A stretch of 48,131 bases of DNA, taken from positions 1-48,131 of the forward strand of contig ONKP01000045.1 in assembly GCA_900318405.1 (NCBI GenBank), read 5' to 3'. The notes beneath the pieces were generated by a model. That model was given only the letters and a program-made list of their open reading frames with translations, was not told the DNA's origin and made no database searches. Position numbers and translations under genes: made by a program. Of this stretch, positions 1-48,131 are shown in pieces; within the stretch, counting starts at the first letter, position 1, and the number at the start of each line of letters is the position of its first letter. Source of the DNA: an uncultured Eubacteriales bacterium. Its GTDB lineage: Bacteria; Bacillota; Clostridia; Lachnospirales; Lachnospiraceae.

Positions 1-1950
1 CGCGCCTTCAATTGCCGTCGTGGTGAGCGGATTCTGGCTGACCTTGTCGTACAGCACAGTCTCGATGCCGGCCGCCTTCAGACTGTCGTTCACGCGGTCA
101 TACAGTCCCGACTTCTTCGCGCTCGAATGGCCGGTGACGATCAGCGCCTTCTTTCCGTAAGGGCTGGCGAGTGTTCCCACCTGCTTTACCTTGCCGGGGC
201 CAAAAACAATGTTGACCGGCAGGAAATAACTGAAATCTTCTTTTCTGACTGTCGTTCCGGTTTTTGCAGCAGAGGATACCCTGTCGAGTGCCGCCGCCAC
301 TTCGGCGTCGTCCATCGTTGCCGCCGCTATGCCGGAAGATGCAGCCGCAGAACCGGCAGGCACTGCAGAAGCTACAGGTGATGCAGCTGTTGTATTGGAC
401 ATAGCCGCAGCTGTTCCTGTCGCAGGAACCGCCGGCTGTGCTATGCCGCTCTCCTCTTTGGCTTCTTCCGCTGCGATCGCAGCCGCAGCCTCTCTCTCCT
501 TCGCGTATTCCTTATCGAGCTCAGCATTGGCAACCACCTTGATCGTGCCGAATTTCTCGCCGTATTTGGCCTTGCATACAATATAGAAGATAACGCCGAT
601 TGCGGACCAGCCGAGGACGATCGCCCACTCCATCGGAGCCAGTGTAGCGCCGGTGCCGGGGATAATGTACATGACGATCATGAAGCCGGACATGAGAACT
701 GCCATCGCGCCGACAAATTTATAATGCTTCACCTTGTAAGGTCTCGGCATATACGGCTCTTTCTTACGAAGGATGACAAACGAGATCGCAACCATGCAGT
801 ATGCCAGGCAGCATGCGAGGTTGCCGGCATCAACGATCCAGGTCAGCATTTTTCTTCCGAGAAGCGGTGCCAGGCAGCTCAGAAGGCCGATTACAAGCAG
901 TGCATTGGTCGGGGTCTTGTACTTCGGATGCAGTTTTCCGAAGCTCTCCGGGATCATGTAGGATGTCGCCATGGAATACATGGCACGGCTTCCGCCGATC
1001 AGGAAGGAGTTCCAGCTTGTCACGATACCGCAGAGACCGCCGACGATCAGTACCTTCGCCATGACACTGCTGTTGAAGGCCCGCGCCATTGCATCTGCTG
1101 TCACAAGGCCGGAACCTGAATCCGTTGAAGCAGCCAGCTGCTCCGGGGACATCACGAGGCCGACAGCCAGGATGATCAGGGCGTAAAAACTAACGGCGAG
1201 GATAATCGAGAGCAGAAGCATCTTCGCTATTTTTTTCAGAGGAACGTTGATCTCCTCCGCCGCCTGCGGGATGACATCAAATCCGATGAAGTAGAACGGG
1301 CTCATCATGGCTACGCGGATGACATTGACTGCCATGCTGCTGCCGCTGTCGCCGTGGAACATCTGACTCGTCAGATTGGAAGGATCACCCTTGATCGCAG
1401 ATCCGACGATCAGCAGGATACCTGCGCCGCCGATGATGCAGGTGAGGATCGTCTGCATAATAGCTACGGTCTTCGCACCGCGGATATTGATCCAGGTGAT
1501 GAGAACAGACAGACCAATGGCTGCGGCAAGCCAGGTCGCGTATACATCAAAACCGGCCACCGTGTACAGATAGCCCTGCAGGAATGCCGGCCAGAGATAC
1601 GTGATGATCGTAGGAAGCGCGCACGCCTCAAAGCACACAACACTGACATATCCGAGGATGATCGCCCAGGTGCAGACAAAGGATCCGTTCGCTCCCATGG
1701 CGCGGAAGCTGAACACGTGCTCGCCGCCGCACTCCGGCATGGCCGGTGTCAGCTCGGCGTAGGTCAGACCGATGAAGAAGATCATGATACCGCCGATCAC
1801 GAAGCCGAGCATGGCGCCGATCACGCCGCCTCTCTCGATCCAGTCACCGGTGGAGACAACCCATCCCCATCCGATCATGGCGCCGAAAGCTATCACAAGG
1901 ATATCCCACGCGCTGAAAACTTTGTCGAATTCCGATTGTTGTTTTTCCAT
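1..1950 (-). CDS. APC amino-acid permease fused to iron-containing alcohol dehydrogenase (3' end outside window)
   Basis: One uninterrupted frame of 650 codons starts at an ATG behind AGGAGG and runs off the left window edge. Residues 1 to about 468 are an APC-superfamily permease: the first helix carries GAMIGWGWVVS, followed by about a dozen hydrophobic segments and a mid-protein SPFYFIGFDVIPQAAEE motif. Residues about 470-570 are a charged, then Ala/Pro/Ser/Thr-rich linker. From about 571 the sequence matches the start of group III (iron-containing) alcohol dehydrogenases: PVNIVFGPGKVKQVG, then GKKALIVTGHSSAKKSGL and a downstream NP. I read the frame codon by codon across the linker and found no stop. 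With the neighbouring GABA-type aminotransferase, a role in GABA uptake and reduction of succinic semialdehyde to 4-hydroxybutyrate is plausible but inferred. The metal ligands of the ADH lie outside the window, so its activity cannot be judged. Confidence 0.85.
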   Translation of the reverse strand, partial: MEKQQSEFDKVFSAWDILVIAFGAMIGWGWVVSTGDWIERGGVIGAMLGFVIGGIMIFFIGLTYAELTPAMPECGGEHVFSFRAMGANGSFVCTWAIILGYVSVVCFEACALPTIITYLWPAFLQGYLYTVAGFDVYATWLAAAIGLSVLITWINIRGAKTVAIMQTILTCIIGGAGILLIVGSAIKGDPSNLTSQMFHGDSGSSMAVNVIRVAMMSPFYFIGFDVIPQAAEEINVPLKKIAKMLLLSIILAVSFYALIILAVGLVMSPEQLAASTDSGSGLVTADAMARAFNSSVMAKVLIVGGLCGIVTSWNSFLIGGSRAMYSMATSYMIPESFGKLHPKYKTPTNALLVIGLLSCLAPLLGRKMLTWIVDAGNLACCLAYCMVAISFVILRKKEPYMPRPYKVKHYKFVGAMAVLMSGFMIVMYIIPGTGATLAPMEWAIVLGWSAIGVIFYIVCKAKYGEKFGTIKVVANAELDKEYAKEREAAAAIAAEEAKEESGIAQPAVPATGTAAAMSNTTAASPVASAVPAGSAAASSGIAAATMDDAEVAAALDRVSSAAKTGTTVRKEDFSYFLPVNIVFGPGKVKQVGTLASPYGKKALIVTGHSSAKKSGLYDRVNDSLKAAGIETVLYDKVSQNPLTTTAIEGA

Positions 1951-1992
1951 ATGACGTCCTCCTGTCAGCAGGGCTGTCGTCAGTTACACAGA

Positions 1993-2042
1993 AAGGCGTC
2001 AGAAACAGCGTATGAACCCTTCATACGTTTTCTGACGCCTTC
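1993..2042. terminator. Long two-part hairpin between kinase-like gene and permease
   Basis: The arms AAGGCGTCAGAAA and TTTCTGACGCCTT enclose a second stem, CGTATGAA/TTCATACG, with a short loop. No good T-run follows on the minus strand. It may therefore be a processing or stabilising hairpin in the permease leader rather than an efficient terminator. Confidence 0.5.
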
Positions 2043-2162
2043 GTCAATATTCTTTATTCTGTTGCCGGCGATCATTGTTGCCGTTCGGCTCAGCTGTTAC
2101 TTACGCTTTGCCGCTGTTTGCTGTCTTGCTCAGATTTTGCGTTCCTGCAACCGTTTCCTGCC

Positions 2163-2759
2163 TCACTCATTCAGCATTTCAATGTACATGAGCAGGTACT
2201 TTGTCGTCTTGTCCCATCCGAGACGGCTGCTGTCGATCAGAAGATCACGCTGTGTGCGGTCGCCCCTGTATGTTCCCGTGATATACTTGTGCCTTGAATG
2301 ATTCATCTCATCATTGTAGTCGATGATCTGCTTAGCCTCTTCCTCCGACACCTTCTTCTGCTCCATGATGGAGCGTACGCGCACATCCTTCGGTGCATAA
2401 ATGAAGAAATTCAGCACATCATCCCTGTCTTTCAGCAGGAAGTTGGCACTGCGTCCGATGATGACACAGGATGATTTTTCTGCCATCTTGTGAATAACCA
2501 TGGACTGTGTGTAAATAACACGGTTTGTCAGATTGGCGTATCTCGGTCCGAGCGAAGTCTCGAAGCTGTACTGAACACCGGTCTCCTGATCGGCTTTTTC
2601 GACGAGCCCACGATCTACACCGAGCTCATCAACGACCTTATCCACCAGATCACGGTCATAGTATTCAATCCCCAGCTTCTGTGAAAGCATCTTGCCGATC
2701 TGAGGACCTCCGGCTCCGTATTCGCAGCCGATCGTTATTATCAGGTGATCCCTCTCCAT
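2163..2759 (-). CDS. Cytidylate kinase-like family protein
   Basis: 198 residues. The ATG at 2759 is preceded by AGGAGG 7 bp away; a longer upstream reading would run into a palindromic repeat and is not supported. The N-terminus (HLIITIGCEYGAGGPQIG) resembles the P-loop region of the cytidylate-kinase-2 family. It is followed by YYDRDLVDKV and a C-terminal NHSRHKYITG segment typical of the family. Such proteins are P-loop NTPases of uncertain substrate and are often encoded beside transporters in Clostridia. It sits between the GABA-type aminotransferase and the permease-ADH fusion, all on the same strand. A terminator upstream of it suggests separate transcription from the aminotransferase. 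The real substrate is unknown; nucleotide kinase activity is only a family inference. Confidence 0.75.
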   Translation of the reverse strand: MERDHLIITIGCEYGAGGPQIGKMLSQKLGIEYYDRDLVDKVVDELGVDRGLVEKADQETGVQYSFETSLGPRYANLTNRVIYTQSMVIHKMAEKSSCVIIGRSANFLLKDRDDVLNFFIYAPKDVRVRSIMEQKKVSEEEAKQIIDYNDEMNHSRHKYITGTYRGDRTQRDLLIDSSRLGWDKTTKYLLMYIEMLNE

Positions 2760-2806
2760 GATCTTTCCTCCTGTAACAGCGTTTCCGCCGCTCTTCTTTT
2801 CAACGT

Positions 2807-2892
2807 TGTATAAGTCTACGCGCAAAGCCATAGTCGGCCTTGCACACCCTGCGGGTGAGCAGTCCGCCTCTGGCATGCGACGGACTTATACA
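2807..2892. repeat. 86-bp palindromic element with 10-bp inverted ends
   Basis: Perfect inverted ends TGTATAAGTC and GACTTATACA enclose several small hairpins, including CACCC-TGC-GGGTG and GTCCG/CGGAC. It has no coding potential and lies between the aminotransferase terminator and the kinase-like gene. Its build (inverted ends around nested GC-rich hairpins) is like the elements at 8521 and 11558, though the sequence differs. Confidence 0.6.
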
Positions 2893-2898
2893 CTTACA

Positions 2899-2943
2899 AT
2901 AAAAAGGAGTCCCTGCTTTCACGGACCGTGAAAACAGGGACCC
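2899..2943 (-). terminator. Intrinsic terminator of the aminotransferase
   Basis: On the minus strand GTCCCTGTTTTCACGG pairs with CCGTGAAAGCAGGGAC, followed by TCCTTTTTATTG. It lies about 100 bp after the aminotransferase stop codon. Confidence 0.8.
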
Positions 2944-3043
2944 CGAAAGTGCAGTTTATCAGATACTCTTCGCCGCCATTGGCGCGGGACTGCACCCGGC
3001 TCTCAGATATCTGTTTTTATAATGCTCAGCTGATTCGCAATGC

Positions 3044-4405
3044 TTACTCAGCCAGAGCCTCTTTGATGGACTCGTCGAAGATCTCGAGACCTCTCCTGGT
3101 CTGCTCATCTGTCATGCAGAGCGGAGCCAGGAAACGTACGCAGTTGCTTGCGGTACCTGCGTTCTCGATCAGAAGTCCTTTGTGAAGAGCATTCTGAATG
3201 ATCTTCTGGGTCAGCTCGGTAGCCGGCTCCTTGGTCTCCGGATCCTTTACGAACTCGATACCGATCATAGCGCCAAGTCCGCGGATATCGCCGATCACCG
3301 GATACTTCTTCTGCATTTCCTTGTAACCTGCGGTTACCATCTCGCCGATGTGACGTGCCTTTGCCGGGTAGTCTTCCTCGGTGTAGATCTTCATTGCTGC
3401 AAGAGCAGATGCGCAGGAAACCGGGTTGCCGCAGTATGTGCCGCCAATGGTTCCGGACTTTGCAGCATCCATAACCTCAGCACGGCCTGTGATAGCGGAG
3501 ATCGGCATACCACCGCCAAGAGACTTCGCAGTTGTGATGATATCCGGAGCAGCGCCTGCCTCAGCCCAGTACTCAGATGCGAAGTACTTACCGGTACGGC
3601 AGTTACCGCACTGAACCTCATCGGCGATAAGAAGGATACCATTCTCATCGCAGATCTTGCGGATTGCTTTTACCCATTCGATCGGAGCCGGAATGAATCC
3701 GCCTTCGCCCTGCAGCGGCTCAACCAGCATGCAGGCAACTTCATCGGCCGGTGTCAGCTCATCGAATACACGATACATACCGTCGATGTAGTACTGGATA
3801 GCTTCTTCTCTGCTGTATCCCTTCGGTGCACGATACAGATAAGGATACGGTGCTCTGTAAATGCCATCCGGGAACGGTCCCATGCCTTCGCAGAAAGCTT
3901 TCTTTGCTGTCAGAGCCATGGTCAGGTTGGTACGGCCGTGGAATGCGCCGCTGAAGCAGATGACATTCTTTCTTCCGGTGTAAGCCTTTGCGATCTTGAT
4001 TGCGTTCTCATCGCACTCAGCACCGGAGTTTGCGAAGTAGGTCTTGTTGTGATCACCGCGGCAGGGCATCTTCTTGTTCAGGCCCTCAGCGAGCTCTACA
4101 TATCCTTCATGACCTACGATGTTGAAGATCTCATGGAAATACCTGGGTGCCTGATCCTGAACAGCTTTTACAAGCTCCGGACGGGAATATCCGATATTCA
4201 GAACACCTACGCCGCCGATCCAGTCAAGGAACTTGTTTCCATCGATATCCTGGAACATAGCGCCCTCGCCGTGGTCAATCACGACGGGATAGGTCATGCC
4301 GCAGAGAGCCTTCGGGACATTCTCTTCTCTTCTCTTCAGAAACTCTTTGGTCTTCGGTCCAGGAATGCTGGTAACAATCTCAGGTAATTCATCACGTAAT
4401 GCCAT
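3044..4405 (-). CDS. Class III aminotransferase, 4-aminobutyrate aminotransferase type
   Basis: 453 residues, starting at the ATG behind AAGGAGGACAAAGCA; an upstream in-frame start would lie inside the leader terminator and is rejected. It has the class III PLP fold: YFANSGAE in the phosphate-binding region, SGAFHGRTNLTMALTAKK, ADEVQCGNCRTG with the ring-contacting Asp, and the PLP lysine near residue 295 in AKSLGGGMP. The overall pattern fits GabT-like enzymes, which convert GABA plus 2-oxoglutarate to succinic semialdehyde plus glutamate. Putrescine, 5-aminovalerate or ornithine aminotransferase remain possible. Its product would be an aldehyde, the natural substrate for the iron-ADH domain encoded downstream. 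Transcription is predicted from 4590-4618, through a leader with a strong terminator, next to a divergent PuuR-like regulator. Confidence 0.85.
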   Translation of the reverse strand: MALRDELPEIVTSIPGPKTKEFLKRREENVPKALCGMTYPVVIDHGEGAMFQDIDGNKFLDWIGGVGVLNIGYSRPELVKAVQDQAPRYFHEIFNIVGHEGYVELAEGLNKKMPCRGDHNKTYFANSGAECDENAIKIAKAYTGRKNVICFSGAFHGRTNLTMALTAKKAFCEGMGPFPDGIYRAPYPYLYRAPKGYSREEAIQYYIDGMYRVFDELTPADEVACMLVEPLQGEGGFIPAPIEWVKAIRKICDENGILLIADEVQCGNCRTGKYFASEYWAEAGAAPDIITTAKSLGGGMPISAITGRAEVMDAAKSGTIGGTYCGNPVSCASALAAMKIYTEEDYPAKARHIGEMVTAGYKEMQKKYPVIGDIRGLGAMIGIEFVKDPETKEPATELTQKIIQNALHKGLLIENAGTASNCVRFLAPLCMTDEQTRRGLEIFDESIKEALAE

Positions 4406-4443
4406 TGCTTTGTCCTCCTTAATGTCCCGGCGGTAACCGCCTG

Positions 4444-4583
4444 AAAAAATAAAAACGCCTTTCATGCAGTATTCCTGCATAAAAGACGTCTTTGTCTCTG
4501 AAAAATGTTCCGCTGTGCCATACAGCTAAATTGTCCTGTGCTCCATTTTATCGAACATCTTTTTCGTTCGATATCCTGAACAC
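4444..4583 (-). promoter_or_regulatory. Aminotransferase leader with intrinsic terminator and competing antiterminator pairing
   Basis: The roughly 178-nt 5' leader contains, on the minus strand, a hairpin of 19 continuous pairs (some G-U) with a 5-nt loop (arms 4475-4493 and 4451-4469). It ends in TTTTTATTTTTT and lies about 40 nt before the start codon. Near the 5' end is a second hairpin, TATCGAAC/GTTCGATA (4566-4573 and 4549-4556). The segment AAAAGATGTT (4554-4563) overlaps that hairpin and can pair over 10 bp, with wobbles, to GACGTCTTTT (4481-4490) in the 5' arm of the terminator. This is the layout of a transcription attenuator or riboswitch. I recognise no known riboswitch class in it. 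Confidence 0.6.
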
Positions 4584-4589
4584 GAGTTT

Positions 4590-4618
4590 GTTATAGCACG
4601 GCCAGTATAGTATGTCAA
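4590..4618 (-). promoter_or_regulatory. Sigma-A-type promoter of the aminotransferase
   Basis: On the minus strand TTGACA (4613-4618), a 17-bp spacer and TATAAC (4590-4595). It predicts a start near 4583, immediately upstream of the first leader hairpin. Confidence 0.8.
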
Positions 4619-4808
4619 CATGTTTTTTTTCGCAGATTGCCGTGGCAGAAGGGCACGTCCCATCCGCTCCCATGCATCACGAAAACAGCGTAAACACAGG
4701 GTGTTTGCGGTATTTTTATACTCATATTCCAGTATAAAGGTCGTGGAATCGTGATTATTTTTCCTCATTGGATATGCAAAAAAGAAAATAATTCACGTCT
4801 GGGTCGTT

Positions 4809-4863
4809 CAATATATCGCACGGATCTGCTATACTGCAGTCGAATGATCTGTGCAATATATTG
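4809..4863. promoter_or_regulatory. Interrupted inverted repeat, candidate operator at the XRE-cupin promoter
   Basis: CAATATATCGCACGGATC (4809-4826) and GATCTGTGCAATATATTG (4846-4863) are inverted copies matching at 16 of 18 positions. The 19-bp spacer holds a TATACT box. It lies about 80 bp upstream of the regulator start codon, which suggests autoregulation by the PuuR-like protein. Confidence 0.5.
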
Positions 4864-4940
4864 TATAAATGCACTGTGCTGATACCGGCGTGCACATTCG
4901 CAGGGCATCATACGCGAGAAGAGACAGCGAGGACATTGCC

Positions 4941-5489
4941 ATGGATTATCTGGAACACAACATTTCTGAAAATCTCCATCGTTTCCGCACGATGCGCGGG
5001 TGGAGCCTGGATGACGCCGCTGAGCAGACTGGCGTGAGCAAAAGCATGCTCGCCCAGATTGAGAAGGGAACGGCCAATCCGTCGATCGGCACCCTGGGAA
5101 AAATAGCCTCCGGCCTCCGCATCGATTTCAACACCCTGACGAGCCCGCCGCCAATGGATTCCTGCCTGATCGAGGTTCTGAAGACGGAGCCGATCAAAAA
5201 CAGCGAAAACGGGTACCGGGTGTGGAACTGCTTTCCCTTTGAGGATAACCAGATGGTCGAGATCTATCGAATCGATCTCGATCCGAACGGCGTCTACTCC
5301 TGCCGCAGTCACGGTGAGAGAACCCGTGAGTATCTGTGCGTTACCGAGGGCGAGGTGGAAATACGCTTCGGAAAGGAACGACACATCGTCCGCAAAGACT
5401 GCTGCTTCCGGTTCGAATCGGACCGCCCGCACCAGTACATCGGCGGCAGCACGAAGAGCTCGTTCCTAATGTTCTTCCTGTCCTACTGA
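4941..5489 (+). CDS. XRE-family regulator with C-terminal cupin domain (PuuR-like)
   Basis: 182 residues. The ATG at 4941 is preceded by GAGGACATTGCC and begins directly with the DNA-binding domain, so the longer upstream reading is not used. Residues about 5-65 form an HTH_3 domain (LDDAAEQTGVSKSMLAQIEK), and about 100-180 a cupin barrel with conserved Gly, His and Glu positions (SHGERTREYLCVTEGEVEI). Proteins of this build include E. coli PuuR, which responds to putrescine and controls putrescine/GABA breakdown. It is transcribed away from the aminotransferase, so a role as local regulator of that locus is likely. The ligand is not shown by the sequence. Confidence 0.85.
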   Translation: MDYLEHNISENLHRFRTMRGWSLDDAAEQTGVSKSMLAQIEKGTANPSIGTLGKIASGLRIDFNTLTSPPPMDSCLIEVLKTEPIKNSENGYRVWNCFPFEDNQMVEIYRIDLDPNGVYSCRSHGERTREYLCVTEGEVEIRFGKERHIVRKDCCFRFESDRPHQYIGGSTKSSFLMFFLSY

Positions 5490-5491
5490 AA

Positions 5492-6559
5492 TCAAACCGG
5501 CAGCTGCACAACGAAGGCCTTGGTATAGTCCGGATACGGCTGCTCAAGCGTAATGCGCCAGCCATGCATCCCGATGATCATCGCCGCAATGGAGAGTCCG
5601 AGCCCGCTGCCGGCATCCGCACTTCTTGACGCATCCGCCTTGACAAACGGTTCAAAAATATCTGTCTCCTCAGGTATTTTTACGCCGTCATCGATCACAG
5701 CGATCTGCGCGACGGCCGCCTGCCGCCGTACCCTCAGAACGACCCGCGTATCCTTCGGATTGTGGCGCATCGCATTGACCAGAAGATTGGTGAACACGCG
5801 TGAAAGCTGCGTCGCATCTCCGCTGACGGGGATCGGATCGTCCGGAATATCAACCTCGAAACGCATCCCCGCCTGCTCCATATCCGTATACACGTCTGCC
5901 GCGCACCGGAGCAGGAGTTCCCGCAGGTCGAGCGGTTCCCTGTGCATCCGGAACCCCTCACTCCCCAGCTTCGCATACTCAAAAAGCGATGAAATCATCT
6001 CGCTCATCCGCCCGGTTTTGGCCACAATGGCCTGCAGATATTCCTGCCTTTTTTCCGGCGGTACCATGCCATCCGACAACGCCTGCGCATACCCGGCGAC
6101 TGTCGTCATCGGTGTGCGCAGATCATGCGCCATGTCTGATATGAGGAGATTCCGTTTTCTGTCATATGCTCTGTGCTCTTCCTCGATCTGTTCTGTGAGC
6201 ATACGGATTTTTTCACTCACGAGCCTCGCATAAACAAAAATCCCCACGGCGATCGGAAGCACATACAGCAGAAAAATAGCCAGCACAAGCAGGACAGCTT
6301 TAGATTCCGCCATCCTGTTGCGAAGGTAATCACTGCCATGACCGGAAGCAATGGCCACGAGGAGTCTCAGCATATCCCTGATTCCGCCGTTAAACTTTCC
6401 AAAACCGGCCGCAGAGATGGCACTGCCGAGCGCCGGATACAGCACAGCATCCATCAGGTGGGAAACAAGCAGTTCAACGCCGACCACGATCACCACCATG
6501 ATGATGGTCCGTGTGACCAGATAGGCATAGATCTGCCGGCTGTCATATTTTTTCTTCAT
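5492..6559 (-). CDS. Two-component sensor histidine kinase
   Basis: 355 residues, starting at the ATG behind GGAGAG rather than at an ATG five codons upstream that lacks a good site. There are two transmembrane helices (about 18-34 and 88-110) around a short extracytoplasmic loop of about 50 residues. The H-box follows at ISDMAHDLRTPM with phospho-acceptor His145, then an N-box (FTNLLVNAMRHNP), a G1-like DDGVKIPEE and a G2 box GSGLGLSIA. The G1 box departs from the usual DNGxGI. It lies 53 bp downstream of its response regulator and in the same operon as a DUF975 protein. It converges with the XRE-cupin gene with only 2 bp between stop codons. The signal sensed is unknown; the small sensor loop would fit a membrane or envelope cue. 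Confidence 0.9.
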   Translation of the reverse strand: MKKKYDSRQIYAYLVTRTIIMVVIVVGVELLVSHLMDAVLYPALGSAISAAGFGKFNGGIRDMLRLLVAIASGHGSDYLRNRMAESKAVLLVLAIFLLYVLPIAVGIFVYARLVSEKIRMLTEQIEEEHRAYDRKRNLLISDMAHDLRTPMTTVAGYAQALSDGMVPPEKRQEYLQAIVAKTGRMSEMISSLFEYAKLGSEGFRMHREPLDLRELLLRCAADVYTDMEQAGMRFEVDIPDDPIPVSGDATQLSRVFTNLLVNAMRHNPKDTRVVLRVRRQAAVAQIAVIDDGVKIPEETDIFEPFVKADASRSADAGSGLGLSIAAMIIGMHGWRITLEQPYPDYTKAFVVQLPV

Positions 6560-6612
6560 GATCAGACTCTCCATAGCCTCTGGGGTTCGGGCACAGCCTT
6601 ATCACCTGCTCT

Positions 6613-7308
6613 TTAAACCTTCATGCGGTATCCGAGACCGCGAATCGTAACGATATATGCGTTCGGATCCTCCGGCGCAAGCTTTTCGCGCAGCTTGCTG
6701 ATGCAGACCATGATACTGTTGTCCGAGACATAATCTCCCCAGCCCGCCTCGCCGATCTGCTGCTTTGTGAAAACCCTTCCGGGATTCTCCATGAAAAGGC
6801 ACATGATCCGGTACTCCGAGGCCGTCAGGTTTATTTTTTTATCGCCGCGCAGGAGCTGACAGGAAACAGGATCCAGCGTCAGGTCGCCGCGCACAAGCTT
6901 CGGCACATCCTTCTGCGACTCCGTCTTATCCCCGGCACTGCCGAGCGCGGTAAACCGGCGGATATTGGAGTTGACGCGGGCAACGGCCTCCAGCGGATTG
7001 AACGGCTTGACGATGTAATCATCCGCGCCGAGATCCAGTCCGAGGATCTTATCCGTATCCTGGTCCTTCGCCGACAAAATGATGACCGGCATATTGCTGA
7101 ACGTCCGGATCTCCTTCAGCACGTGAAAGCCGTCCATTTCCGGCATCATGATATCCAGCAGGCACAGGTCGATCCGCTGTGACCGTATTGCGGCCAGCGC
7201 TTCCTTTCCCGTGCCCGCTTTCACCACGTCATATCCCGCGTTCTGCAGGTACAGCTCAAGAAGATTCCGGATTTCTTCCTCATCATCCGCTACCAGAATA
7301 CGGAACAT
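6613..7308 (-). CDS. OmpR/PhoB-family response regulator
   Basis: 231 residues. The receiver domain shows the acidic pair DD at 8-9, phospho-acceptor Asp52 in LLDIMMPEMDG, Ser79 in the switch position and the conserved Lys in IVKPFNP. A C-terminal winged helix follows, with QIGEAGWGDYVSDNSIMVCISKLREKL and the terminal GLGYRMKV. It is encoded between the DUF975 gene (22 bp upstream) and the histidine kinase (53 bp downstream), so the three are probably co-transcribed. Targets are not visible from the sequence. Confidence 0.93.
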   Translation of the reverse strand: MFRILVADDEEEIRNLLELYLQNAGYDVVKAGTGKEALAAIRSQRIDLCLLDIMMPEMDGFHVLKEIRTFSNMPVIILSAKDQDTDKILGLDLGADDYIVKPFNPLEAVARVNSNIRRFTALGSAGDKTESQKDVPKLVRGDLTLDPVSCQLLRGDKKINLTASEYRIMCLFMENPGRVFTKQQIGEAGWGDYVSDNSIMVCISKLREKLAPEDPNAYIVTIRGLGYRMKV

Positions 7309-7330
7309 TCATCCACACTTTCTTTCGTGC

Positions 7331-8416
7331 TCAGCCATTGCTTTCATGATCATCGGCGGCGCTGCCGCCGGTGTTATTAACGTTTCCATTGTTTGCGCCA
7401 ACGTTATTTCCGTTGCCGTTATAACCGCCGTTGTTGCAGCCGTCATTATAGCCATTGCCGTTATAGCCGCCATTGTTCCAGCCGCCGTTATAACCATTGC
7501 CGTTATAACCGCCATTGTTCCAGCCGCCGTTATAGCCGTTGCCGTTATAACCGCCATTGTTCCAGCCGCCGTTATAGCCATTGCCGTTATAGCCGCCATT
7601 GTTCCAGCCGCCGTTATAGCCATTGCCGTTATAACCGCTGTTATTGTAATCACCGGTATACCCGCTGCCGTTATAACCACCGTTATTGTAACCGCCATTG
7701 TCATATCCGCCGGCCGGTGTCCCGTACATCAGTCTCTCGTAGAGCGCCGCATTGGTCATTTCCTGATACGGTGCTACATAGAAAACCTCGAGAATACCGC
7801 AGGTCAGTCCCCCGAGAAGATGCCAGCCGATAAAGGACAGATCAAGAACAAAAGCATTCCACTTCTGACCGTTCATCATATCGCGGCTTCTCTGAAAAGC
7901 CTCCTGCTCCGGCATATCCGGATTCTCCGCCAGCAGATACGGGATCATCCTGTACTCATACGACTTGTAGATGCCCGGGATCACAAAAAGCAGCGACCAC
8001 AGAAAGATAAACAGGTCGTATTTAAACATGACATATACAATATTTTTGTAATTACGGTCAAATCCGCGCCCGACTTCTGAAATGTCAGCCTTCATATTCA
8101 GGTTTTTGACAAAAAATGTCTGCGAACCCACGTAAAGCGGATTGAAGACGAAAATTCCGACAGCCAGGGCAATCACGATCATCAGCGCCCCTATGCCCAG
8201 AAACAGTGCCGGCCAGTAAAATTCACCATAAAATCCGTAAGGGCCAAAAGCCACGTTTTCCACCGGTGCCTCAGTCCCACCGAGGGAAGAAGAACCAGCC
8301 GCAGCCCCTGTTCCGCCCGCGATCAGACTGACCAGTACACCGACCAGCACACACTTCCAGTAATTTGCCCGGAAGCACCAGCTCCCCTTCTCCTTTAATT
8401 CTTTTCGTGTCCACAT
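7331..8416 (-). CDS. DUF975 membrane protein with Gly/Asn/Tyr-rich repeat tail
   Basis: 361 residues. The start is the ATG 9 nt after AAGGAGG, beginning MWTRKELKEKG. Residues 1 to about 240 are a DUF975 integral membrane domain with several helices (segments near VLVGVLVSLIAG, LGIGALMIVIALAVGIFV, LFIFLWSLLFVIPGIY). The last 120 residues are a low-complexity tail built from a 14-residue unit containing YNGNGYNGGWNNGG, repeated about four to five times with variants. The family function is unknown. Co-transcription with a two-component system suggests the protein is linked to envelope sensing, which is inference. A hydrophilic aromatic/Asn/Gly tail of this kind could be a flexible, self-associating segment. 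Confidence 0.85.
   Translation of the reverse strand: MWTRKELKEKGSWCFRANYWKCVLVGVLVSLIAGGTGAAAGSSSLGGTEAPVENVAFGPYGFYGEFYWPALFLGIGALMIVIALAVGIFVFNPLYVGSQTFFVKNLNMKADISEVGRGFDRNYKNIVYVMFKYDLFIFLWSLLFVIPGIYKSYEYRMIPYLLAENPDMPEQEAFQRSRDMMNGQKWNAFVLDLSFIGWHLLGGLTCGILEVFYVAPYQEMTNAALYERLMYGTPAGGYDNGGYNNGGYNGSGYTGDYNNSGYNGNGYNGGWNNGGYNGNGYNGGWNNGGYNGNGYNGGWNNGGYNGNGYNGGWNNGGYNGNGYNDGCNNGGYNGNGNNVGANNGNVNNTGGSAADDHESNG
7419..7650. repeat. 42-bp tandem repeats encoding the DUF975 tail
   Basis: About four full copies and flanking partial copies of a 42-bp unit (14 codons), differing at a few synonymous positions. Near identity between copies points to recent slippage or unequal crossing over, so copy number is likely variable between strains. 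Confidence 0.85.
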
Positions 8417-8520
8417 AGGCCACATCCTCCTTATCATCTTCCGGCATCTCCGGTGTCGATGATACGAATATAACGTGCCATTCTTTCAGTCTGACCATGC
8501 AAATCTTAAACTTTCATTAA

Positions 8521-8716
8521 ATACTGTATTAAGCCGTCGACAAGCCGTCGACGCGCAGACAGTTTTTGGGCATGCGAAGCATGCACAGAAAACTGTATGC
8601 GTGATCGACGCAAACGTGTATGAGCATGGAGCTTTGCGAAGCAAAGCGAAAATGCGCATACACGTGCCGACTGCGGGAATCGCGCAGCGATGGAGCAGTC
8701 GGGCTTAATACAGTAT
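8521..8716. repeat. 196-bp palindromic element with 15-bp perfect inverted ends and three nested hairpins
   Basis: ATACTGTATTAAGCC (8521-8535) and GGCTTAATACAGTAT (8702-8716) are exact inverted copies. Between them lie three hairpins. The first has arms CAGTTTT...GCATGC/GCATGC...AAAACTG, the second CGTGTATG...GCTTTGC/GCAAAGC...CATACACG, and the third CCGACTGC/GCAGTCGG. Each is capped by a GCGNAGC heptamer (8574-8580, 8636-8642, 8682-8688), a sequence known to form exceptionally stable GNA mini-hairpins. There is no coding potential. It resembles a MITE or cruciform-type element inserted between genes. Confidence 0.7.
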
Positions 8717-8725
8717 AGTGAAATT

Positions 8726-8769
8726 ATTAAGCCGTCGACACGCGGGCAGTTTTTGGGCATGCGAAGCAT
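8726..8769 (+). repeat. Partial second copy of the 8521 element
   Basis: ATTAAGCCGTCGACA, GCAGTTTTTGGGCATGCGAA and GCAT repeat the left end of the 8521-8716 element with one short internal deletion. The copy breaks off where the small Cys-rich gene ends, so that gene's 3' end abuts the repeat. Confidence 0.7.
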
Positions 8770-8772
8770 AAA

Positions 8773-8973
8773 TCAGCCGTGAACCGCACCGGAGTGTGAA
8801 GCCGCGTATTCCATATTCAGCTCATACGGCTGGTAAAAAGCATCCATGTCTCCGCCGCCCAGATTGTCACAGCCATTGCAGAACTCACAGGCATGGCCGC
8901 ACACATTCAGCGACTGGCGGACAATCCTGATTCTCTCTTCTCTCGTTGTATCCCTGATCAGCAGTGAATCCAT
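8773..8973 (-). CDS. Small conserved cysteine-rich protein
   Basis: 66 residues, ATG 10 nt after AGGAGG. The N-terminus MDSLLIRDTTREERIRIVRQ is polar and probably helical. Residues about 29-38 hold four cysteines as CGHACEFCNGC, followed by Gly-rich NLGGGD and a YQPY segment. The cysteine spacing could bind zinc or an iron-sulfur cluster. Similar small proteins occur in Lachnospiraceae and are sometimes mislabelled as PurH; no function is established that I know of. It lies alone between repeats and the DUF4230 gene. Confidence 0.75.
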   Translation of the reverse strand: MDSLLIRDTTREERIRIVRQSLNVCGHACEFCNGCDNLGGGDMDAFYQPYELNMEYAASHSGAVHG

Positions 8974-9025
8974 ATTACAGCACCTCCTGTCTGTATCGAT
9001 GTTGTATTCCGTTTAACATCATTTT

Positions 9026-9784
9026 TCACGCACCGGTGCTCTCCGAAGCCGTGCTCTGCGCATTCGTATTTTCCGCAGATGTGCTCTGTGCATTCACGTT
9101 CTCCGCGTCTGTACTGCCGGCATCCTGCTTATCCTGAAACTCGATCGTATACTGGTCCGACGGATAAGCTTCCAGCAGGAACGAGGACAGCAGCGTCTTC
9201 GCATTATCCTCCGCGGCATCCAGCAGACCGTTGGAGATGGCATCTTTTTCTGCCTGATCGCGCATATTGCTGAGTGCCTCATCATTTTCATCCAGAGAGA
9301 TCCGGTTAAAAACGCTCTCCTTCTCCTCATAGACCTTCAGCGAGTCCTTCACCGGCTCCGTGCCCGTGATCTCCACGGCAGGCAGATATACAATGACGGT
9401 ACTTTTGCCGTCACTGCTGCCGGCCGGCTTTTCCTCCAGGTCAATCTGAGAAAAATCATATCCCGCCGTAACCCTGAAGTTATAGCTGTAGATCAGCGTG
9501 CTCTGGGTGAAGGGCACATCAACGCCGAACAGCTGCTTCGCATCTTTCGTTGCATTGACCTCGGTCACGTAAGCTTCCTGCGTATTCAGCTGCCCGATAT
9601 CCTGCAGGCGGAGCTTCACCGTAGTGCTTTCACTCTGCGCCTCTTTACTGCCGAACTTCAGATTGCCGGTAAGCATCGCAACAGCCAGAAAAGCAAGCAC
9701 GGCGACGATCGCAATCACGATAAGAGCCAGGACGCCGATCCGCCCAGTCTTCCTGTTTTTCTTTACAACATTCCTGTTTTTCAC
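9026..9784 (-). CDS. DUF4230-type membrane-anchored protein
   Basis: 252 residues, with a GTG start 4 nt after AAGGAGG; upstream ATG or TTG codons lack a ribosome binding site. One N-terminal transmembrane helix (IGVLALIVIAIVAVLAFLAV) follows a basic stretch. The extracellular domain contains LQDIGQLNTQEAYVTEV, the hallmark of DUF4230, and ends in a Ser/Thr/Asn/Ala repeat tail (NAQSTSAENTNAQS). The role is unknown. The topology predicts a domain outside the membrane anchored by one helix. It shares its strand with neighbouring genes but is separated by more than 190 bp on its 3' downstream side from the DUF975 group. Confidence 0.8.
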   Translation of the reverse strand: MKNRNVVKKNRKTGRIGVLALIVIAIVAVLAFLAVAMLTGNLKFGSKEAQSESTTVKLRLQDIGQLNTQEAYVTEVNATKDAKQLFGVDVPFTQSTLIYSYNFRVTAGYDFSQIDLEEKPAGSSDGKSTVIVYLPAVEITGTEPVKDSLKVYEEKESVFNRISLDENDEALSNMRDQAEKDAISNGLLDAAEDNAKTLLSSFLLEAYPSDQYTIEFQDKQDAGSTDAENVNAQSTSAENTNAQSTASESTGA

Positions 9785-9981
9785 AAAACCTCCTTCTCCG
9801 GCCGGCCAACGCAGCTGATCGCACGACATCTTTCGGCGCAAATAATGGACTTTTCGAGTTACAGGTCAGCGGTCACTTTGTGATCTGATACAGCTGCTCA
9901 TCAGCCTGAAAATCTCAGCTTCTGCATATCAGATTTCTTTCGGCGCGCTGACGATCATAGGCAGCCCGAGGATTCTGACTT

Positions 9982-11361
9982 CTACGCATCAGCTTTTCTG
10001 CGACGTCCCGCCGGCTCATACTTCAGCTTCTGATCCACCAGTTTCATCACATGAATGCACGCGATCATGGTAAAGACAGCCGCGCCGAGCCAGGCAGCCG
10101 GATCGCCGAAGGCAGCCATCGGATAACTGTGCAGACGAATCGACATCACCGTCATCGCCAGACGGCAGCCGAGTTCGACAAAACCGCCGCACATCGGCAG
10201 AAAACCGTAACCGCAGCCCTGCATCGTGTTCCGGAAGATGAAGATCACGCCCAGCGGAATATAGAACAGCGTACAGAGAAAAATATACGTCTGCGCATAC
10301 GGCATGATCGCCGACATATCTGTGTCTGCGGAGAAAAACAGCGTCATCAGTAACGGAAGCAGCAGGTTGGCGAGAACGCCGGCGATCACCGCATAAAGAC
10401 AGGTGGAGATCAGCGATGCACGGATACCCGCATGAATACGTCCTGCATCTCCTTTGCCGTAATTCTGGCCGCTGTACGTGGCCATCGTCATTCCCGTGCT
10501 CTGGAACCACTGCGTAAGGATATTCTGTATTTTGCTCGCCGCCGTAAACGCAGCCACAGCCGTCGCACCGAAAATATTGATCGCACTCTGCATCACCATG
10601 GTGCCGGAGGCCGTGATGGCAAACTGCAGCGCCATCGGGAGCCCGACGCCAACCTGCTGCCGCGTGAAGGAACGGTTGATTCGCCACATCGACCGTTCGG
10701 GATGAAGCACTTTCATTTTTTTCCATATGAAGAGGAAGCAGAGCACAGCGGAGATTCCCTGTGAAATATCCGTCGCGATGGCAGCTCCCGCAACGCCCAT
10801 CTGAAACTGGATGATAAAGAACAGATCCAGAACGACGTTCAGGCAGGCGGAAAAAATCAGGAAAAACAGCGGTGTTCTGCTGTCTCCAACTGCCCGCATC
10901 ATCGATGAAAACAGGTTATAGTAAACGCTGCAGACTGTTCCGTAGCAGATGATCGTGATATAGGTATAGGCATCATCAAAAATCTCATCCGGCGTATTCA
11001 TCAGCCGCAGCAGCCCGTGCATGCTCGCCACGGAAATAACCGTGACGGCAATGCTGACGATGAGCGACAGCAGGATGGCATTCGCCACCGAGCGCTTCGT
11101 GCCGTCCTCATCCTTCGCCCCGAAGCACTGCGACGTGAGTACGGTGAAGCCCGTCGTCAGTCCCTGCGAAAAACCCAGCACCAGAAACATGATTGTTCCC
11201 GTACTGCCGACGGCCGCCAGTGCGTCCGCCCCGACAAAATTACCCACAATGATCGTGTCGGCCATATTGTAAAGCGTCTGAAAAACATTGCCGATCAGGA
11301 CCGGTATCATAAAGCGCATGATCACGCGCATCGGTTTTCCGACTGTCAGATCTGTTTCCAT
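9982..11361 (-). CDS. MATE-family multidrug/metabolite exporter
   Basis: 459 residues. The ATG start follows AAGGGGAGAAAG; an upstream in-frame start lacks a site. Twelve predicted transmembrane helices form two six-helix halves. MATE features include IPVLIGNVFQTLYNMADTII with VGNFVGADALAAVG in the first half and the matching second-half segment MALQFAITASGTMVMQSAIN with GATAVAAFTAASKIQN. These are Na+ or H+ coupled exporters of cationic drugs or metabolites; the substrate here is not evident. It is probably a single-gene unit read away from the sigma-factor gene. Confidence 0.92.
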   Translation of the reverse strand: METDLTVGKPMRVIMRFMIPVLIGNVFQTLYNMADTIIVGNFVGADALAAVGSTGTIMFLVLGFSQGLTTGFTVLTSQCFGAKDEDGTKRSVANAILLSLIVSIAVTVISVASMHGLLRLMNTPDEIFDDAYTYITIICYGTVCSVYYNLFSSMMRAVGDSRTPLFFLIFSACLNVVLDLFFIIQFQMGVAGAAIATDISQGISAVLCFLFIWKKMKVLHPERSMWRINRSFTRQQVGVGLPMALQFAITASGTMVMQSAINIFGATAVAAFTAASKIQNILTQWFQSTGMTMATYSGQNYGKGDAGRIHAGIRASLISTCLYAVIAGVLANLLLPLLMTLFFSADTDMSAIMPYAQTYIFLCTLFYIPLGVIFIFRNTMQGCGYGFLPMCGGFVELGCRLAMTVMSIRLHSYPMAAFGDPAAWLGAAVFTMIACIHVMKLVDQKLKYEPAGRRRKADA

Positions 11362-11557
11362 CTTTCTCCCCTTATGAGCCCGACGTTTTCCAATGGTCAT
11401 CCGACCCTGTCGCGACTCATTCTCTTTGCGCAGTTTTACATTTTCGCGCTGCCTGCAACTTCAGTATAATACAATGTCAACAGCGCACAAAAGAGAAAAA
11501 TACTCGCATACCCGCCAAAAATCAATACTGGTTTGCACTTATTATTCCAGAATACAG

Positions 11558-11708
11558 ATGCCTCCACCCGCAACAGAGCGATGAGCACTTGCTGAGAGCG
11601 ACCGTAGGGAAGCTCGAAGCTTACGTGCGACGCCTGTCAGCGCAGTCCATCGCTGCGCTCGTACTCGCCAAGCACCGGCGTCTGCGGATGGTTGCGGGTT
11701 GGAGGCAT
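11558..11708. repeat. 151-bp palindromic element with about 17-bp inverted ends
   Basis: ATGCCTCCACCCGCAAC (11558-11574) and GTTGCGGGTTGGAGGCAT (11691-11708) are inverted copies with a single-base indel. Inside lie nested stems, including GCGATG/CATCGC and a GCTGCGC heptamer, which is the complement of GCGCAGC. There is no coding potential. It has the same build as, but a different sequence from, the 8521 element. Confidence 0.6.
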
Positions 11709-12088
11709 GTTGGAGATGATCGGGCTCGCTGAAAAAAGTACGGAAAAGCGACGGCAGATCCGCTTTTTCTGAACACAGACAGCCGGCTATGCAGACATAA
11801 ATATCTGTGCTTCCGGAACAGCTGACAGCGGAATATTCTGTGTTATACTTATAGACACGGCAGGATTCCCCGATGGTTTGATTTCCGGCAACACACAAAT
11901 TGCACCAGCGGCTGGGTTTCTGCTTTTTTCACCTTCCATTCGGGATACTAAGGATCCCTGTACACAGACAGAACACAGCCATGAGCACTCACGAAATGCG
12001 GATTCTGAAGAATGGAAGAAATATAGCTCAAGTTACACATGCACATTCCTGAGTACAGCACAGTTTATATCAGGAACAGCGGGGAAAT
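11709..12088. other. Intergenic region upstream of the sigma factor
   Basis: No gene is supported here. It contains a weak hairpin around 11742-11772 (AAAGCG/CGCTTT followed by TTTTC). A candidate plus-strand promoter has CTGACA (11822-11827), a 16-bp spacer and TATACT (11844-11849), about 240 bp upstream of the sigma-factor start. Confidence 0.4.
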
Positions 12089-13117
12089 ATGCATATGAAT
12101 AATAACGGCATAAAAGTGACAGACGAGATATTTGATGAAGAAGGAAATCCTTCACCGGAACCTGTGGACGAGACAGATGACGCGTGGGCACCGGTTGATC
12201 CGGCTGAGGCAGATCATGCCTGGCCAGCGAATGATTCAGAGGAAACCGATGAAGCAGATTCTCCCACAGACGCAGACATCGCAGACAGGAAGCACTGTCC
12301 GGCCACCGGCGACCAGCTGCTTCTCGAGGGCACACAGTCGCAGGACGAGATCAACCGGGCACTCGTCAAGCGCATACAGAAGGGAAACCGGCGCGCAGAG
12401 GGAGAGCTCTGCTGGGAAAACAGACGGCTGGTGCGGTATTTTGCCGAGAGGGGATACCGGAACTCCGGCGGAAGACTGGAGCGTGACGATCTGGAGCAGG
12501 AAGGCTTCATGGGCCTGCTCGAAGCGGCAAAAAAATTCGACTTCACCAAAGGCGTCCGGTTCAGCACCTACGCTGCGTACTGGATCCGTCTGGAGATCTC
12601 CCGCTTTATCAAAAATAACGGCTCCCCCATCCGCATCCCCATCCGCCGCCTGAACGAGATCAGCCATGTCATGCAGGCAGTGAACGAATACAGTGACGAA
12701 GAGAATCAGGATGAGCGCATCCGCAAAGCGGCAAAGAAGCTGGATATGAAACCGGCCGATGTCGAGCGTGACCTGAACATGTACCAGGCTTACTATCAGA
12801 TGTCCTCTCTGGACAAGAAGATCGGCGAGGACGAGGACACCTCCGTGGGCGACATGCAGGCGGAAGATGACGGAAGATCCGCCGAGGACTATGTAGAAGA
12901 CGAGGATACGCGAAACCGCCTGCGGGCTGCGATCGATTCCCTTCCGGAACGGGAGAAAAATATCGTGGAACTTCGGTACGGTCTGAAAGACGGCACCAGC
13001 CACTCCCTCGAGGAGATCGGCAACATGTACGGGCTCACCCGGGAGCGGATCCGTCAGATCATCAACCGCTCCCTGAAGAAACTGCGGGAAAACGAAAATC
13101 TGCGCGGCATGGAATAG
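12089..13117 (+). CDS. RNA polymerase sigma factor, sigma-70 family (RpoD-like)
   Basis: 342 residues; the ATG follows GGGGAAAT, and a second ATG two codons on is possible. Residues 1 to about 75 are acidic and unstructured, taking the place of region 1. Regions 2 to 4 then follow: region 2 with RDDLEQEGFMGLLEAAKKFD and GVRFSTYAAYWIRLEI, region 3 with IRRLNEISHVM, and region 4 with LPEREKNIVELRYGL and the -35 reading helix GLTRERIRQIINRSLKKLR. It is shorter than a housekeeping RpoD and lacks the usual long region 1, so it is probably an alternative group 2-type factor. No anti-sigma gene is adjacent. Confidence 0.9.
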   Translation: MHMNNNGIKVTDEIFDEEGNPSPEPVDETDDAWAPVDPAEADHAWPANDSEETDEADSPTDADIADRKHCPATGDQLLLEGTQSQDEINRALVKRIQKGNRRAEGELCWENRRLVRYFAERGYRNSGGRLERDDLEQEGFMGLLEAAKKFDFTKGVRFSTYAAYWIRLEISRFIKNNGSPIRIPIRRLNEISHVMQAVNEYSDEENQDERIRKAAKKLDMKPADVERDLNMYQAYYQMSSLDKKIGEDEDTSVGDMQAEDDGRSAEDYVEDEDTRNRLRAAIDSLPEREKNIVELRYGLKDGTSHSLEEIGNMYGLTRERIRQIINRSLKKLRENENLRGME

Positions 13118-13130
13118 CATGATAACAGTG

Positions 13131-13586
13131 TCAGGCAAGATTGCCCGGTCCGAATCCGTCGGGCAGATACTCGGCCAGTGTATGTATCTGATATGCCCCG
13201 CTCTCAACGGCCGTGATGATCTGAAACTCCTCCGGCCGGCACCACTCCATCATCACCTGACGGCAGACGCCGCACGGGGGACAGAAAGAATCGGCGTGCC
13301 TGTCCTTCCCGCCGACGATCGCAATCGCGTCAAATTCCGTCGCTCCCTCACTGATGGCTTTGAAAAACGCAGTCCGCTCCGCACACACGGAGGGCGAATA
13401 CGCCGCATTTTCAATATTGCACCCGGTAAAAATCCGTCCGTCCTTCGCCAGCAGTGCTGCGCCCACAGCAAAATGCGAATACGGGATATAGGAGCGCTGC
13501 AGCATGGCCATGGCCCGGTCGATCAGTTCCCGGATCTGTTTCTCTGTCAGTTCTTTTTTCATGCTTATGTTTACATTGTTCTCCAT
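13131..13586 (-). CDS. cdd: Cytidine deaminase
   Basis: 151 residues; the ATG at 13586 lies 5 nt after AAGGG. It is the homotetrameric short type. FTGCNIENAAYSPSVCAERTA carries the substrate NIEN contact and the first zinc cysteine with the catalytic Glu (CAE), and PPCGVCRQV carries the other two zinc cysteines. It deaminates cytidine and deoxycytidine to uridine and deoxyuridine. The next gene upstream on the same strand is uridine phosphorylase, so the pair forms a pyrimidine salvage route from cytidine to uracil plus ribose-1-phosphate. The gap between them holds tandem repeats. Confidence 0.95.
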   Translation of the reverse strand: MENNVNISMKKELTEKQIRELIDRAMAMLQRSYIPYSHFAVGAALLAKDGRIFTGCNIENAAYSPSVCAERTAFFKAISEGATEFDAIAIVGGKDRHADSFCPPCGVCRQVMMEWCRPEEFQIITAVESGAYQIHTLAEYLPDGFGPGNLA

Positions 13587-13603
13587 ATTCACCCTTCTGT
13601 CAG

Positions 13604-13740
13604 CCTGTTTTCTCTGCTGCCGTACATTTCACAATCCTGAACACTGTTTTCTCTGCCGCCGCACATTTCATAATCCCGAACGCTTTTTCTCTTCCCGAAC
13701 GCTTTTTCTCTGCTGACGCACATTTCACAATTCTGAACGC
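13604..13740. repeat. Imperfect tandem repeats of about 38-40 bp
   Basis: Three long copies and one 19-bp short copy of a unit of the form TTTTCTCTGCNGNCG, CACATTTCACAAT, CTGAACG. They lie between cdd and udp. The unit is not palindromic and the array has no unique spacers, so it is not a CRISPR. Confidence 0.75.
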
Positions 13741-13789
13741 TGCTTACAGCTGTACCAGGCTGCATCAAATAACATCGGCGCCGTATATT

Positions 13790-14557
13790 TTATGCCCTGC
13801 TCAGCATCCTGATCGCCTCCACCGCGATCCGGATCTCCTGATCCGTGTCATGGACGACCGGATTCTCCAGATGCGCTTTTTCACGCTCCTGATTTGCCAT
13901 CACGAGAAACAGGGCGCCGACTCTCACACGCAGGAACTGACCCACGGTAAAAAGCGCGGCCGTCTCCATCTCGCTGGCGAGGCAGCCCATGCGTTTCCAC
14001 GCTTCCCATTTGTTCTGCAGCTCATAGCTGACCGGCATAATCTCCGGGCAGTGCTGTCCATAGAAAGAATCCTTGCTCTGGACCACGCCGGTATGGCTGA
14101 CCGCCCCGAGTTTCTTCGCCGCCGCGCGAAGTGCATCGAGAACATCGATATCCGCCACCGCCGGGTATTCGATCGGTGCATACTCCCGGCTGGTTCCTTC
14201 CATGCGCACAGCACCGGATGCGATCACGATATCGCCGCTCTTTACATCCATCTGCATGCCGCCGCAGGTACCGACGCGGATGAACGTATCCGCTCCGCAC
14301 CGCGTCAGCTCCTCCATGGCGATCGCCGCCGACGGGCCGCCGATACCTGTGGATGTCACGCTGACCTTCACGCCATCCAGCGTACCTGTGTACGTCGTAA
14401 ATTCCCGGTTGTCCGCGATTTTCACAGGATCATCGAAATACGCGGCTATTTTTTCACATCGTTTCGGGTCGCCCGGCAGGATCACATACCGTCCGACCTC
14501 GCCCTCAGCCACCTGAATATGATACTGTCTCGACGGATCCTCAGAATAGTTTTTCAT
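13790..14557 (-). CDS. udp: Uridine phosphorylase
   Basis: 255 residues, NP-I nucleoside phosphorylase family. [15 protein letters not shown] binds phosphate at the N-terminus, RVGTCGGMQ is the second phosphate site, and [11 protein letters not shown] is the nucleoside/ribose contact motif of uridine phosphorylases. It converts uridine and phosphate to uracil and ribose-1-phosphate. It is most likely co-transcribed with cdd downstream, although the 200-bp repeat-filled gap between them is long for an operon. Confidence 0.9.
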
Positions 14558-14683
14558 GATGCCACCTCCCGTTCGTCACACCCATAATCTGCCTTCATTA
14601 TAAACGAAATCTCATGGAAACGCGAATCTGCCGATGTCGAAAACAGCGGAAATGAAGGCTGTTTTTTTACTCAGTAAAAGTTG

Positions 14684-14712
14684 TTTACATCCATCCATAT
14701 TTGTTTCATGAT
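14684..14712 (+). promoter_or_regulatory. Candidate sbcDC promoter
   Basis: TTTACA, a 17-bp spacer and CATGAT lie about 70 bp upstream of the sbcD start, in an AT-rich stretch. The boxes are imperfect. Confidence 0.4.
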
Positions 14713-14781
14713 AAAGTGGTAAATAAACACCCGTCATTGATAACCGTCCTGTCCTGCGATCACAGATAAACGAGGCAATCC

Positions 14782-15933
14782 ATGAAAATATTCCACCTAT
14801 CCGATCTCCACATCGGCCTCAAGCTCTTCAACCGCGATCTCAGTGAAGACCAGGAAGCCATCTTCCGCCAGATCGCCGACCTCGCCGGCCGCGAAAAACC
14901 AGACGTCATCCTTGTCGCCGGCGACATCTATGACAAGGCCGTGCCCTCCGCCGAAGCCGTCAGCCTGTTCGACCGTTTTATCTCTCTGCTTACGGATGCG
15001 GCACCGGAGGCCGAAATCATGATGATCAGCGGCAACCACGACAGCGCAGCCCGCATCAACATCTTCCGCAGTGTCCTCAGCCGGCAGCACATCCACATGA
15101 TCGGCCTGCCGCCGCAGCGCCCCGAAGATCATATCGAGCAGATCACGCTGCAGGATGCCTTCGGTCTCGTTCATTTTTACCTGCTGCCCTTCGTCCGTCC
15201 CTCCATGGTGCGCCCGGTCGTCGCCACCGAAGACGAGACGCAGAGCCTCAGCTACGATGAAACCCTGCACCGTCTCATCGCCAGAGAAAAAATAAACACG
15301 GCGGAACGCAACGTCCTCGTCAGTCACCAGTTCTATCTGCCCGTCGGCAAAAATCCGGACGAGATCGAGCGCATGGATTCCGAAATCGTGACCGTCGGCA
15401 ATATCGACGCCATACGGGCGGACGTCCTCGCGCCGTTCGACTACGCCGCCCTCGGCCACATCCACAAGCCCATGCGCGTCGGCAGTGATTTTTATCGCTA
15501 CTGCGGGACGCCGCTCGCCTGCTCCGTCAGTGAGAGCGGCCAGCAGAAGGGTGTCATCCTCATCGAGATGAAGGAAAAAGGCCGGATCACAACGCAGGTT
15601 CTTCCTCTTCATCCGCTGCACAGTGTCCGCGTCATCCGGGGGACCCTGGAGGACGTTCTGCAGCAGGGCTGTGAGGACTTCGTGTCCGTCGTGCTCACGG
15701 ATAAAAAGGACCTCGACGTCATCGACATGCAGGACCGCCTCCGCTCCGCTTTTCCCAGACTGCTCGAGATCCGTCGGGAAACCGTCCGCAGTGCTGATTA
15801 CCGCGCATCGCTCTCACCCGCAGAACGCATGAAGCCCTACGACCTCTGCACTGCTTTTCTTCCGGATCTTGACGCGGAGGAACAGCAGCTGCTCCGGCAG
15901 ATTATCAACGACGTACAGGAGGAGCAGACATGA
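14782..15933 (+). CDS. sbcD: Exonuclease SbcCD subunit D
   Basis: 383 residues, starting MKIFHLSDLHIG. All metallophosphoesterase motifs are present: SDLHIG, VAGDIYD, SGNHD, SHQFY and ALGHIHKP. SbcD is the Mn2+-dependent nuclease of the SbcCD (Mre11-Rad50-like) complex, which cleaves DNA hairpins and processes blocked ends. The stop overlaps the sbcC start as ATGA, so translation is coupled. The window contains several long palindromes, the kind of structure SbcCD cuts. Confidence 0.96.
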   Translation: MKIFHLSDLHIGLKLFNRDLSEDQEAIFRQIADLAGREKPDVILVAGDIYDKAVPSAEAVSLFDRFISLLTDAAPEAEIMMISGNHDSAARINIFRSVLSRQHIHMIGLPPQRPEDHIEQITLQDAFGLVHFYLLPFVRPSMVRPVVATEDETQSLSYDETLHRLIAREKINTAERNVLVSHQFYLPVGKNPDEIERMDSEIVTVGNIDAIRADVLAPFDYAALGHIHKPMRVGSDFYRYCGTPLACSVSESGQQKGVILIEMKEKGRITTQVLPLHPLHSVRVIRGTLEDVLQQGCEDFVSVVLTDKKDLDVIDMQDRLRSAFPRLLEIRRETVRSADYRASLSPAERMKPYDLCTAFLPDLDAEEQQLLRQIINDVQEEQT

Positions 15934-18900
15934 GACCGGTCAGACTTATCATGCAGGCTTTCGGATCCTACGGACAGAAAACCGTCATAGATTTCACCAG
16001 GCCCGATCAGAACCTGTTTCTCATCACCGGCGATACCGGTGCGGGCAAATCGACGATATTCGATGCCATTGTTTTTGCGCTCTACGGTGAAGCCAGCTCA
16101 TCCCTGAACAAAAAGGACGGAACGGAGCTGCAGAGCCAGTATGCACCGCTCGACACAGAGCCCTTTGTGGAGCTCACCTTCTATGAACAAAATGGCGGCG
16201 CAGACATTCATACGACGCAGCATGCAAATATCCGCACAGCGCAGATGGAAGATGCAGACATTCACACTTCGAAGGGGAAAGGGGAAGATTTACACCCCGT
16301 GCCGGGCGAAGGGGAAGATTTACACCCCGTGCCGGGCGAAGGGGAAGATTTACACCTCGTGCCGGGCGAAGGTACAGGAATGTACACCGTGCGCCGGGTG
16401 CCCCGCCATCTCCGCGCGGCAAAAAGAAACGGCGCCAGAGATCAGCTTGTCAGCGAAAGCGTCTCTCTGATTCTGCCGGACGGCTCAGAATACCCGCCGA
16501 AGGAAGCCGATGACCGCATCGTCAGCCTTGTCGGTCTCACCAAAAGTCAGTTCATGCAGGTGGCCATGATCGCACAGGGCGAATTCATGGAGCTCCTGCG
16601 CACCGACTCCAACAGAAAAAAGGAGATTTTCCGCAGGCTTTTTCACACCGGGATCTATCAGGATATCACGGACGAGCTTGCGCGGCGCTGCAAGGACAGA
16701 CGCGCATCGATCGCCCAGATCCGCACGGCCTGCCAGCAGGAGGCCTCCCACATCGAGGTTCCGGAGGATTATGAACGCAGAGACGAGATCAGCGGGCCGC
16801 TGCAGCGCATCCTCACCGCCGACCGTCTCAGTGCAGCCGATATGGAGACGCTGCTCGCCGAGCTAAAGCTTTTGTGTGACAGCCTGCGGGAGGAAGCTGC
16901 CAAAAAATCCGAAGAAGTCCGCCTGCTCAGTGAAAAACGCGATGCAGCACGCGACGCCGGGACAGCGGCTGAATCGCTCGCCCGCTCCTTCGAGCAGCTG
17001 TCGCAGGCACACCAGGATCTCGCCGCCTGCGAAGCTGCCCGCAGCCAGATCACGGACGCCGAACAGAAGGTGCGCAGGATCACGGACGCCTGGGACATTC
17101 AGGCCGTGTATCAACGTTATGAAGATATGGAAAAAACAGCAGCGAAGACGGCGGCAGACCTGTCCCGCGAAAAAGCATCTCTGCCCGCCCTCACAGAAGC
17201 AGCGAAGCAGTCGGACGAAAACGAAGCATCCGCAAAAGCCGCTGCCGATCAGGCACTCGCTGATTTTTCCAGAGAGAAGGAGCGTGTGGACAAATCCCTG
17301 CGCATCCTGCAACAGATACAGGACGCCGCCGAAAAAGTCTCCGCTGATCGCTCCGCATCCGAAGCCGCGGAACAAAAGGCATCCGGCGCAGCGCAGGCGC
17401 TCTCGCAGTGGACCGCACAGACAGCCGAATGGAAAAAGCAGGAAGCCGCTCTTCTGGGTGCTGACCGCGCGCTCGCGCTCTGGGAGGCCGCCGACGCGGA
17501 GGAAAAGGCCATCGTCAAAGACATCCGCACAGCGGATCAGGAGGAACAGGCCGCCGGTCAGCAGGAAACCAGTGCCCGCGCTGCCGCGGCCGCCTATGAA
17601 GCCGCCAGAAAATCTTATCTGCAGAAAAAAGAAGAATACGACAGAAAACATGCCGCCTTCCTCGACGCGCAGGCCGGCTACCTCGCCCGCACGCTCCGGG
17701 ACGGAGAACCCTGCCCTGTCTGCGGGTCCGTATCGCACCCTCACCCGTGCACAGTTTCCGATGATTACGAAAATCTGACCAGAGAGGTGATCGATGCTCT
17801 GGCCGCTGAAACGTCCGAACAGGAGCACCTCTGCGCCGAAAAGGCCGAGCTCTCCGGCCGAGCCGCTGAGCTCCTGACCGAGAAGCGCCGCCACCTGCTG
17901 GACTCCATGAATAAGCTCAGGGAACGGCTCCGCGCCTTCGCCGGAAAGCTCTCAGGCAACACTCCATCATCATTTCGTGCAGATGGCAGTCCCGCTTCGG
18001 ATGATTCCTGTCATGCCGACACAGCCTTGAAGTATCAGATTTCTGACGGCATGACGATTGCCGACGCCAAAGAGATCATCAACGCAATGCACAGGCAGCT
18101 GCACGCGGAAGGCATCCGTCTGAAGAAACGCGCCAGGGATCTTGCCGACATACAGAAAAATCTGCAAACCGCCGATGATAAGCAGAACGCCCTGCAGAAA
18201 ACGCTCGACGAAGCAAAAGAGGCAGCATCAGCCGTCAGGAACAGCCTGTCCGCGGCAGAAGCGGCACTTGAAGGCCTGCAGAAACAGACGGAATTCCCGA
18301 GCCGTGAAGAAGCCGAAAAGGTTTTATCCGCAGCCTCTGATAAAGAAAAAGCTGCCCGCAACAGATATACAAAGGCCTCAGAGGAAAGCCGTACAGCTCA
18401 TGCCGCGAAGGATCACGCCGAAGCGCTCATCCGCCAGTTTACTGAAGCGCTGCCGGCGCAGGAAGCGGAACGGGACACTCGGAAAGCCGCCTGTGAAGCC
18501 CTCATGAAGGAAAAAGATATGTCCGACTCTGAATGGAAGGCTGTCACAGCAGAGAGCAGCAGAGACGATATTTCGCGGCTGCAGGCCGCTATCAGCAGCT
18601 GGCAAAAGAAAAAAGCGGCGGCAGAAGGCGCCGCCGCCACAGCAGAAAAAGCCATTAACGGAAGAGAAAAACCTGATCTTGAAAAGCTCAGCGCCGCCCG
18701 GACGGAAGCGCAGGAAAAGCTCGACAATGCGCAGAAGCGTCTGGAACTTCTGAAAGAGATCCGGCATGCGGACCAGACCGCCCTTGACGGCCTGTCACCG
18801 CAAATGGAAGAACGCAGCCGGATCACGGAAGAATACACGCGCCTCTCCGGCCTGTACGAACGGCTGGCCGGCAAGCGCACCGGTGCCCGTATGGATATCG

Positions 18901-19445
18901 AGACCTTCGTGCAGCGCTATTACCTGCAGCAGATCCTGTACGCAGCCAACCGCCGTTTTCAGGAAATGTCCGCCGGACAGTTCGAACTCCGCATGACAGA
19001 TGTCGATCAGGCAGGCGAGGGCAGGAACCGCGGTCTGGACCTGATGGTGTATTCTGCCGTCACGGGGAAAGTCCGTGAGGTCCGCACGCTCTCCGGCGGC
19101 GAGTCCTTCATGGCAGCGCTCTCACTGGCACTCGGCATGGCAGATCAGATTCAGGCGGATTCTTCGTCCATTCACCTGGACATGATGTTCATCGACGAGG
19201 GCTTCGGCTCCCTCGATGACCATGCGCGCGATCAGGCCGTCCGCGTGCTGCAGCAGATGGCCGGAACTCACTTATTGCTGACATGTGTCTCGCTGTCGTC
19301 CGCCGCTTTTTTAGCGCGCTCGTTCGTGTCAATGGACTTGCCGAATACGAAATACCGGTCGTACAGATACTCAAGCACAAAGTTGCAGAGCATGTTGAGA
19401 AGCGTCACCAGAATGCCCGGCCAGTGCGCCGTCTCAGCCAGATAG
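15930..19445 (+). CDS. sbcC: Exonuclease SbcCD subunit C with inserted repeat and abnormal C-terminus
   Basis: 1171 residues. The N-lobe has Walker A TGDTGAGKST and the Q-loop region FMQVAMIAQGEFMELLR. Long coiled coils flank a zinc-hook CPVC near residue 594. The C-lobe has LSGGESF and Walker B LDMMFIDEGFGSLDD. Two oddities are visible. Around residues 85-155 there is an insertion containing three copies of a 10-residue unit, GEGEDLHPVP. After QQMAGTH the family's usual strand and switch histidine (GIISH-type motif) are missing; the frame instead continues for about 58 residues through DNA that encodes GtrA on the other strand. The ATPase may therefore be impaired, or the tail may be a rearrangement scar. 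Confidence 0.9.
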   Translation: MRPVRLIMQAFGSYGQKTVIDFTRPDQNLFLITGDTGAGKSTIFDAIVFALYGEASSSLNKKDGTELQSQYAPLDTEPFVELTFYEQNGGADIHTTQHANIRTAQMEDADIHTSKGKGEDLHPVPGEGEDLHPVPGEGEDLHLVPGEGTGMYTVRRVPRHLRAAKRNGARDQLVSESVSLILPDGSEYPPKEADDRIVSLVGLTKSQFMQVAMIAQGEFMELLRTDSNRKKEIFRRLFHTGIYQDITDELARRCKDRRASIAQIRTACQQEASHIEVPEDYERRDEISGPLQRILTADRLSAADMETLLAELKLLCDSLREEAAKKSEEVRLLSEKRDAARDAGTAAESLARSFEQLSQAHQDLAACEAARSQITDAEQKVRRITDAWDIQAVYQRYEDMEKTAAKTAADLSREKASLPALTEAAKQSDENEASAKAAADQALADFSREKERVDKSLRILQQIQDAAEKVSADRSASEAAEQKASGAAQALSQWTAQTAEWKKQEAALLGADRALALWEAADAEEKAIVKDIRTADQEEQAAGQQETSARAAAAAYEAARKSYLQKKEEYDRKHAAFLDAQAGYLARTLRDGEPCPVCGSVSHPHPCTVSDDYENLTREVIDALAAETSEQEHLCAEKAELSGRAAELLTEKRRHLLDSMNKLRERLRAFAGKLSGNTPSSFRADGSPASDDSCHADTALKYQISDGMTIADAKEIINAMHRQLHAEGIRLKKRARDLADIQKNLQTADDKQNALQKTLDEAKEAASAVRNSLSAAEAALEGLQKQTEFPSREEAEKVLSAASDKEKAARNRYTKASEESRTAHAAKDHAEALIRQFTEALPAQEAERDTRKAACEALMKEKDMSDSEWKAVTAESSRDDISRLQAAISSWQKKKAAAEGAAATAEKAINGREKPDLEKLSAARTEAQEKLDNAQKRLELLKEIRHADQTALDGLSPQMEERSRITEEYTRLSGLYERLAGKRTGARMDIETFVQRYYLQQILYAANRRFQEMSAGQFELRMTDVDQAGEGRNRGLDLMVYSAVTGKVREVRTLSGGESFMAALSLALGMADQIQADSSSIHLDMMFIDEGFGSLDDHARDQAVRVLQQMAGTHLLLTCVSLSSAAFLARSFVSMDLPNTKYRSYRYSSTKLQSMLRSVTRMPGQCAVSAR
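16281..16370 (+). repeat. Three 30-bp tandem repeats inside sbcC
   Basis: Units at 16281-16310, 16311-16340 and 16341-16370 are identical but for one C-to-T in the third. They encode a Gly/Glu/Pro-rich loop and keep the frame. Confidence 0.95.
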
Positions 19446-19909
19446 TTGCCCGCCACTGTTGTCACCGGTGTGAACACCGCATAGAAGGCTGCCACCTTCA
19501 GCATCGCTACGGGCACATTGTTGGCCGACTGGAAGGTATACTGGCGGTTCAGCGTGAAATTCCAGAGCACTGAAGCCACCAGTGCGATCAGATAGCACGG
19601 CCAGTACGGCCACGGCGTCACCAGATCCAGAATTGAATACAGTATGATCTCAATGACACCCGCCGAGATGGAAAACAGCGTGAACTTGATCGCGCGCCAG
19701 AGCTCCGCATGGCTTCCCTTCTTCACATCGCCGACAGTCGCTTCTGCGTTTCCTGCCGTCTGTATGCGCTCCTGCTGCACATTCCCGGCAAAATCTGTAT
19801 TTTCTCTGCTCTGACCGTTCAAGTCAGACTGTACATTTTTTGTACTCTGCCCGTGCATCTCTTCCTCTGCATTCAGTCTATTCTGTACCCTCTTATTTTC
19901 CTGCGTCAT
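19268..19909 (-). CDS. GtrA-family membrane protein
   Basis: 213 residues. The ATG start at 19909 follows GAAGG inside the end of the kinase gene. A polar N-terminal stretch of about 75 residues (rich in Asn, Gln, Glu) precedes four transmembrane helices. GtrA hallmarks include IKFTLFSISAGVIEIILY, FTLNRQYTF and the terminal YDRYFVFG. GtrA proteins are thought to help move lipid-linked sugars in cell-surface polysaccharide synthesis. It is the last gene of the operon running from 25208, 5 bp after the FGGY kinase stop. Its 3' end overlaps the tail of sbcC on the opposite strand by 178 bp. Confidence 0.85.
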   Translation of the reverse strand: MTQENKRVQNRLNAEEEMHGQSTKNVQSDLNGQSRENTDFAGNVQQERIQTAGNAEATVGDVKKGSHAELWRAIKFTLFSISAGVIEIILYSILDLVTPWPYWPCYLIALVASVLWNFTLNRQYTFQSANNVPVAMLKVAAFYAVFTPVTTVAGNYLAETAHWPGILVTLLNMLCNFVLEYLYDRYFVFGKSIDTNERAKKAADDSETHVSNK

Positions 19910-19914
19910 GCCCC

Positions 19915-21519
19915 TCACCTTCTTCCATTAATTTCTGCGAACAGTTTCCTGTTGGCATCATGCAGTTCCCGGAACACGCGGTAGTTATGCATATAGGCTT
20001 CCTGCGTGCTGTGGTCCGGTGTAAATGTCTTTGCCGCCGGAATATATGATGCGACATCCTCCAGGTCCGGAATGAGCCCAAGGCCGACGCCCGCGAGCGC
20101 CGCCGCTCCGACAGCGCCGACATCCTGCGGTTCATCCACAACCTCGATCGTACGATCCAGAACGTCAGCCATCATCTGACTTGTCACATCCGACAGCGCG
20201 CCGCCGCCCGAGAACCTGATCGTCTTCGATGTCTGAATCTTCCGGTCCTGGCATTCCAGCATCCACTTCAGGTGATAGCAGACGCCTTCCAGGACGGCAC
20301 GTATCATTTCCGTCTTGCCCGTCTCCAGCCTGATGTTGAAGAACATGCCCGCCGCGTTCGGATCCTCAAACGGACAGCGGTTTCCATGCAGCCACGGTGT
20401 AAAAATAACGCCGCCCGCGCCGGGCTTTATTTTGCTGATCGTCTTTGTCATATAGTCATAGAGGCTTGTGTAGATCGACTCCTGATTCTCGCACACGTCG
20501 TGCTTGTCGAGGTAGATACCGATCTCATCGAGTGCCAGATGATCCTTGACCCATTCGAGACATTTACCGGCCGTCTCCATCTCGGCGAAGTAATTGTATT
20601 TTCCCTCCTGTGCGCCGACGATGGCAGCGATCATGTATCTGGCATCGACCATCTGATGATCGACGATCGTGGAGACCCACCCCGAGGTTCCCGAATAAAT
20701 ATGCGTCTGTCCGGTCTTCACGCAGCCGCTGCCGACACCGATCAGCGTGGCGTCACCGCCGCCGCCGAACACCGGCGTCCCTGCCACGAGGCCAAGCCCG
20801 GAAGCTGCTTTTTCCGTCAGCGGCCCCGCACAGGCCGTGCACGGAATGATCTCCGGCAGCAGTTCCCGCTTCACGCCGAACATACGGCAGAGCTCATCGC
20901 TCCACCCCTCGTGTCCCTTCCGCGTATCATAGAGAAGCGTCGAATAGGCCGAATCAGGTGTCATGACGAAGCGCCCTGTGCAGCGGCTGATGATATATTC
21001 CTTCACATCCAGCCAGGCCGCAGCCCTGGAAGCCGCCTCCGGCTCATGTGCCGTCAGCCATTTATATTTCCACAGCGGATCCTTGACCGAAGACGACACA
21101 GCACCGGTGATCCGCAGCGACGGAATCAGCTTCAGAATGTTCGCGCCCGCGATCTGAATGCCGTTCGCAATGCCTTTTTTCAGCTCCTCGCCCGCACGCT
21201 GATCCATGTAGCTCATCGGATTGTGCACCGGAACGCCGTCCTTATCCACCAGAATGAGCGCCTGCATCTGCGAGCAGAACGAGATACCCTTCACCTGCGA
21301 CGGCTGCACGTCGGTGCTGGAAAAAATATCGCGCGTCGTTTCGCACATGGCCTCCCACCACTCATCCGCTTTCTGCTCCACGCCGCCGTTGTCCAGCACA
21401 TACAGCCCGTAGCCCCGCGAGGCATGCGTCTTCATCCGGATGCGGTCCGTGATCGCAAAAAGACAGGTTTTCACGCCTGTTGTCCCGAGATCATACGCCA
21501 ATACATACGTTTCCTCCAT
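19915..21519 (-). CDS. FGGY-family carbohydrate kinase (xylulokinase-like)
   Basis: 534 residues, ATG behind AGGAAGGGAAAGCA. The N-lobe phosphate loop is LAYDLGTTGVKT, followed by SYMDQRAGEEL near the sugar site, GGGGDATLIGVGSG in the second lobe and the adenosine motif RFSGGGALSD. It phosphorylates a sugar or polyol at the expense of ATP; the substrate cannot be assigned. The operon also encodes a class II aldolase, which would cleave a phosphorylated ketose, so kinase then aldolase is a sensible order. Confidence 0.88.
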   Translation of the reverse strand: MEETYVLAYDLGTTGVKTCLFAITDRIRMKTHASRGYGLYVLDNGGVEQKADEWWEAMCETTRDIFSSTDVQPSQVKGISFCSQMQALILVDKDGVPVHNPMSYMDQRAGEELKKGIANGIQIAGANILKLIPSLRITGAVSSSVKDPLWKYKWLTAHEPEAASRAAAWLDVKEYIISRCTGRFVMTPDSAYSTLLYDTRKGHEGWSDELCRMFGVKRELLPEIIPCTACAGPLTEKAASGLGLVAGTPVFGGGGDATLIGVGSGCVKTGQTHIYSGTSGWVSTIVDHQMVDARYMIAAIVGAQEGKYNYFAEMETAGKCLEWVKDHLALDEIGIYLDKHDVCENQESIYTSLYDYMTKTISKIKPGAGGVIFTPWLHGNRCPFEDPNAAGMFFNIRLETGKTEMIRAVLEGVCYHLKWMLECQDRKIQTSKTIRFSGGGALSDVTSQMMADVLDRTIEVVDEPQDVGAVGAAALAGVGLGLIPDLEDVASYIPAAKTFTPDHSTQEAYMHNYRVFRELHDANRKLFAEINGRR

Positions 21520-21603
21520 TGCTTTCCCTTCCTGCAGATATCCCGGCCTCCTGTGCCGGGATCAGCCCTGCACTTCTGCACAAACTGAATCATGCCTTAT
21601 TTA

Positions 21604-21655
21604 TGCAATAAGGCACCCGTCCGGACGCACGGTCCGAACCGGATGCCTCATTGCA
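21604..21655 (-). terminator. Long hairpin between tetR and the FGGY kinase
   Basis: On the minus strand the left arm TGCAATGAGGCATCCGG plus TTCGGAC pairs imperfectly with GTCCGGACGGG plus TGCCTTATTGCA. It lies between the FGGY kinase start and the TetR stop and could reduce read-through into the kinase. A second small hairpin, TCCCGGC/GCCGGGA, lies at 21541-21561. Confidence 0.55.
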
Positions 21656-21792
21656 CCTTAACCATTTTCTTTTATCCCCGTTTTCCCCACTGTTTCAATG
21701 CTCCTTAACGCCGGAGCACGCGTCTTAACATTCCGGAAAAATGTGTGTGAGCAGTAAACCCATACGATAAATCGCGCTGCATACTGTATAAG

Positions 21793-22419
21793 CTACGGAG
21801 CCCGCAGTGCGCCCTCGACAAATCTGACGAACGCCTCACGGATCCGCGTATCATCAAGAATGGAATCTCCTCCGCAGAAGACGCGGTACCGTTCCTCATA
21901 GTACGGACATCCTGCGGAGAAGTGCATCATCATCAGCAGGTTATCCATAAAATATGCCAGCATCGAAGCATCGATATCCTGACGGACGATGCCGGACGCC
22001 TGCGCCCGGCGGATGATCTCCGTATAGCGCTTTGCCGATCGGCTCTCGATCAGCTCAGCATATTTTTTCTGGAGCTCCACATCGCCGAATCCCGTGATCT
22101 GGTGATACATCCGCATATACGCCGGATGTTCCCTGCACACATCGAAGCCGGCCTGCAGCAGTCTTCCGGCGCTGGCGCCGACCTCCAGATCATGGACGGA
22201 GGCTTCGATCTCATCATCCAGCTTCTGCAGCGAGTGCTCCAGACAGGCCTCAAAAAGCTCCTGCTTGGATGCATAATACTTGTAGATCACACCGACGCTC
22301 ACGCCGCTCTGCTTCGCGATCTCCGCGACCGATACGCGTTCCACGCCTCTGTCCCCGAAGAGACTGATCGCCGTTTCCAGAATACCGTTCAGCTGTTCCT
22401 GTGTCAGTTTCTTCAACAT
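21793..22419 (-). CDS. TetR-family transcriptional regulator
   Basis: 208 residues from the ATG at 22419; the ribosome binding site is weak, and TTG/GTG codons upstream are alternatives. The N-terminal HTH has VAEIAKQSGVSVGVIYKYYASKQEL, the TetR signature (shown in part). The C-terminal 150 residues are the helical ligand-binding domain and end in FVRFVEGAL. It is encoded within the operon it probably controls; the candidate operator is the 18-bp palindrome at 25228-25245, ahead of the first gene. Confidence 0.88.
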   Translation of the reverse strand: MLKKLTQEQLNGILETAISLFGDRGVERVSVAEIAKQSGVSVGVIYKYYASKQELFEACLEHSLQKLDDEIEASVHDLEVGASAGRLLQAGFDVCREHPAYMRMYHQITGFGDVELQKKYAELIESRSAKRYTEIIRRAQASGIVRQDIDASMLAYFMDNLLMMMHFSAGCPYYEERYRVFCGGDSILDDTRIREAFVRFVEGALRAP

Positions 22420-22464
22420 GATGTCCGGGCCTGCCACCCCGTACAAAAACTATTATGTCACTTC

Positions 22465-23679
22465 TTATTTCAGCTTTGCGTACTTGGCGGTATACACGAT
22501 GTGCTCCAGCAGTCCTGACACGGCATCGATCGTATGAATCTTGTGTCCGGCGTACTTCAGCAGTGCTGCCATGGCGCCTTTTTCCATGACCATGCAGACC
22601 GCCTCCGCATCATCCTGATCTCTGCCTGTGCAGACAGCACCGCCGTCCTGGATCAGCACACCGCCCGCTGTACCCTGCAGTGCCTTCGCGATATCCTCGT
22701 CCGAAGCATCTGCCGGCAGGCACGGAACAAACGTACCAAGATACTGCGCCAGATCATCGATGCACACAGGCATCCGGCTGCCGAAGCCGCTGATCTTCTT
22801 CAGAAACGGCGTCGTCGTGCGGATCACACATCCCACACCGGGCTTCTCACTGAATATTTGGTCATGCAGACTGTCTACAATAATCGCATCTTCTTTGCCA
22901 TCACTGCTGCAGCAGGTGCCGTCGCTGGTGCAGCAGGCACCTTCGTTCTGTGCACTGTCAGCGCTCCCGGCTGCATCTGTCATGCCGCCGTATGAAGTCT
23001 TACCGCCTTCTGCAGTTCCACTGCCCCGCAGCCACACCTGGTAAAAATCGCTGTCCTGATAGTTTTCCGCACATTCCTCAGGCATCAGCGGTCCCAGAAG
23101 CTGCGCATAGCGCTTCTCTGCCATCTGCTCCAGCGCATTGGCGATGCGGAACGCGTCATCACAGTCCACGCCCACGCAGACAGCACCATGTCCCTGCATC
23201 AGCACCGCTCTGCTCTTCGGAAACTGCGCTATGGCATCCTCGACACGGGCCGACAGCATTTTTGTAGAGGAGATGCCGTAATGCGCCGTCGGCACCTCCG
23301 GTCCGAGAATCGGCACACTCTCCGGCGCCGTCCTGTATACGCTGTAGACGAAGCCGAGCGAAGAAAGAGCCGAAGCGTACCGCTGATGTGTATGGATGAT
23401 AAAATTAGCGCCGAGCCGCTGCCGGTAAATGGCCGCGTGCATATGTTTTTCGCTGGAGGGCTTTGCCTTGCCCTCCCAGCTGAAATCATTCATATTGACC
23501 TTGACGATGTCATCGGCCGTCAGCGTATCATAGCCCTTACCGCTGGGTGTGATCACGAACTCATCATTAGAGATCCGCGCGCTGATGTTGCCCCATGTGC
23601 GAACGATCAGGCCGCTCTCAAGAAGCTTCCGTCCGGCTTCCGCCACCATCTCTTTTGCTTCCCGTTCTTCAAATCCCAT
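22465..23679 (-). CDS. Class II aldolase/adducin protein with degenerate second copy
   Basis: 404 residues; ATG behind GAGGAC. Residues 1 to about 205 are a complete class II aldolase domain: GNISAR and TPSG for phosphate, KPSSEKHMHAAIY with the catalytic Glu, zinc ligands FIIHTHQRY and MQGHGAV. Residues about 265-404 look like a second, eroded copy in which HTH has become RTTT and GHG has become DGG, so it cannot bind zinc the same way. The linker between them is Ser/Gly/Asp-rich with paired cysteines (ACCTSDGTCCSSDG). The fuculose/rhamnulose-phosphate aldolase family cleaves ketose-1-phosphates. The gene starts 41 bp after the aminotransferase stop. Confidence 0.82.
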   Translation of the reverse strand: MGFEEREAKEMVAEAGRKLLESGLIVRTWGNISARISNDEFVITPSGKGYDTLTADDIVKVNMNDFSWEGKAKPSSEKHMHAAIYRQRLGANFIIHTHQRYASALSSLGFVYSVYRTAPESVPILGPEVPTAHYGISSTKMLSARVEDAIAQFPKSRAVLMQGHGAVCVGVDCDDAFRIANALEQMAEKRYAQLLGPLMPEECAENYQDSDFYQVWLRGSGTAEGGKTSYGGMTDAAGSADSAQNEGACCTSDGTCCSSDGKEDAIIVDSLHDQIFSEKPGVGCVIRTTTPFLKKISGFGSRMPVCIDDLAQYLGTFVPCLPADASDEDIAKALQGTAGGVLIQDGGAVCTGRDQDDAEAVCMVMEKGAMAALLKYAGHKIHTIDAVSGLLEHIVYTAKYAKLK

Positions 23680-23720
23680 GCCAGTCCTCACATCCTCTCA
23701 TATTGATGGATACGTCCGAT

Positions 23721-25208
23721 TTATACGTCGATCGGGCCGCACTTCGAGAATACGCGGTCAAAGCGTCCGATGAGATCGTCAATATCTTCTTCTGTATAAG
23801 CTGCATTTGTATACAGACGGGAACCGGCAAGCGTAACGATGCCCTCTGCCATGTAGGCTGCACCGATATGCTCCATCTCCTTCTGACGGATACTCGTCTG
23901 CTTCAGCACACCTGGAACCTCCCAGAGCTTCGACCAGTCGATGTGGAAGTGCATCGTGCCGACGTTCTCCACGTGACAGATCGAACCCTGATTGAACGCA
24001 ACGAACGGAAGATTGTACTTCCGGATCGACTTCTGCACGCCGGCAATGAGACGGTCCGCCATGCGTCCGGCCTTCTCGCAGGCATTCGTGCGCTCGATCT
24101 CGCAGATCATATGATATCCCGCGCAGCAGGAGATCGGCGTTGCCGCCATGGTGCCGCCGCAGAGAGCCTTGTGAATCTTCTTGCCCGACTGCGAATCCAG
24201 CCCTGCGCCGAGATAAGCCATGCAGTCCTTATGACCGCCGACACCGCCTGCACCCGGATATCCGCCGGCGATGACTTTTCCGAAGATCGTGAGATCCGGA
24301 TCCACACCGAAGTATCCCTGCGCGCCGTGAATGCCGATACGGAATCCCGTCACAACCTCATCAAAGATCAGCAGGGCACCGTACTTGCGTGCGAGCCGCG
24401 CCACGCCGAGAACGAATTCTCTGGAGATCGGCCATGTACCGGACTCAGGTCCCACCGGCTCCATGAATACTGCCGCCGTTCCGCCGTCCAGCTGATTTCT
24501 CTTCAGCTTTCTCTCCAGGTCATCCAGATCATTCGGGAAAAATTCATCGGTGTGACGGAAGACAAAATTCGGGATACCACGGGCCTGCGTCCCCTTCGTT
24601 CCGGGGATACGGATGCCGTACGCCAGCTGATCCGACCAGCCGTGATAAGCACCGCCCATTTTCAGGATATTTTTCTTGCCTGTCTTCAGTCTTGCGATAC
24701 GAACGGCGCACATGCAGGCCTCCGTGCCGGAGCCGAGCATACGGAACATCTCCACGGAAGGTATGCACTCGGATATTTTTTTCGCGAGCTTGTATTCATA
24801 CTCGTGGAAAAGACCTGTGGACGGTCCGCAGGTATTCAGCAGATCAATGACCTGCTCCCTGACTGCCGGCGGGTTGCTGCCAAGAACCGTAGGGCCGCCT
24901 GCCTGCAGCAGATCGTAATACTCATTGCCGTCGATATCCGTCAGCTTATTGCCGGATGCACTCGTGATCACGATCGGGAACGGGTAATTGAAAGCGAGGT
25001 TGTGCTGCACGCCACCCGGAATTATCTTCTTTGCTTCCTCGATCATCGCCTTGGATTTCAGGCATTTTTTATTAAAATAATTGTCAACGTAATTTTCCAG
25101 TTCCTTCGGGCGGATCGAATAGACCGGTTTGCGGATCAGCGCGTCCAGCTGCCGGTTGACCTTGTCCGCATCAAGATACTCATCAATAGCATATCCGTTG
25201 TAAGCCAT
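23721..25208 (-). CDS. Class III aminotransferase, glutamate-1-semialdehyde aminomutase-like
   Basis: 495 residues, ATG behind GGGAGG. An N-terminal extension of about 45 residues precedes a full class III fold: LGSGTEACMCAVRIAR, GGAYHGW, LLIFDEVVTGFR with the PLP Asp, and the PLP lysine near residue 312 in IFGKVIAGGYPG. The pattern is closer to the GSA-aminomutase branch than to GabT. No haem genes are nearby, and the aldolase and kinase neighbours suggest a role in amino-sugar or amino-alcohol metabolism. The substrate is unknown. It is the first gene of the operon controlled from 25255-25283. Confidence 0.85.
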   Translation of the reverse strand: MAYNGYAIDEYLDADKVNRQLDALIRKPVYSIRPKELENYVDNYFNKKCLKSKAMIEEAKKIIPGGVQHNLAFNYPFPIVITSASGNKLTDIDGNEYYDLLQAGGPTVLGSNPPAVREQVIDLLNTCGPSTGLFHEYEYKLAKKISECIPSVEMFRMLGSGTEACMCAVRIARLKTGKKNILKMGGAYHGWSDQLAYGIRIPGTKGTQARGIPNFVFRHTDEFFPNDLDDLERKLKRNQLDGGTAAVFMEPVGPESGTWPISREFVLGVARLARKYGALLIFDEVVTGFRIGIHGAQGYFGVDPDLTIFGKVIAGGYPGAGGVGGHKDCMAYLGAGLDSQSGKKIHKALCGGTMAATPISCCAGYHMICEIERTNACEKAGRMADRLIAGVQKSIRKYNLPFVAFNQGSICHVENVGTMHFHIDWSKLWEVPGVLKQTSIRQKEMEHIGAAYMAEGIVTLAGSRLYTNAAYTEEDIDDLIGRFDRVFSKCGPIDV

Positions 25209-25227
25209 GACAGAAGCCTCCCTTTCT

Positions 25228-25245
25228 CGTGAATGATCATTCACG
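25228..25245. promoter_or_regulatory. 18-bp perfect palindrome, candidate TetR operator
   Basis: CGTGAATGATCATTCACG lies just downstream of the -10 box and 20 bp upstream of the aminotransferase start, where bound protein would block transcription. TGAATG half-sites are common for TetR-family repressors, and a TetR gene lies in the same operon. Confidence 0.75.
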
Positions 25246-25254
25246 CTTAGTGTC

Positions 25255-25283
25255 ATTTTATGGTGTTGGGTGTCTGATGTCAA
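25255..25283 (-). promoter_or_regulatory. Sigma-A-type promoter of the aminotransferase-aldolase-TetR operon
   Basis: On the minus strand TTGACA (25278-25283), a 17-bp spacer and TAAAAT (25255-25260). The palindromic operator follows within 10 bp. Confidence 0.8.
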
Positions 25284-25360
25284 TTATTTCAAGTTAACTC
25301 TATCATTATTCGTCTGTTTTCACAAATTACGAGTTTATTTTCTGACAAATATGAGGGTTC

Positions 25361-25390
25361 AAAAAAAGAGCTGCTCCGTGAAGCAGCTCT
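25361..25390 (-). terminator. Intrinsic terminator of glmS
   Basis: On the minus strand AGAGCTGCT pairs with AGCAGCTCT, followed by TTTTTTT. It lies 50 bp after the glmS stop codon. Confidence 0.92.
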
Positions 25391-25397
25391 CCCATCT

Positions 25398-25436
25398 ATC
25401 TTATATATCTCTATTATCTTATATATCTCTATTGAC
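25398..25436. repeat. Short direct repeat
   Basis: ATCTTATATATCTCTATT occurs twice in tandem between the glmS stop and its terminator. No function is apparent. Confidence 0.7.
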
Positions 25437-25439
25437 CCG

Positions 25440-27278
25440 TTATTCTACAGTCACAGATTTCGCCAGATTTCTCGGCTTGTCCACATCCAGGCCCCTGCCG
25501 ATCGCCACGTAGTAGCCGAACAGCTGCAGCGGAACGACCGCCAGCGAATTCACGAAATACGGATTCGTCTTCGGTACGTAGACCACGTAATCCGCCGTCT
25601 TCTCCACCTCCGTGTTGCCAACTGTCGTCACAGCCATGACAAACGCACCGCGGCTCTTGACCTCGACGATATTGCTGATCTCCTTCTTGATCAGGTTCGG
25701 CTGTGTCAGCACGGCGACAACCAGCCGCCCGTCCTCGATCAGCGAGATCGTGCCGTGTTTCAGCTCACCTGCCGGGTACGCCTCCGAATGCACATAGGAG
25801 ATCTCCTTCAGCTTCAGCGATCCCTCGAGTGAGATTGCATAATCAATGCCTCTTCCGATAAAAAATACATGCTCCGCCGCCAGATAACGGTTCGCAAACT
25901 TCTGAATATCCGCCTTGCTCGCCAGCTGCATGCGGATCTGCTCCGGAAGCGCCTTCAGATCATCGATCAACGCCTTCTCCTGCGCGTCATCTATTTTTCC
26001 ACGGGCCTTCGCGAAGCGGATGCTGAGCAGATACATCGCGATCAGCTGTGTCTGGTAAGCCTTCGTCGTCGCAACGGCAATCTCCGGGCCGGCCCAGGTG
26101 TACATCACGTTGTCGGCCTCCCGTGCGATCGAACTGCCCACCACATTGATGATGCCGAGCGTCCGTGCGCCGCGCTTCTTTGCCTCGCGGAGCGCTGCCA
26201 GTGAATCCGCTGTCTCGCCCGACTGGCTGATGATGATGACGTAATCGCCCTCCTCGATGATCGGGTCACGATAACGGAATTCCGATGCGATATCGACCTC
26301 GACGGGAATGCGCGCCAGGCCCTCCATTACATATTTGCCCGTCACGCCGGCGTGATAGGCGCTGCCGCAGGCGACAATGAAAAGCTTGTGGATCCCGCGG
26401 ATCTCCTCGTCCGTCATGTTCAGTTCATCAATGACTACATGTCCGTCGCGGATCCTCGGATTCAGCGTGTCGCTGACCGCCTTCGGCTCCTCGTGGATCT
26501 CCTTCAGCATGAAGTACTCATAGCCGCCCTTCTCAGCTGCGTGAATATCCCAGCTGACCGTGACAGCTTCCTTCTGCACCGGTTCCTCGTCGATGTTGAA
26601 AAATTCAACGGCACCGGGCGTGAGGCGCGCCACCTCTTCATTCTCCATGTAGTATACGTTTCTCGTGTAACTCAGGATGGCCGGCACGTCCGACGCGATA
26701 AAAGCGGCGTCGTCTGCTTTTCCGACGATCAGCGGGCTGTCCTTGCGCGCCGCGTAGATCTCGCCCGCGTGATCGCTGAACAGAATACCGAGCGCATACG
26801 AGCCCTCCAGCCGCTGCATCACAGTCGTGATCGTCTTCAGCGGGTCGCCGTCGTAATAGTAATCCAGCATCTGCACGATGACTTCCGTATCGGTATCCGA
26901 TTTAAAAATATAGCCCTTATCCTGCAGTCTTTTTCTCCACCGCAGGTAGTTCTCGATAATGCCGTTGTGAACGACAGCTATCGTCTGTTTTGAATTGAGA
27001 TGCGGATGCGCGTTCACCTCCGTCGGTTCCCCGTGCGTCGCCCAGCGCGTGTGGCCGATACCGCAGGTTCCCTTCAGGTCCGCACCGCCGTGCGTCCTGT
27101 CATAGAGTCCCTTCAGACGGCCGACCGTCTTCTGGAACTGAATGCTCTTTGTCTCATCATCATAGACAGCCATGCCGGCTGAATCATAGCCTCTGTACTC
27201 AAGCTTTGACAGGCTGTCCAGAAGGATCGGTGCCGCCTGCTTTGCGCCGCTTCCTGTATATCCGACAATTCCACACAT
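25440..27278 (-). CDS. glmS: Glutamine-fructose-6-phosphate aminotransferase (isomerizing)
   Basis: 612 residues. The start is fixed at the ATG giving MCGIVGYTG, because Cys2 must become the N-terminal nucleophile; GAGGAG lies about 10 nt upstream. An N-terminal class II glutamine amidotransferase domain (GIGHTRWATHGEP, HNGIIEN) is followed by two SIS domains (VACGSAYHAG, ISQSGETADS, FIGRGIDYAISLEG), and the terminus KSVTVE is typical. It makes glucosamine-6-phosphate for peptidoglycan precursors. A glmS ribozyme in the leader provides product feedback. Confidence 0.97.
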   Translation of the reverse strand: MCGIVGYTGSGAKQAAPILLDSLSKLEYRGYDSAGMAVYDDETKSIQFQKTVGRLKGLYDRTHGGADLKGTCGIGHTRWATHGEPTEVNAHPHLNSKQTIAVVHNGIIENYLRWRKRLQDKGYIFKSDTDTEVIVQMLDYYYDGDPLKTITTVMQRLEGSYALGILFSDHAGEIYAARKDSPLIVGKADDAAFIASDVPAILSYTRNVYYMENEEVARLTPGAVEFFNIDEEPVQKEAVTVSWDIHAAEKGGYEYFMLKEIHEEPKAVSDTLNPRIRDGHVVIDELNMTDEEIRGIHKLFIVACGSAYHAGVTGKYVMEGLARIPVEVDIASEFRYRDPIIEEGDYVIIISQSGETADSLAALREAKKRGARTLGIINVVGSSIAREADNVMYTWAGPEIAVATTKAYQTQLIAMYLLSIRFAKARGKIDDAQEKALIDDLKALPEQIRMQLASKADIQKFANRYLAAEHVFFIGRGIDYAISLEGSLKLKEISYVHSEAYPAGELKHGTISLIEDGRLVVAVLTQPNLIKKEISNIVEVKSRGAFVMAVTTVGNTEVEKTADYVVYVPKTNPYFVNSLAVVPLQLFGYYVAIGRGLDVDKPRNLAKSVTVE

Positions 27279-27364
27279 AACAAAATTTCTCCTCTCGTCC
27301 GATGTTATAAGGCGCAGAAAACACAAGCCGTCGAAGCAGTCTTAAACACTTCACGGGTCTGTTC

Positions 27365-27525
27365 TGCATGATTCCTTATTTTCGGTGAGTGAGAAATCCT
27401 TTGTTACGGTGTTGATTCCGCTTTTTTCTATTTCTCTGACGATTCACTGTTCCGTGGCAGCATCCGCCGAATCTTTCGATAACTGCCAGCCTCGTCAACC
27501 ACTTTCGGTCCCGGCGCTGACACGG
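27365..27525 (-). ncRNA. glmS ribozyme (glucosamine-6-phosphate-activated)
   Basis: The leader RNA of glmS contains the conserved core AGCGCC, then GTTGACGAGG, GTTATCGA, TTCGGCGGATGC with pairing GGCAG/CTGCC, and a 3' AACACCG...CGG stem. The expected self-cleavage is between A27518 and G27517 (minus strand). This class is found upstream of glmS in Gram-positive bacteria and cleaves its mRNA when bound to glucosamine-6-phosphate. Confidence 0.93.
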
Positions 27526-27562
27526 AAATCTTCCTCCTGAGAAATTCCGTGTTTTCCGTCGT

Positions 27563-27591
27563 ACTATAACATGATACAGCCCAAAAGTCCA
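27563..27591 (-). promoter_or_regulatory. Candidate glmS promoter
   Basis: On the minus strand TGGACT (27586-27591), a 17-bp spacer and TATAGT (27563-27568). The start would fall about 40 nt upstream of the ribozyme cleavage site. Confidence 0.6.
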
Positions 27592-27604
27592 GGTGGGCGC
27601 TGAA

Positions 27605-27639
27605 AGCGCAAAACCGTTCCAATGATCCGGTTTTGCGCT
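27605..27639. terminator. Hairpin terminator after the TRAP operon
   Basis: AGCGCAAAACCG and CGGTTTTGCGCT are perfect arms about 20 bp beyond the TRAP stop codon. The T-run lies within the stem (GTTTTGCGCTTTC), so efficiency is uncertain. Confidence 0.65.
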
Positions 27640-27658
27640 TCCTCATTTCTGCTATTTT

Positions 27659-30085
27659 TTATTTTTGCTCTGCGCGGAAAGCGTCCACGAATTTTTTCGC
27701 CTCGTCCTCCGTCATGCCTTTTTCCGTCTCCAGCTGTTTTTCATACCAGGTATACACATCCTCTGATGCTGCCTCCATGCCGCTGAGATCCATCTCATCA
27801 GCCGTCGTCACTTCCATGACACCGGAGGATTTCCACTTGTCGACCAGAGATTCCACATCGGCGCGGTTGATCGCAATCTGGTAGGCGACCGCCTTCTTCG
27901 CATTTTCATCGATGACAGCCTTCTGTTCGTCGGTAAACTGATCATACGCCTTCTGGTTCACACAGAAGAAAATGCAGTCGTAATAAGCATTCCAGAGAGA
28001 GATATAGTTCTGCACATCCTGTACGGAAGCCGAATCGATCGACGTCTCCGGGTTCTCCTGCCCGTCGATCGTGCCCTGCTGAAGTGCCGTATAGGTCTCC
28101 GACCAGTTCATCGCCGTCGCGCTGCATTTCCACGCTTTATATATCTGCGCGCACAGGTCATTGGAGCAGATACGGATCTTCAGATCTTTGAGGTCATCCA
28201 GCGATTTCACCGTGTGCTTCGAATTGGTCAGCTGGCGGAAGCCGTTTTCACCGATGCCCTCACACACGAGGCCGTAATCCGCAAGCGCATCCTTCATCTC
28301 CTGTCCGCCCTGGCCCTGCAGGATCGCATCCACATCGTCGTAATCACTGTAGAGGAACGGCAGCGAAACTGCATTGAAACGCGTATCAAAGTTGGCATAG
28401 ATGAGGTTGGAGTGGAACGAGCACTGGATCGTATCGCCGTCCATCAGTGCCTGAATACCGGCCACCTGATCGCCGTTCGTGAGCTGCTCACCGGGATATA
28501 CATCGACCTTGAACTGACCCGCTGTCGACTGCTGCATCAGGGCGTTGAAGTAATAGCCGCCCTGCGCCCATGTGCAGGCCTCGCCCGGTGAGCAGTCAAA
28601 ATTCCAGGTCGTTGCCGGCCATGGATCGGTACCGGTGTATTTCGCTGCATTTTTACCTGCGTCATACTGGTCTGAATCTTCATAATCGTGATAGGTCAGG
28701 CCGTTCTGCGTGATCATGGCCGTCCCGGAACCGGAAGAGGCAGAATCATGCACAAAAAGCAGACTCACCTGCGGTACATAGGTCACCACGACGAGAACCG
28801 CGAGACAGGCCAGGACCATCGGAAGCACGGCGTGAGAGATCGCCGGCAGCGTCACATGGATAAAATGCTCTGCCTTGTCCTTCGCGGCAGCTGCGGCGTC
28901 ACGGATCTTCAGACCCATGGCGACAAACAGGTTGACACCGACCGGCGGCGTTACCTGACCGATCGCCAGGTTAACCGTAGCGAGAACGCCGAAGGCGATC
29001 AGGCTGTAGCCGAGCTGCTGTGCGACAGGTGCCATGACCGGGATAAAAATATACATGGCGGAGTTTGCATCGATGAAGCATCCCGCGATGAGGAAGATGA
29101 CATTCACGATCAGCAGGAATACCACTTTGTTCGATGCCACCGTCGAGAGCAGCGACTGCGCCGCGGAGGAGATGCCGAACAGCGTGCAGCAGTAGGAAAA
29201 AAGTGAAGCTGACGCAACGATCAGCAGAATACCGCCGGAGGTTTTCGCCGATTCAACCAGCAGACCCGGAAGATCCCTGAGTCTGATCTCCTTGTAAACC
29301 AGCATGCCGATGACAAGACCATACACAACGGAAACCGCTGCCGCCTCAGTCGGGGTAAAAATACCGCCGTAGATACCGCCGAGGATGATGACCGGCATCA
29401 GGATGCCCCAGAATGCGTCACGGAAGCTCCGGAAGCATTCCTTCGCCGAGCGTTTCTCGTGCACGGGCTGAATATTTTTCTTCCGTGCCTCAACGGCGAC
29501 GACGATGCAGAGTGCAACGCCCATCAGGACGCCCGGGATGATGCCCGCCATGAACATGTCCCCGACGTTGGCGCCGACGATTGATGCGTACACGACAAAA
29601 GCAATGGACGGCGGGATAACGATGGCGATCGAACTGGACGCCGCCAGCAGTGCCTCGGAAAACGCAGGCGAAAAACCGGAGGCGATCATGGCAGGAACCA
29701 GGACAGCACCGAGAGCCGCCACCGTTGCGGGGCCGGAACCGGAGATCGCGCCGAAAAAGCAGGCAACGACAACGCAGGTCATGGCCATGCCGCCACGCTT
29801 GTGGCCGATCAGATCATCGATGAAAGCAACCAGTCGTCTGGAAATACCCGCCTTCGCCATGATGTTGCCGGAAAGGACGAAAAACGGGATGGCCAGCAGC
29901 AGAAATTTGGCGATGCCGGTATAGGTATTGGTGGCGATCACCGACAGCGTCAGCGACTGATACTGCGGCACAAAGTTCATGGCGTACAGGATCGCGCACA
30001 TCGAGGACAGACCGAGGCAGAGCGCGATCGGCATGCCGATAAACAGAAGTACGAAAAATGATATAAAGAGGATTGCTGTGATCAT
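27659..30085 (-). CDS. TRAP transporter large permease (DctM) fused to substrate-binding protein (DctP)
   Basis: 808 residues in one frame. Residues 1 to about 440 are DctM: some 12 helices, with GMPIALCLGLSS, AIPFFVLSGNIMAKAG, FGAISGSGPATVAALG and GIFTPTEAAAVSVVYG. After the last helix and a polar linker rich in Ser, Asp and Tyr, residues about 470-808 are a DctP-type binding protein without its own signal peptide: VDVYPGEQLTNGDQV, LKDLKIRICSND with the carboxylate-binding Arg, and YTALQQGTIDGQENP. TRAP systems take up organic acids with Na+. Normally P and M are separate proteins, so here the binding protein is tethered to the channel. The start overlaps dctQ as ATGA. The operon is behind a T-box. 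Confidence 0.92.
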   Translation of the reverse strand: MITAILFISFFVLLFIGMPIALCLGLSSMCAILYAMNFVPQYQSLTLSVIATNTYTGIAKFLLLAIPFFVLSGNIMAKAGISRRLVAFIDDLIGHKRGGMAMTCVVVACFFGAISGSGPATVAALGAVLVPAMIASGFSPAFSEALLAASSSIAIVIPPSIAFVVYASIVGANVGDMFMAGIIPGVLMGVALCIVVAVEARKKNIQPVHEKRSAKECFRSFRDAFWGILMPVIILGGIYGGIFTPTEAAAVSVVYGLVIGMLVYKEIRLRDLPGLLVESAKTSGGILLIVASASLFSYCCTLFGISSAAQSLLSTVASNKVVFLLIVNVIFLIAGCFIDANSAMYIFIPVMAPVAQQLGYSLIAFGVLATVNLAIGQVTPPVGVNLFVAMGLKIRDAAAAAKDKAEHFIHVTLPAISHAVLPMVLACLAVLVVVTYVPQVSLLFVHDSASSGSGTAMITQNGLTYHDYEDSDQYDAGKNAAKYTGTDPWPATTWNFDCSPGEACTWAQGGYYFNALMQQSTAGQFKVDVYPGEQLTNGDQVAGIQALMDGDTIQCSFHSNLIYANFDTRFNAVSLPFLYSDYDDVDAILQGQGGQEMKDALADYGLVCEGIGENGFRQLTNSKHTVKSLDDLKDLKIRICSNDLCAQIYKAWKCSATAMNWSETYTALQQGTIDGQENPETSIDSASVQDVQNYISLWNAYYDCIFFCVNQKAYDQFTDEQKAVIDENAKKAVAYQIAINRADVESLVDKWKSSGVMEVTTADEMDLSGMEAASEDVYTWYEKQLETEKGMTEDEAKKFVDAFRAEQK

Positions 30086-30570
30086 CGTCTGTCGCCTCCC
30101 TTCTCCGTCATCGCATCAATAAAGTTACAGGTGAGATGCAGCAACAGTGAAACGCCGCCAATGACAATGAACAGCCAGAACCAGTATTTATGAATATGCA
30201 GGATCGGCGTCAGTGTATTGTCGGCGATCATTCTTCCCACGCCCTCATACGTGAGCACCACCGCATAGATCATGCAGCAGATCCACGAGATCGTCCGAAG
30301 GGCCTTCGCCGTTTTCGGACCGACTCGGTCGGGAATCAGATTCAGGTTGACCAGCCCGCCGTCCTCCTGTGCGGCGACGCCTGCGCCGAGCAGAGAGATC
30401 AGAACGAACACGGCGACCGTGATCTCTTCTGTAAATCCCCAGGAGTGCATGAAAATTTTTCTCGCTATGACATTGCCGAATGTCAGGACAAGAACAAGCA
30501 TCATGGCCACGGACAGGACGACTTCCTCCACCTTTGTGACGGCCTTCATGAATTTTCGATATGCTTTCAT
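30082..30570 (-). CDS. TRAP transporter small permease (DctQ)
   Basis: 162 residues, ATG behind AAGGAGG. There are four transmembrane helices with typical DctQ segments: VARKIFMHSWGFTEEITVAVFV, in part, with the conserved W-x-E-E core, followed by TYEGVGRMIADN and a C-terminal hydrophobic helix. It pairs with the DctM domain to form the membrane complex. It is the first gene of the operon and is preceded by a T-box leader. Confidence 0.9.
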   Translation of the reverse strand: MKAYRKFMKAVTKVEEVVLSVAMMLVLVLTFGNVIARKIFMHSWGFTEEITVAVFVLISLLGAGVAAQEDGGLVNLNLIPDRVGPKTAKALRTISWICCMIYAVVLTYEGVGRMIADNTLTPILHIHKYWFWLFIVIGGVSLLLHLTCNFIDAMTEKGGDRR

Positions 30571-30611
30571 TTTTTCCTCCTTCGCGTGCGCTCACTGTTC
30601 GCGTAAAACAG

Positions 30612-31050
30612 AAAGTCCCCTGAGATCTGCACACGGGAAATACCCGGCACAAATCCCAAGGGACGAAATAATTCTTATTCCGCGTTACCACCCTTGTTCC
30701 GCGGCGACAGGGCTTCTGCACCTGCCTGTCTCTTCCATGTCTTCTCTCACTTCTTTCATCAGAAAAGACAGGAAACAGAACAAACGGGCAGCGCCTTTGC
30801 TGCGACACTCAGTGCGCACCATCATGCGCATTCCCTGTTACGGGGGAAAAACCGGCGGGACCTACTGACACCGGAAGAAACGGATCTGCTTCTTCCCCTG
30901 TGTTCAGTCTGCTTCTCAGGGACGATATCCGTGAATTCCTTCCGTGCCCGTTCTCAGCTCACCGGGTTCTCTGTACCTTCCGGAAATACGGCCTTGCTCC
31001 CATCAACGAATTTGTGGAACTTCTGTTCATTGATCCGCGACCCATCGTCG
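30612..31050 (-). ncRNA. T-box leader (specifier reads as isoleucine) controlling the TRAP operon
   Basis: The T-box core AAGGGTGGTAACGCGG (30680-30695) sits in an antiterminator with arms CCGCG/CGCGG. A terminator follows: GTCCC and GGGAC arms around a GTGC/GGG...CCC/TGTGC-type stem at about 30615-30664, ending TTTCTGTTTT. Stem I can be folded. A K-turn of TGAT (31002-31005) and TGAG lies below GGGA/TCCC. Above that is a loop with GCAAGG opposite ATATCG, then CCGT/ACGG and a distal AGAGA. The codon before the conserved purine is ATC (30924-30926), isoleucine. The UGGU bulge fits the A73 discriminator of tRNA-Ile. The alternative specifiers TAT or TTC are less consistent with this fold. Confidence 0.85.
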
Positions 31051-31061
31051 CGAACGAGCAC

Positions 31062-31090
31062 ATTATGATATCTTCATGCTGATTTGTCAA
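31062..31090 (-). promoter_or_regulatory. Promoter of the T-box/TRAP transcript
   Basis: On the minus strand TTGACA (31085-31090), a 17-bp spacer and CATAAT (31062-31067). Transcription would start just upstream of a small hairpin, CGCGAC/GTCGCG, and T-box stem I. Confidence 0.8.
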
Positions 31091-31405
31091 CTATGTGTTG
31101 AATATCTTTCATGCATGCATATCGAACATGAAGTGGATGAAAACTCCCTGCATGGAAAAGTTACTGGAGAACTTAAACAACCACATATATGTATTATCTC
31201 ACTTCTGACACCCATTGCCAGCGAAAGCTTTCACATAACACAATATTTCTGCTCATGCGTATCAGATGATAAAAGATGCAGACAATGCGTATTTATCGGT
31301 AAACATTATTTCCGACCAGGTACACGAAACAGCCGGTGAATAGAACTTCATGACTTTGCCCGGTAGTGCTACAATAAGGGTAATTCATAAAGAGGTGTCG
31401 TTATT
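31091..31405. other. AT-rich gap between the TRAP promoter and yqeY
   Basis: No supported gene; the longest open frame lacks a ribosome binding site and family features. The base composition is clearly lower in GC than the surroundings. A TACAAT box at about 31370-31375 could serve yqeY, but its -35 partner is poor. Confidence 0.4.
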
Positions 31406-31843
31406 ATGACGATTGAACAGTTAAGAAAAGATATGATCACAGCAGCCAAGGCCAAGGACAAACCCCGCAAGGATGCGATATCATCCCTTCTGAGCGCGGC
31501 AAAAAAGCTGGCCATTGACGAGGGAAAGCGGGACGACGTTCCGGAAGAGCTTGTCGACCGCGCGATCCTGAAGGAGCAGAAATCGGCGAAGGAATCTCTG
31601 GACACCTGCCCGGCATCCCGGACGGATCTGCTGGAGCAGTATCAGCAGAGATATGACATCATCTCCGAATATGCCCCTGCCATGATGTCAGAAGATGAGA
31701 TCCGTTCGTTCCTTCAGCAAAATGCGGCTGAAGAACTTGCCTCGAAGAACAGAGGCCAGATCATGAAAAAGGTCATGCCGCTTCTCAAGGGTAAAGCCGA
31801 GGGCGGAACGATCAGCAAGGTTGTCGGTGAACTGATTAAATAA
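31406..31843 (+). CDS. yqeY: GatB/YqeY domain protein
   Basis: 145 residues, ATG behind AGAGGTG. It is an all-helical YqeY protein: the N-terminal LRKDMITAAKAKDKPRKDAIS is followed by LLSAAKKLAIDEGK and the C-terminal GQIMKKVMPLLKGKAEGGT, which resembles the GatB tail domain that contacts tRNA. The free-standing protein may act in tRNA-dependent amidation, but no activity is established. It appears to be a single-gene unit. Confidence 0.93.
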   Translation: MTIEQLRKDMITAAKAKDKPRKDAISSLLSAAKKLAIDEGKRDDVPEELVDRAILKEQKSAKESLDTCPASRTDLLEQYQQRYDIISEYAPAMMSEDEIRSFLQQNAAEELASKNRGQIMKKVMPLLKGKAEGGTISKVVGELIK

Positions 31844-31870
31844 ACATCCATATCATACATATTTTCGTTC

Positions 31871-31925
31871 AGGCATACAGTTTTCTGTGCATGCTCAAAA
31901 ACTGCCCACCTGACGACGGCTTAAT
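31871..31925 (-). repeat. Third, inverted copy of the 8521 repeat family
   Basis: Read on the minus strand, ATTAAGCCGTCG, GGGCAGTTTTTGAGCATGC and ACAGAAAACTGTATGC match the left end and first hairpin of the 8521 element. The GCGAAGC cap is deleted. It sits between yqeY and the dehydrogenase ribosome binding site. Confidence 0.75.
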
Positions 31926-31960
31926 AACATTTGTTTTTTCAGAGAGGGAGGAAATACCAG

Positions 31961-32914
31961 ATGAGCTTTAAGGATTCGAAAGTTGTGATTGTAGGCTGCG
32001 GAAATGTCGGAAGCACAACGGCGTACACCATCATCAATCAGGGACTGGCCGAAGAGGTGGTACTGATTGACGTGAACAAAGACAAGGCCTATGCCGAAGC
32101 CCTCGACATGGCGCATTCGATTTACTTCATGAACCGCAATATCAATATCCATGCAGGCGACTACAGCGACTGCCATGATGCCGATATCGTCATTGTCACA
32201 GCCTCGGCTCCCATGCCGAAGGATTCCACCAACCGCCTCGACATGCTCGCCCCGAGTATCCGGATCATCAAGAGCATCGTCGGTTCGGTAATGGAAAGCG
32301 GATTTAACGGGATCTTCCTGATCGTTTCCAACCCGGTCGATATCATGACGTATATGGTCTACAAGCTCTCCGGACTTCCCAAAAATCAGGTCATCGGATC
32401 CGGCACCAATCTGGATTCCGCCCGTCTCTGCTGCGAGCTGGCAAAAATGTATGGTCTGGATTCCAAGAGCGTCTCCGCCTATGTATGCGGTGAACACGGT
32501 GACAGCGAGTTCGTTTCCTGGCATTCAGCTGTCATCGGCGGTAAATCCGTAAGCAATGTCATGCGCGATAACCCGGATCGAACCCAGAATGTGACGCCGG
32601 AAGACCTGCAGAAGCAGACCATCAAGGCCGGCTGGGACATCTTCAACCGTAAAGGCAATACCTGCTACGGCATTGCCGCTTCTTCCGCTGCCATCTGCAA
32701 ATCCATTCTCTTCAACGAGAATCATATCTACCCCGTCACTGTCGGACTCTCCGGACAGTACGGCATCGATAACGCATGGCTCTCCATGCCCACCATTATC
32801 GACCGGACGGGTTCGAAGGAGATCGTAGAGATTCATCTGGATCCGGAGGAAGAGAAGGCTCTCCACCAGTCCGCAAAGCTTCTCACGTCCTTCTACGATG
32901 AACTTGGTCTTTAA
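31961..32914 (+). CDS. L-lactate dehydrogenase-like 2-hydroxyacid dehydrogenase
   Basis: 317 residues, ATG behind GGGAGG; a longer upstream frame is not supported. The Rossmann motif is VIVGCGNVGSTTAY. Catalytic residues of the LDH/MDH family are present: Asn in SNPVD, Arg in GTNLDSAR, the active His in GEHGDSEF and the mobile-loop Arg in STNRLDM. At the specificity position, where LDH has Gln and MDH has Arg, the loop reads ASAPMPKDST, with Met and a one-residue-longer loop. That suggests a larger or more hydrophobic 2-oxoacid than pyruvate, as in 2-hydroxyisocaproate-type enzymes. It is 13 bp ahead of an amino-acid symporter gene and probably in the same operon. Confidence 0.85.
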   Translation: MSFKDSKVVIVGCGNVGSTTAYTIINQGLAEEVVLIDVNKDKAYAEALDMAHSIYFMNRNINIHAGDYSDCHDADIVIVTASAPMPKDSTNRLDMLAPSIRIIKSIVGSVMESGFNGIFLIVSNPVDIMTYMVYKLSGLPKNQVIGSGTNLDSARLCCELAKMYGLDSKSVSAYVCGEHGDSEFVSWHSAVIGGKSVSNVMRDNPDRTQNVTPEDLQKQTIKAGWDIFNRKGNTCYGIAASSAAICKSILFNENHIYPVTVGLSGQYGIDNAWLSMPTIIDRTGSKEIVEIHLDPEEEKALHQSAKLLTSFYDELGL

Positions 32915-32927
32915 AGGTGGTTTTTAA

Positions 32928-34292
32928 ATGAAAAGAGAAACTCTGGGATCGCGCCTCGGCTTTATTCTCATATCTGCCGGGTGCGCGATCGGCGTGGGAA
33001 ATGTCTGGCGTTTTCCGTATATCTGTGGTCAGTACGGCGGTGGATTTTTCCTCATCATCTACATTGTCTTCCTGGCGATCCTCGGCATTCCCGTTCTCAC
33101 GATGGAATATTCGATCGGCCGTGCGAGTCAGGTGAGTATTCTTCCTGCCTACAGGAAGCTGGAAAAAAAGGGTTCTAAATTTCATCTCATGGGATATCTT
33201 TCCATGGCGGGTAACTACGTGCTGCTCATGTATTACTCGGTGATCTCGGGATGGATCCTGTACTACGCCTGGCTGATGGCGAAGGGCACATTTGTCAATG
33301 CTGACACACAGCTTGTCGCCGACACATTCAATCAAATGATGGATACGCCGGGTATCCTGATCAGCGCCATGCTCATCGTCATGCTGATCACGACAGTTGT
33401 CTGCAGCATCGGGCTCCAGAAGGGCGTCGAAAACATCACGAAGTTCATGATGCTGGCATTGCTGATCATCATGGTGATCCTCGGGATCAGAAGTCTCACG
33501 CTTCCGGGCGGGCAGGACGGACTCTCCTTTTACCTGAAGCCCAACGGGGAGCACATCAGAAAAGCCGGCCTGTTCAACGTGATGTACGCGGCTCTCAACC
33601 AGAGCTTTTTTACGCTTTCCATCGGCATGGGCGGCATGGAAATCTTCGGAAGCTACATCAACCGCAAAAAGCGTCTTGCCGGAGAAGCCGTCATCGTTTC
33701 AGCGCTCGATACGTTCGTCGCGTTTACGGCGGGCCTGATTATTTTTCCGGCATGCTTTGCCTACGGTGTAAATCCCGATGCAGGGCCGAGCCTGATCTTC
33801 ATGACGCTTCCGCGCGTCTTTTCCTCCATGCATGGCGGACGCATCTGGGGAACGATGTTCTTTATTTTTCTGTCGTTTGCCGCACTCTCCACGATGATCG
33901 GCGTGTTCGAGAACATCATCGCCTTTTCCATCGACCTGCGCGGTACGAAGCGCAGGAAGAGCGGCATCGTCAACGGCCTGATCATCGCGATCTGCTCGAT
34001 CCCGTGCGCGCTCGGCTTCAACCTGTGGAGCGCCGCGCAGCTTGTGCCGGGGAAGACGATCATGGATATGGAAGATTTCTTTGTGAGCAATATCTGCCTT
34101 CCTGTAGGATCCTTTGTCATCATCCTCTTCTGCACGTGGAAATTCGGCTGGGGATTTGACAACTTCATCAGAGAAGCGAACACAGGTGAAGGCCTCAAAG
34201 TGCCGCGCGGACTGCGGTGGTATTTCAAGTACATTCTGCCGATCATCGTCGGTTTTCTCGTTGTCTACGGCATCATCACGTTTTTCAGATAG
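32928..34292 (+). CDS. Sodium:amino-acid symporter, NSS family
   Basis: 454 residues, ATG behind AAAGGTGG. It begins with the NSS signature SRLGFILISAGCAIGVGNVWR followed by FPYICGQYGGGFFL (helix 1 and the Na+ and substrate sites), then about ten further helices. Bacterial NSS members of this length carry amino acids such as tryptophan, leucine or tyrosine with Na+. Coupling to a bulky-substrate 2-hydroxyacid dehydrogenase suggests uptake of a hydrophobic amino acid for fermentation to its 2-hydroxyacid; a transaminase would be needed from elsewhere. Confidence 0.92.
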   Translation: MKRETLGSRLGFILISAGCAIGVGNVWRFPYICGQYGGGFFLIIYIVFLAILGIPVLTMEYSIGRASQVSILPAYRKLEKKGSKFHLMGYLSMAGNYVLLMYYSVISGWILYYAWLMAKGTFVNADTQLVADTFNQMMDTPGILISAMLIVMLITTVVCSIGLQKGVENITKFMMLALLIIMVILGIRSLTLPGGQDGLSFYLKPNGEHIRKAGLFNVMYAALNQSFFTLSIGMGGMEIFGSYINRKKRLAGEAVIVSALDTFVAFTAGLIIFPACFAYGVNPDAGPSLIFMTLPRVFSSMHGGRIWGTMFFIFLSFAALSTMIGVFENIIAFSIDLRGTKRRKSGIVNGLIIAICSIPCALGFNLWSAAQLVPGKTIMDMEDFFVSNICLPVGSFVIILFCTWKFGWGFDNFIREANTGEGLKVPRGLRWYFKYILPIIVGFLVVYGIITFFR

Positions 34293-34379
34293 GGCAGACA
34301 CACTTCGCATCACCTGACCTCATGAGATCAGAAACTGCTTCTCATACACGATCACGGGAATCTCTGCAGATGAGACCGG

Positions 34380-35621
34380 TCAGCTTTCGGCCAGCTTCAG
34401 AAAAACTGACGCTGCCGTCTGCAGAATGTGATCATTAAAATCATAGGCGGGCTGGTGCGGCATCGGCCAGTCCATACCGTTTCCTATGTAGAACATGGCA
34501 CCGGGGCATACTCTGGTATACCATCCGAAATCCTCGGACGGCCGCCACGGCTGATCCATCGGCGCCAGCTTCAGGCCGAGCTCCGCAGCCGCACAACGGA
34601 CTTTTTCCGCACATGCCGGATCATTGACTGTCGCCGGGAACGGATCATACGTTGAAAAATCAACGTTCAAGCCATACTCATCCGCCAGCTGCCCGGCACG
34701 CCGGCGGAGTGCCTGTTCCATTCCGCCAAGTTCCTCATCTGATTCTGTCCGCAGGGTAAAGGCGATCTCTCCTTCTCCCGGAGAAATGCCGAAATCCAGA
34801 CTTCCCTCCCGCATGCAGACGATCGTGCAGAGATGTATGCCCTGATTTTTCTGTTCCTGGCCTCCCTGCTCCGCCTGTTCTTCGCGCTCTTCCTGCTCTT
34901 CGTGCTCTTTATACTCTTCCTGCTCCTCGTGCTCTTCCTGCTCCTTGGGCTCTTCCTGCTCTTGTTCTTTCCGCTCTGCCTTCATCTGCTGCGAGTAAAG
35001 CGCCAGAGAGGCGATGGCAGCAGCCGGGTTCCGACCGTCTTCCGGCGTTCCTGCATGCGCTCTTTCTCCGTGAAATTTCACCAGAAGACCCACAGAGGCA
35101 CACTGGGTCAGGCGGTCACGAACCATCACCGCAGCCTCCGGATAACCGCTAAGATTGTGAAAGGCATAGACTTCGCTGACCGGCGTCTCTCTGAGGAAAT
35201 CCGCGCAGGGTTTTCCGCCGCGGCCGGTCTCTTCCGCAGACTGGAAGATCAGATATACCGGACGGTGGACATCAGCATCCTCTTCCAGCAGCACTGCCAG
35301 GGCAGCCAGCACGGAGGAATGTCCGTCATGGCCGCATTTATGCGCCGCACCGGTATTCTGCGATCCGTACGGCAGTGAAATCGTCTCCGGCACCGGCAGC
35401 GCATCCATGTCTGCACGAAATGCGATCGGCGGCTGTCCATTCTTCTCTGCCGGCTCATACAGCGCATAGAACCATTCCCCCATGTCAACAATCTTCAGCT
35501 TTGTATACTTCTGAATAAACGCCATCAGGCGCGCCTTCGTCTGTCTCTCCTGTCCCGAAAGCTCCGGATGCCGATGCAGCTCATGACGCAGCTCCATAGC
35601 TTTTTCCCATAGTTGATCCAT
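34380..35621 (-). CDS. M20-family amidohydrolase with Glu/Gln-rich insertion
   Basis: 413 residues from the ATG giving MDQLWEKAME; an ATG seven codons upstream has no better site. Metal-ligand motifs of M20D hydrolases are present: RADMDALPVPE, AHKCGHDGHSS and AEETGRGG, with the lid-domain HAGTPEDGRNP. Between about residues 214 and 262, in the lid, there is a charged low-complexity insertion made of EEQEE-, EEHEE- and EEYKEHEE-like units that the family normally lacks. Likely substrates are N-acyl amino acids or similar amides. It converges with the NSS transporter gene and could supply it with free amino acids, which is inference. Confidence 0.88.
   Translation of the reverse strand: MDQLWEKAMELRHELHRHPELSGQERQTKARLMAFIQKYTKLKIVDMGEWFYALYEPAEKNGQPPIAFRADMDALPVPETISLPYGSQNTGAAHKCGHDGHSSVLAALAVLLEEDADVHRPVYLIFQSAEETGRGGKPCADFLRETPVSEVYAFHNLSGYPEAAVMVRDRLTQCASVGLLVKFHGERAHAGTPEDGRNPAAAIASLALYSQQMKAERKEQEQEEPKEQEEHEEQEEYKEHEEQEEREEQAEQGGQEQKNQGIHLCTIVCMREGSLDFGISPGEGEIAFTLRTESDEELGGMEQALRRRAGQLADEYGLNVDFSTYDPFPATVNDPACAEKVRCAAAELGLKLAPMDQPWRPSEDFGWYTRVCPGAMFYIGNGMDWPMPHQPAYDFNDHILQTAASVFLKLAES
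34855..34980. repeat. Low-complexity Glu/Gln repeat inside the M20 gene
   Basis: Pyrimidine-rich repeats of GCTCTTCCT-type units on the plus strand encode the acidic insertion in the amidohydrolase lid. The repeats keep the frame. Confidence 0.8.
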
Positions 35622-35681
35622 TTTGACTTCGCCCCATTCCATTCATTTTTCAAAAATATTATCATGTGTATATAAAAGTCA

Positions 35682-35741
35682 TTTGCCCGCTTTTGCTCAG
35701 GTACAACGTGGGTGATGGCTTTCGACACGGTTATCATATTG
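35682..35741. repeat. Dispersed 55-60 bp element, copy 1
   Basis: GCCCGCTTTTGCTCAGGTAC followed by GTGATGGCTTTCGACACGG matches 44491-44553 at about 42 of 53 aligned positions, with mostly transition differences. It lies about 60 bp upstream of the M20 gene, which is read leftward. Confidence 0.6.
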
Positions 35742-35857
35742 TCAGATCACGGCTGTTATTGTAGCACGGAAAGATCATCGTTGTGCAGGCAGACGGGGCC
35801 ATTGTCACTGTGGTATGACAACGAGCAGACGGAGACATTTTAATTGTAATATTATTA

Positions 35858-35886
35858 TTGACATTTAAAATGTAACAATATATATT
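35858..35886 (+). promoter_or_regulatory. Promoter of the sirtuin-macrodomain locus with overlapping palindrome
   Basis: TTGACA (35858-35863), a 17-bp spacer and TATATT (35881-35886). ACATTTAAAATGT, a near-perfect palindrome overlapping the -35 box, is a possible operator. The surrounding stretch is strongly AT-rich. Confidence 0.75.
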
Positions 35887-35935
35887 TCAATTATAAGGTG
35901 TAAACAACAAATGGCAGTAGTACAGGGAGGCAGCC

Positions 35936-36865
35936 ATGCTCAGAATATTTGATTCAGGAAGAATTAGCGGAGGTATCACACAGGATCCGAGCGAGCAGAT
36001 CAGGATCCTCAAGGATCAGCTGGATCAGGCTGAGGCCGTGCTCATCGGTGCAGGCGCCGGTCTTTCTACAGCCGCCGGTTTCACCTATGCCGGCGAACGT
36101 TTTCATAAATACTTCCGTGATTTTGCAGAAAAATACGGTATTCAGGATATGTACTCCGGCGGGTTCTATCCTTTTGAGGATCAGGAGACCTACTGGGCGT
36201 GGTGGAGCCGGCATATCTACTACAACCGTTATGTAAAAGCCCCTTCTGATGTCTACCCCACGCTTCTTTCCCTGGTCAGAGACAGGGATTATTTCGTACT
36301 GACGACCAATGTGGATCACCAGTTTCAGCTGGCGGGATTCGATAAAAAAAGGCTTTTTTATACGCAGGGAGATTACGGCCTCCTGCAGAGTGTCAATCCA
36401 CAGATTAAAAAAACATACGATAACGAAAAGATCATCATGCGCATGATGGAGGCACAGGGGTTTGTGCGCGATGAACATGGTATTTTTCAGGTGCCGGAAG
36501 GCGGAAACCTCCAGATGCGTGTGCCAACGGAACTGATCCCGAAATGTCCGGATGACGGCAGCAACATGACAATGAATCTCCGCTGTGATGACACCTTTGT
36601 ACAGGACGATGGCTGGTATGCGGCGCTGAACAGATACCAGGATTTTACCCGCCGTCATGAGAATATGCGGGTCCTCTATCTGGAGCTCGGCGTGGGTATG
36701 AATACCCCTGTGATCATCAAGTATCCGTTCTGGCAGTATACACAGGAGAATCCGAAAGCATTTTATACCTGCATCAACAAGGGCGAGGCGTACTGCCCGG
36801 AACGGATTGAAGACAGATCCGTCTGCATTGACGGCGATATCGGGGAAGTACTGAAAAAACTTTGA
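35936..36865 (+). CDS. Class M sirtuin (SirTM-like, protein ADP-ribosyltransferase type)
   Basis: 309 residues, ATG behind GGGAGG. The NAD-binding Rossmann part has VLIGAGAGLSTAAGFTYAG; TTNVDHQF carries Asn125, and YTQGDYG has Gln144 where ordinary sirtuins have the catalytic His. The 19-residue spacing between these two matches that of the key residues I recall for characterised class M enzymes, which ADP-ribosylate a lipoylated carrier protein rather than deacetylate. The small domain reads IPKCPDDGSNMTMNLRCDD, so a second CxxC-type cysteine is absent. A macrodomain hydrolase is encoded two genes downstream, as in known SirTM operons. GcvH-L and lipoate ligase are not in this window. Confidence 0.88.
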   Translation: MLRIFDSGRISGGITQDPSEQIRILKDQLDQAEAVLIGAGAGLSTAAGFTYAGERFHKYFRDFAEKYGIQDMYSGGFYPFEDQETYWAWWSRHIYYNRYVKAPSDVYPTLLSLVRDRDYFVLTTNVDHQFQLAGFDKKRLFYTQGDYGLLQSVNPQIKKTYDNEKIIMRMMEAQGFVRDEHGIFQVPEGGNLQMRVPTELIPKCPDDGSNMTMNLRCDDTFVQDDGWYAALNRYQDFTRRHENMRVLYLELGVGMNTPVIIKYPFWQYTQENPKAFYTCINKGEAYCPERIEDRSVCIDGDIGEVLKKL

Positions 36866-37100
36866 TTTTGAGTAAGTTTCATTATGAAAAGTACAATTTA
36901 ACGCGCCAGATTTTGCAAATAATAGAATATATGACGCGTTAACTCACGCTTTTGCACCGTGCTATGGTATGATGACGTTCTGACAGAATTGCATTGATGA
37001 GCGTGACAGACGCGCAATAAATGAAACATCCCGATGATCAGTCAACCTTACTGATAAAATATTATCGGCAAAGAGATCAGATTTCCATATTTGAAAGAAG

Positions 37101-38201
37101 ATGAAAAAGATGAGCAGGATAGAATCGGACAGTTTCGGATTTGAAACAGCCGCGGCTGCGTCAGCCTCTCCGGAAGAATGGAATCGGGCATTGTCGTATC
37201 TGAGAAAGTACGCAGAAAATTCTCTGGCGTATCTGGCTCTGGAGCCGGATAAGGAATGGCTGTTTTCCGAGAATCCGGAAGGTATGGTAAGCTTTGCGCG
37301 GTCTGGGCATACGATCGTGGTCTGCGGGGATCCGATTTGTGCAGCAGAGAGTTTTCCAAAGATACTGGCGATGCTTCGATCCTTTTCGGCGGCAGAGCGA
37401 AAACATCTGGTTTTTCTGATGACCAATGAAACCCATATACCGGAGTACCAGGCAGAAGGACTGGGCTGCTTTAAGTGCGGCGAGGAGGCGGTCTTCGATG
37501 TACAGACCTGGTCGATGCAGGGAGGACGCTGCGCCAAGGTGAGATCTTCCTGCCATACGGCGATGAATTACGGCCTTACGGTGCATGAATACCGGCCGCA
37601 GTCAAAGCGGGATGAGAACATTGAGCACCAGTTTCATGAAATCACAGATGCATGGCTTGAAGAAAAACATACGGCCAGACTGCAATTTGCCGTCGGCAGT
37701 CTGATGCTGGAGATGCAGTGCGACAAGAGATATTTCTATGCTGTCGATCCGGAAGGTGTCATTCAGGGCATCAATGTGCTGAATCCGTATCTGGGAGGAA
37801 AAGGATGGATCGTGGATATCATGCGGCGCCGGGATGGGTGTCCCCATGGTGTGATGGAACTTTTGTTTCATGACATTATGGAGACACTGAAGAAAGAAGG
37901 CATACAGGAAGCGAGTCTCGGCGTGGCTCCGTTTTTCAATACGGAGGCAGAAGACCATCCCTGCCTGATCGAGAAGGCAGAGCACTATATATATGAAAAC
38001 ATGAATTATATCTATGGTTTTAAACCCCTGTATATCGCCAAAAACAAATTCAACCCGAAATGGAAGAACACGTATGTTGTCTGTTATCCGAAGCATATGT
38101 CCTTCTGGATGGAGGAGGCGGCCTTTGCCGTTCTGGATTCCCGGGGATTCAGCGATTACGTGCATGCTTATCTGGAAATGCGGCGGGTGCAGAGAAAGTG
38201 A
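37101..38201 (+). CDS. DUF2156 protein (MprF C-terminal-like acyl/aminoacyltransferase fold)
   Basis: 366 residues; ATG at 37101 with a weak site, or the ATG three codons later. It is soluble, with no membrane helices. Tandem GNAT-like halves are suggested: DKEWLFSENPEGMVSFARSG with VVCGDPIC in the first, and YGLTVHEYRP, FAVGSLMLEM, VIQGINVLNPYLGGKGWIVD, in part, with MRRRDGCPHGVMELLF in the second. The final YGFKPLYIAKNKFNPKW is characteristic of DUF2156/lysyl-phosphatidylglycerol synthetase C-domains, which transfer an amino acid from charged tRNA. Free-standing forms have unknown acceptors. It sits between the sirtuin and the macrodomain on the same strand. Confidence 0.82.
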   Translation: MKKMSRIESDSFGFETAAAASASPEEWNRALSYLRKYAENSLAYLALEPDKEWLFSENPEGMVSFARSGHTIVVCGDPICAAESFPKILAMLRSFSAAERKHLVFLMTNETHIPEYQAEGLGCFKCGEEAVFDVQTWSMQGGRCAKVRSSCHTAMNYGLTVHEYRPQSKRDENIEHQFHEITDAWLEEKHTARLQFAVGSLMLEMQCDKRYFYAVDPEGVIQGINVLNPYLGGKGWIVDIMRRRDGCPHGVMELLFHDIMETLKKEGIQEASLGVAPFFNTEAEDHPCLIEKAEHYIYENMNYIYGFKPLYIAKNKFNPKWKNTYVVCYPKHMSFWMEEAAFAVLDSRGFSDYVHAYLEMRRVQRK

Positions 38202-38313
38202 TTCTTCCGGGGGAAAGTCACGGAAGCTATATCGTCCACAGTGAAAAGCCTGCAAAGATCATCCTGGATTTTTTGGGCAGAAAAATGCATAGCAATTTAA
38301 CAGGAGCAGGAAG

Positions 38314-39129
38314 ATGAATCAGAAAGAACGAGTCACATATCTCATCCGATATCTTGAAAAAGAAATGCCGGAATACAGGATTCCGGAAATCCCGCAGGAT
38401 GAACAGGAGGCTTTTAACCTGTTCCGCGCCCTGTGCAATGTACGGATGCCCGGTCCGGTATCCGAAGAATTCCTGCAGGTTCAGGATGCTTTTCTGCAGG
38501 AGGAAACAGCTAAAAAGGGAATCACGGACATCAAAGATCTGCACCCGGTTCCCGCTGACAGCCGGCTCTTCCTCTGGCAGGGTGATATCACTGCGCTGCG
38601 CTGTGATGCGATCGTCAATGCTGCGAACAGTCAGATGCTGGGGTGTTTCCAGCCGCTGCATAACTGCATAGATAACGCAGAAAATACATATGCAGGTGTT
38701 CAGCTCAGAAATTACATGGCAGAACAGATGGGGCAGATGAAGCAGAAATACGGCCGGGACTATGAACAGCCAACGGCGGTTCCGATGATCAGCCCCGCTT
38801 TTAATCTTCCGTCAAAGTACATTGTCCACGTCGTCGGCCCGATCGTCTCCCCGTTTCTGACGCAGACTCATAAGGATCAGCTTGCTGAGTGCTATCGCGC
38901 CAGTCTGGATCTGGCAGCTGACAACGGCTGTAAAAATATTGCTTTCTGCTGCATATCCACCGGCGTATTCATGTTCCCGCCCAAAAAAGCGGCAGAGATT
39001 GCCGTCGGCACCGTAAGAAAGTGGCTGGATGAGCATCCGGACAGCTGTATGAAGAGCGTCATCTTCAATGTATTCAAGGACAGTGATCTGTCAATATATC
39101 AGACGATTTTTAAAAACGCCGAATCCTGA
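38314..39129 (+). CDS. Macrodomain protein, zinc-type ADP-ribosyl hydrolase of SirTM loci
   Basis: 271 residues, ATG behind AGGAGCAGGAAG. An N-terminal helical extension of about 85 residues precedes the macrodomain: LFLWQGDITALRCDAIVNAA, in part, then NSQMLGCFQPLHNCIDN, where Cys, His and Cys are spaced as in the zinc-containing macrodomains linked to SirTM, and NLPSKYIVHVVGP and ISTGVFMFP for ADP-ribose. Such enzymes remove the ADP-ribose put on by the sirtuin. The pairing here supports a reversible protein ADP-ribosylation switch. Confidence 0.92.
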   Translation: MNQKERVTYLIRYLEKEMPEYRIPEIPQDEQEAFNLFRALCNVRMPGPVSEEFLQVQDAFLQEETAKKGITDIKDLHPVPADSRLFLWQGDITALRCDAIVNAANSQMLGCFQPLHNCIDNAENTYAGVQLRNYMAEQMGQMKQKYGRDYEQPTAVPMISPAFNLPSKYIVHVVGPIVSPFLTQTHKDQLAECYRASLDLAADNGCKNIAFCCISTGVFMFPPKKAAEIAVGTVRKWLDEHPDSCMKSVIFNVFKDSDLSIYQTIFKNAES

Positions 39130-39276
39130 ATTGATCAGCGACATTGCCTTCACTGCGATAACTGCTGCATAGATTGCCCTGTGGGCGCTGTCATAAAAAA
39201 TGAATGAAATCCATACCAGAAAATCAAGCTGTGACAGAAGTTCACCTGAAATCCGTCATGACCGCTCTAAACGGTA

Positions 39277-39282
39277 TATAAT
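39277..39282 (+). promoter_or_regulatory. TATAAT box ahead of the 49-residue protein
   Basis: A perfect TATAAT within GGTATATAATG lies about 40 bp upstream of the start codon. No clear -35 box at 17 bp was found, so the small gene may use an atypical or activator-dependent promoter. Confidence 0.45.
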
Positions 39283-39319
39283 GAACCTGATATGTAAGCA
39301 AAACTTCGAGGTGAATGAA

Positions 39320-39469
39320 ATGGAAAACTTTAAAAAGGGTGAAACTGTATTGGTAAAAGCTGTTGTCGATCGAGCGGCGGATGAAAATCACAAGCTGCTG
39401 AGACTGGTGACAGAAAAAGGGACGGTGCTCTGGGCTTCCCCGGAGGAGGTTATTAAAAAGCCAGAATAA
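39320..39469 (+). CDS. Small 49-residue protein, unknown function
   Basis: The start at 39320 lies 8 nt after GAGGTG; a longer upstream frame has no site and is rejected. The sequence MENFKKGETVLVKAVVDRA alternates charged and hydrophobic residues, ends in LWASPEEVIKKPE and is predicted to be mostly beta strand, like a small SH3-type barrel. I do not recognise it. It is the last plus-strand gene after the macrodomain and has its own TATAAT box. Confidence 0.65.
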   Translation: MENFKKGETVLVKAVVDRAADENHKLLRLVTEKGTVLWASPEEVIKKPE

Positions 39470-39579
39470 TAAAGACGGCAGCGTCACCACTTTATATGAT
39501 TCCGCAAACCTTTGTATAACATCAGCTGACCGAAGCACTTCTACATATGACTTGAAATCTTCTGAAACACATAAATAAA

Positions 39580-39608
39580 CCGGATATCCCAAGGTCAGAG
39601 ATATCCGG
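39580..39608 (-). terminator. Intrinsic terminator of the sugar operon
   Basis: CCGGATATC and GATATCCGG are perfect arms. On the minus strand TTTATTTATG follows. It lies 30 bp after the kinase stop. Confidence 0.88.
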
Positions 39609-39638
39609 AAGCCAGGAATCAGGAATAAATTTTGTTCG

Positions 39639-41105
39639 TTACAGTGCTTTCGCACACTGCTCAGCGCCCGTGAGAGCCGCCTTCCAGCCCCTGCGCATCT
39701 GCTGTCTTCTTTTCTCGTTCGTCTCACTCCTGTAATGCTGGTAGTGAAGATTATCATACACTTCATCGGAATAAATACCGGCCTTCATGCCCGCCATATA
39801 GGCTGCACCGATCGCGGAAAGTTCCTCGCGGTCCGGCACATCGAGCGAACACTCGGCCAGAAGACTCTGCAGTTTCATCAGATAGTGATTTCTGGTCGGC
39901 CCGCCGTCGACACGCAGGCATTTCACCGGATGTCCGGATACTTCCTTCATCACTTCAATGACGTCCGTGACCTGCTGTGCGATACTGTCAACCGCTGCTT
40001 TTACAATCTCACTCCGGCCGGTGGTCCGGGACATATTCATGATTGCCGCCCGTACCTCCGTATTCCAGTGCGGCGCGGAAAGTCCCGTAAAGGCAGGCAC
40101 CAGAACTGTCTGATCTCCCGGGTTGGCCCTTGCGATCAGATCTTCCGTCTCACCAGGGGACGAGATCAGCTGCAGGTCATTTTTCAGCCAGGAGATCACA
40201 GCCCCGGTGTAGTTGATATTTCCCTCCAGGCAGTAGAATGTCCTGCCGTCCATCTGATACGCAATGGAGGTCGACAGTCTCGGATCCGAGACCATCTTGT
40301 CTCCGATATTCATCATGATCGACGAACCGGTGCCGTACGTGGCCTTGATCATGCCTTCCGTGCGGCAGTTCTGCCCGAACAGAGCCGCATGTGAATCACC
40401 GATTGCCGCCGTGATTGGCACGGCAGCAGGAAGAATTCCGTCGAAATCCGTCATTCCGAAATCACCGTTGCTGTCCGTGACCTCCGGGAGCATGGACGGT
40501 CTCACGTGAAAAATATCCATGAGCTCCTCATCCCACTGACCGCGCCGGATATCGTAAAGCTGTGTCCTGGAAGCATTTGTCGCATCCGTCTTATATACGG
40601 CGCCATGCGTCAGCCGGCAGATGAGCCAGGTATCAACCGTGCCGAGGCGGATCTTTTCCGGTTCGATGTCCTGCAGTTCATTCTCGAGGAACCACTGCAT
40701 TTTTGCCGCCGGAAAATACGGGGAAAGCTTCAGCCCTGTTTTTCCGAAGATCAGCTCTGCCTTATCCGCATGACGTGAGGCGATCTCTGCCGCCCTTCCG
40801 CACTGCCATACAATAGCTTTCGCAAACGGAAGCCCCTGCTGGTCAAAAGCGCAGGTTGTCTCTCTCTGGTTACTGATGCCGACAGCTTTGATCTGTGAGC
40901 CGTCGATACCGGTCTTCCGAAGCAGTTCCTGCAGTGCTTCCAGCAGATTCTGATAGATCTCGTTCAGATCATGGGAAACCCATCCCTGCTCACTGATCAG
41001 CTGACGGTGGCTTCTGTCGGTTTTTCCGGCAATTGCACCGTTTCTGTCAAACAGCAGGAGCTTGGTTCCCTGTGTACTCTGATCTATACCCAATATGTAA
41101 TCCAT
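39639..41105 (-). CDS. FGGY carbohydrate kinase (glycerol kinase/apulose kinase-like)
   Basis: 488 residues; the start is the ATG giving MDYILGIDQSTQGTKLLLFD, with the N-lobe phosphate loop. GlpK-like features are TDATNASRTQLYDI, AAIGDSHAALFGQNC, TYGTGSSIMMN and the adenosine motif RVDGGPTRNHYLM. FGGY kinases phosphorylate polyols or ketoses. It is the last gene of an operon with a split transketolase and an isomerase, the same gene set (kinase plus two-subunit transketolase plus isomerase) as the described D-apiose pathway with apulose kinase. Xylulose or glycerol kinase activity is possible. Confidence 0.85.
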   Translation of the reverse strand: MDYILGIDQSTQGTKLLLFDRNGAIAGKTDRSHRQLISEQGWVSHDLNEIYQNLLEALQELLRKTGIDGSQIKAVGISNQRETTCAFDQQGLPFAKAIVWQCGRAAEIASRHADKAELIFGKTGLKLSPYFPAAKMQWFLENELQDIEPEKIRLGTVDTWLICRLTHGAVYKTDATNASRTQLYDIRRGQWDEELMDIFHVRPSMLPEVTDSNGDFGMTDFDGILPAAVPITAAIGDSHAALFGQNCRTEGMIKATYGTGSSIMMNIGDKMVSDPRLSTSIAYQMDGRTFYCLEGNINYTGAVISWLKNDLQLISSPGETEDLIARANPGDQTVLVPAFTGLSAPHWNTEVRAAIMNMSRTTGRSEIVKAAVDSIAQQVTDVIEVMKEVSGHPVKCLRVDGGPTRNHYLMKLQSLLAECSLDVPDREELSAIGAAYMAGMKAGIYSDEVYDNLHYQHYRSETNEKRRQQMRRGWKAALTGAEQCAKAL

Positions 41106-41133
41106 TATTCTATCTCCAAAACCGTCCCTGCAG

Positions 41134-42063
41134 TTATTCCGCCAGTGCCTCTGCCGTCCTCTTCGCAATGCCTGCAGCATCAAGGCCGTAATGTCTGAAA
41201 ATATCCTTGTTGGTACCGGCTACCAGATGTTCATCCGGAAGTGCCAGTTCAAGAACTCTCATCGGATGCTCCGCAGAGAGAATCTGTGCCGTCATGGCAC
41301 CGAGTCCTCCGAACGGATCATGCTCCTCCGCCGTCACGATCAGCTTTGTCTGCTCTGCCGCCTGCAGAAGGGTTTCCTTATCATAGGGTTTCAGGCAGTA
41401 CATGTCGATGACACCGGCATCGATGCCCTGCTCTCTGAGGATCGCAGCCGCGCCGACAGCATTCGGCACCATATCACCGCAGGCAACGATCTCCACATCA
41501 TGTCCGAGCGAGATCAGCTGTGCCTTATCCATGGTAAACGAAAGATTTTCGTCATATACGTCATCGGTCGCCTGACGGCTTACCCTGATGTACGCGGGCT
41601 TGCCGTCATCCGTCAGCGCCTCCATCAGTTTCCTCGTGAGGAAGCGGTCGCTGGGCAGGTATACGCGCATACCGGGCAACGATGCCATCGCTGCAATATC
41701 CTGGCAGGAATGATGCGTCATGCCGAGCGCGCCGTAGCTTACACCGCCGGAGATGCCGATCAGTTTCACATTGGAATCGTTGTAGGCAACGTCAACCTTG
41801 CACTGCTCATAGCTTCTCGTTGAAAGAAAGCTTGCCGGCGATGCCGCAAATGCTTTTTTACCGGCAGAAGCCATTCCGGCCGCAACCGATACCAGATTCT
41901 GTTCGGCAATACCCATTTCAACGAACTGCTCCGGATACTCCCTGGCGAAAGGCGTCAGGGAAGCCGAGCCTCTGGAATCCGAGCAGAGAACAACGATATC
42001 CTTATCCGTTTTTGCTTTTTCCATTAAAACGCTGCAAATTACCTGACGATTCGTTTCAGCCAT
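41134..42063 (-). CDS. Transketolase C-terminal subunit (split transketolase, AptB-like)
   Basis: 309 residues. The pyrimidine-binding domain has MGIAEQNLVSVAAGMASAGK with the catalytic Glu that activates thiamine diphosphate, and the C-terminal domain has VTAEEHDPFGGLGAM. It pairs with the N-terminal subunit, whose gene overlaps its start by 8 bp, so the two are translationally coupled. Two-subunit transketolases occur in pentose metabolism and in apulose-4-phosphate transketolase (AptA/AptB), where a two-carbon unit goes to glyceraldehyde-3-phosphate. Confidence 0.9.
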   Translation of the reverse strand: MAETNRQVICSVLMEKAKTDKDIVVLCSDSRGSASLTPFAREYPEQFVEMGIAEQNLVSVAAGMASAGKKAFAASPASFLSTRSYEQCKVDVAYNDSNVKLIGISGGVSYGALGMTHHSCQDIAAMASLPGMRVYLPSDRFLTRKLMEALTDDGKPAYIRVSRQATDDVYDENLSFTMDKAQLISLGHDVEIVACGDMVPNAVGAAAILREQGIDAGVIDMYCLKPYDKETLLQAAEQTKLIVTAEEHDPFGGLGAMTAQILSAEHPMRVLELALPDEHLVAGTNKDIFRHYGLDAAGIAKRTAEALAE

Positions 42064-42898
42064 TTTCGATCTCCTCCGCTATTTCCTTCTCAGCCTCTTT
42101 GAACTGATCCTCCGTCATCACGCCGTGATGCCAGGACGCCTGATTTTCCATATAGGAAATTCCCTTGCCCTTGACCGTATGGGCGATCACTGCCGTCGGT
42201 CTGCCTTTAAACTTCGAAGCCAGTTCATACGCGGAAAGCAGCTCTTCCGGATCATTTCCATCCGCAACCTCGATCACATTCCAGTTGAATGCCTCGAACT
42301 TCGTCTTCATGTCTCTCGTCGACATAACCTCGTCTGTGGTTCCGGAGATCTGAAGTCCGTTCAGGTCAACGGTCGCGCACAGATTGTCGAGATGGTACTG
42401 TGCCGCTGCCATCATGGCCTCATAGTTCGAACCCTCAGCCATTTCGCCGTCGCCGAGTACCACGTAGACACGGTAATCTTTTTTGTCCATCTTGCCGGCG
42501 ATCGCCATGCCTGTGCCGACGGCAAGGCCGTGGCCGAGTGAACCGCCGTTCACCTCGATGCCGGGCACATCCGTATTCGGATGTCCGATAAAAATAGAGC
42601 CGTAGGACGAAAAATGCTTCATCAGGTCCTCTTTGTCGAAGTATCCGAGATCCCCGAGAATGGTATACAGGGCATCCGCACAGTGACCCTTGCTCAGGAC
42701 GAAGCGGTCCCTGTCCGGATCATGCATTTTGTCAGCCCCGACATTCATTACACGATAGTAAAGCGTCGTCAGGATCTCCATGACAGACATGTCACCACCA
42801 ACGTGTCCTGCACTTGAACGGTAAAGCATTTCAATGACATCTTTGCGGCGCTCATTGGCGATGTGCTCAAGTTCCGCAGCACTGTATATTTTCTTCAT
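42056..42898 (-). CDS. Transketolase N-terminal subunit (split transketolase, AptA-like)
   Basis: 280 residues, ATG behind AAAGGAGAG. It holds the thiamine-diphosphate pyrophosphate domain: SSAGHVGGDMSVMEILTTLY with the conserved His, VLSKGHCADALY, GGSLGHGLAVGTGMA and the Mg2+/diphosphate motif GDGEMAEGSNYEA, ending in IAHTVKGKGISYMEN. It is complete only with the C-terminal subunit encoded downstream. It is the second gene of the isomerase-transketolase-kinase operon. Confidence 0.92.
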   Translation of the reverse strand: MKKIYSAAELEHIANERRKDVIEMLYRSSAGHVGGDMSVMEILTTLYYRVMNVGADKMHDPDRDRFVLSKGHCADALYTILGDLGYFDKEDLMKHFSSYGSIFIGHPNTDVPGIEVNGGSLGHGLAVGTGMAIAGKMDKKDYRVYVVLGDGEMAEGSNYEAMMAAAQYHLDNLCATVDLNGLQISGTTDEVMSTRDMKTKFEAFNWNVIEVADGNDPEELLSAYELASKFKGRPTAVIAHTVKGKGISYMENQASWHHGVMTEDQFKEAEKEIAEEIENG

Positions 42899-42993
42899 TG
42901 TTATCTCTCCTTTAAGGTCCGTCGAAGCCCGATTTTCTGTCTCAGTTTTCACAGGTTGTCTGACACTGTCAGATGTCCGCTCACACGGCTGCA

Positions 42994-44400
42994 TCATTCC
43001 CCTCGCAGATATGCCTTGACCTCTTCTTCGATCGGATCATACAGATCCGGCTTTACGCCGATATATTTGCATGCTTCATAAAGGATCGGAACCACATCCG
43101 CATGGATAGCCACACAGTGATGAATGTACGGTCCCTCCACGATTTTTGCTTCCAGTCTCTTCAGATTTTCCACCTCTACCCAGAGATACGTTCCCTTGGT
43201 ATAAGGTCCGTCAATGCCCTTTGCGCGTCCGAGCAGCAGAGAATACTCTCCGTTGTCGCCGTCGAAACGGGCCAGTGTGAGATTGCCGTGCTTTGCCTCG
43301 GCAGAGACAGCGCCGTTGTACGGAAAAGCAACCGGTACGCAGATTGTCGGTTTTTCTCTCGCCACGCTGATCGGCCACGGGCCGCAGTGCTGCAGGAGCT
43401 CTCCGTTCTCATTGTCCGGATGTCTCACCGTCCAGTCGGCAAACATGGAGCGGTGTCCCTCCAGATCCGCCGCCTCAACCATGAGCTGTGTGATCGCACC
43501 GTGGATATCTGTCTCGCAGACAACCGGCAGTCCCTCTTCATTCAGAAGAGAGTTCGCTGCGCACGGCATGATGCCGATCTCACCCTGAAGCGCATTCCAG
43601 CACTGGATCGCGATCGCGCTTGCGCCGTACTTGTCAGCAAGATTGCGCATGGCGACCTTCAGGGCAGCCACGTTGTTCAGCAGATTGTCCTCGATCTTGC
43701 AGGTCATATTCTCCCTGCAGTAGCGGATGACATCCTCTACCTTATCCGCCTCCTCCTTTCTGACGCGGTTCATCTCCCCCGTCAGCTCCGGGATCGGAAC
43801 AGGTGCCAGCTGAATATTGAACTTCTCCAGCAGCTCGCCCTCATTGCACATCGTGCTCCAGAAATCATACGGACGCGGTCCGATCTGAAGGACACGGATA
43901 TGGCGGAAGGTTTTTACCACATTGCAGACGGCAAGGAAATCCTTCAGGCCGCGCTCAAATTCCGGATCCGTCAGTCTGCAGTTTGTCATATAGGTAAACG
44001 GAATCTGAAAACGACGGAGCACTTTACCCGTGGCGAAGAGTCCGCACTGGGTATCGCGCAGGCGCATGCCGTCCGGCTCCGGGCGCTCATCACGCGGCCC
44101 CCAGAGAAGAACCGGTACGTTCAGATCCTTTGCGAGGCGGGCACATTCGTACTCCGTTCCGAAATTTCCGTGCGGGAGAAACAGGCCGTCAACTTTTTCC
44201 TTCCTGAACTTCTCCGCAATTTTTATTCTGTCCTCGTCGTTATACAGAAGACCTTCTTCATTGATATCTGTGATATCCACATAGTCGATGCCCATTTCAT
44301 CGAGTTTTTTTCTCGTGAGATCTGCGTATTTGATGGCATCGGGCGCACTGAAAATGGCCCTTCGTGTCGGAGCAAAACCGATTTTTACCTGTTTTTTCAT
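42994..44400 (-). CDS. L-fucose/L-arabinose isomerase-fold sugar isomerase
   Basis: 468 residues, ATG behind AGGAGG. It has an N-terminal Rossmann-like domain (FLPHGNFGTEYECARLAKDL), a middle domain with FRHIRVLQIGPRPYDFW, and a fucose-isomerase-type core containing IAIQCWNALQGEIGIMPC and VCETDIHGAITQLM, where Glu and Asp are typical Mn2+ ligands. The family interconverts aldoses and ketoses. It is the first gene of an operon with split transketolase and an FGGY kinase, so its product is probably a ketose for the kinase. The known apiose isomerase belongs to another fold as I recall, so this would be a non-homologous replacement if the substrate is apiose. Confidence 0.82.
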   Translation of the reverse strand: MKKQVKIGFAPTRRAIFSAPDAIKYADLTRKKLDEMGIDYVDITDINEEGLLYNDEDRIKIAEKFRKEKVDGLFLPHGNFGTEYECARLAKDLNVPVLLWGPRDERPEPDGMRLRDTQCGLFATGKVLRRFQIPFTYMTNCRLTDPEFERGLKDFLAVCNVVKTFRHIRVLQIGPRPYDFWSTMCNEGELLEKFNIQLAPVPIPELTGEMNRVRKEEADKVEDVIRYCRENMTCKIEDNLLNNVAALKVAMRNLADKYGASAIAIQCWNALQGEIGIMPCAANSLLNEEGLPVVCETDIHGAITQLMVEAADLEGHRSMFADWTVRHPDNENGELLQHCGPWPISVAREKPTICVPVAFPYNGAVSAEAKHGNLTLARFDGDNGEYSLLLGRAKGIDGPYTKGTYLWVEVENLKRLEAKIVEGPYIHHCVAIHADVVPILYEACKYIGVKPDLYDPIEEEVKAYLRGE

Positions 44401-44490
44401 GATGTACTGCCTCCTGTTCTTTCTGCGTACGAAGAATTGGTATCTTAAATAATATGGTTGTCATAAGTATGATAAACGGGTCAATATGTT

Positions 44491-44553
44491 CTTCGCCCAC
44501 TTTTACACAAGTACAGCGTGGATGATGACTTTTGACACTGTAATCACCATATG
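44491..44553. repeat. Dispersed 55-60 bp element, copy 2
   Basis: GCCCACTTTTACACAAGTAC followed by GATGATGACTTTTGACACTG matches copy 1 at 35682-35741. It lies about 90 bp upstream of the leftward isomerase operon, similar in position and orientation to copy 1. Confidence 0.6.
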
Positions 44554-44579
44554 CAAAGATTTGCTTTATCTCAATAATA

Positions 44580-44602
44580 AATAAAGTGTTAATAGCTTTA
44601 TT
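44580..44602. promoter_or_regulatory. Inverted repeat, candidate LacI-family operator
   Basis: AATAAAG and CTTTATT flank a 9-bp spacer in the divergent region. There is no central CG as in many LacI-family operators, so the assignment is tentative. Confidence 0.4.
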
Positions 44603-44752
44603 TTAACTTTATTTTTCGAGTTTAACGCTGTCATAGGCAATAAACGCCTGTATTTTGTCTGCATTTCTGGCATTTCATGCTCATCTTGCAAATTTCGAAA
44701 CAGGGGTTTACTTTATATTTGGAACAAGAATCAATAAAGGAGACAGGGAAAC

Positions 44753-45760
44753 ATGAGTACAACCGCTAAAGATCTGGCGCAGAAGCTCGGCATTTCACAG
44801 ACTGCCGTCTCCATGGCTCTCCACAATAAACCCGGTGTCAGCACAGAGACGAGGCAGAAAATCCTTCGCGCAGCTGAAAAATACGGATATGATATGTCGC
44901 GCATCAAGGGAAACCGTGCGCTGGAAGGGACGATTTACGTTGTTCTCTACAAGACAACGAATGCCATTCTGTCCTATTCACCTATTTTTGATGAGCTTTC
45001 CCTCGGTGTACAGAATGTCGCGAGTGCTGAAAATATCCGCGTGAGAATCACGCCTTTCTGGGAACGCAACGACGATCTGAACCGTTTTCTGGAAGACCTC
45101 CGGGTGTCCGACTGCATCGGTGTCATCCTTGTCGGAACGGAAATCTCACAGGATAACTGCCGGAAATTCACCCGGCTGCCTTTCCCGGTCGTTCTGCTTG
45201 ATTCTTCTTTTGATAACATTGGCTGCGACTGCTGTCTGATCAACAATGTCGGCGGCGCGCACCAGGCCGTCAATTATCTGATCGCCAGACGGAACTGTCA
45301 GCCGGGTTATATCCGTTCGGCATACCACATTCCCAATTTCAGTGAACGGCTGGTGGGATTTAAAAAAGCCGTTCGCGAGAACGGCATGTCTTTTTCCAGA
45401 AGTATTATTCATAAAATTTCGCCGAGCATTGAGGGCTCCGTTACCGATATGCTCGAGCTGATCGACAGCGGCACGCAGCTCGCGGATGCCTACTTCTGCG
45501 ACAATGACATCATCGCCATCGGCGCGATCAGAGCTCTGAAGCTCCGCGGCATCCGCGTTCCCGAAGATATCGGCATCATCGGCTTCGATAACATTTCGGA
45601 GGCCCGCATCTTTGATCCATCACTGACGACGATGGATGTGCCGAGAACCTATATGGCGGAGTGCGCCACCCGTCAGCTGATCCACAGGATCCGCCATCCG
45701 CAGCAGCCGCCGATCAAGATCGAAGTCCCGCCCGTACTGATCAAGCGGTTCTCGCTTTAA
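44753..45760 (+). CDS. LacI-family transcriptional regulator
   Basis: 335 residues, ATG behind AAAGGAGACAGGG. The N-terminal HTH (AKDLAQKLGISQTAVSMALH) with hinge helix region is followed by a periplasmic-binding-type domain: LEGTIYVVLY, GVILVGTEI, VVLLDSSFDNIGCDCCLINN, in part, then FCDNDIIAIGAIRALKLRG and the family-typical GIIGFDNI with TTMDVPR. It is divergent from the isomerase-transketolase-kinase operon and convergent with the glycyl radical activase, so it probably controls the sugar operon. Confidence 0.92.
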   Translation: MSTTAKDLAQKLGISQTAVSMALHNKPGVSTETRQKILRAAEKYGYDMSRIKGNRALEGTIYVVLYKTTNAILSYSPIFDELSLGVQNVASAENIRVRITPFWERNDDLNRFLEDLRVSDCIGVILVGTEISQDNCRKFTRLPFPVVLLDSSFDNIGCDCCLINNVGGAHQAVNYLIARRNCQPGYIRSAYHIPNFSERLVGFKKAVRENGMSFSRSIIHKISPSIEGSVTDMLELIDSGTQLADAYFCDNDIIAIGAIRALKLRGIRVPEDIGIIGFDNISEARIFDPSLTTMDVPRTYMAECATRQLIHRIRHPQQPPIKIEVPPVLIKRFSL

Positions 45761-45771
45761 CCTGCGCGGAC

Positions 45772-45815
45772 AAAGAGCCCCATTCGGCCACGAAGTGATC
45801 GGGTGGGGCTCTTTT
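45772..45815. terminator. Bidirectional terminator between lacI and the activase
   Basis: AAAGAGCCCC and GGGGCTCTTTT form a hairpin with A- and T-runs on either side. It separates two convergent genes. Confidence 0.88.
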
Positions 45816-45877
45816 CACGATAACGGGAAAAAAACCGCGAAGCGGTTTTACCCCGCTGAATCTCTGAGAAAATACAG

Positions 45878-46822
45878 TCATCCACCGATGACACAATGCA
45901 GATGATGCTGTTCCACAACATTTTTCAGGCAAAGCATTTTTTCCCTGGATGGAACAGGAATGTCTCCCATCAGATAAGGACGCCCCAGCCCGATATATTT
46001 ATCATAGCCCAGCCGGTGATAGGGCAGCAGATGAAGTTCCTGAACACCGGGCAGCGAGGCCGCAAAGGCTGCGATCTCATCGATTTCTTCGTCTGTGTCA
46101 TTAAATGTCGGGATCACCGGTGTCCGGATGATCAGTTCACACTGTCCGGAAGCTGCCGTACGTCGCGCATTCTCCAGCATCAGCGCATTGTCGCGCCCGG
46201 TAAATTCGCGATGTTTTTCTCCGTTCATATGCTTGATATCCATCAGATACTGATCCAGCCACGGAAGAAGGGCCTCGATGTGCGAATAATCCGCACAGGC
46301 CATGCTTTCCATCGCCGTTGAGAAGCCTTCATCCTTTGCGGCATGCAGGAGGTCCCGTGCAAATTCCGGCTGGCAGAGGCTCTCCCCGCCGGAGAGTGTC
46401 AGCCCGCCGCCGGACCGCCGGTAATACATTCTGTCGCTGTTTACCGTTTTCATGACATCTCCCACTGTGGTATCTTCACCGACAATGCGCACGCTGCCGT
46501 CTGCAAGCCGCATCTGCTGTATGCCGGGCTCCTGAGACTCAGGATTGCAGCACCACCGGCATCTGAGCACACACCCCTTCAGAAATACAATGGTTCTGAT
46601 TCCCGTTCCGTCGTGCACAGAATATCTCTGGATATCAAAAATCCTTCCCTTTGTTTTCAAATAATCAGTTGCGGAAGACGCATGATTGTCAGCAGTCAGA
46701 TTCCGCATCTCCTCCGCCTGTCCCGCAGGCGGATTCTGTCTGATCCGGTCAGGCATATCCGCTGCCGGATATCCGGTGACAACCGTGCCTCCCAGGCGCC
46801 AGGCATCTGTATAAAAGCTCAT
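45878..46822 (-). CDS. Glycyl radical enzyme activase (radical SAM), without ferredoxin insert
   Basis: 314 residues, ATG 6 nt after GAGGTG. A polar N-terminal extension of about 70 residues precedes RIFDIQRYSVHDGTGIRT. The radical SAM cluster motif is CVLRCRWCC (C-x3-C-x2-C), followed by LTLSGGESLCQ. In most activases of the diol-dehydratase clade a two-cluster ferredoxin domain with eight cysteines follows the first motif; here NPESQEPGIQQ runs directly to GEDTTVGDVMKTV, so the insert is missing. It uses S-adenosylmethionine to place the glycyl radical on the enzyme encoded immediately upstream, 10 bp away. Confidence 0.9.
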   Translation of the reverse strand: MSFYTDAWRLGGTVVTGYPAADMPDRIRQNPPAGQAEEMRNLTADNHASSATDYLKTKGRIFDIQRYSVHDGTGIRTIVFLKGCVLRCRWCCNPESQEPGIQQMRLADGSVRIVGEDTTVGDVMKTVNSDRMYYRRSGGGLTLSGGESLCQPEFARDLLHAAKDEGFSTAMESMACADYSHIEALLPWLDQYLMDIKHMNGEKHREFTGRDNALMLENARRTAASGQCELIIRTPVIPTFNDTDEEIDEIAAFAASLPGVQELHLLPYHRLGYDKYIGLGRPYLMGDIPVPSREKMLCLKNVVEQHHLHCVIGG

Positions 46823-46832
46823 GGATTTCACC

Positions 46833-48131
46833 TCAGTATTCGAAGCCCTGTTCCGTCCGGCGGATAATGTCATCCTGCAGCGATTTGGACAGGGTAGTAA
46901 ACAGTGCAGAATAACCGGCTACACGTACAACGAGATGGCGGTACTTCTCCGGATGCTTCTGTGCATCGAGAAGCGTCTGTTTATCGACAACGTTGAACTG
47001 CATATGCATTCCCTTGCGGTCGAAATAGGTCCTGATCAGTGCTTCAAAGTCATTCAGTCCCTTTTCTCCGGCGAGCGCTGACGGATGGAATTTCTGGTTG
47101 AGCAGCGTTCCGTTGGAAGCGATCATGTGATCAATCCGCGCCACCGAATTTGCGGTTGCTGTCGGTCCGTGGGTGTCTCTTCCCGCCATCGGTCCGATGC
47201 CATCGGCGACAGGGGTATGCGCCAGACGGCCGTCCGGCGTGGCACCGGTCTGGGCACCCAGCGGTACGTTGGCCGATACAGGATAGATACCCGCCTGGAA
47301 CTGGCCGCCTCTGGGATTCCTGTACGTCTCCAGAGGTTTTGTGTAAAGGTAAGCGCAGTCTCTGGCGAAATAATCGACTTCCGGAATATCATTGCCGTAT
47401 TTGGGTACCTGGCCGATCATATCCAGAAGCTCCTGAAACTTTTTCCTGTCATCGTCAGAAACCGGATCATTTTCCAGCTTTGCCACCACAGCGGCAATCT
47501 CCGCGGCGCCTACTTTTTTACCTTCCGCCCGGATACCGGCAACGATGTCTTTCGTGAGATCCGTGATGGAGGCGCTGTCGAGCCCCTTGCCGTAATTCAG
47601 TTTCAGCGCACGGGCATATTCCTTCAGTGTGACTTTATGCTCATCATAAACCAGCGTTTTTACCGCCATCAGAGAATCAGCAGCATTCGCGATGCCGAAG
47701 CACTGCGGGCCTGTAAAGTTATAAACAGCTCCGCCCTGCTCCGTGGTGAGTCCCTTGTCTATGCAGTCGTCCACCATGGCGGAAAGCCATGGAAGCGGTA
47801 CGCGCTCCGCGTGTGCCACATCGATGGAGTTATCAGCGTTCACCAGCAGCGATATCTGGTATGCCATCTGCTTTTTATAGGCATTCCAGAAATCTTCAAA
47901 CGTCGTGAGGTTTTCCAGCGTTCCTGTGGCGGGTCCCACCTGCTCTCCGGCATCCCGGCCGTTGGTGAAGACCAGTTCAAGCGGCCGGCACATATTGAAG
48001 AACGCCGCATCGTGCCATCCCATGGTCTTTCCCATAGCCTGCGGCTCTACGCATCCGATCACACTGTAATTCCGGGCATCTTTCAGTGAAACGCCCCGGT
48101 TCATCAGCGCGGGAATGATCACCTCGTCATT
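46833..48131 (-). CDS. Glycyl radical enzyme, glycerol/diol dehydratase clade (5' end outside window)
   Basis: The C-terminal 432 residues, with the start beyond the right edge. The thiyl-radical site is SVIGCVEPQ, where Cys-x-Glu is the dehydratase-clade pattern, followed by GWHDAAFFNMCRPLELVF. The glycyl radical motif is VVRVAGYSALF close to the C-terminus. ASNGTLLNQKFHPSAL and GAQTGATPDGRLAHTP are shared with glycerol and 1,2-propanediol dehydratases. An inserted helical stretch (YDEHKVTLKEYARALKLNYG onward) makes it longer than glycerol dehydratase. The substrate cannot be assigned; isethionate or other C-X lyases of this clade are alternatives. It is O2-sensitive and co-transcribed with its activase. 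Confidence 0.93.
   Translation of the reverse strand, partial: NDEVIIPALMNRGVSLKDARNYSVIGCVEPQAMGKTMGWHDAAFFNMCRPLELVFTNGRDAGEQVGPATGTLENLTTFEDFWNAYKKQMAYQISLLVNADNSIDVAHAERVPLPWLSAMVDDCIDKGLTTEQGGAVYNFTGPQCFGIANAADSLMAVKTLVYDEHKVTLKEYARALKLNYGKGLDSASITDLTKDIVAGIRAEGKKVGAAEIAAVVAKLENDPVSDDDRKKFQELLDMIGQVPKYGNDIPEVDYFARDCAYLYTKPLETYRNPRGGQFQAGIYPVSANVPLGAQTGATPDGRLAHTPVADGIGPMAGRDTHGPTATANSVARIDHMIASNGTLLNQKFHPSALAGEKGLNDFEALIRTYFDRKGMHMQFNVVDKQTLLDAQKHPEKYRHLVVRVAGYSALFTTLSKSLQDDIIRRTEQGFEY

Follow-up and report, generated by a model that had tools for sequence, protein, structure and literature searches.

Why would the gene for an amino-acid permease run on, without a stop codon, into the beginning of an iron-containing alcohol dehydrogenase (Fe-ADH)? 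The question is raised by the left edge of the window, by which we mean the whole stretch of DNA analysed (48131 bases). The window is the entire contig C45 (G000:C45) of a genome of 91 contigs that is 91.66% complete, and the frame in question, 650 residues free of stops (window 1-1950, minus strand), runs off the contig edge. Its ATG at 1950 is preceded by a strong RBS-like AGGAGG. The features of the locus are collected in Table 1. The first-pass annotation had described an APC permease in frame with an Fe-ADH, and both Pfam domains indeed score above their cut-offs: a full-length AA_permease_2 domain at residues 12-445 (134 bits, profile positions 1-422 of 427) and an Fe-ADH domain at residues 578-648 (58 bits), of which only PF00465 positions 1-72 lie in the window. 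The linker, originally called Ala/Pro-rich, is Ala-rich (33 of 102 residues) and not strongly Pro-rich, Ala and Pro together making up just 36%. A scan of start codons found no RBS-like in-frame start within 25 codons before the window ADH, and a free ADH made from an internal start was on these grounds rejected for the window.

Table 1. Features at the left end of the window (positions in the window; strand; supporting match or composition).
Feature	Position	Strand	Support
Fe-ADH, N-terminal 78 residues, cut by contig edge	1..234	-	Pfam PF00465, 58 bits
Ala-rich frame-keeping linker, residues 471-572	235..540	-	33 Ala of 102
APC-superfamily amino-acid permease part, residues 1-470	541..1950	-	Pfam PF13520, 134 bits
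Cytidylate-kinase-like gene, likely start 2759, directly upstream of fusion	2163..2876	-	PF13189, 165 bits
Class-III aminotransferase, GABA-AT-like, likely start 4405	3044..4480	-	PF00202, 380 bits
XRE-cupin regulator, divergent from cluster	4869..5489	+	HTH_3 and Cupin_2

The missing end of the ADH was sought elsewhere in the genome. A piece at G000:C46:2-652, outside the window, encodes what are likely its C-terminal 216 residues and ends in a stop codon. It is 77% identical to the ADH of a relative over residues 159-375 and contains the Asp, His, His and His metal ligands; the window part is 86% identical to the same relative's ADH over residues 1-78. About 80 residues fall between the two pieces, and the contigs were kept separate. 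By likeness and position the pieces likely belong to one gene, in which case the ADH continues with its Asp and three His, the point that the first-pass annotation had asked to have confirmed.

Since a contig edge truncates the window copy, the frame could be suspected of having arisen in the assembly of a single metagenome bin. Among 61 genomes searched, a fused permease of more than 70% identity was recovered from the window genome and from six relatives of the same genus (G002, G004, G005, G006, G008 and G011), while the remaining nine same-genus genomes gave weaker or no permease matches. The frame is intact in all six of these other assemblies, the complete fusions measuring 907-942 residues. 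The linker, and with it the distance between the domains, is 50, 51, 67, 67, 67 and 89 residues long in the relatives and 102 in the window, and the six fusions share on average 83% identity over the permease and 78% over the ADH, against 48% over the linker. Because the frame has held in 6/6 despite this variation in linker length and sequence, chance can be excluded. The permease row of G008 is identical to that of Bilifractor porci (contig NZ_VUMV01000003.1), which places the window's species in the genus of B. porci. Fusions are also found in Oliverpabstia intestinalis, Clostridium sp. MSJ-8, four Bifidobacterium species (including Bifidobacterium merycicum), M. cerevisiae and Megasphaera NM10. 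Their presence in the named-strain genomes of B. porci, O. intestinalis, B. merycicum and Clostridium sp. MSJ-8 refutes the artefact, to which we assign a negligible probability. At the level of sequence, the fusion is thus confirmed as a single polypeptide of an APC permease and a C-terminal group III Fe-ADH.

How widespread is this architecture? From a scan of named genomes, the best 80 of 479 loci were kept; together with seven loci from further genomes and the window they gave 88 rows, whose proportions are biased because the scan was ranked by likeness to the fused query. With ADHs sorted into types A to C, the fused rows numbered 41 of type A and 4 of type C, and the split rows 15 of type A and 22 of type B; 6 rows had no ADH downstream. 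One locus listed as split type A (L067) proved to be fused (891-residue frame), and four (L049-L052) were duplicates of the same genomes and were removed. Among the 84 distinct loci that result from this biased set, 42 are fused (38 type A, 4 type C) and 42 are unfused, 22 of the 84 using a different ADH, type B, which indicates that tethering is not required. An even sample of 397 Lachnospiraceae genomes, part of which overlaps the genomes of the named loci, contained 44 with any match at E 1e-120 and 14 with full-length fusions, the truncated window copy being the fifteenth. Thirteen of these rows cover the query in a single frame of at least 883 residues without stops, and G439 (927 residues, both domains) is the fourteenth. 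G343, G208 and G176 were rejected as fusions and left uncounted, since stops inside their long frames make them separate genes.

The first-pass annotation knew of no described example. This is consistent with the open-licence papers listed in literature searches, among which no title or abstract opening names an APC permease-Fe-ADH fusion, but the architecture is not rare: it was found in many other assemblies. With so many public genomes containing it, annotators will have come across it, and what looks new is the whole pattern. Carrier-enzyme fusions are a known kind. SulP-carbonic anhydrase, LplT-Aas and the CbrA-type transporter-kinases also combine a secondary carrier and a cytosolic catalytic domain in one chain, although they belong to other carrier and enzyme families than APC and Fe-ADH. 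In AdhE, entries of which are among the PDB matches, an Fe-ADH is likewise fused to another pathway protein, its partner being a soluble aldehyde dehydrogenase. The full permease domain is shared with APC permeases in general (PF13520; solved relative 5oqt, "Amino acid transporter"), from which the fusion differs by its C-terminal enzyme. Both ADH Pfam domains, the Asp and three His, GGGS and the fold are shared with group III Fe-ADHs (5yvm, ADH/D1; 3bfj, 1,3-propanediol oxidoreductase; FucO), from which the fusion ADH differs by its tether to a carrier, with 30-35% identity in structural alignments.

In split relatives the permease and ADH genes are adjacent, and in L120, L123, L127 and L128 they overlap by 4 bases. 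These unfused neighbours imply that the fusion arose by joining genes of one operon. In genera other than that of the window, 39-59 residues separate the two domains where they are fused; for split type-A loci the figure is 44-58, not counting L103, in which an aminotransferase sits between permease and ADH. An RBS-like in-frame ADH start is present in 7 of 13 split versus 4 of 38 fused type-A loci (best-80-of-479 set). On a permease tree built by a quick method, at least 3 changes between fused and split are required, or 2 once the long-branched L080 is left out. One locus (L118), inside the fused clade and split only through a shift in a single bin, was left out of the counts of changes and of internal starts. 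Several fusions, or one fusion with later fissions, would both fit this distribution.

The type-A ADH looks active. Ligand and NAD motifs are intact in all 40 complete type-A fusion rows (36 distinct loci; best-80-of-479 set), and a complete relative contains both the Fe-ADH and the ADH_Fe_C domain. An AlphaFold model of the fusion from an 80%-identical relative (942 residues, 35-row alignment) has a mean pLDDT of 84.6, with permease and ADH confident and 12 long helices in the permease part. The linker between these two confident domains is predicted to be disordered (pLDDT below 50 over 499-537 and 544-558), and with a pTM of 0.55 the two domains are not firmly placed relative to each other. 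The ADH half matches 5yvm with a TM score (target) of 0.89; all 50 matches listed in the fold search were of the ADH kind, which is uninformative on the permease half.

The genes around the fusion were compared across the best-80-of-479 set. A kinase-like gene is found no more than 400 bases upstream of the permease at 36 of the 38 fused-A, all 14 split-A, all 22 split-B and all 4 Megasphaera loci, and at 5 of the 6 that lack an ADH. The two fused-A misses are L062, with a flank of 139 bases, and L036, whose duplicate L051 was matched by a looser rule. The XRE-cupin regulator has relatives no further than 8 kb away at 7 of the 38 fused-A, 4 of the 14 split-A, 13 of the 22 split-B and 3 of the 6 ADH-less loci, and at none of the 4 Megasphaera loci. 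Counts of neighbouring aminotransferases within 8 kb are lower bounds, because many loci have short flanks: 27 of the 38 fused type-A loci have at least one of any kind. The GABA-AT-like type of the window (c1) accompanies 17 of the 38 fused-A, 10 of the 14 split-A and 3 of the 22 split-B loci, and none of the 4 type-C or 6 ADH-less ones; for an ArgD-like type (c8) the counts are, in the same order, 22/38, 10/14, 20/22, 4/4 and 4/6. The first-pass annotation had pointed to the neighbouring aminotransferase as GABA-type, and the gene does look GABA-AT-like. Its best solved relative is E. coli GabT (1sf2), of which it keeps R141, E211, K268 and R398, which we take to be active-site residues, with I50 replaced by Val; it scores 466 bits against TIGR00700, short of the cut-off of 507.

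Three gene orders are informative. On the 3.5-Mb contig of L144, c1, ADH-A, c8, the kinase-like gene, the permease and the XRE-cupin regulator are adjacent and all separate, with roles assigned by likeness of gene starts. L043 has the order PatA - GABA-AT-like (c1) - ADH-A - agmatine deiminase, in which the putrescine aminotransferase is above one model's cut-off and the agmatine deiminase above its own, along with genes read by eye as a polyamine ABC transporter. L103 has the permease, c1 and ADH-A in that order. These contexts point to omega-amine catabolism. In none of the loci looked at is an aminotransferase fused to the permease or the ADH. Six fused loci (L066, L067, L068, L071, L073 and L079) have an ornithine-cyclodeaminase-like gene (motif match, name by eye) and, within the stretch retrieved, lack a class-III aminotransferase; L068, L071 and L079 also have FAD-oxidoreductase-like genes, again named by eye. 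These six loci hint at another substrate there and argue against one universal substrate.

The fusion takes a different form in the Megasphaera family. Five of its 17 genomes, four of them Megasphaera, encode a full-length fused pseudo-ADH (L083, L085, L086, L087 and L133), and three have the permease without a fused ADH; G063 has a second, unfused permease. None of the four Megasphaera type-C rows has the Asp and three His ligands: all four places are replaced, by residues that differ row by row. GGGS has lost its third Gly and its Ser in 4/4, and PTTxGTGSE is broken, while the first two Gly and the Lys are kept. In the fifth fusion of the family the ADH is degenerate by alignment. We ruled out that the Megasphaera domains are type B, since they cluster within the fused type-A domains, where they form a degenerate type C, a placing that is tentative because the branches are very long. 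In the two closest pairs, dN/dS (NG86) is 0.12 and 0.19 for the pseudo-ADH part, versus 0.07 and 0.04 for the permease, with frames open; these values are rough, because silent sites are saturated in five of the remaining eight pairs, the last three of which are at 0.24-0.40. This suggests purifying selection on the pseudo-ADH in two close pairs, with constraint weaker than on the permease. AlphaFold predicts an Fe-ADH-like fold for it (pLDDT 80, pTM 0.81; best solved match 5yvm) from an alignment that included active ADHs. All four Megasphaera genomes with a pseudo-ADH have other Fe-ADHs. The Megasphaera rows show that catalysis by the tethered domain can be dispensed with, and the retention of the ADH half after loss of its active site suggests that attachment matters in its own right.

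A second partner was found on the same permease. In G437 (L142:651-2780, minus strand), a genome of another genus, it is fused to a cytidylate-kinase-like protein (709 residues; PF13189, 153 bits). In G475 (L155:1456-3296), from the same genus, the same join runs up to the contig end, 84% identical over residues 3-601. At E 1e-100, matches came from three of 48 genomes of this genus, these two and one more that showed just the permease part. Judging by these frames, two different operon partners, Fe-ADH and kinase-like protein, are joined to the same permease tail.

What could such a fusion do? We give even chances to the proposal that the fused permease-ADH is a membrane-tethered unit for uptake and reduction of omega-amino acids. 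Both ends of an APC permease are expected in the cytosol, and by this family topology the fusion tail and its ADH would be cytosolic. The permease may import an omega-amino acid or a diamine, whose amino group the class-III aminotransferase of the operon would pass on to a 2-oxoacid; the resulting semialdehyde would then be reduced by the tethered ADH, at the expense of NAD(P)H, to give an omega-hydroxy acid. The net effect would be an anaerobic electron sink that gains nitrogen. By way of the tether the reductase, and perhaps the aminotransferase and the kinase-like protein, would stay where the carrier opens into the cytoplasm. Going by the genes, the aldehyde would be made inside the cell, by an aminotransferase outside the fusion. 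The tether may serve to co-localise the partners, to promote oligomerisation of the carrier (Fe-ADHs form dimers or decamers) or to exchange substrate for product, rather than to channel an imported aldehyde in the literal sense entertained by the first-pass annotation. We count in favour of the proposal the conserved frame, the intact type-A motifs, the unfused neighbours, the gene orders and the second fusion partner, and against it that the aminotransferase, which would be needed before the ADH, is unfused in every locus looked at, that half of the distinct loci do without the fusion, that the curated models for permease and ADH score below their cut-offs, that PF11794 is scarce among the fusion carriers of the window's genus, that six fused loci have the ornithine-cyclodeaminase-like gene instead of an aminotransferase in reach, and that Megasphaera keeps the domain without its catalytic residues.

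GABA is the single most likely imported candidate, with a probability that we place somewhat short of even. Conversion of GABA via succinate semialdehyde to 4-hydroxybutyrate is the leading guess because of the GabT residues kept in c1 and because of L043. The GABA/4-hydroxybutyrate assignment made in the first-pass annotation is in this sense plausible, but many loci have an ArgD-like aminotransferase, and none of the curated NCBIfam cut-offs for permease or ADH was reached: the permease scores 53 bits against GabP (TIGR01773, cut-off 678), and the ADH of the complete relative 184 bits against 4-hydroxybutyrate dehydrogenase (NF058672, cut-off 500). An onward route to butyrate would presumably call for a member of PF11794, which we take to be the family holding AbfD, though wider than AbfD. 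PF11794 is present in 8 of 24 genomes tested and in 1 of 7 fusion-bearing genomes of the window's genus, so that 4-hydroxybutyrate would be the end product in most. GABA-to-butyrate conversion is unsupported in the window genome, which at 91.66% completeness has no PF11794 match. A separate observation concerns L045 (G007:C75:46000-65000), where a 38%-identical permease is close to a gene that looks by eye like a CoA-transferase and to a member of PF11794; this may be a separate locus of the 4-hydroxybutyrate type.

The unit may handle something else, such as taurine (sulfoacetaldehyde to isethionate) or an ornithine/lysine-type compound deaminated at its omega position by the ArgD-like aminotransferase, a reading we regard as rather doubtful. 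In taurine nitrogen assimilation by Bifidobacterium kashiwanohense, an importer, an aminotransferase and a metal-dependent alcohol dehydrogenase (M-ADH) are encoded in one cluster (PMC6616044). This cluster, with BkTauF as the M-ADH reductase, combines the same three functions in anaerobic gut bacteria as here and would, by analogy, be the nearest described logic; in the accessible part of that report BkTauF is not described as fused and no permease is named. The prevalence of the ArgD-like gene near fused type-A and split type-B loci also speaks for another substrate. However, going by spacing from the metal Asp, type A has its second His where BkTauF has Gln196 (PMC6616044, accessible part), and the SarD model (NF050025) gives 206 bits for a cut-off of 700. 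On these two counts, membership in TauF/SarD was rejected.

The preferred reading, a tethered unit for uptake and reduction, has also to be weighed against two accounts of why the domains are joined at all. The ADH part may chiefly be a structural or regulatory tether, an oligomeriser or sensor of the carrier, whose catalysis is secondary and was lost in Megasphaera. The retained pseudo-ADHs, with their open frames, low dN/dS in the closest pairs and predicted fold, are what it would lead one to expect; yet all 40 complete type-A rows retain every catalytic residue checked, three genomes of the family lack the domain and G063 has its second permease unfused, the dN/dS values are rough and indicate less constraint than on the permease, and the alignment behind the pseudo-ADH model contained active ADHs. 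We consider this account unlikely as the main explanation. More unlikely still is a near-neutral loss of the stop codon between neighbouring, probably translationally coupled genes, which would matter only as fixed 1:1 synthesis. The 4-base overlaps in four relatives, the similar inter-domain distances of fused and split loci outside the window's genus (L103 aside) and the scatter of both states on the tree are consistent with it. Against it, fusion is kept across two large clades and several families, a second partner is fused to the same tail, the linker of the window's genus has expanded with its frame preserved, and the pseudo-ADH has been retained. It is tempting to speculate further that the cytosolic tail of the permease is a docking hub for a membrane-bound omega-amino-acid unit, to which Fe-ADH and the kinase-like protein each became fused, and that in Megasphaera the ADH has turned into a pseudoenzyme under selection, with a part in controlling or assembling the carrier, a view that we hold only tentatively and on balance think improbable.

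A secondary carrier tied to a redox enzyme offers a natural test of spatial coupling between uptake and metabolism. Nature supplies the matched controls: fused, split, with the ADH replaced or absent, fused to a kinase, and fused without catalytic residues. The unit, as proposed, would point to an overlooked route for amine nitrogen and electron disposal in gut Lachnospiraceae, bifidobacteria and Megasphaera.

Other APC permeases are joined to signalling domains. Permeases of the family fused to HisKA, HATPase_c and Response_reg were observed at L148:705-3674, L149:787-3702 and L150:719-3562, the last from G010, a genome of the window's genus. These histidine kinase and receiver fusions look like transporter-derived sensors. 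In the same G010, an APC permease is fused to a GGDEF diguanylate cyclase domain (L151:1315-3522, minus strand).
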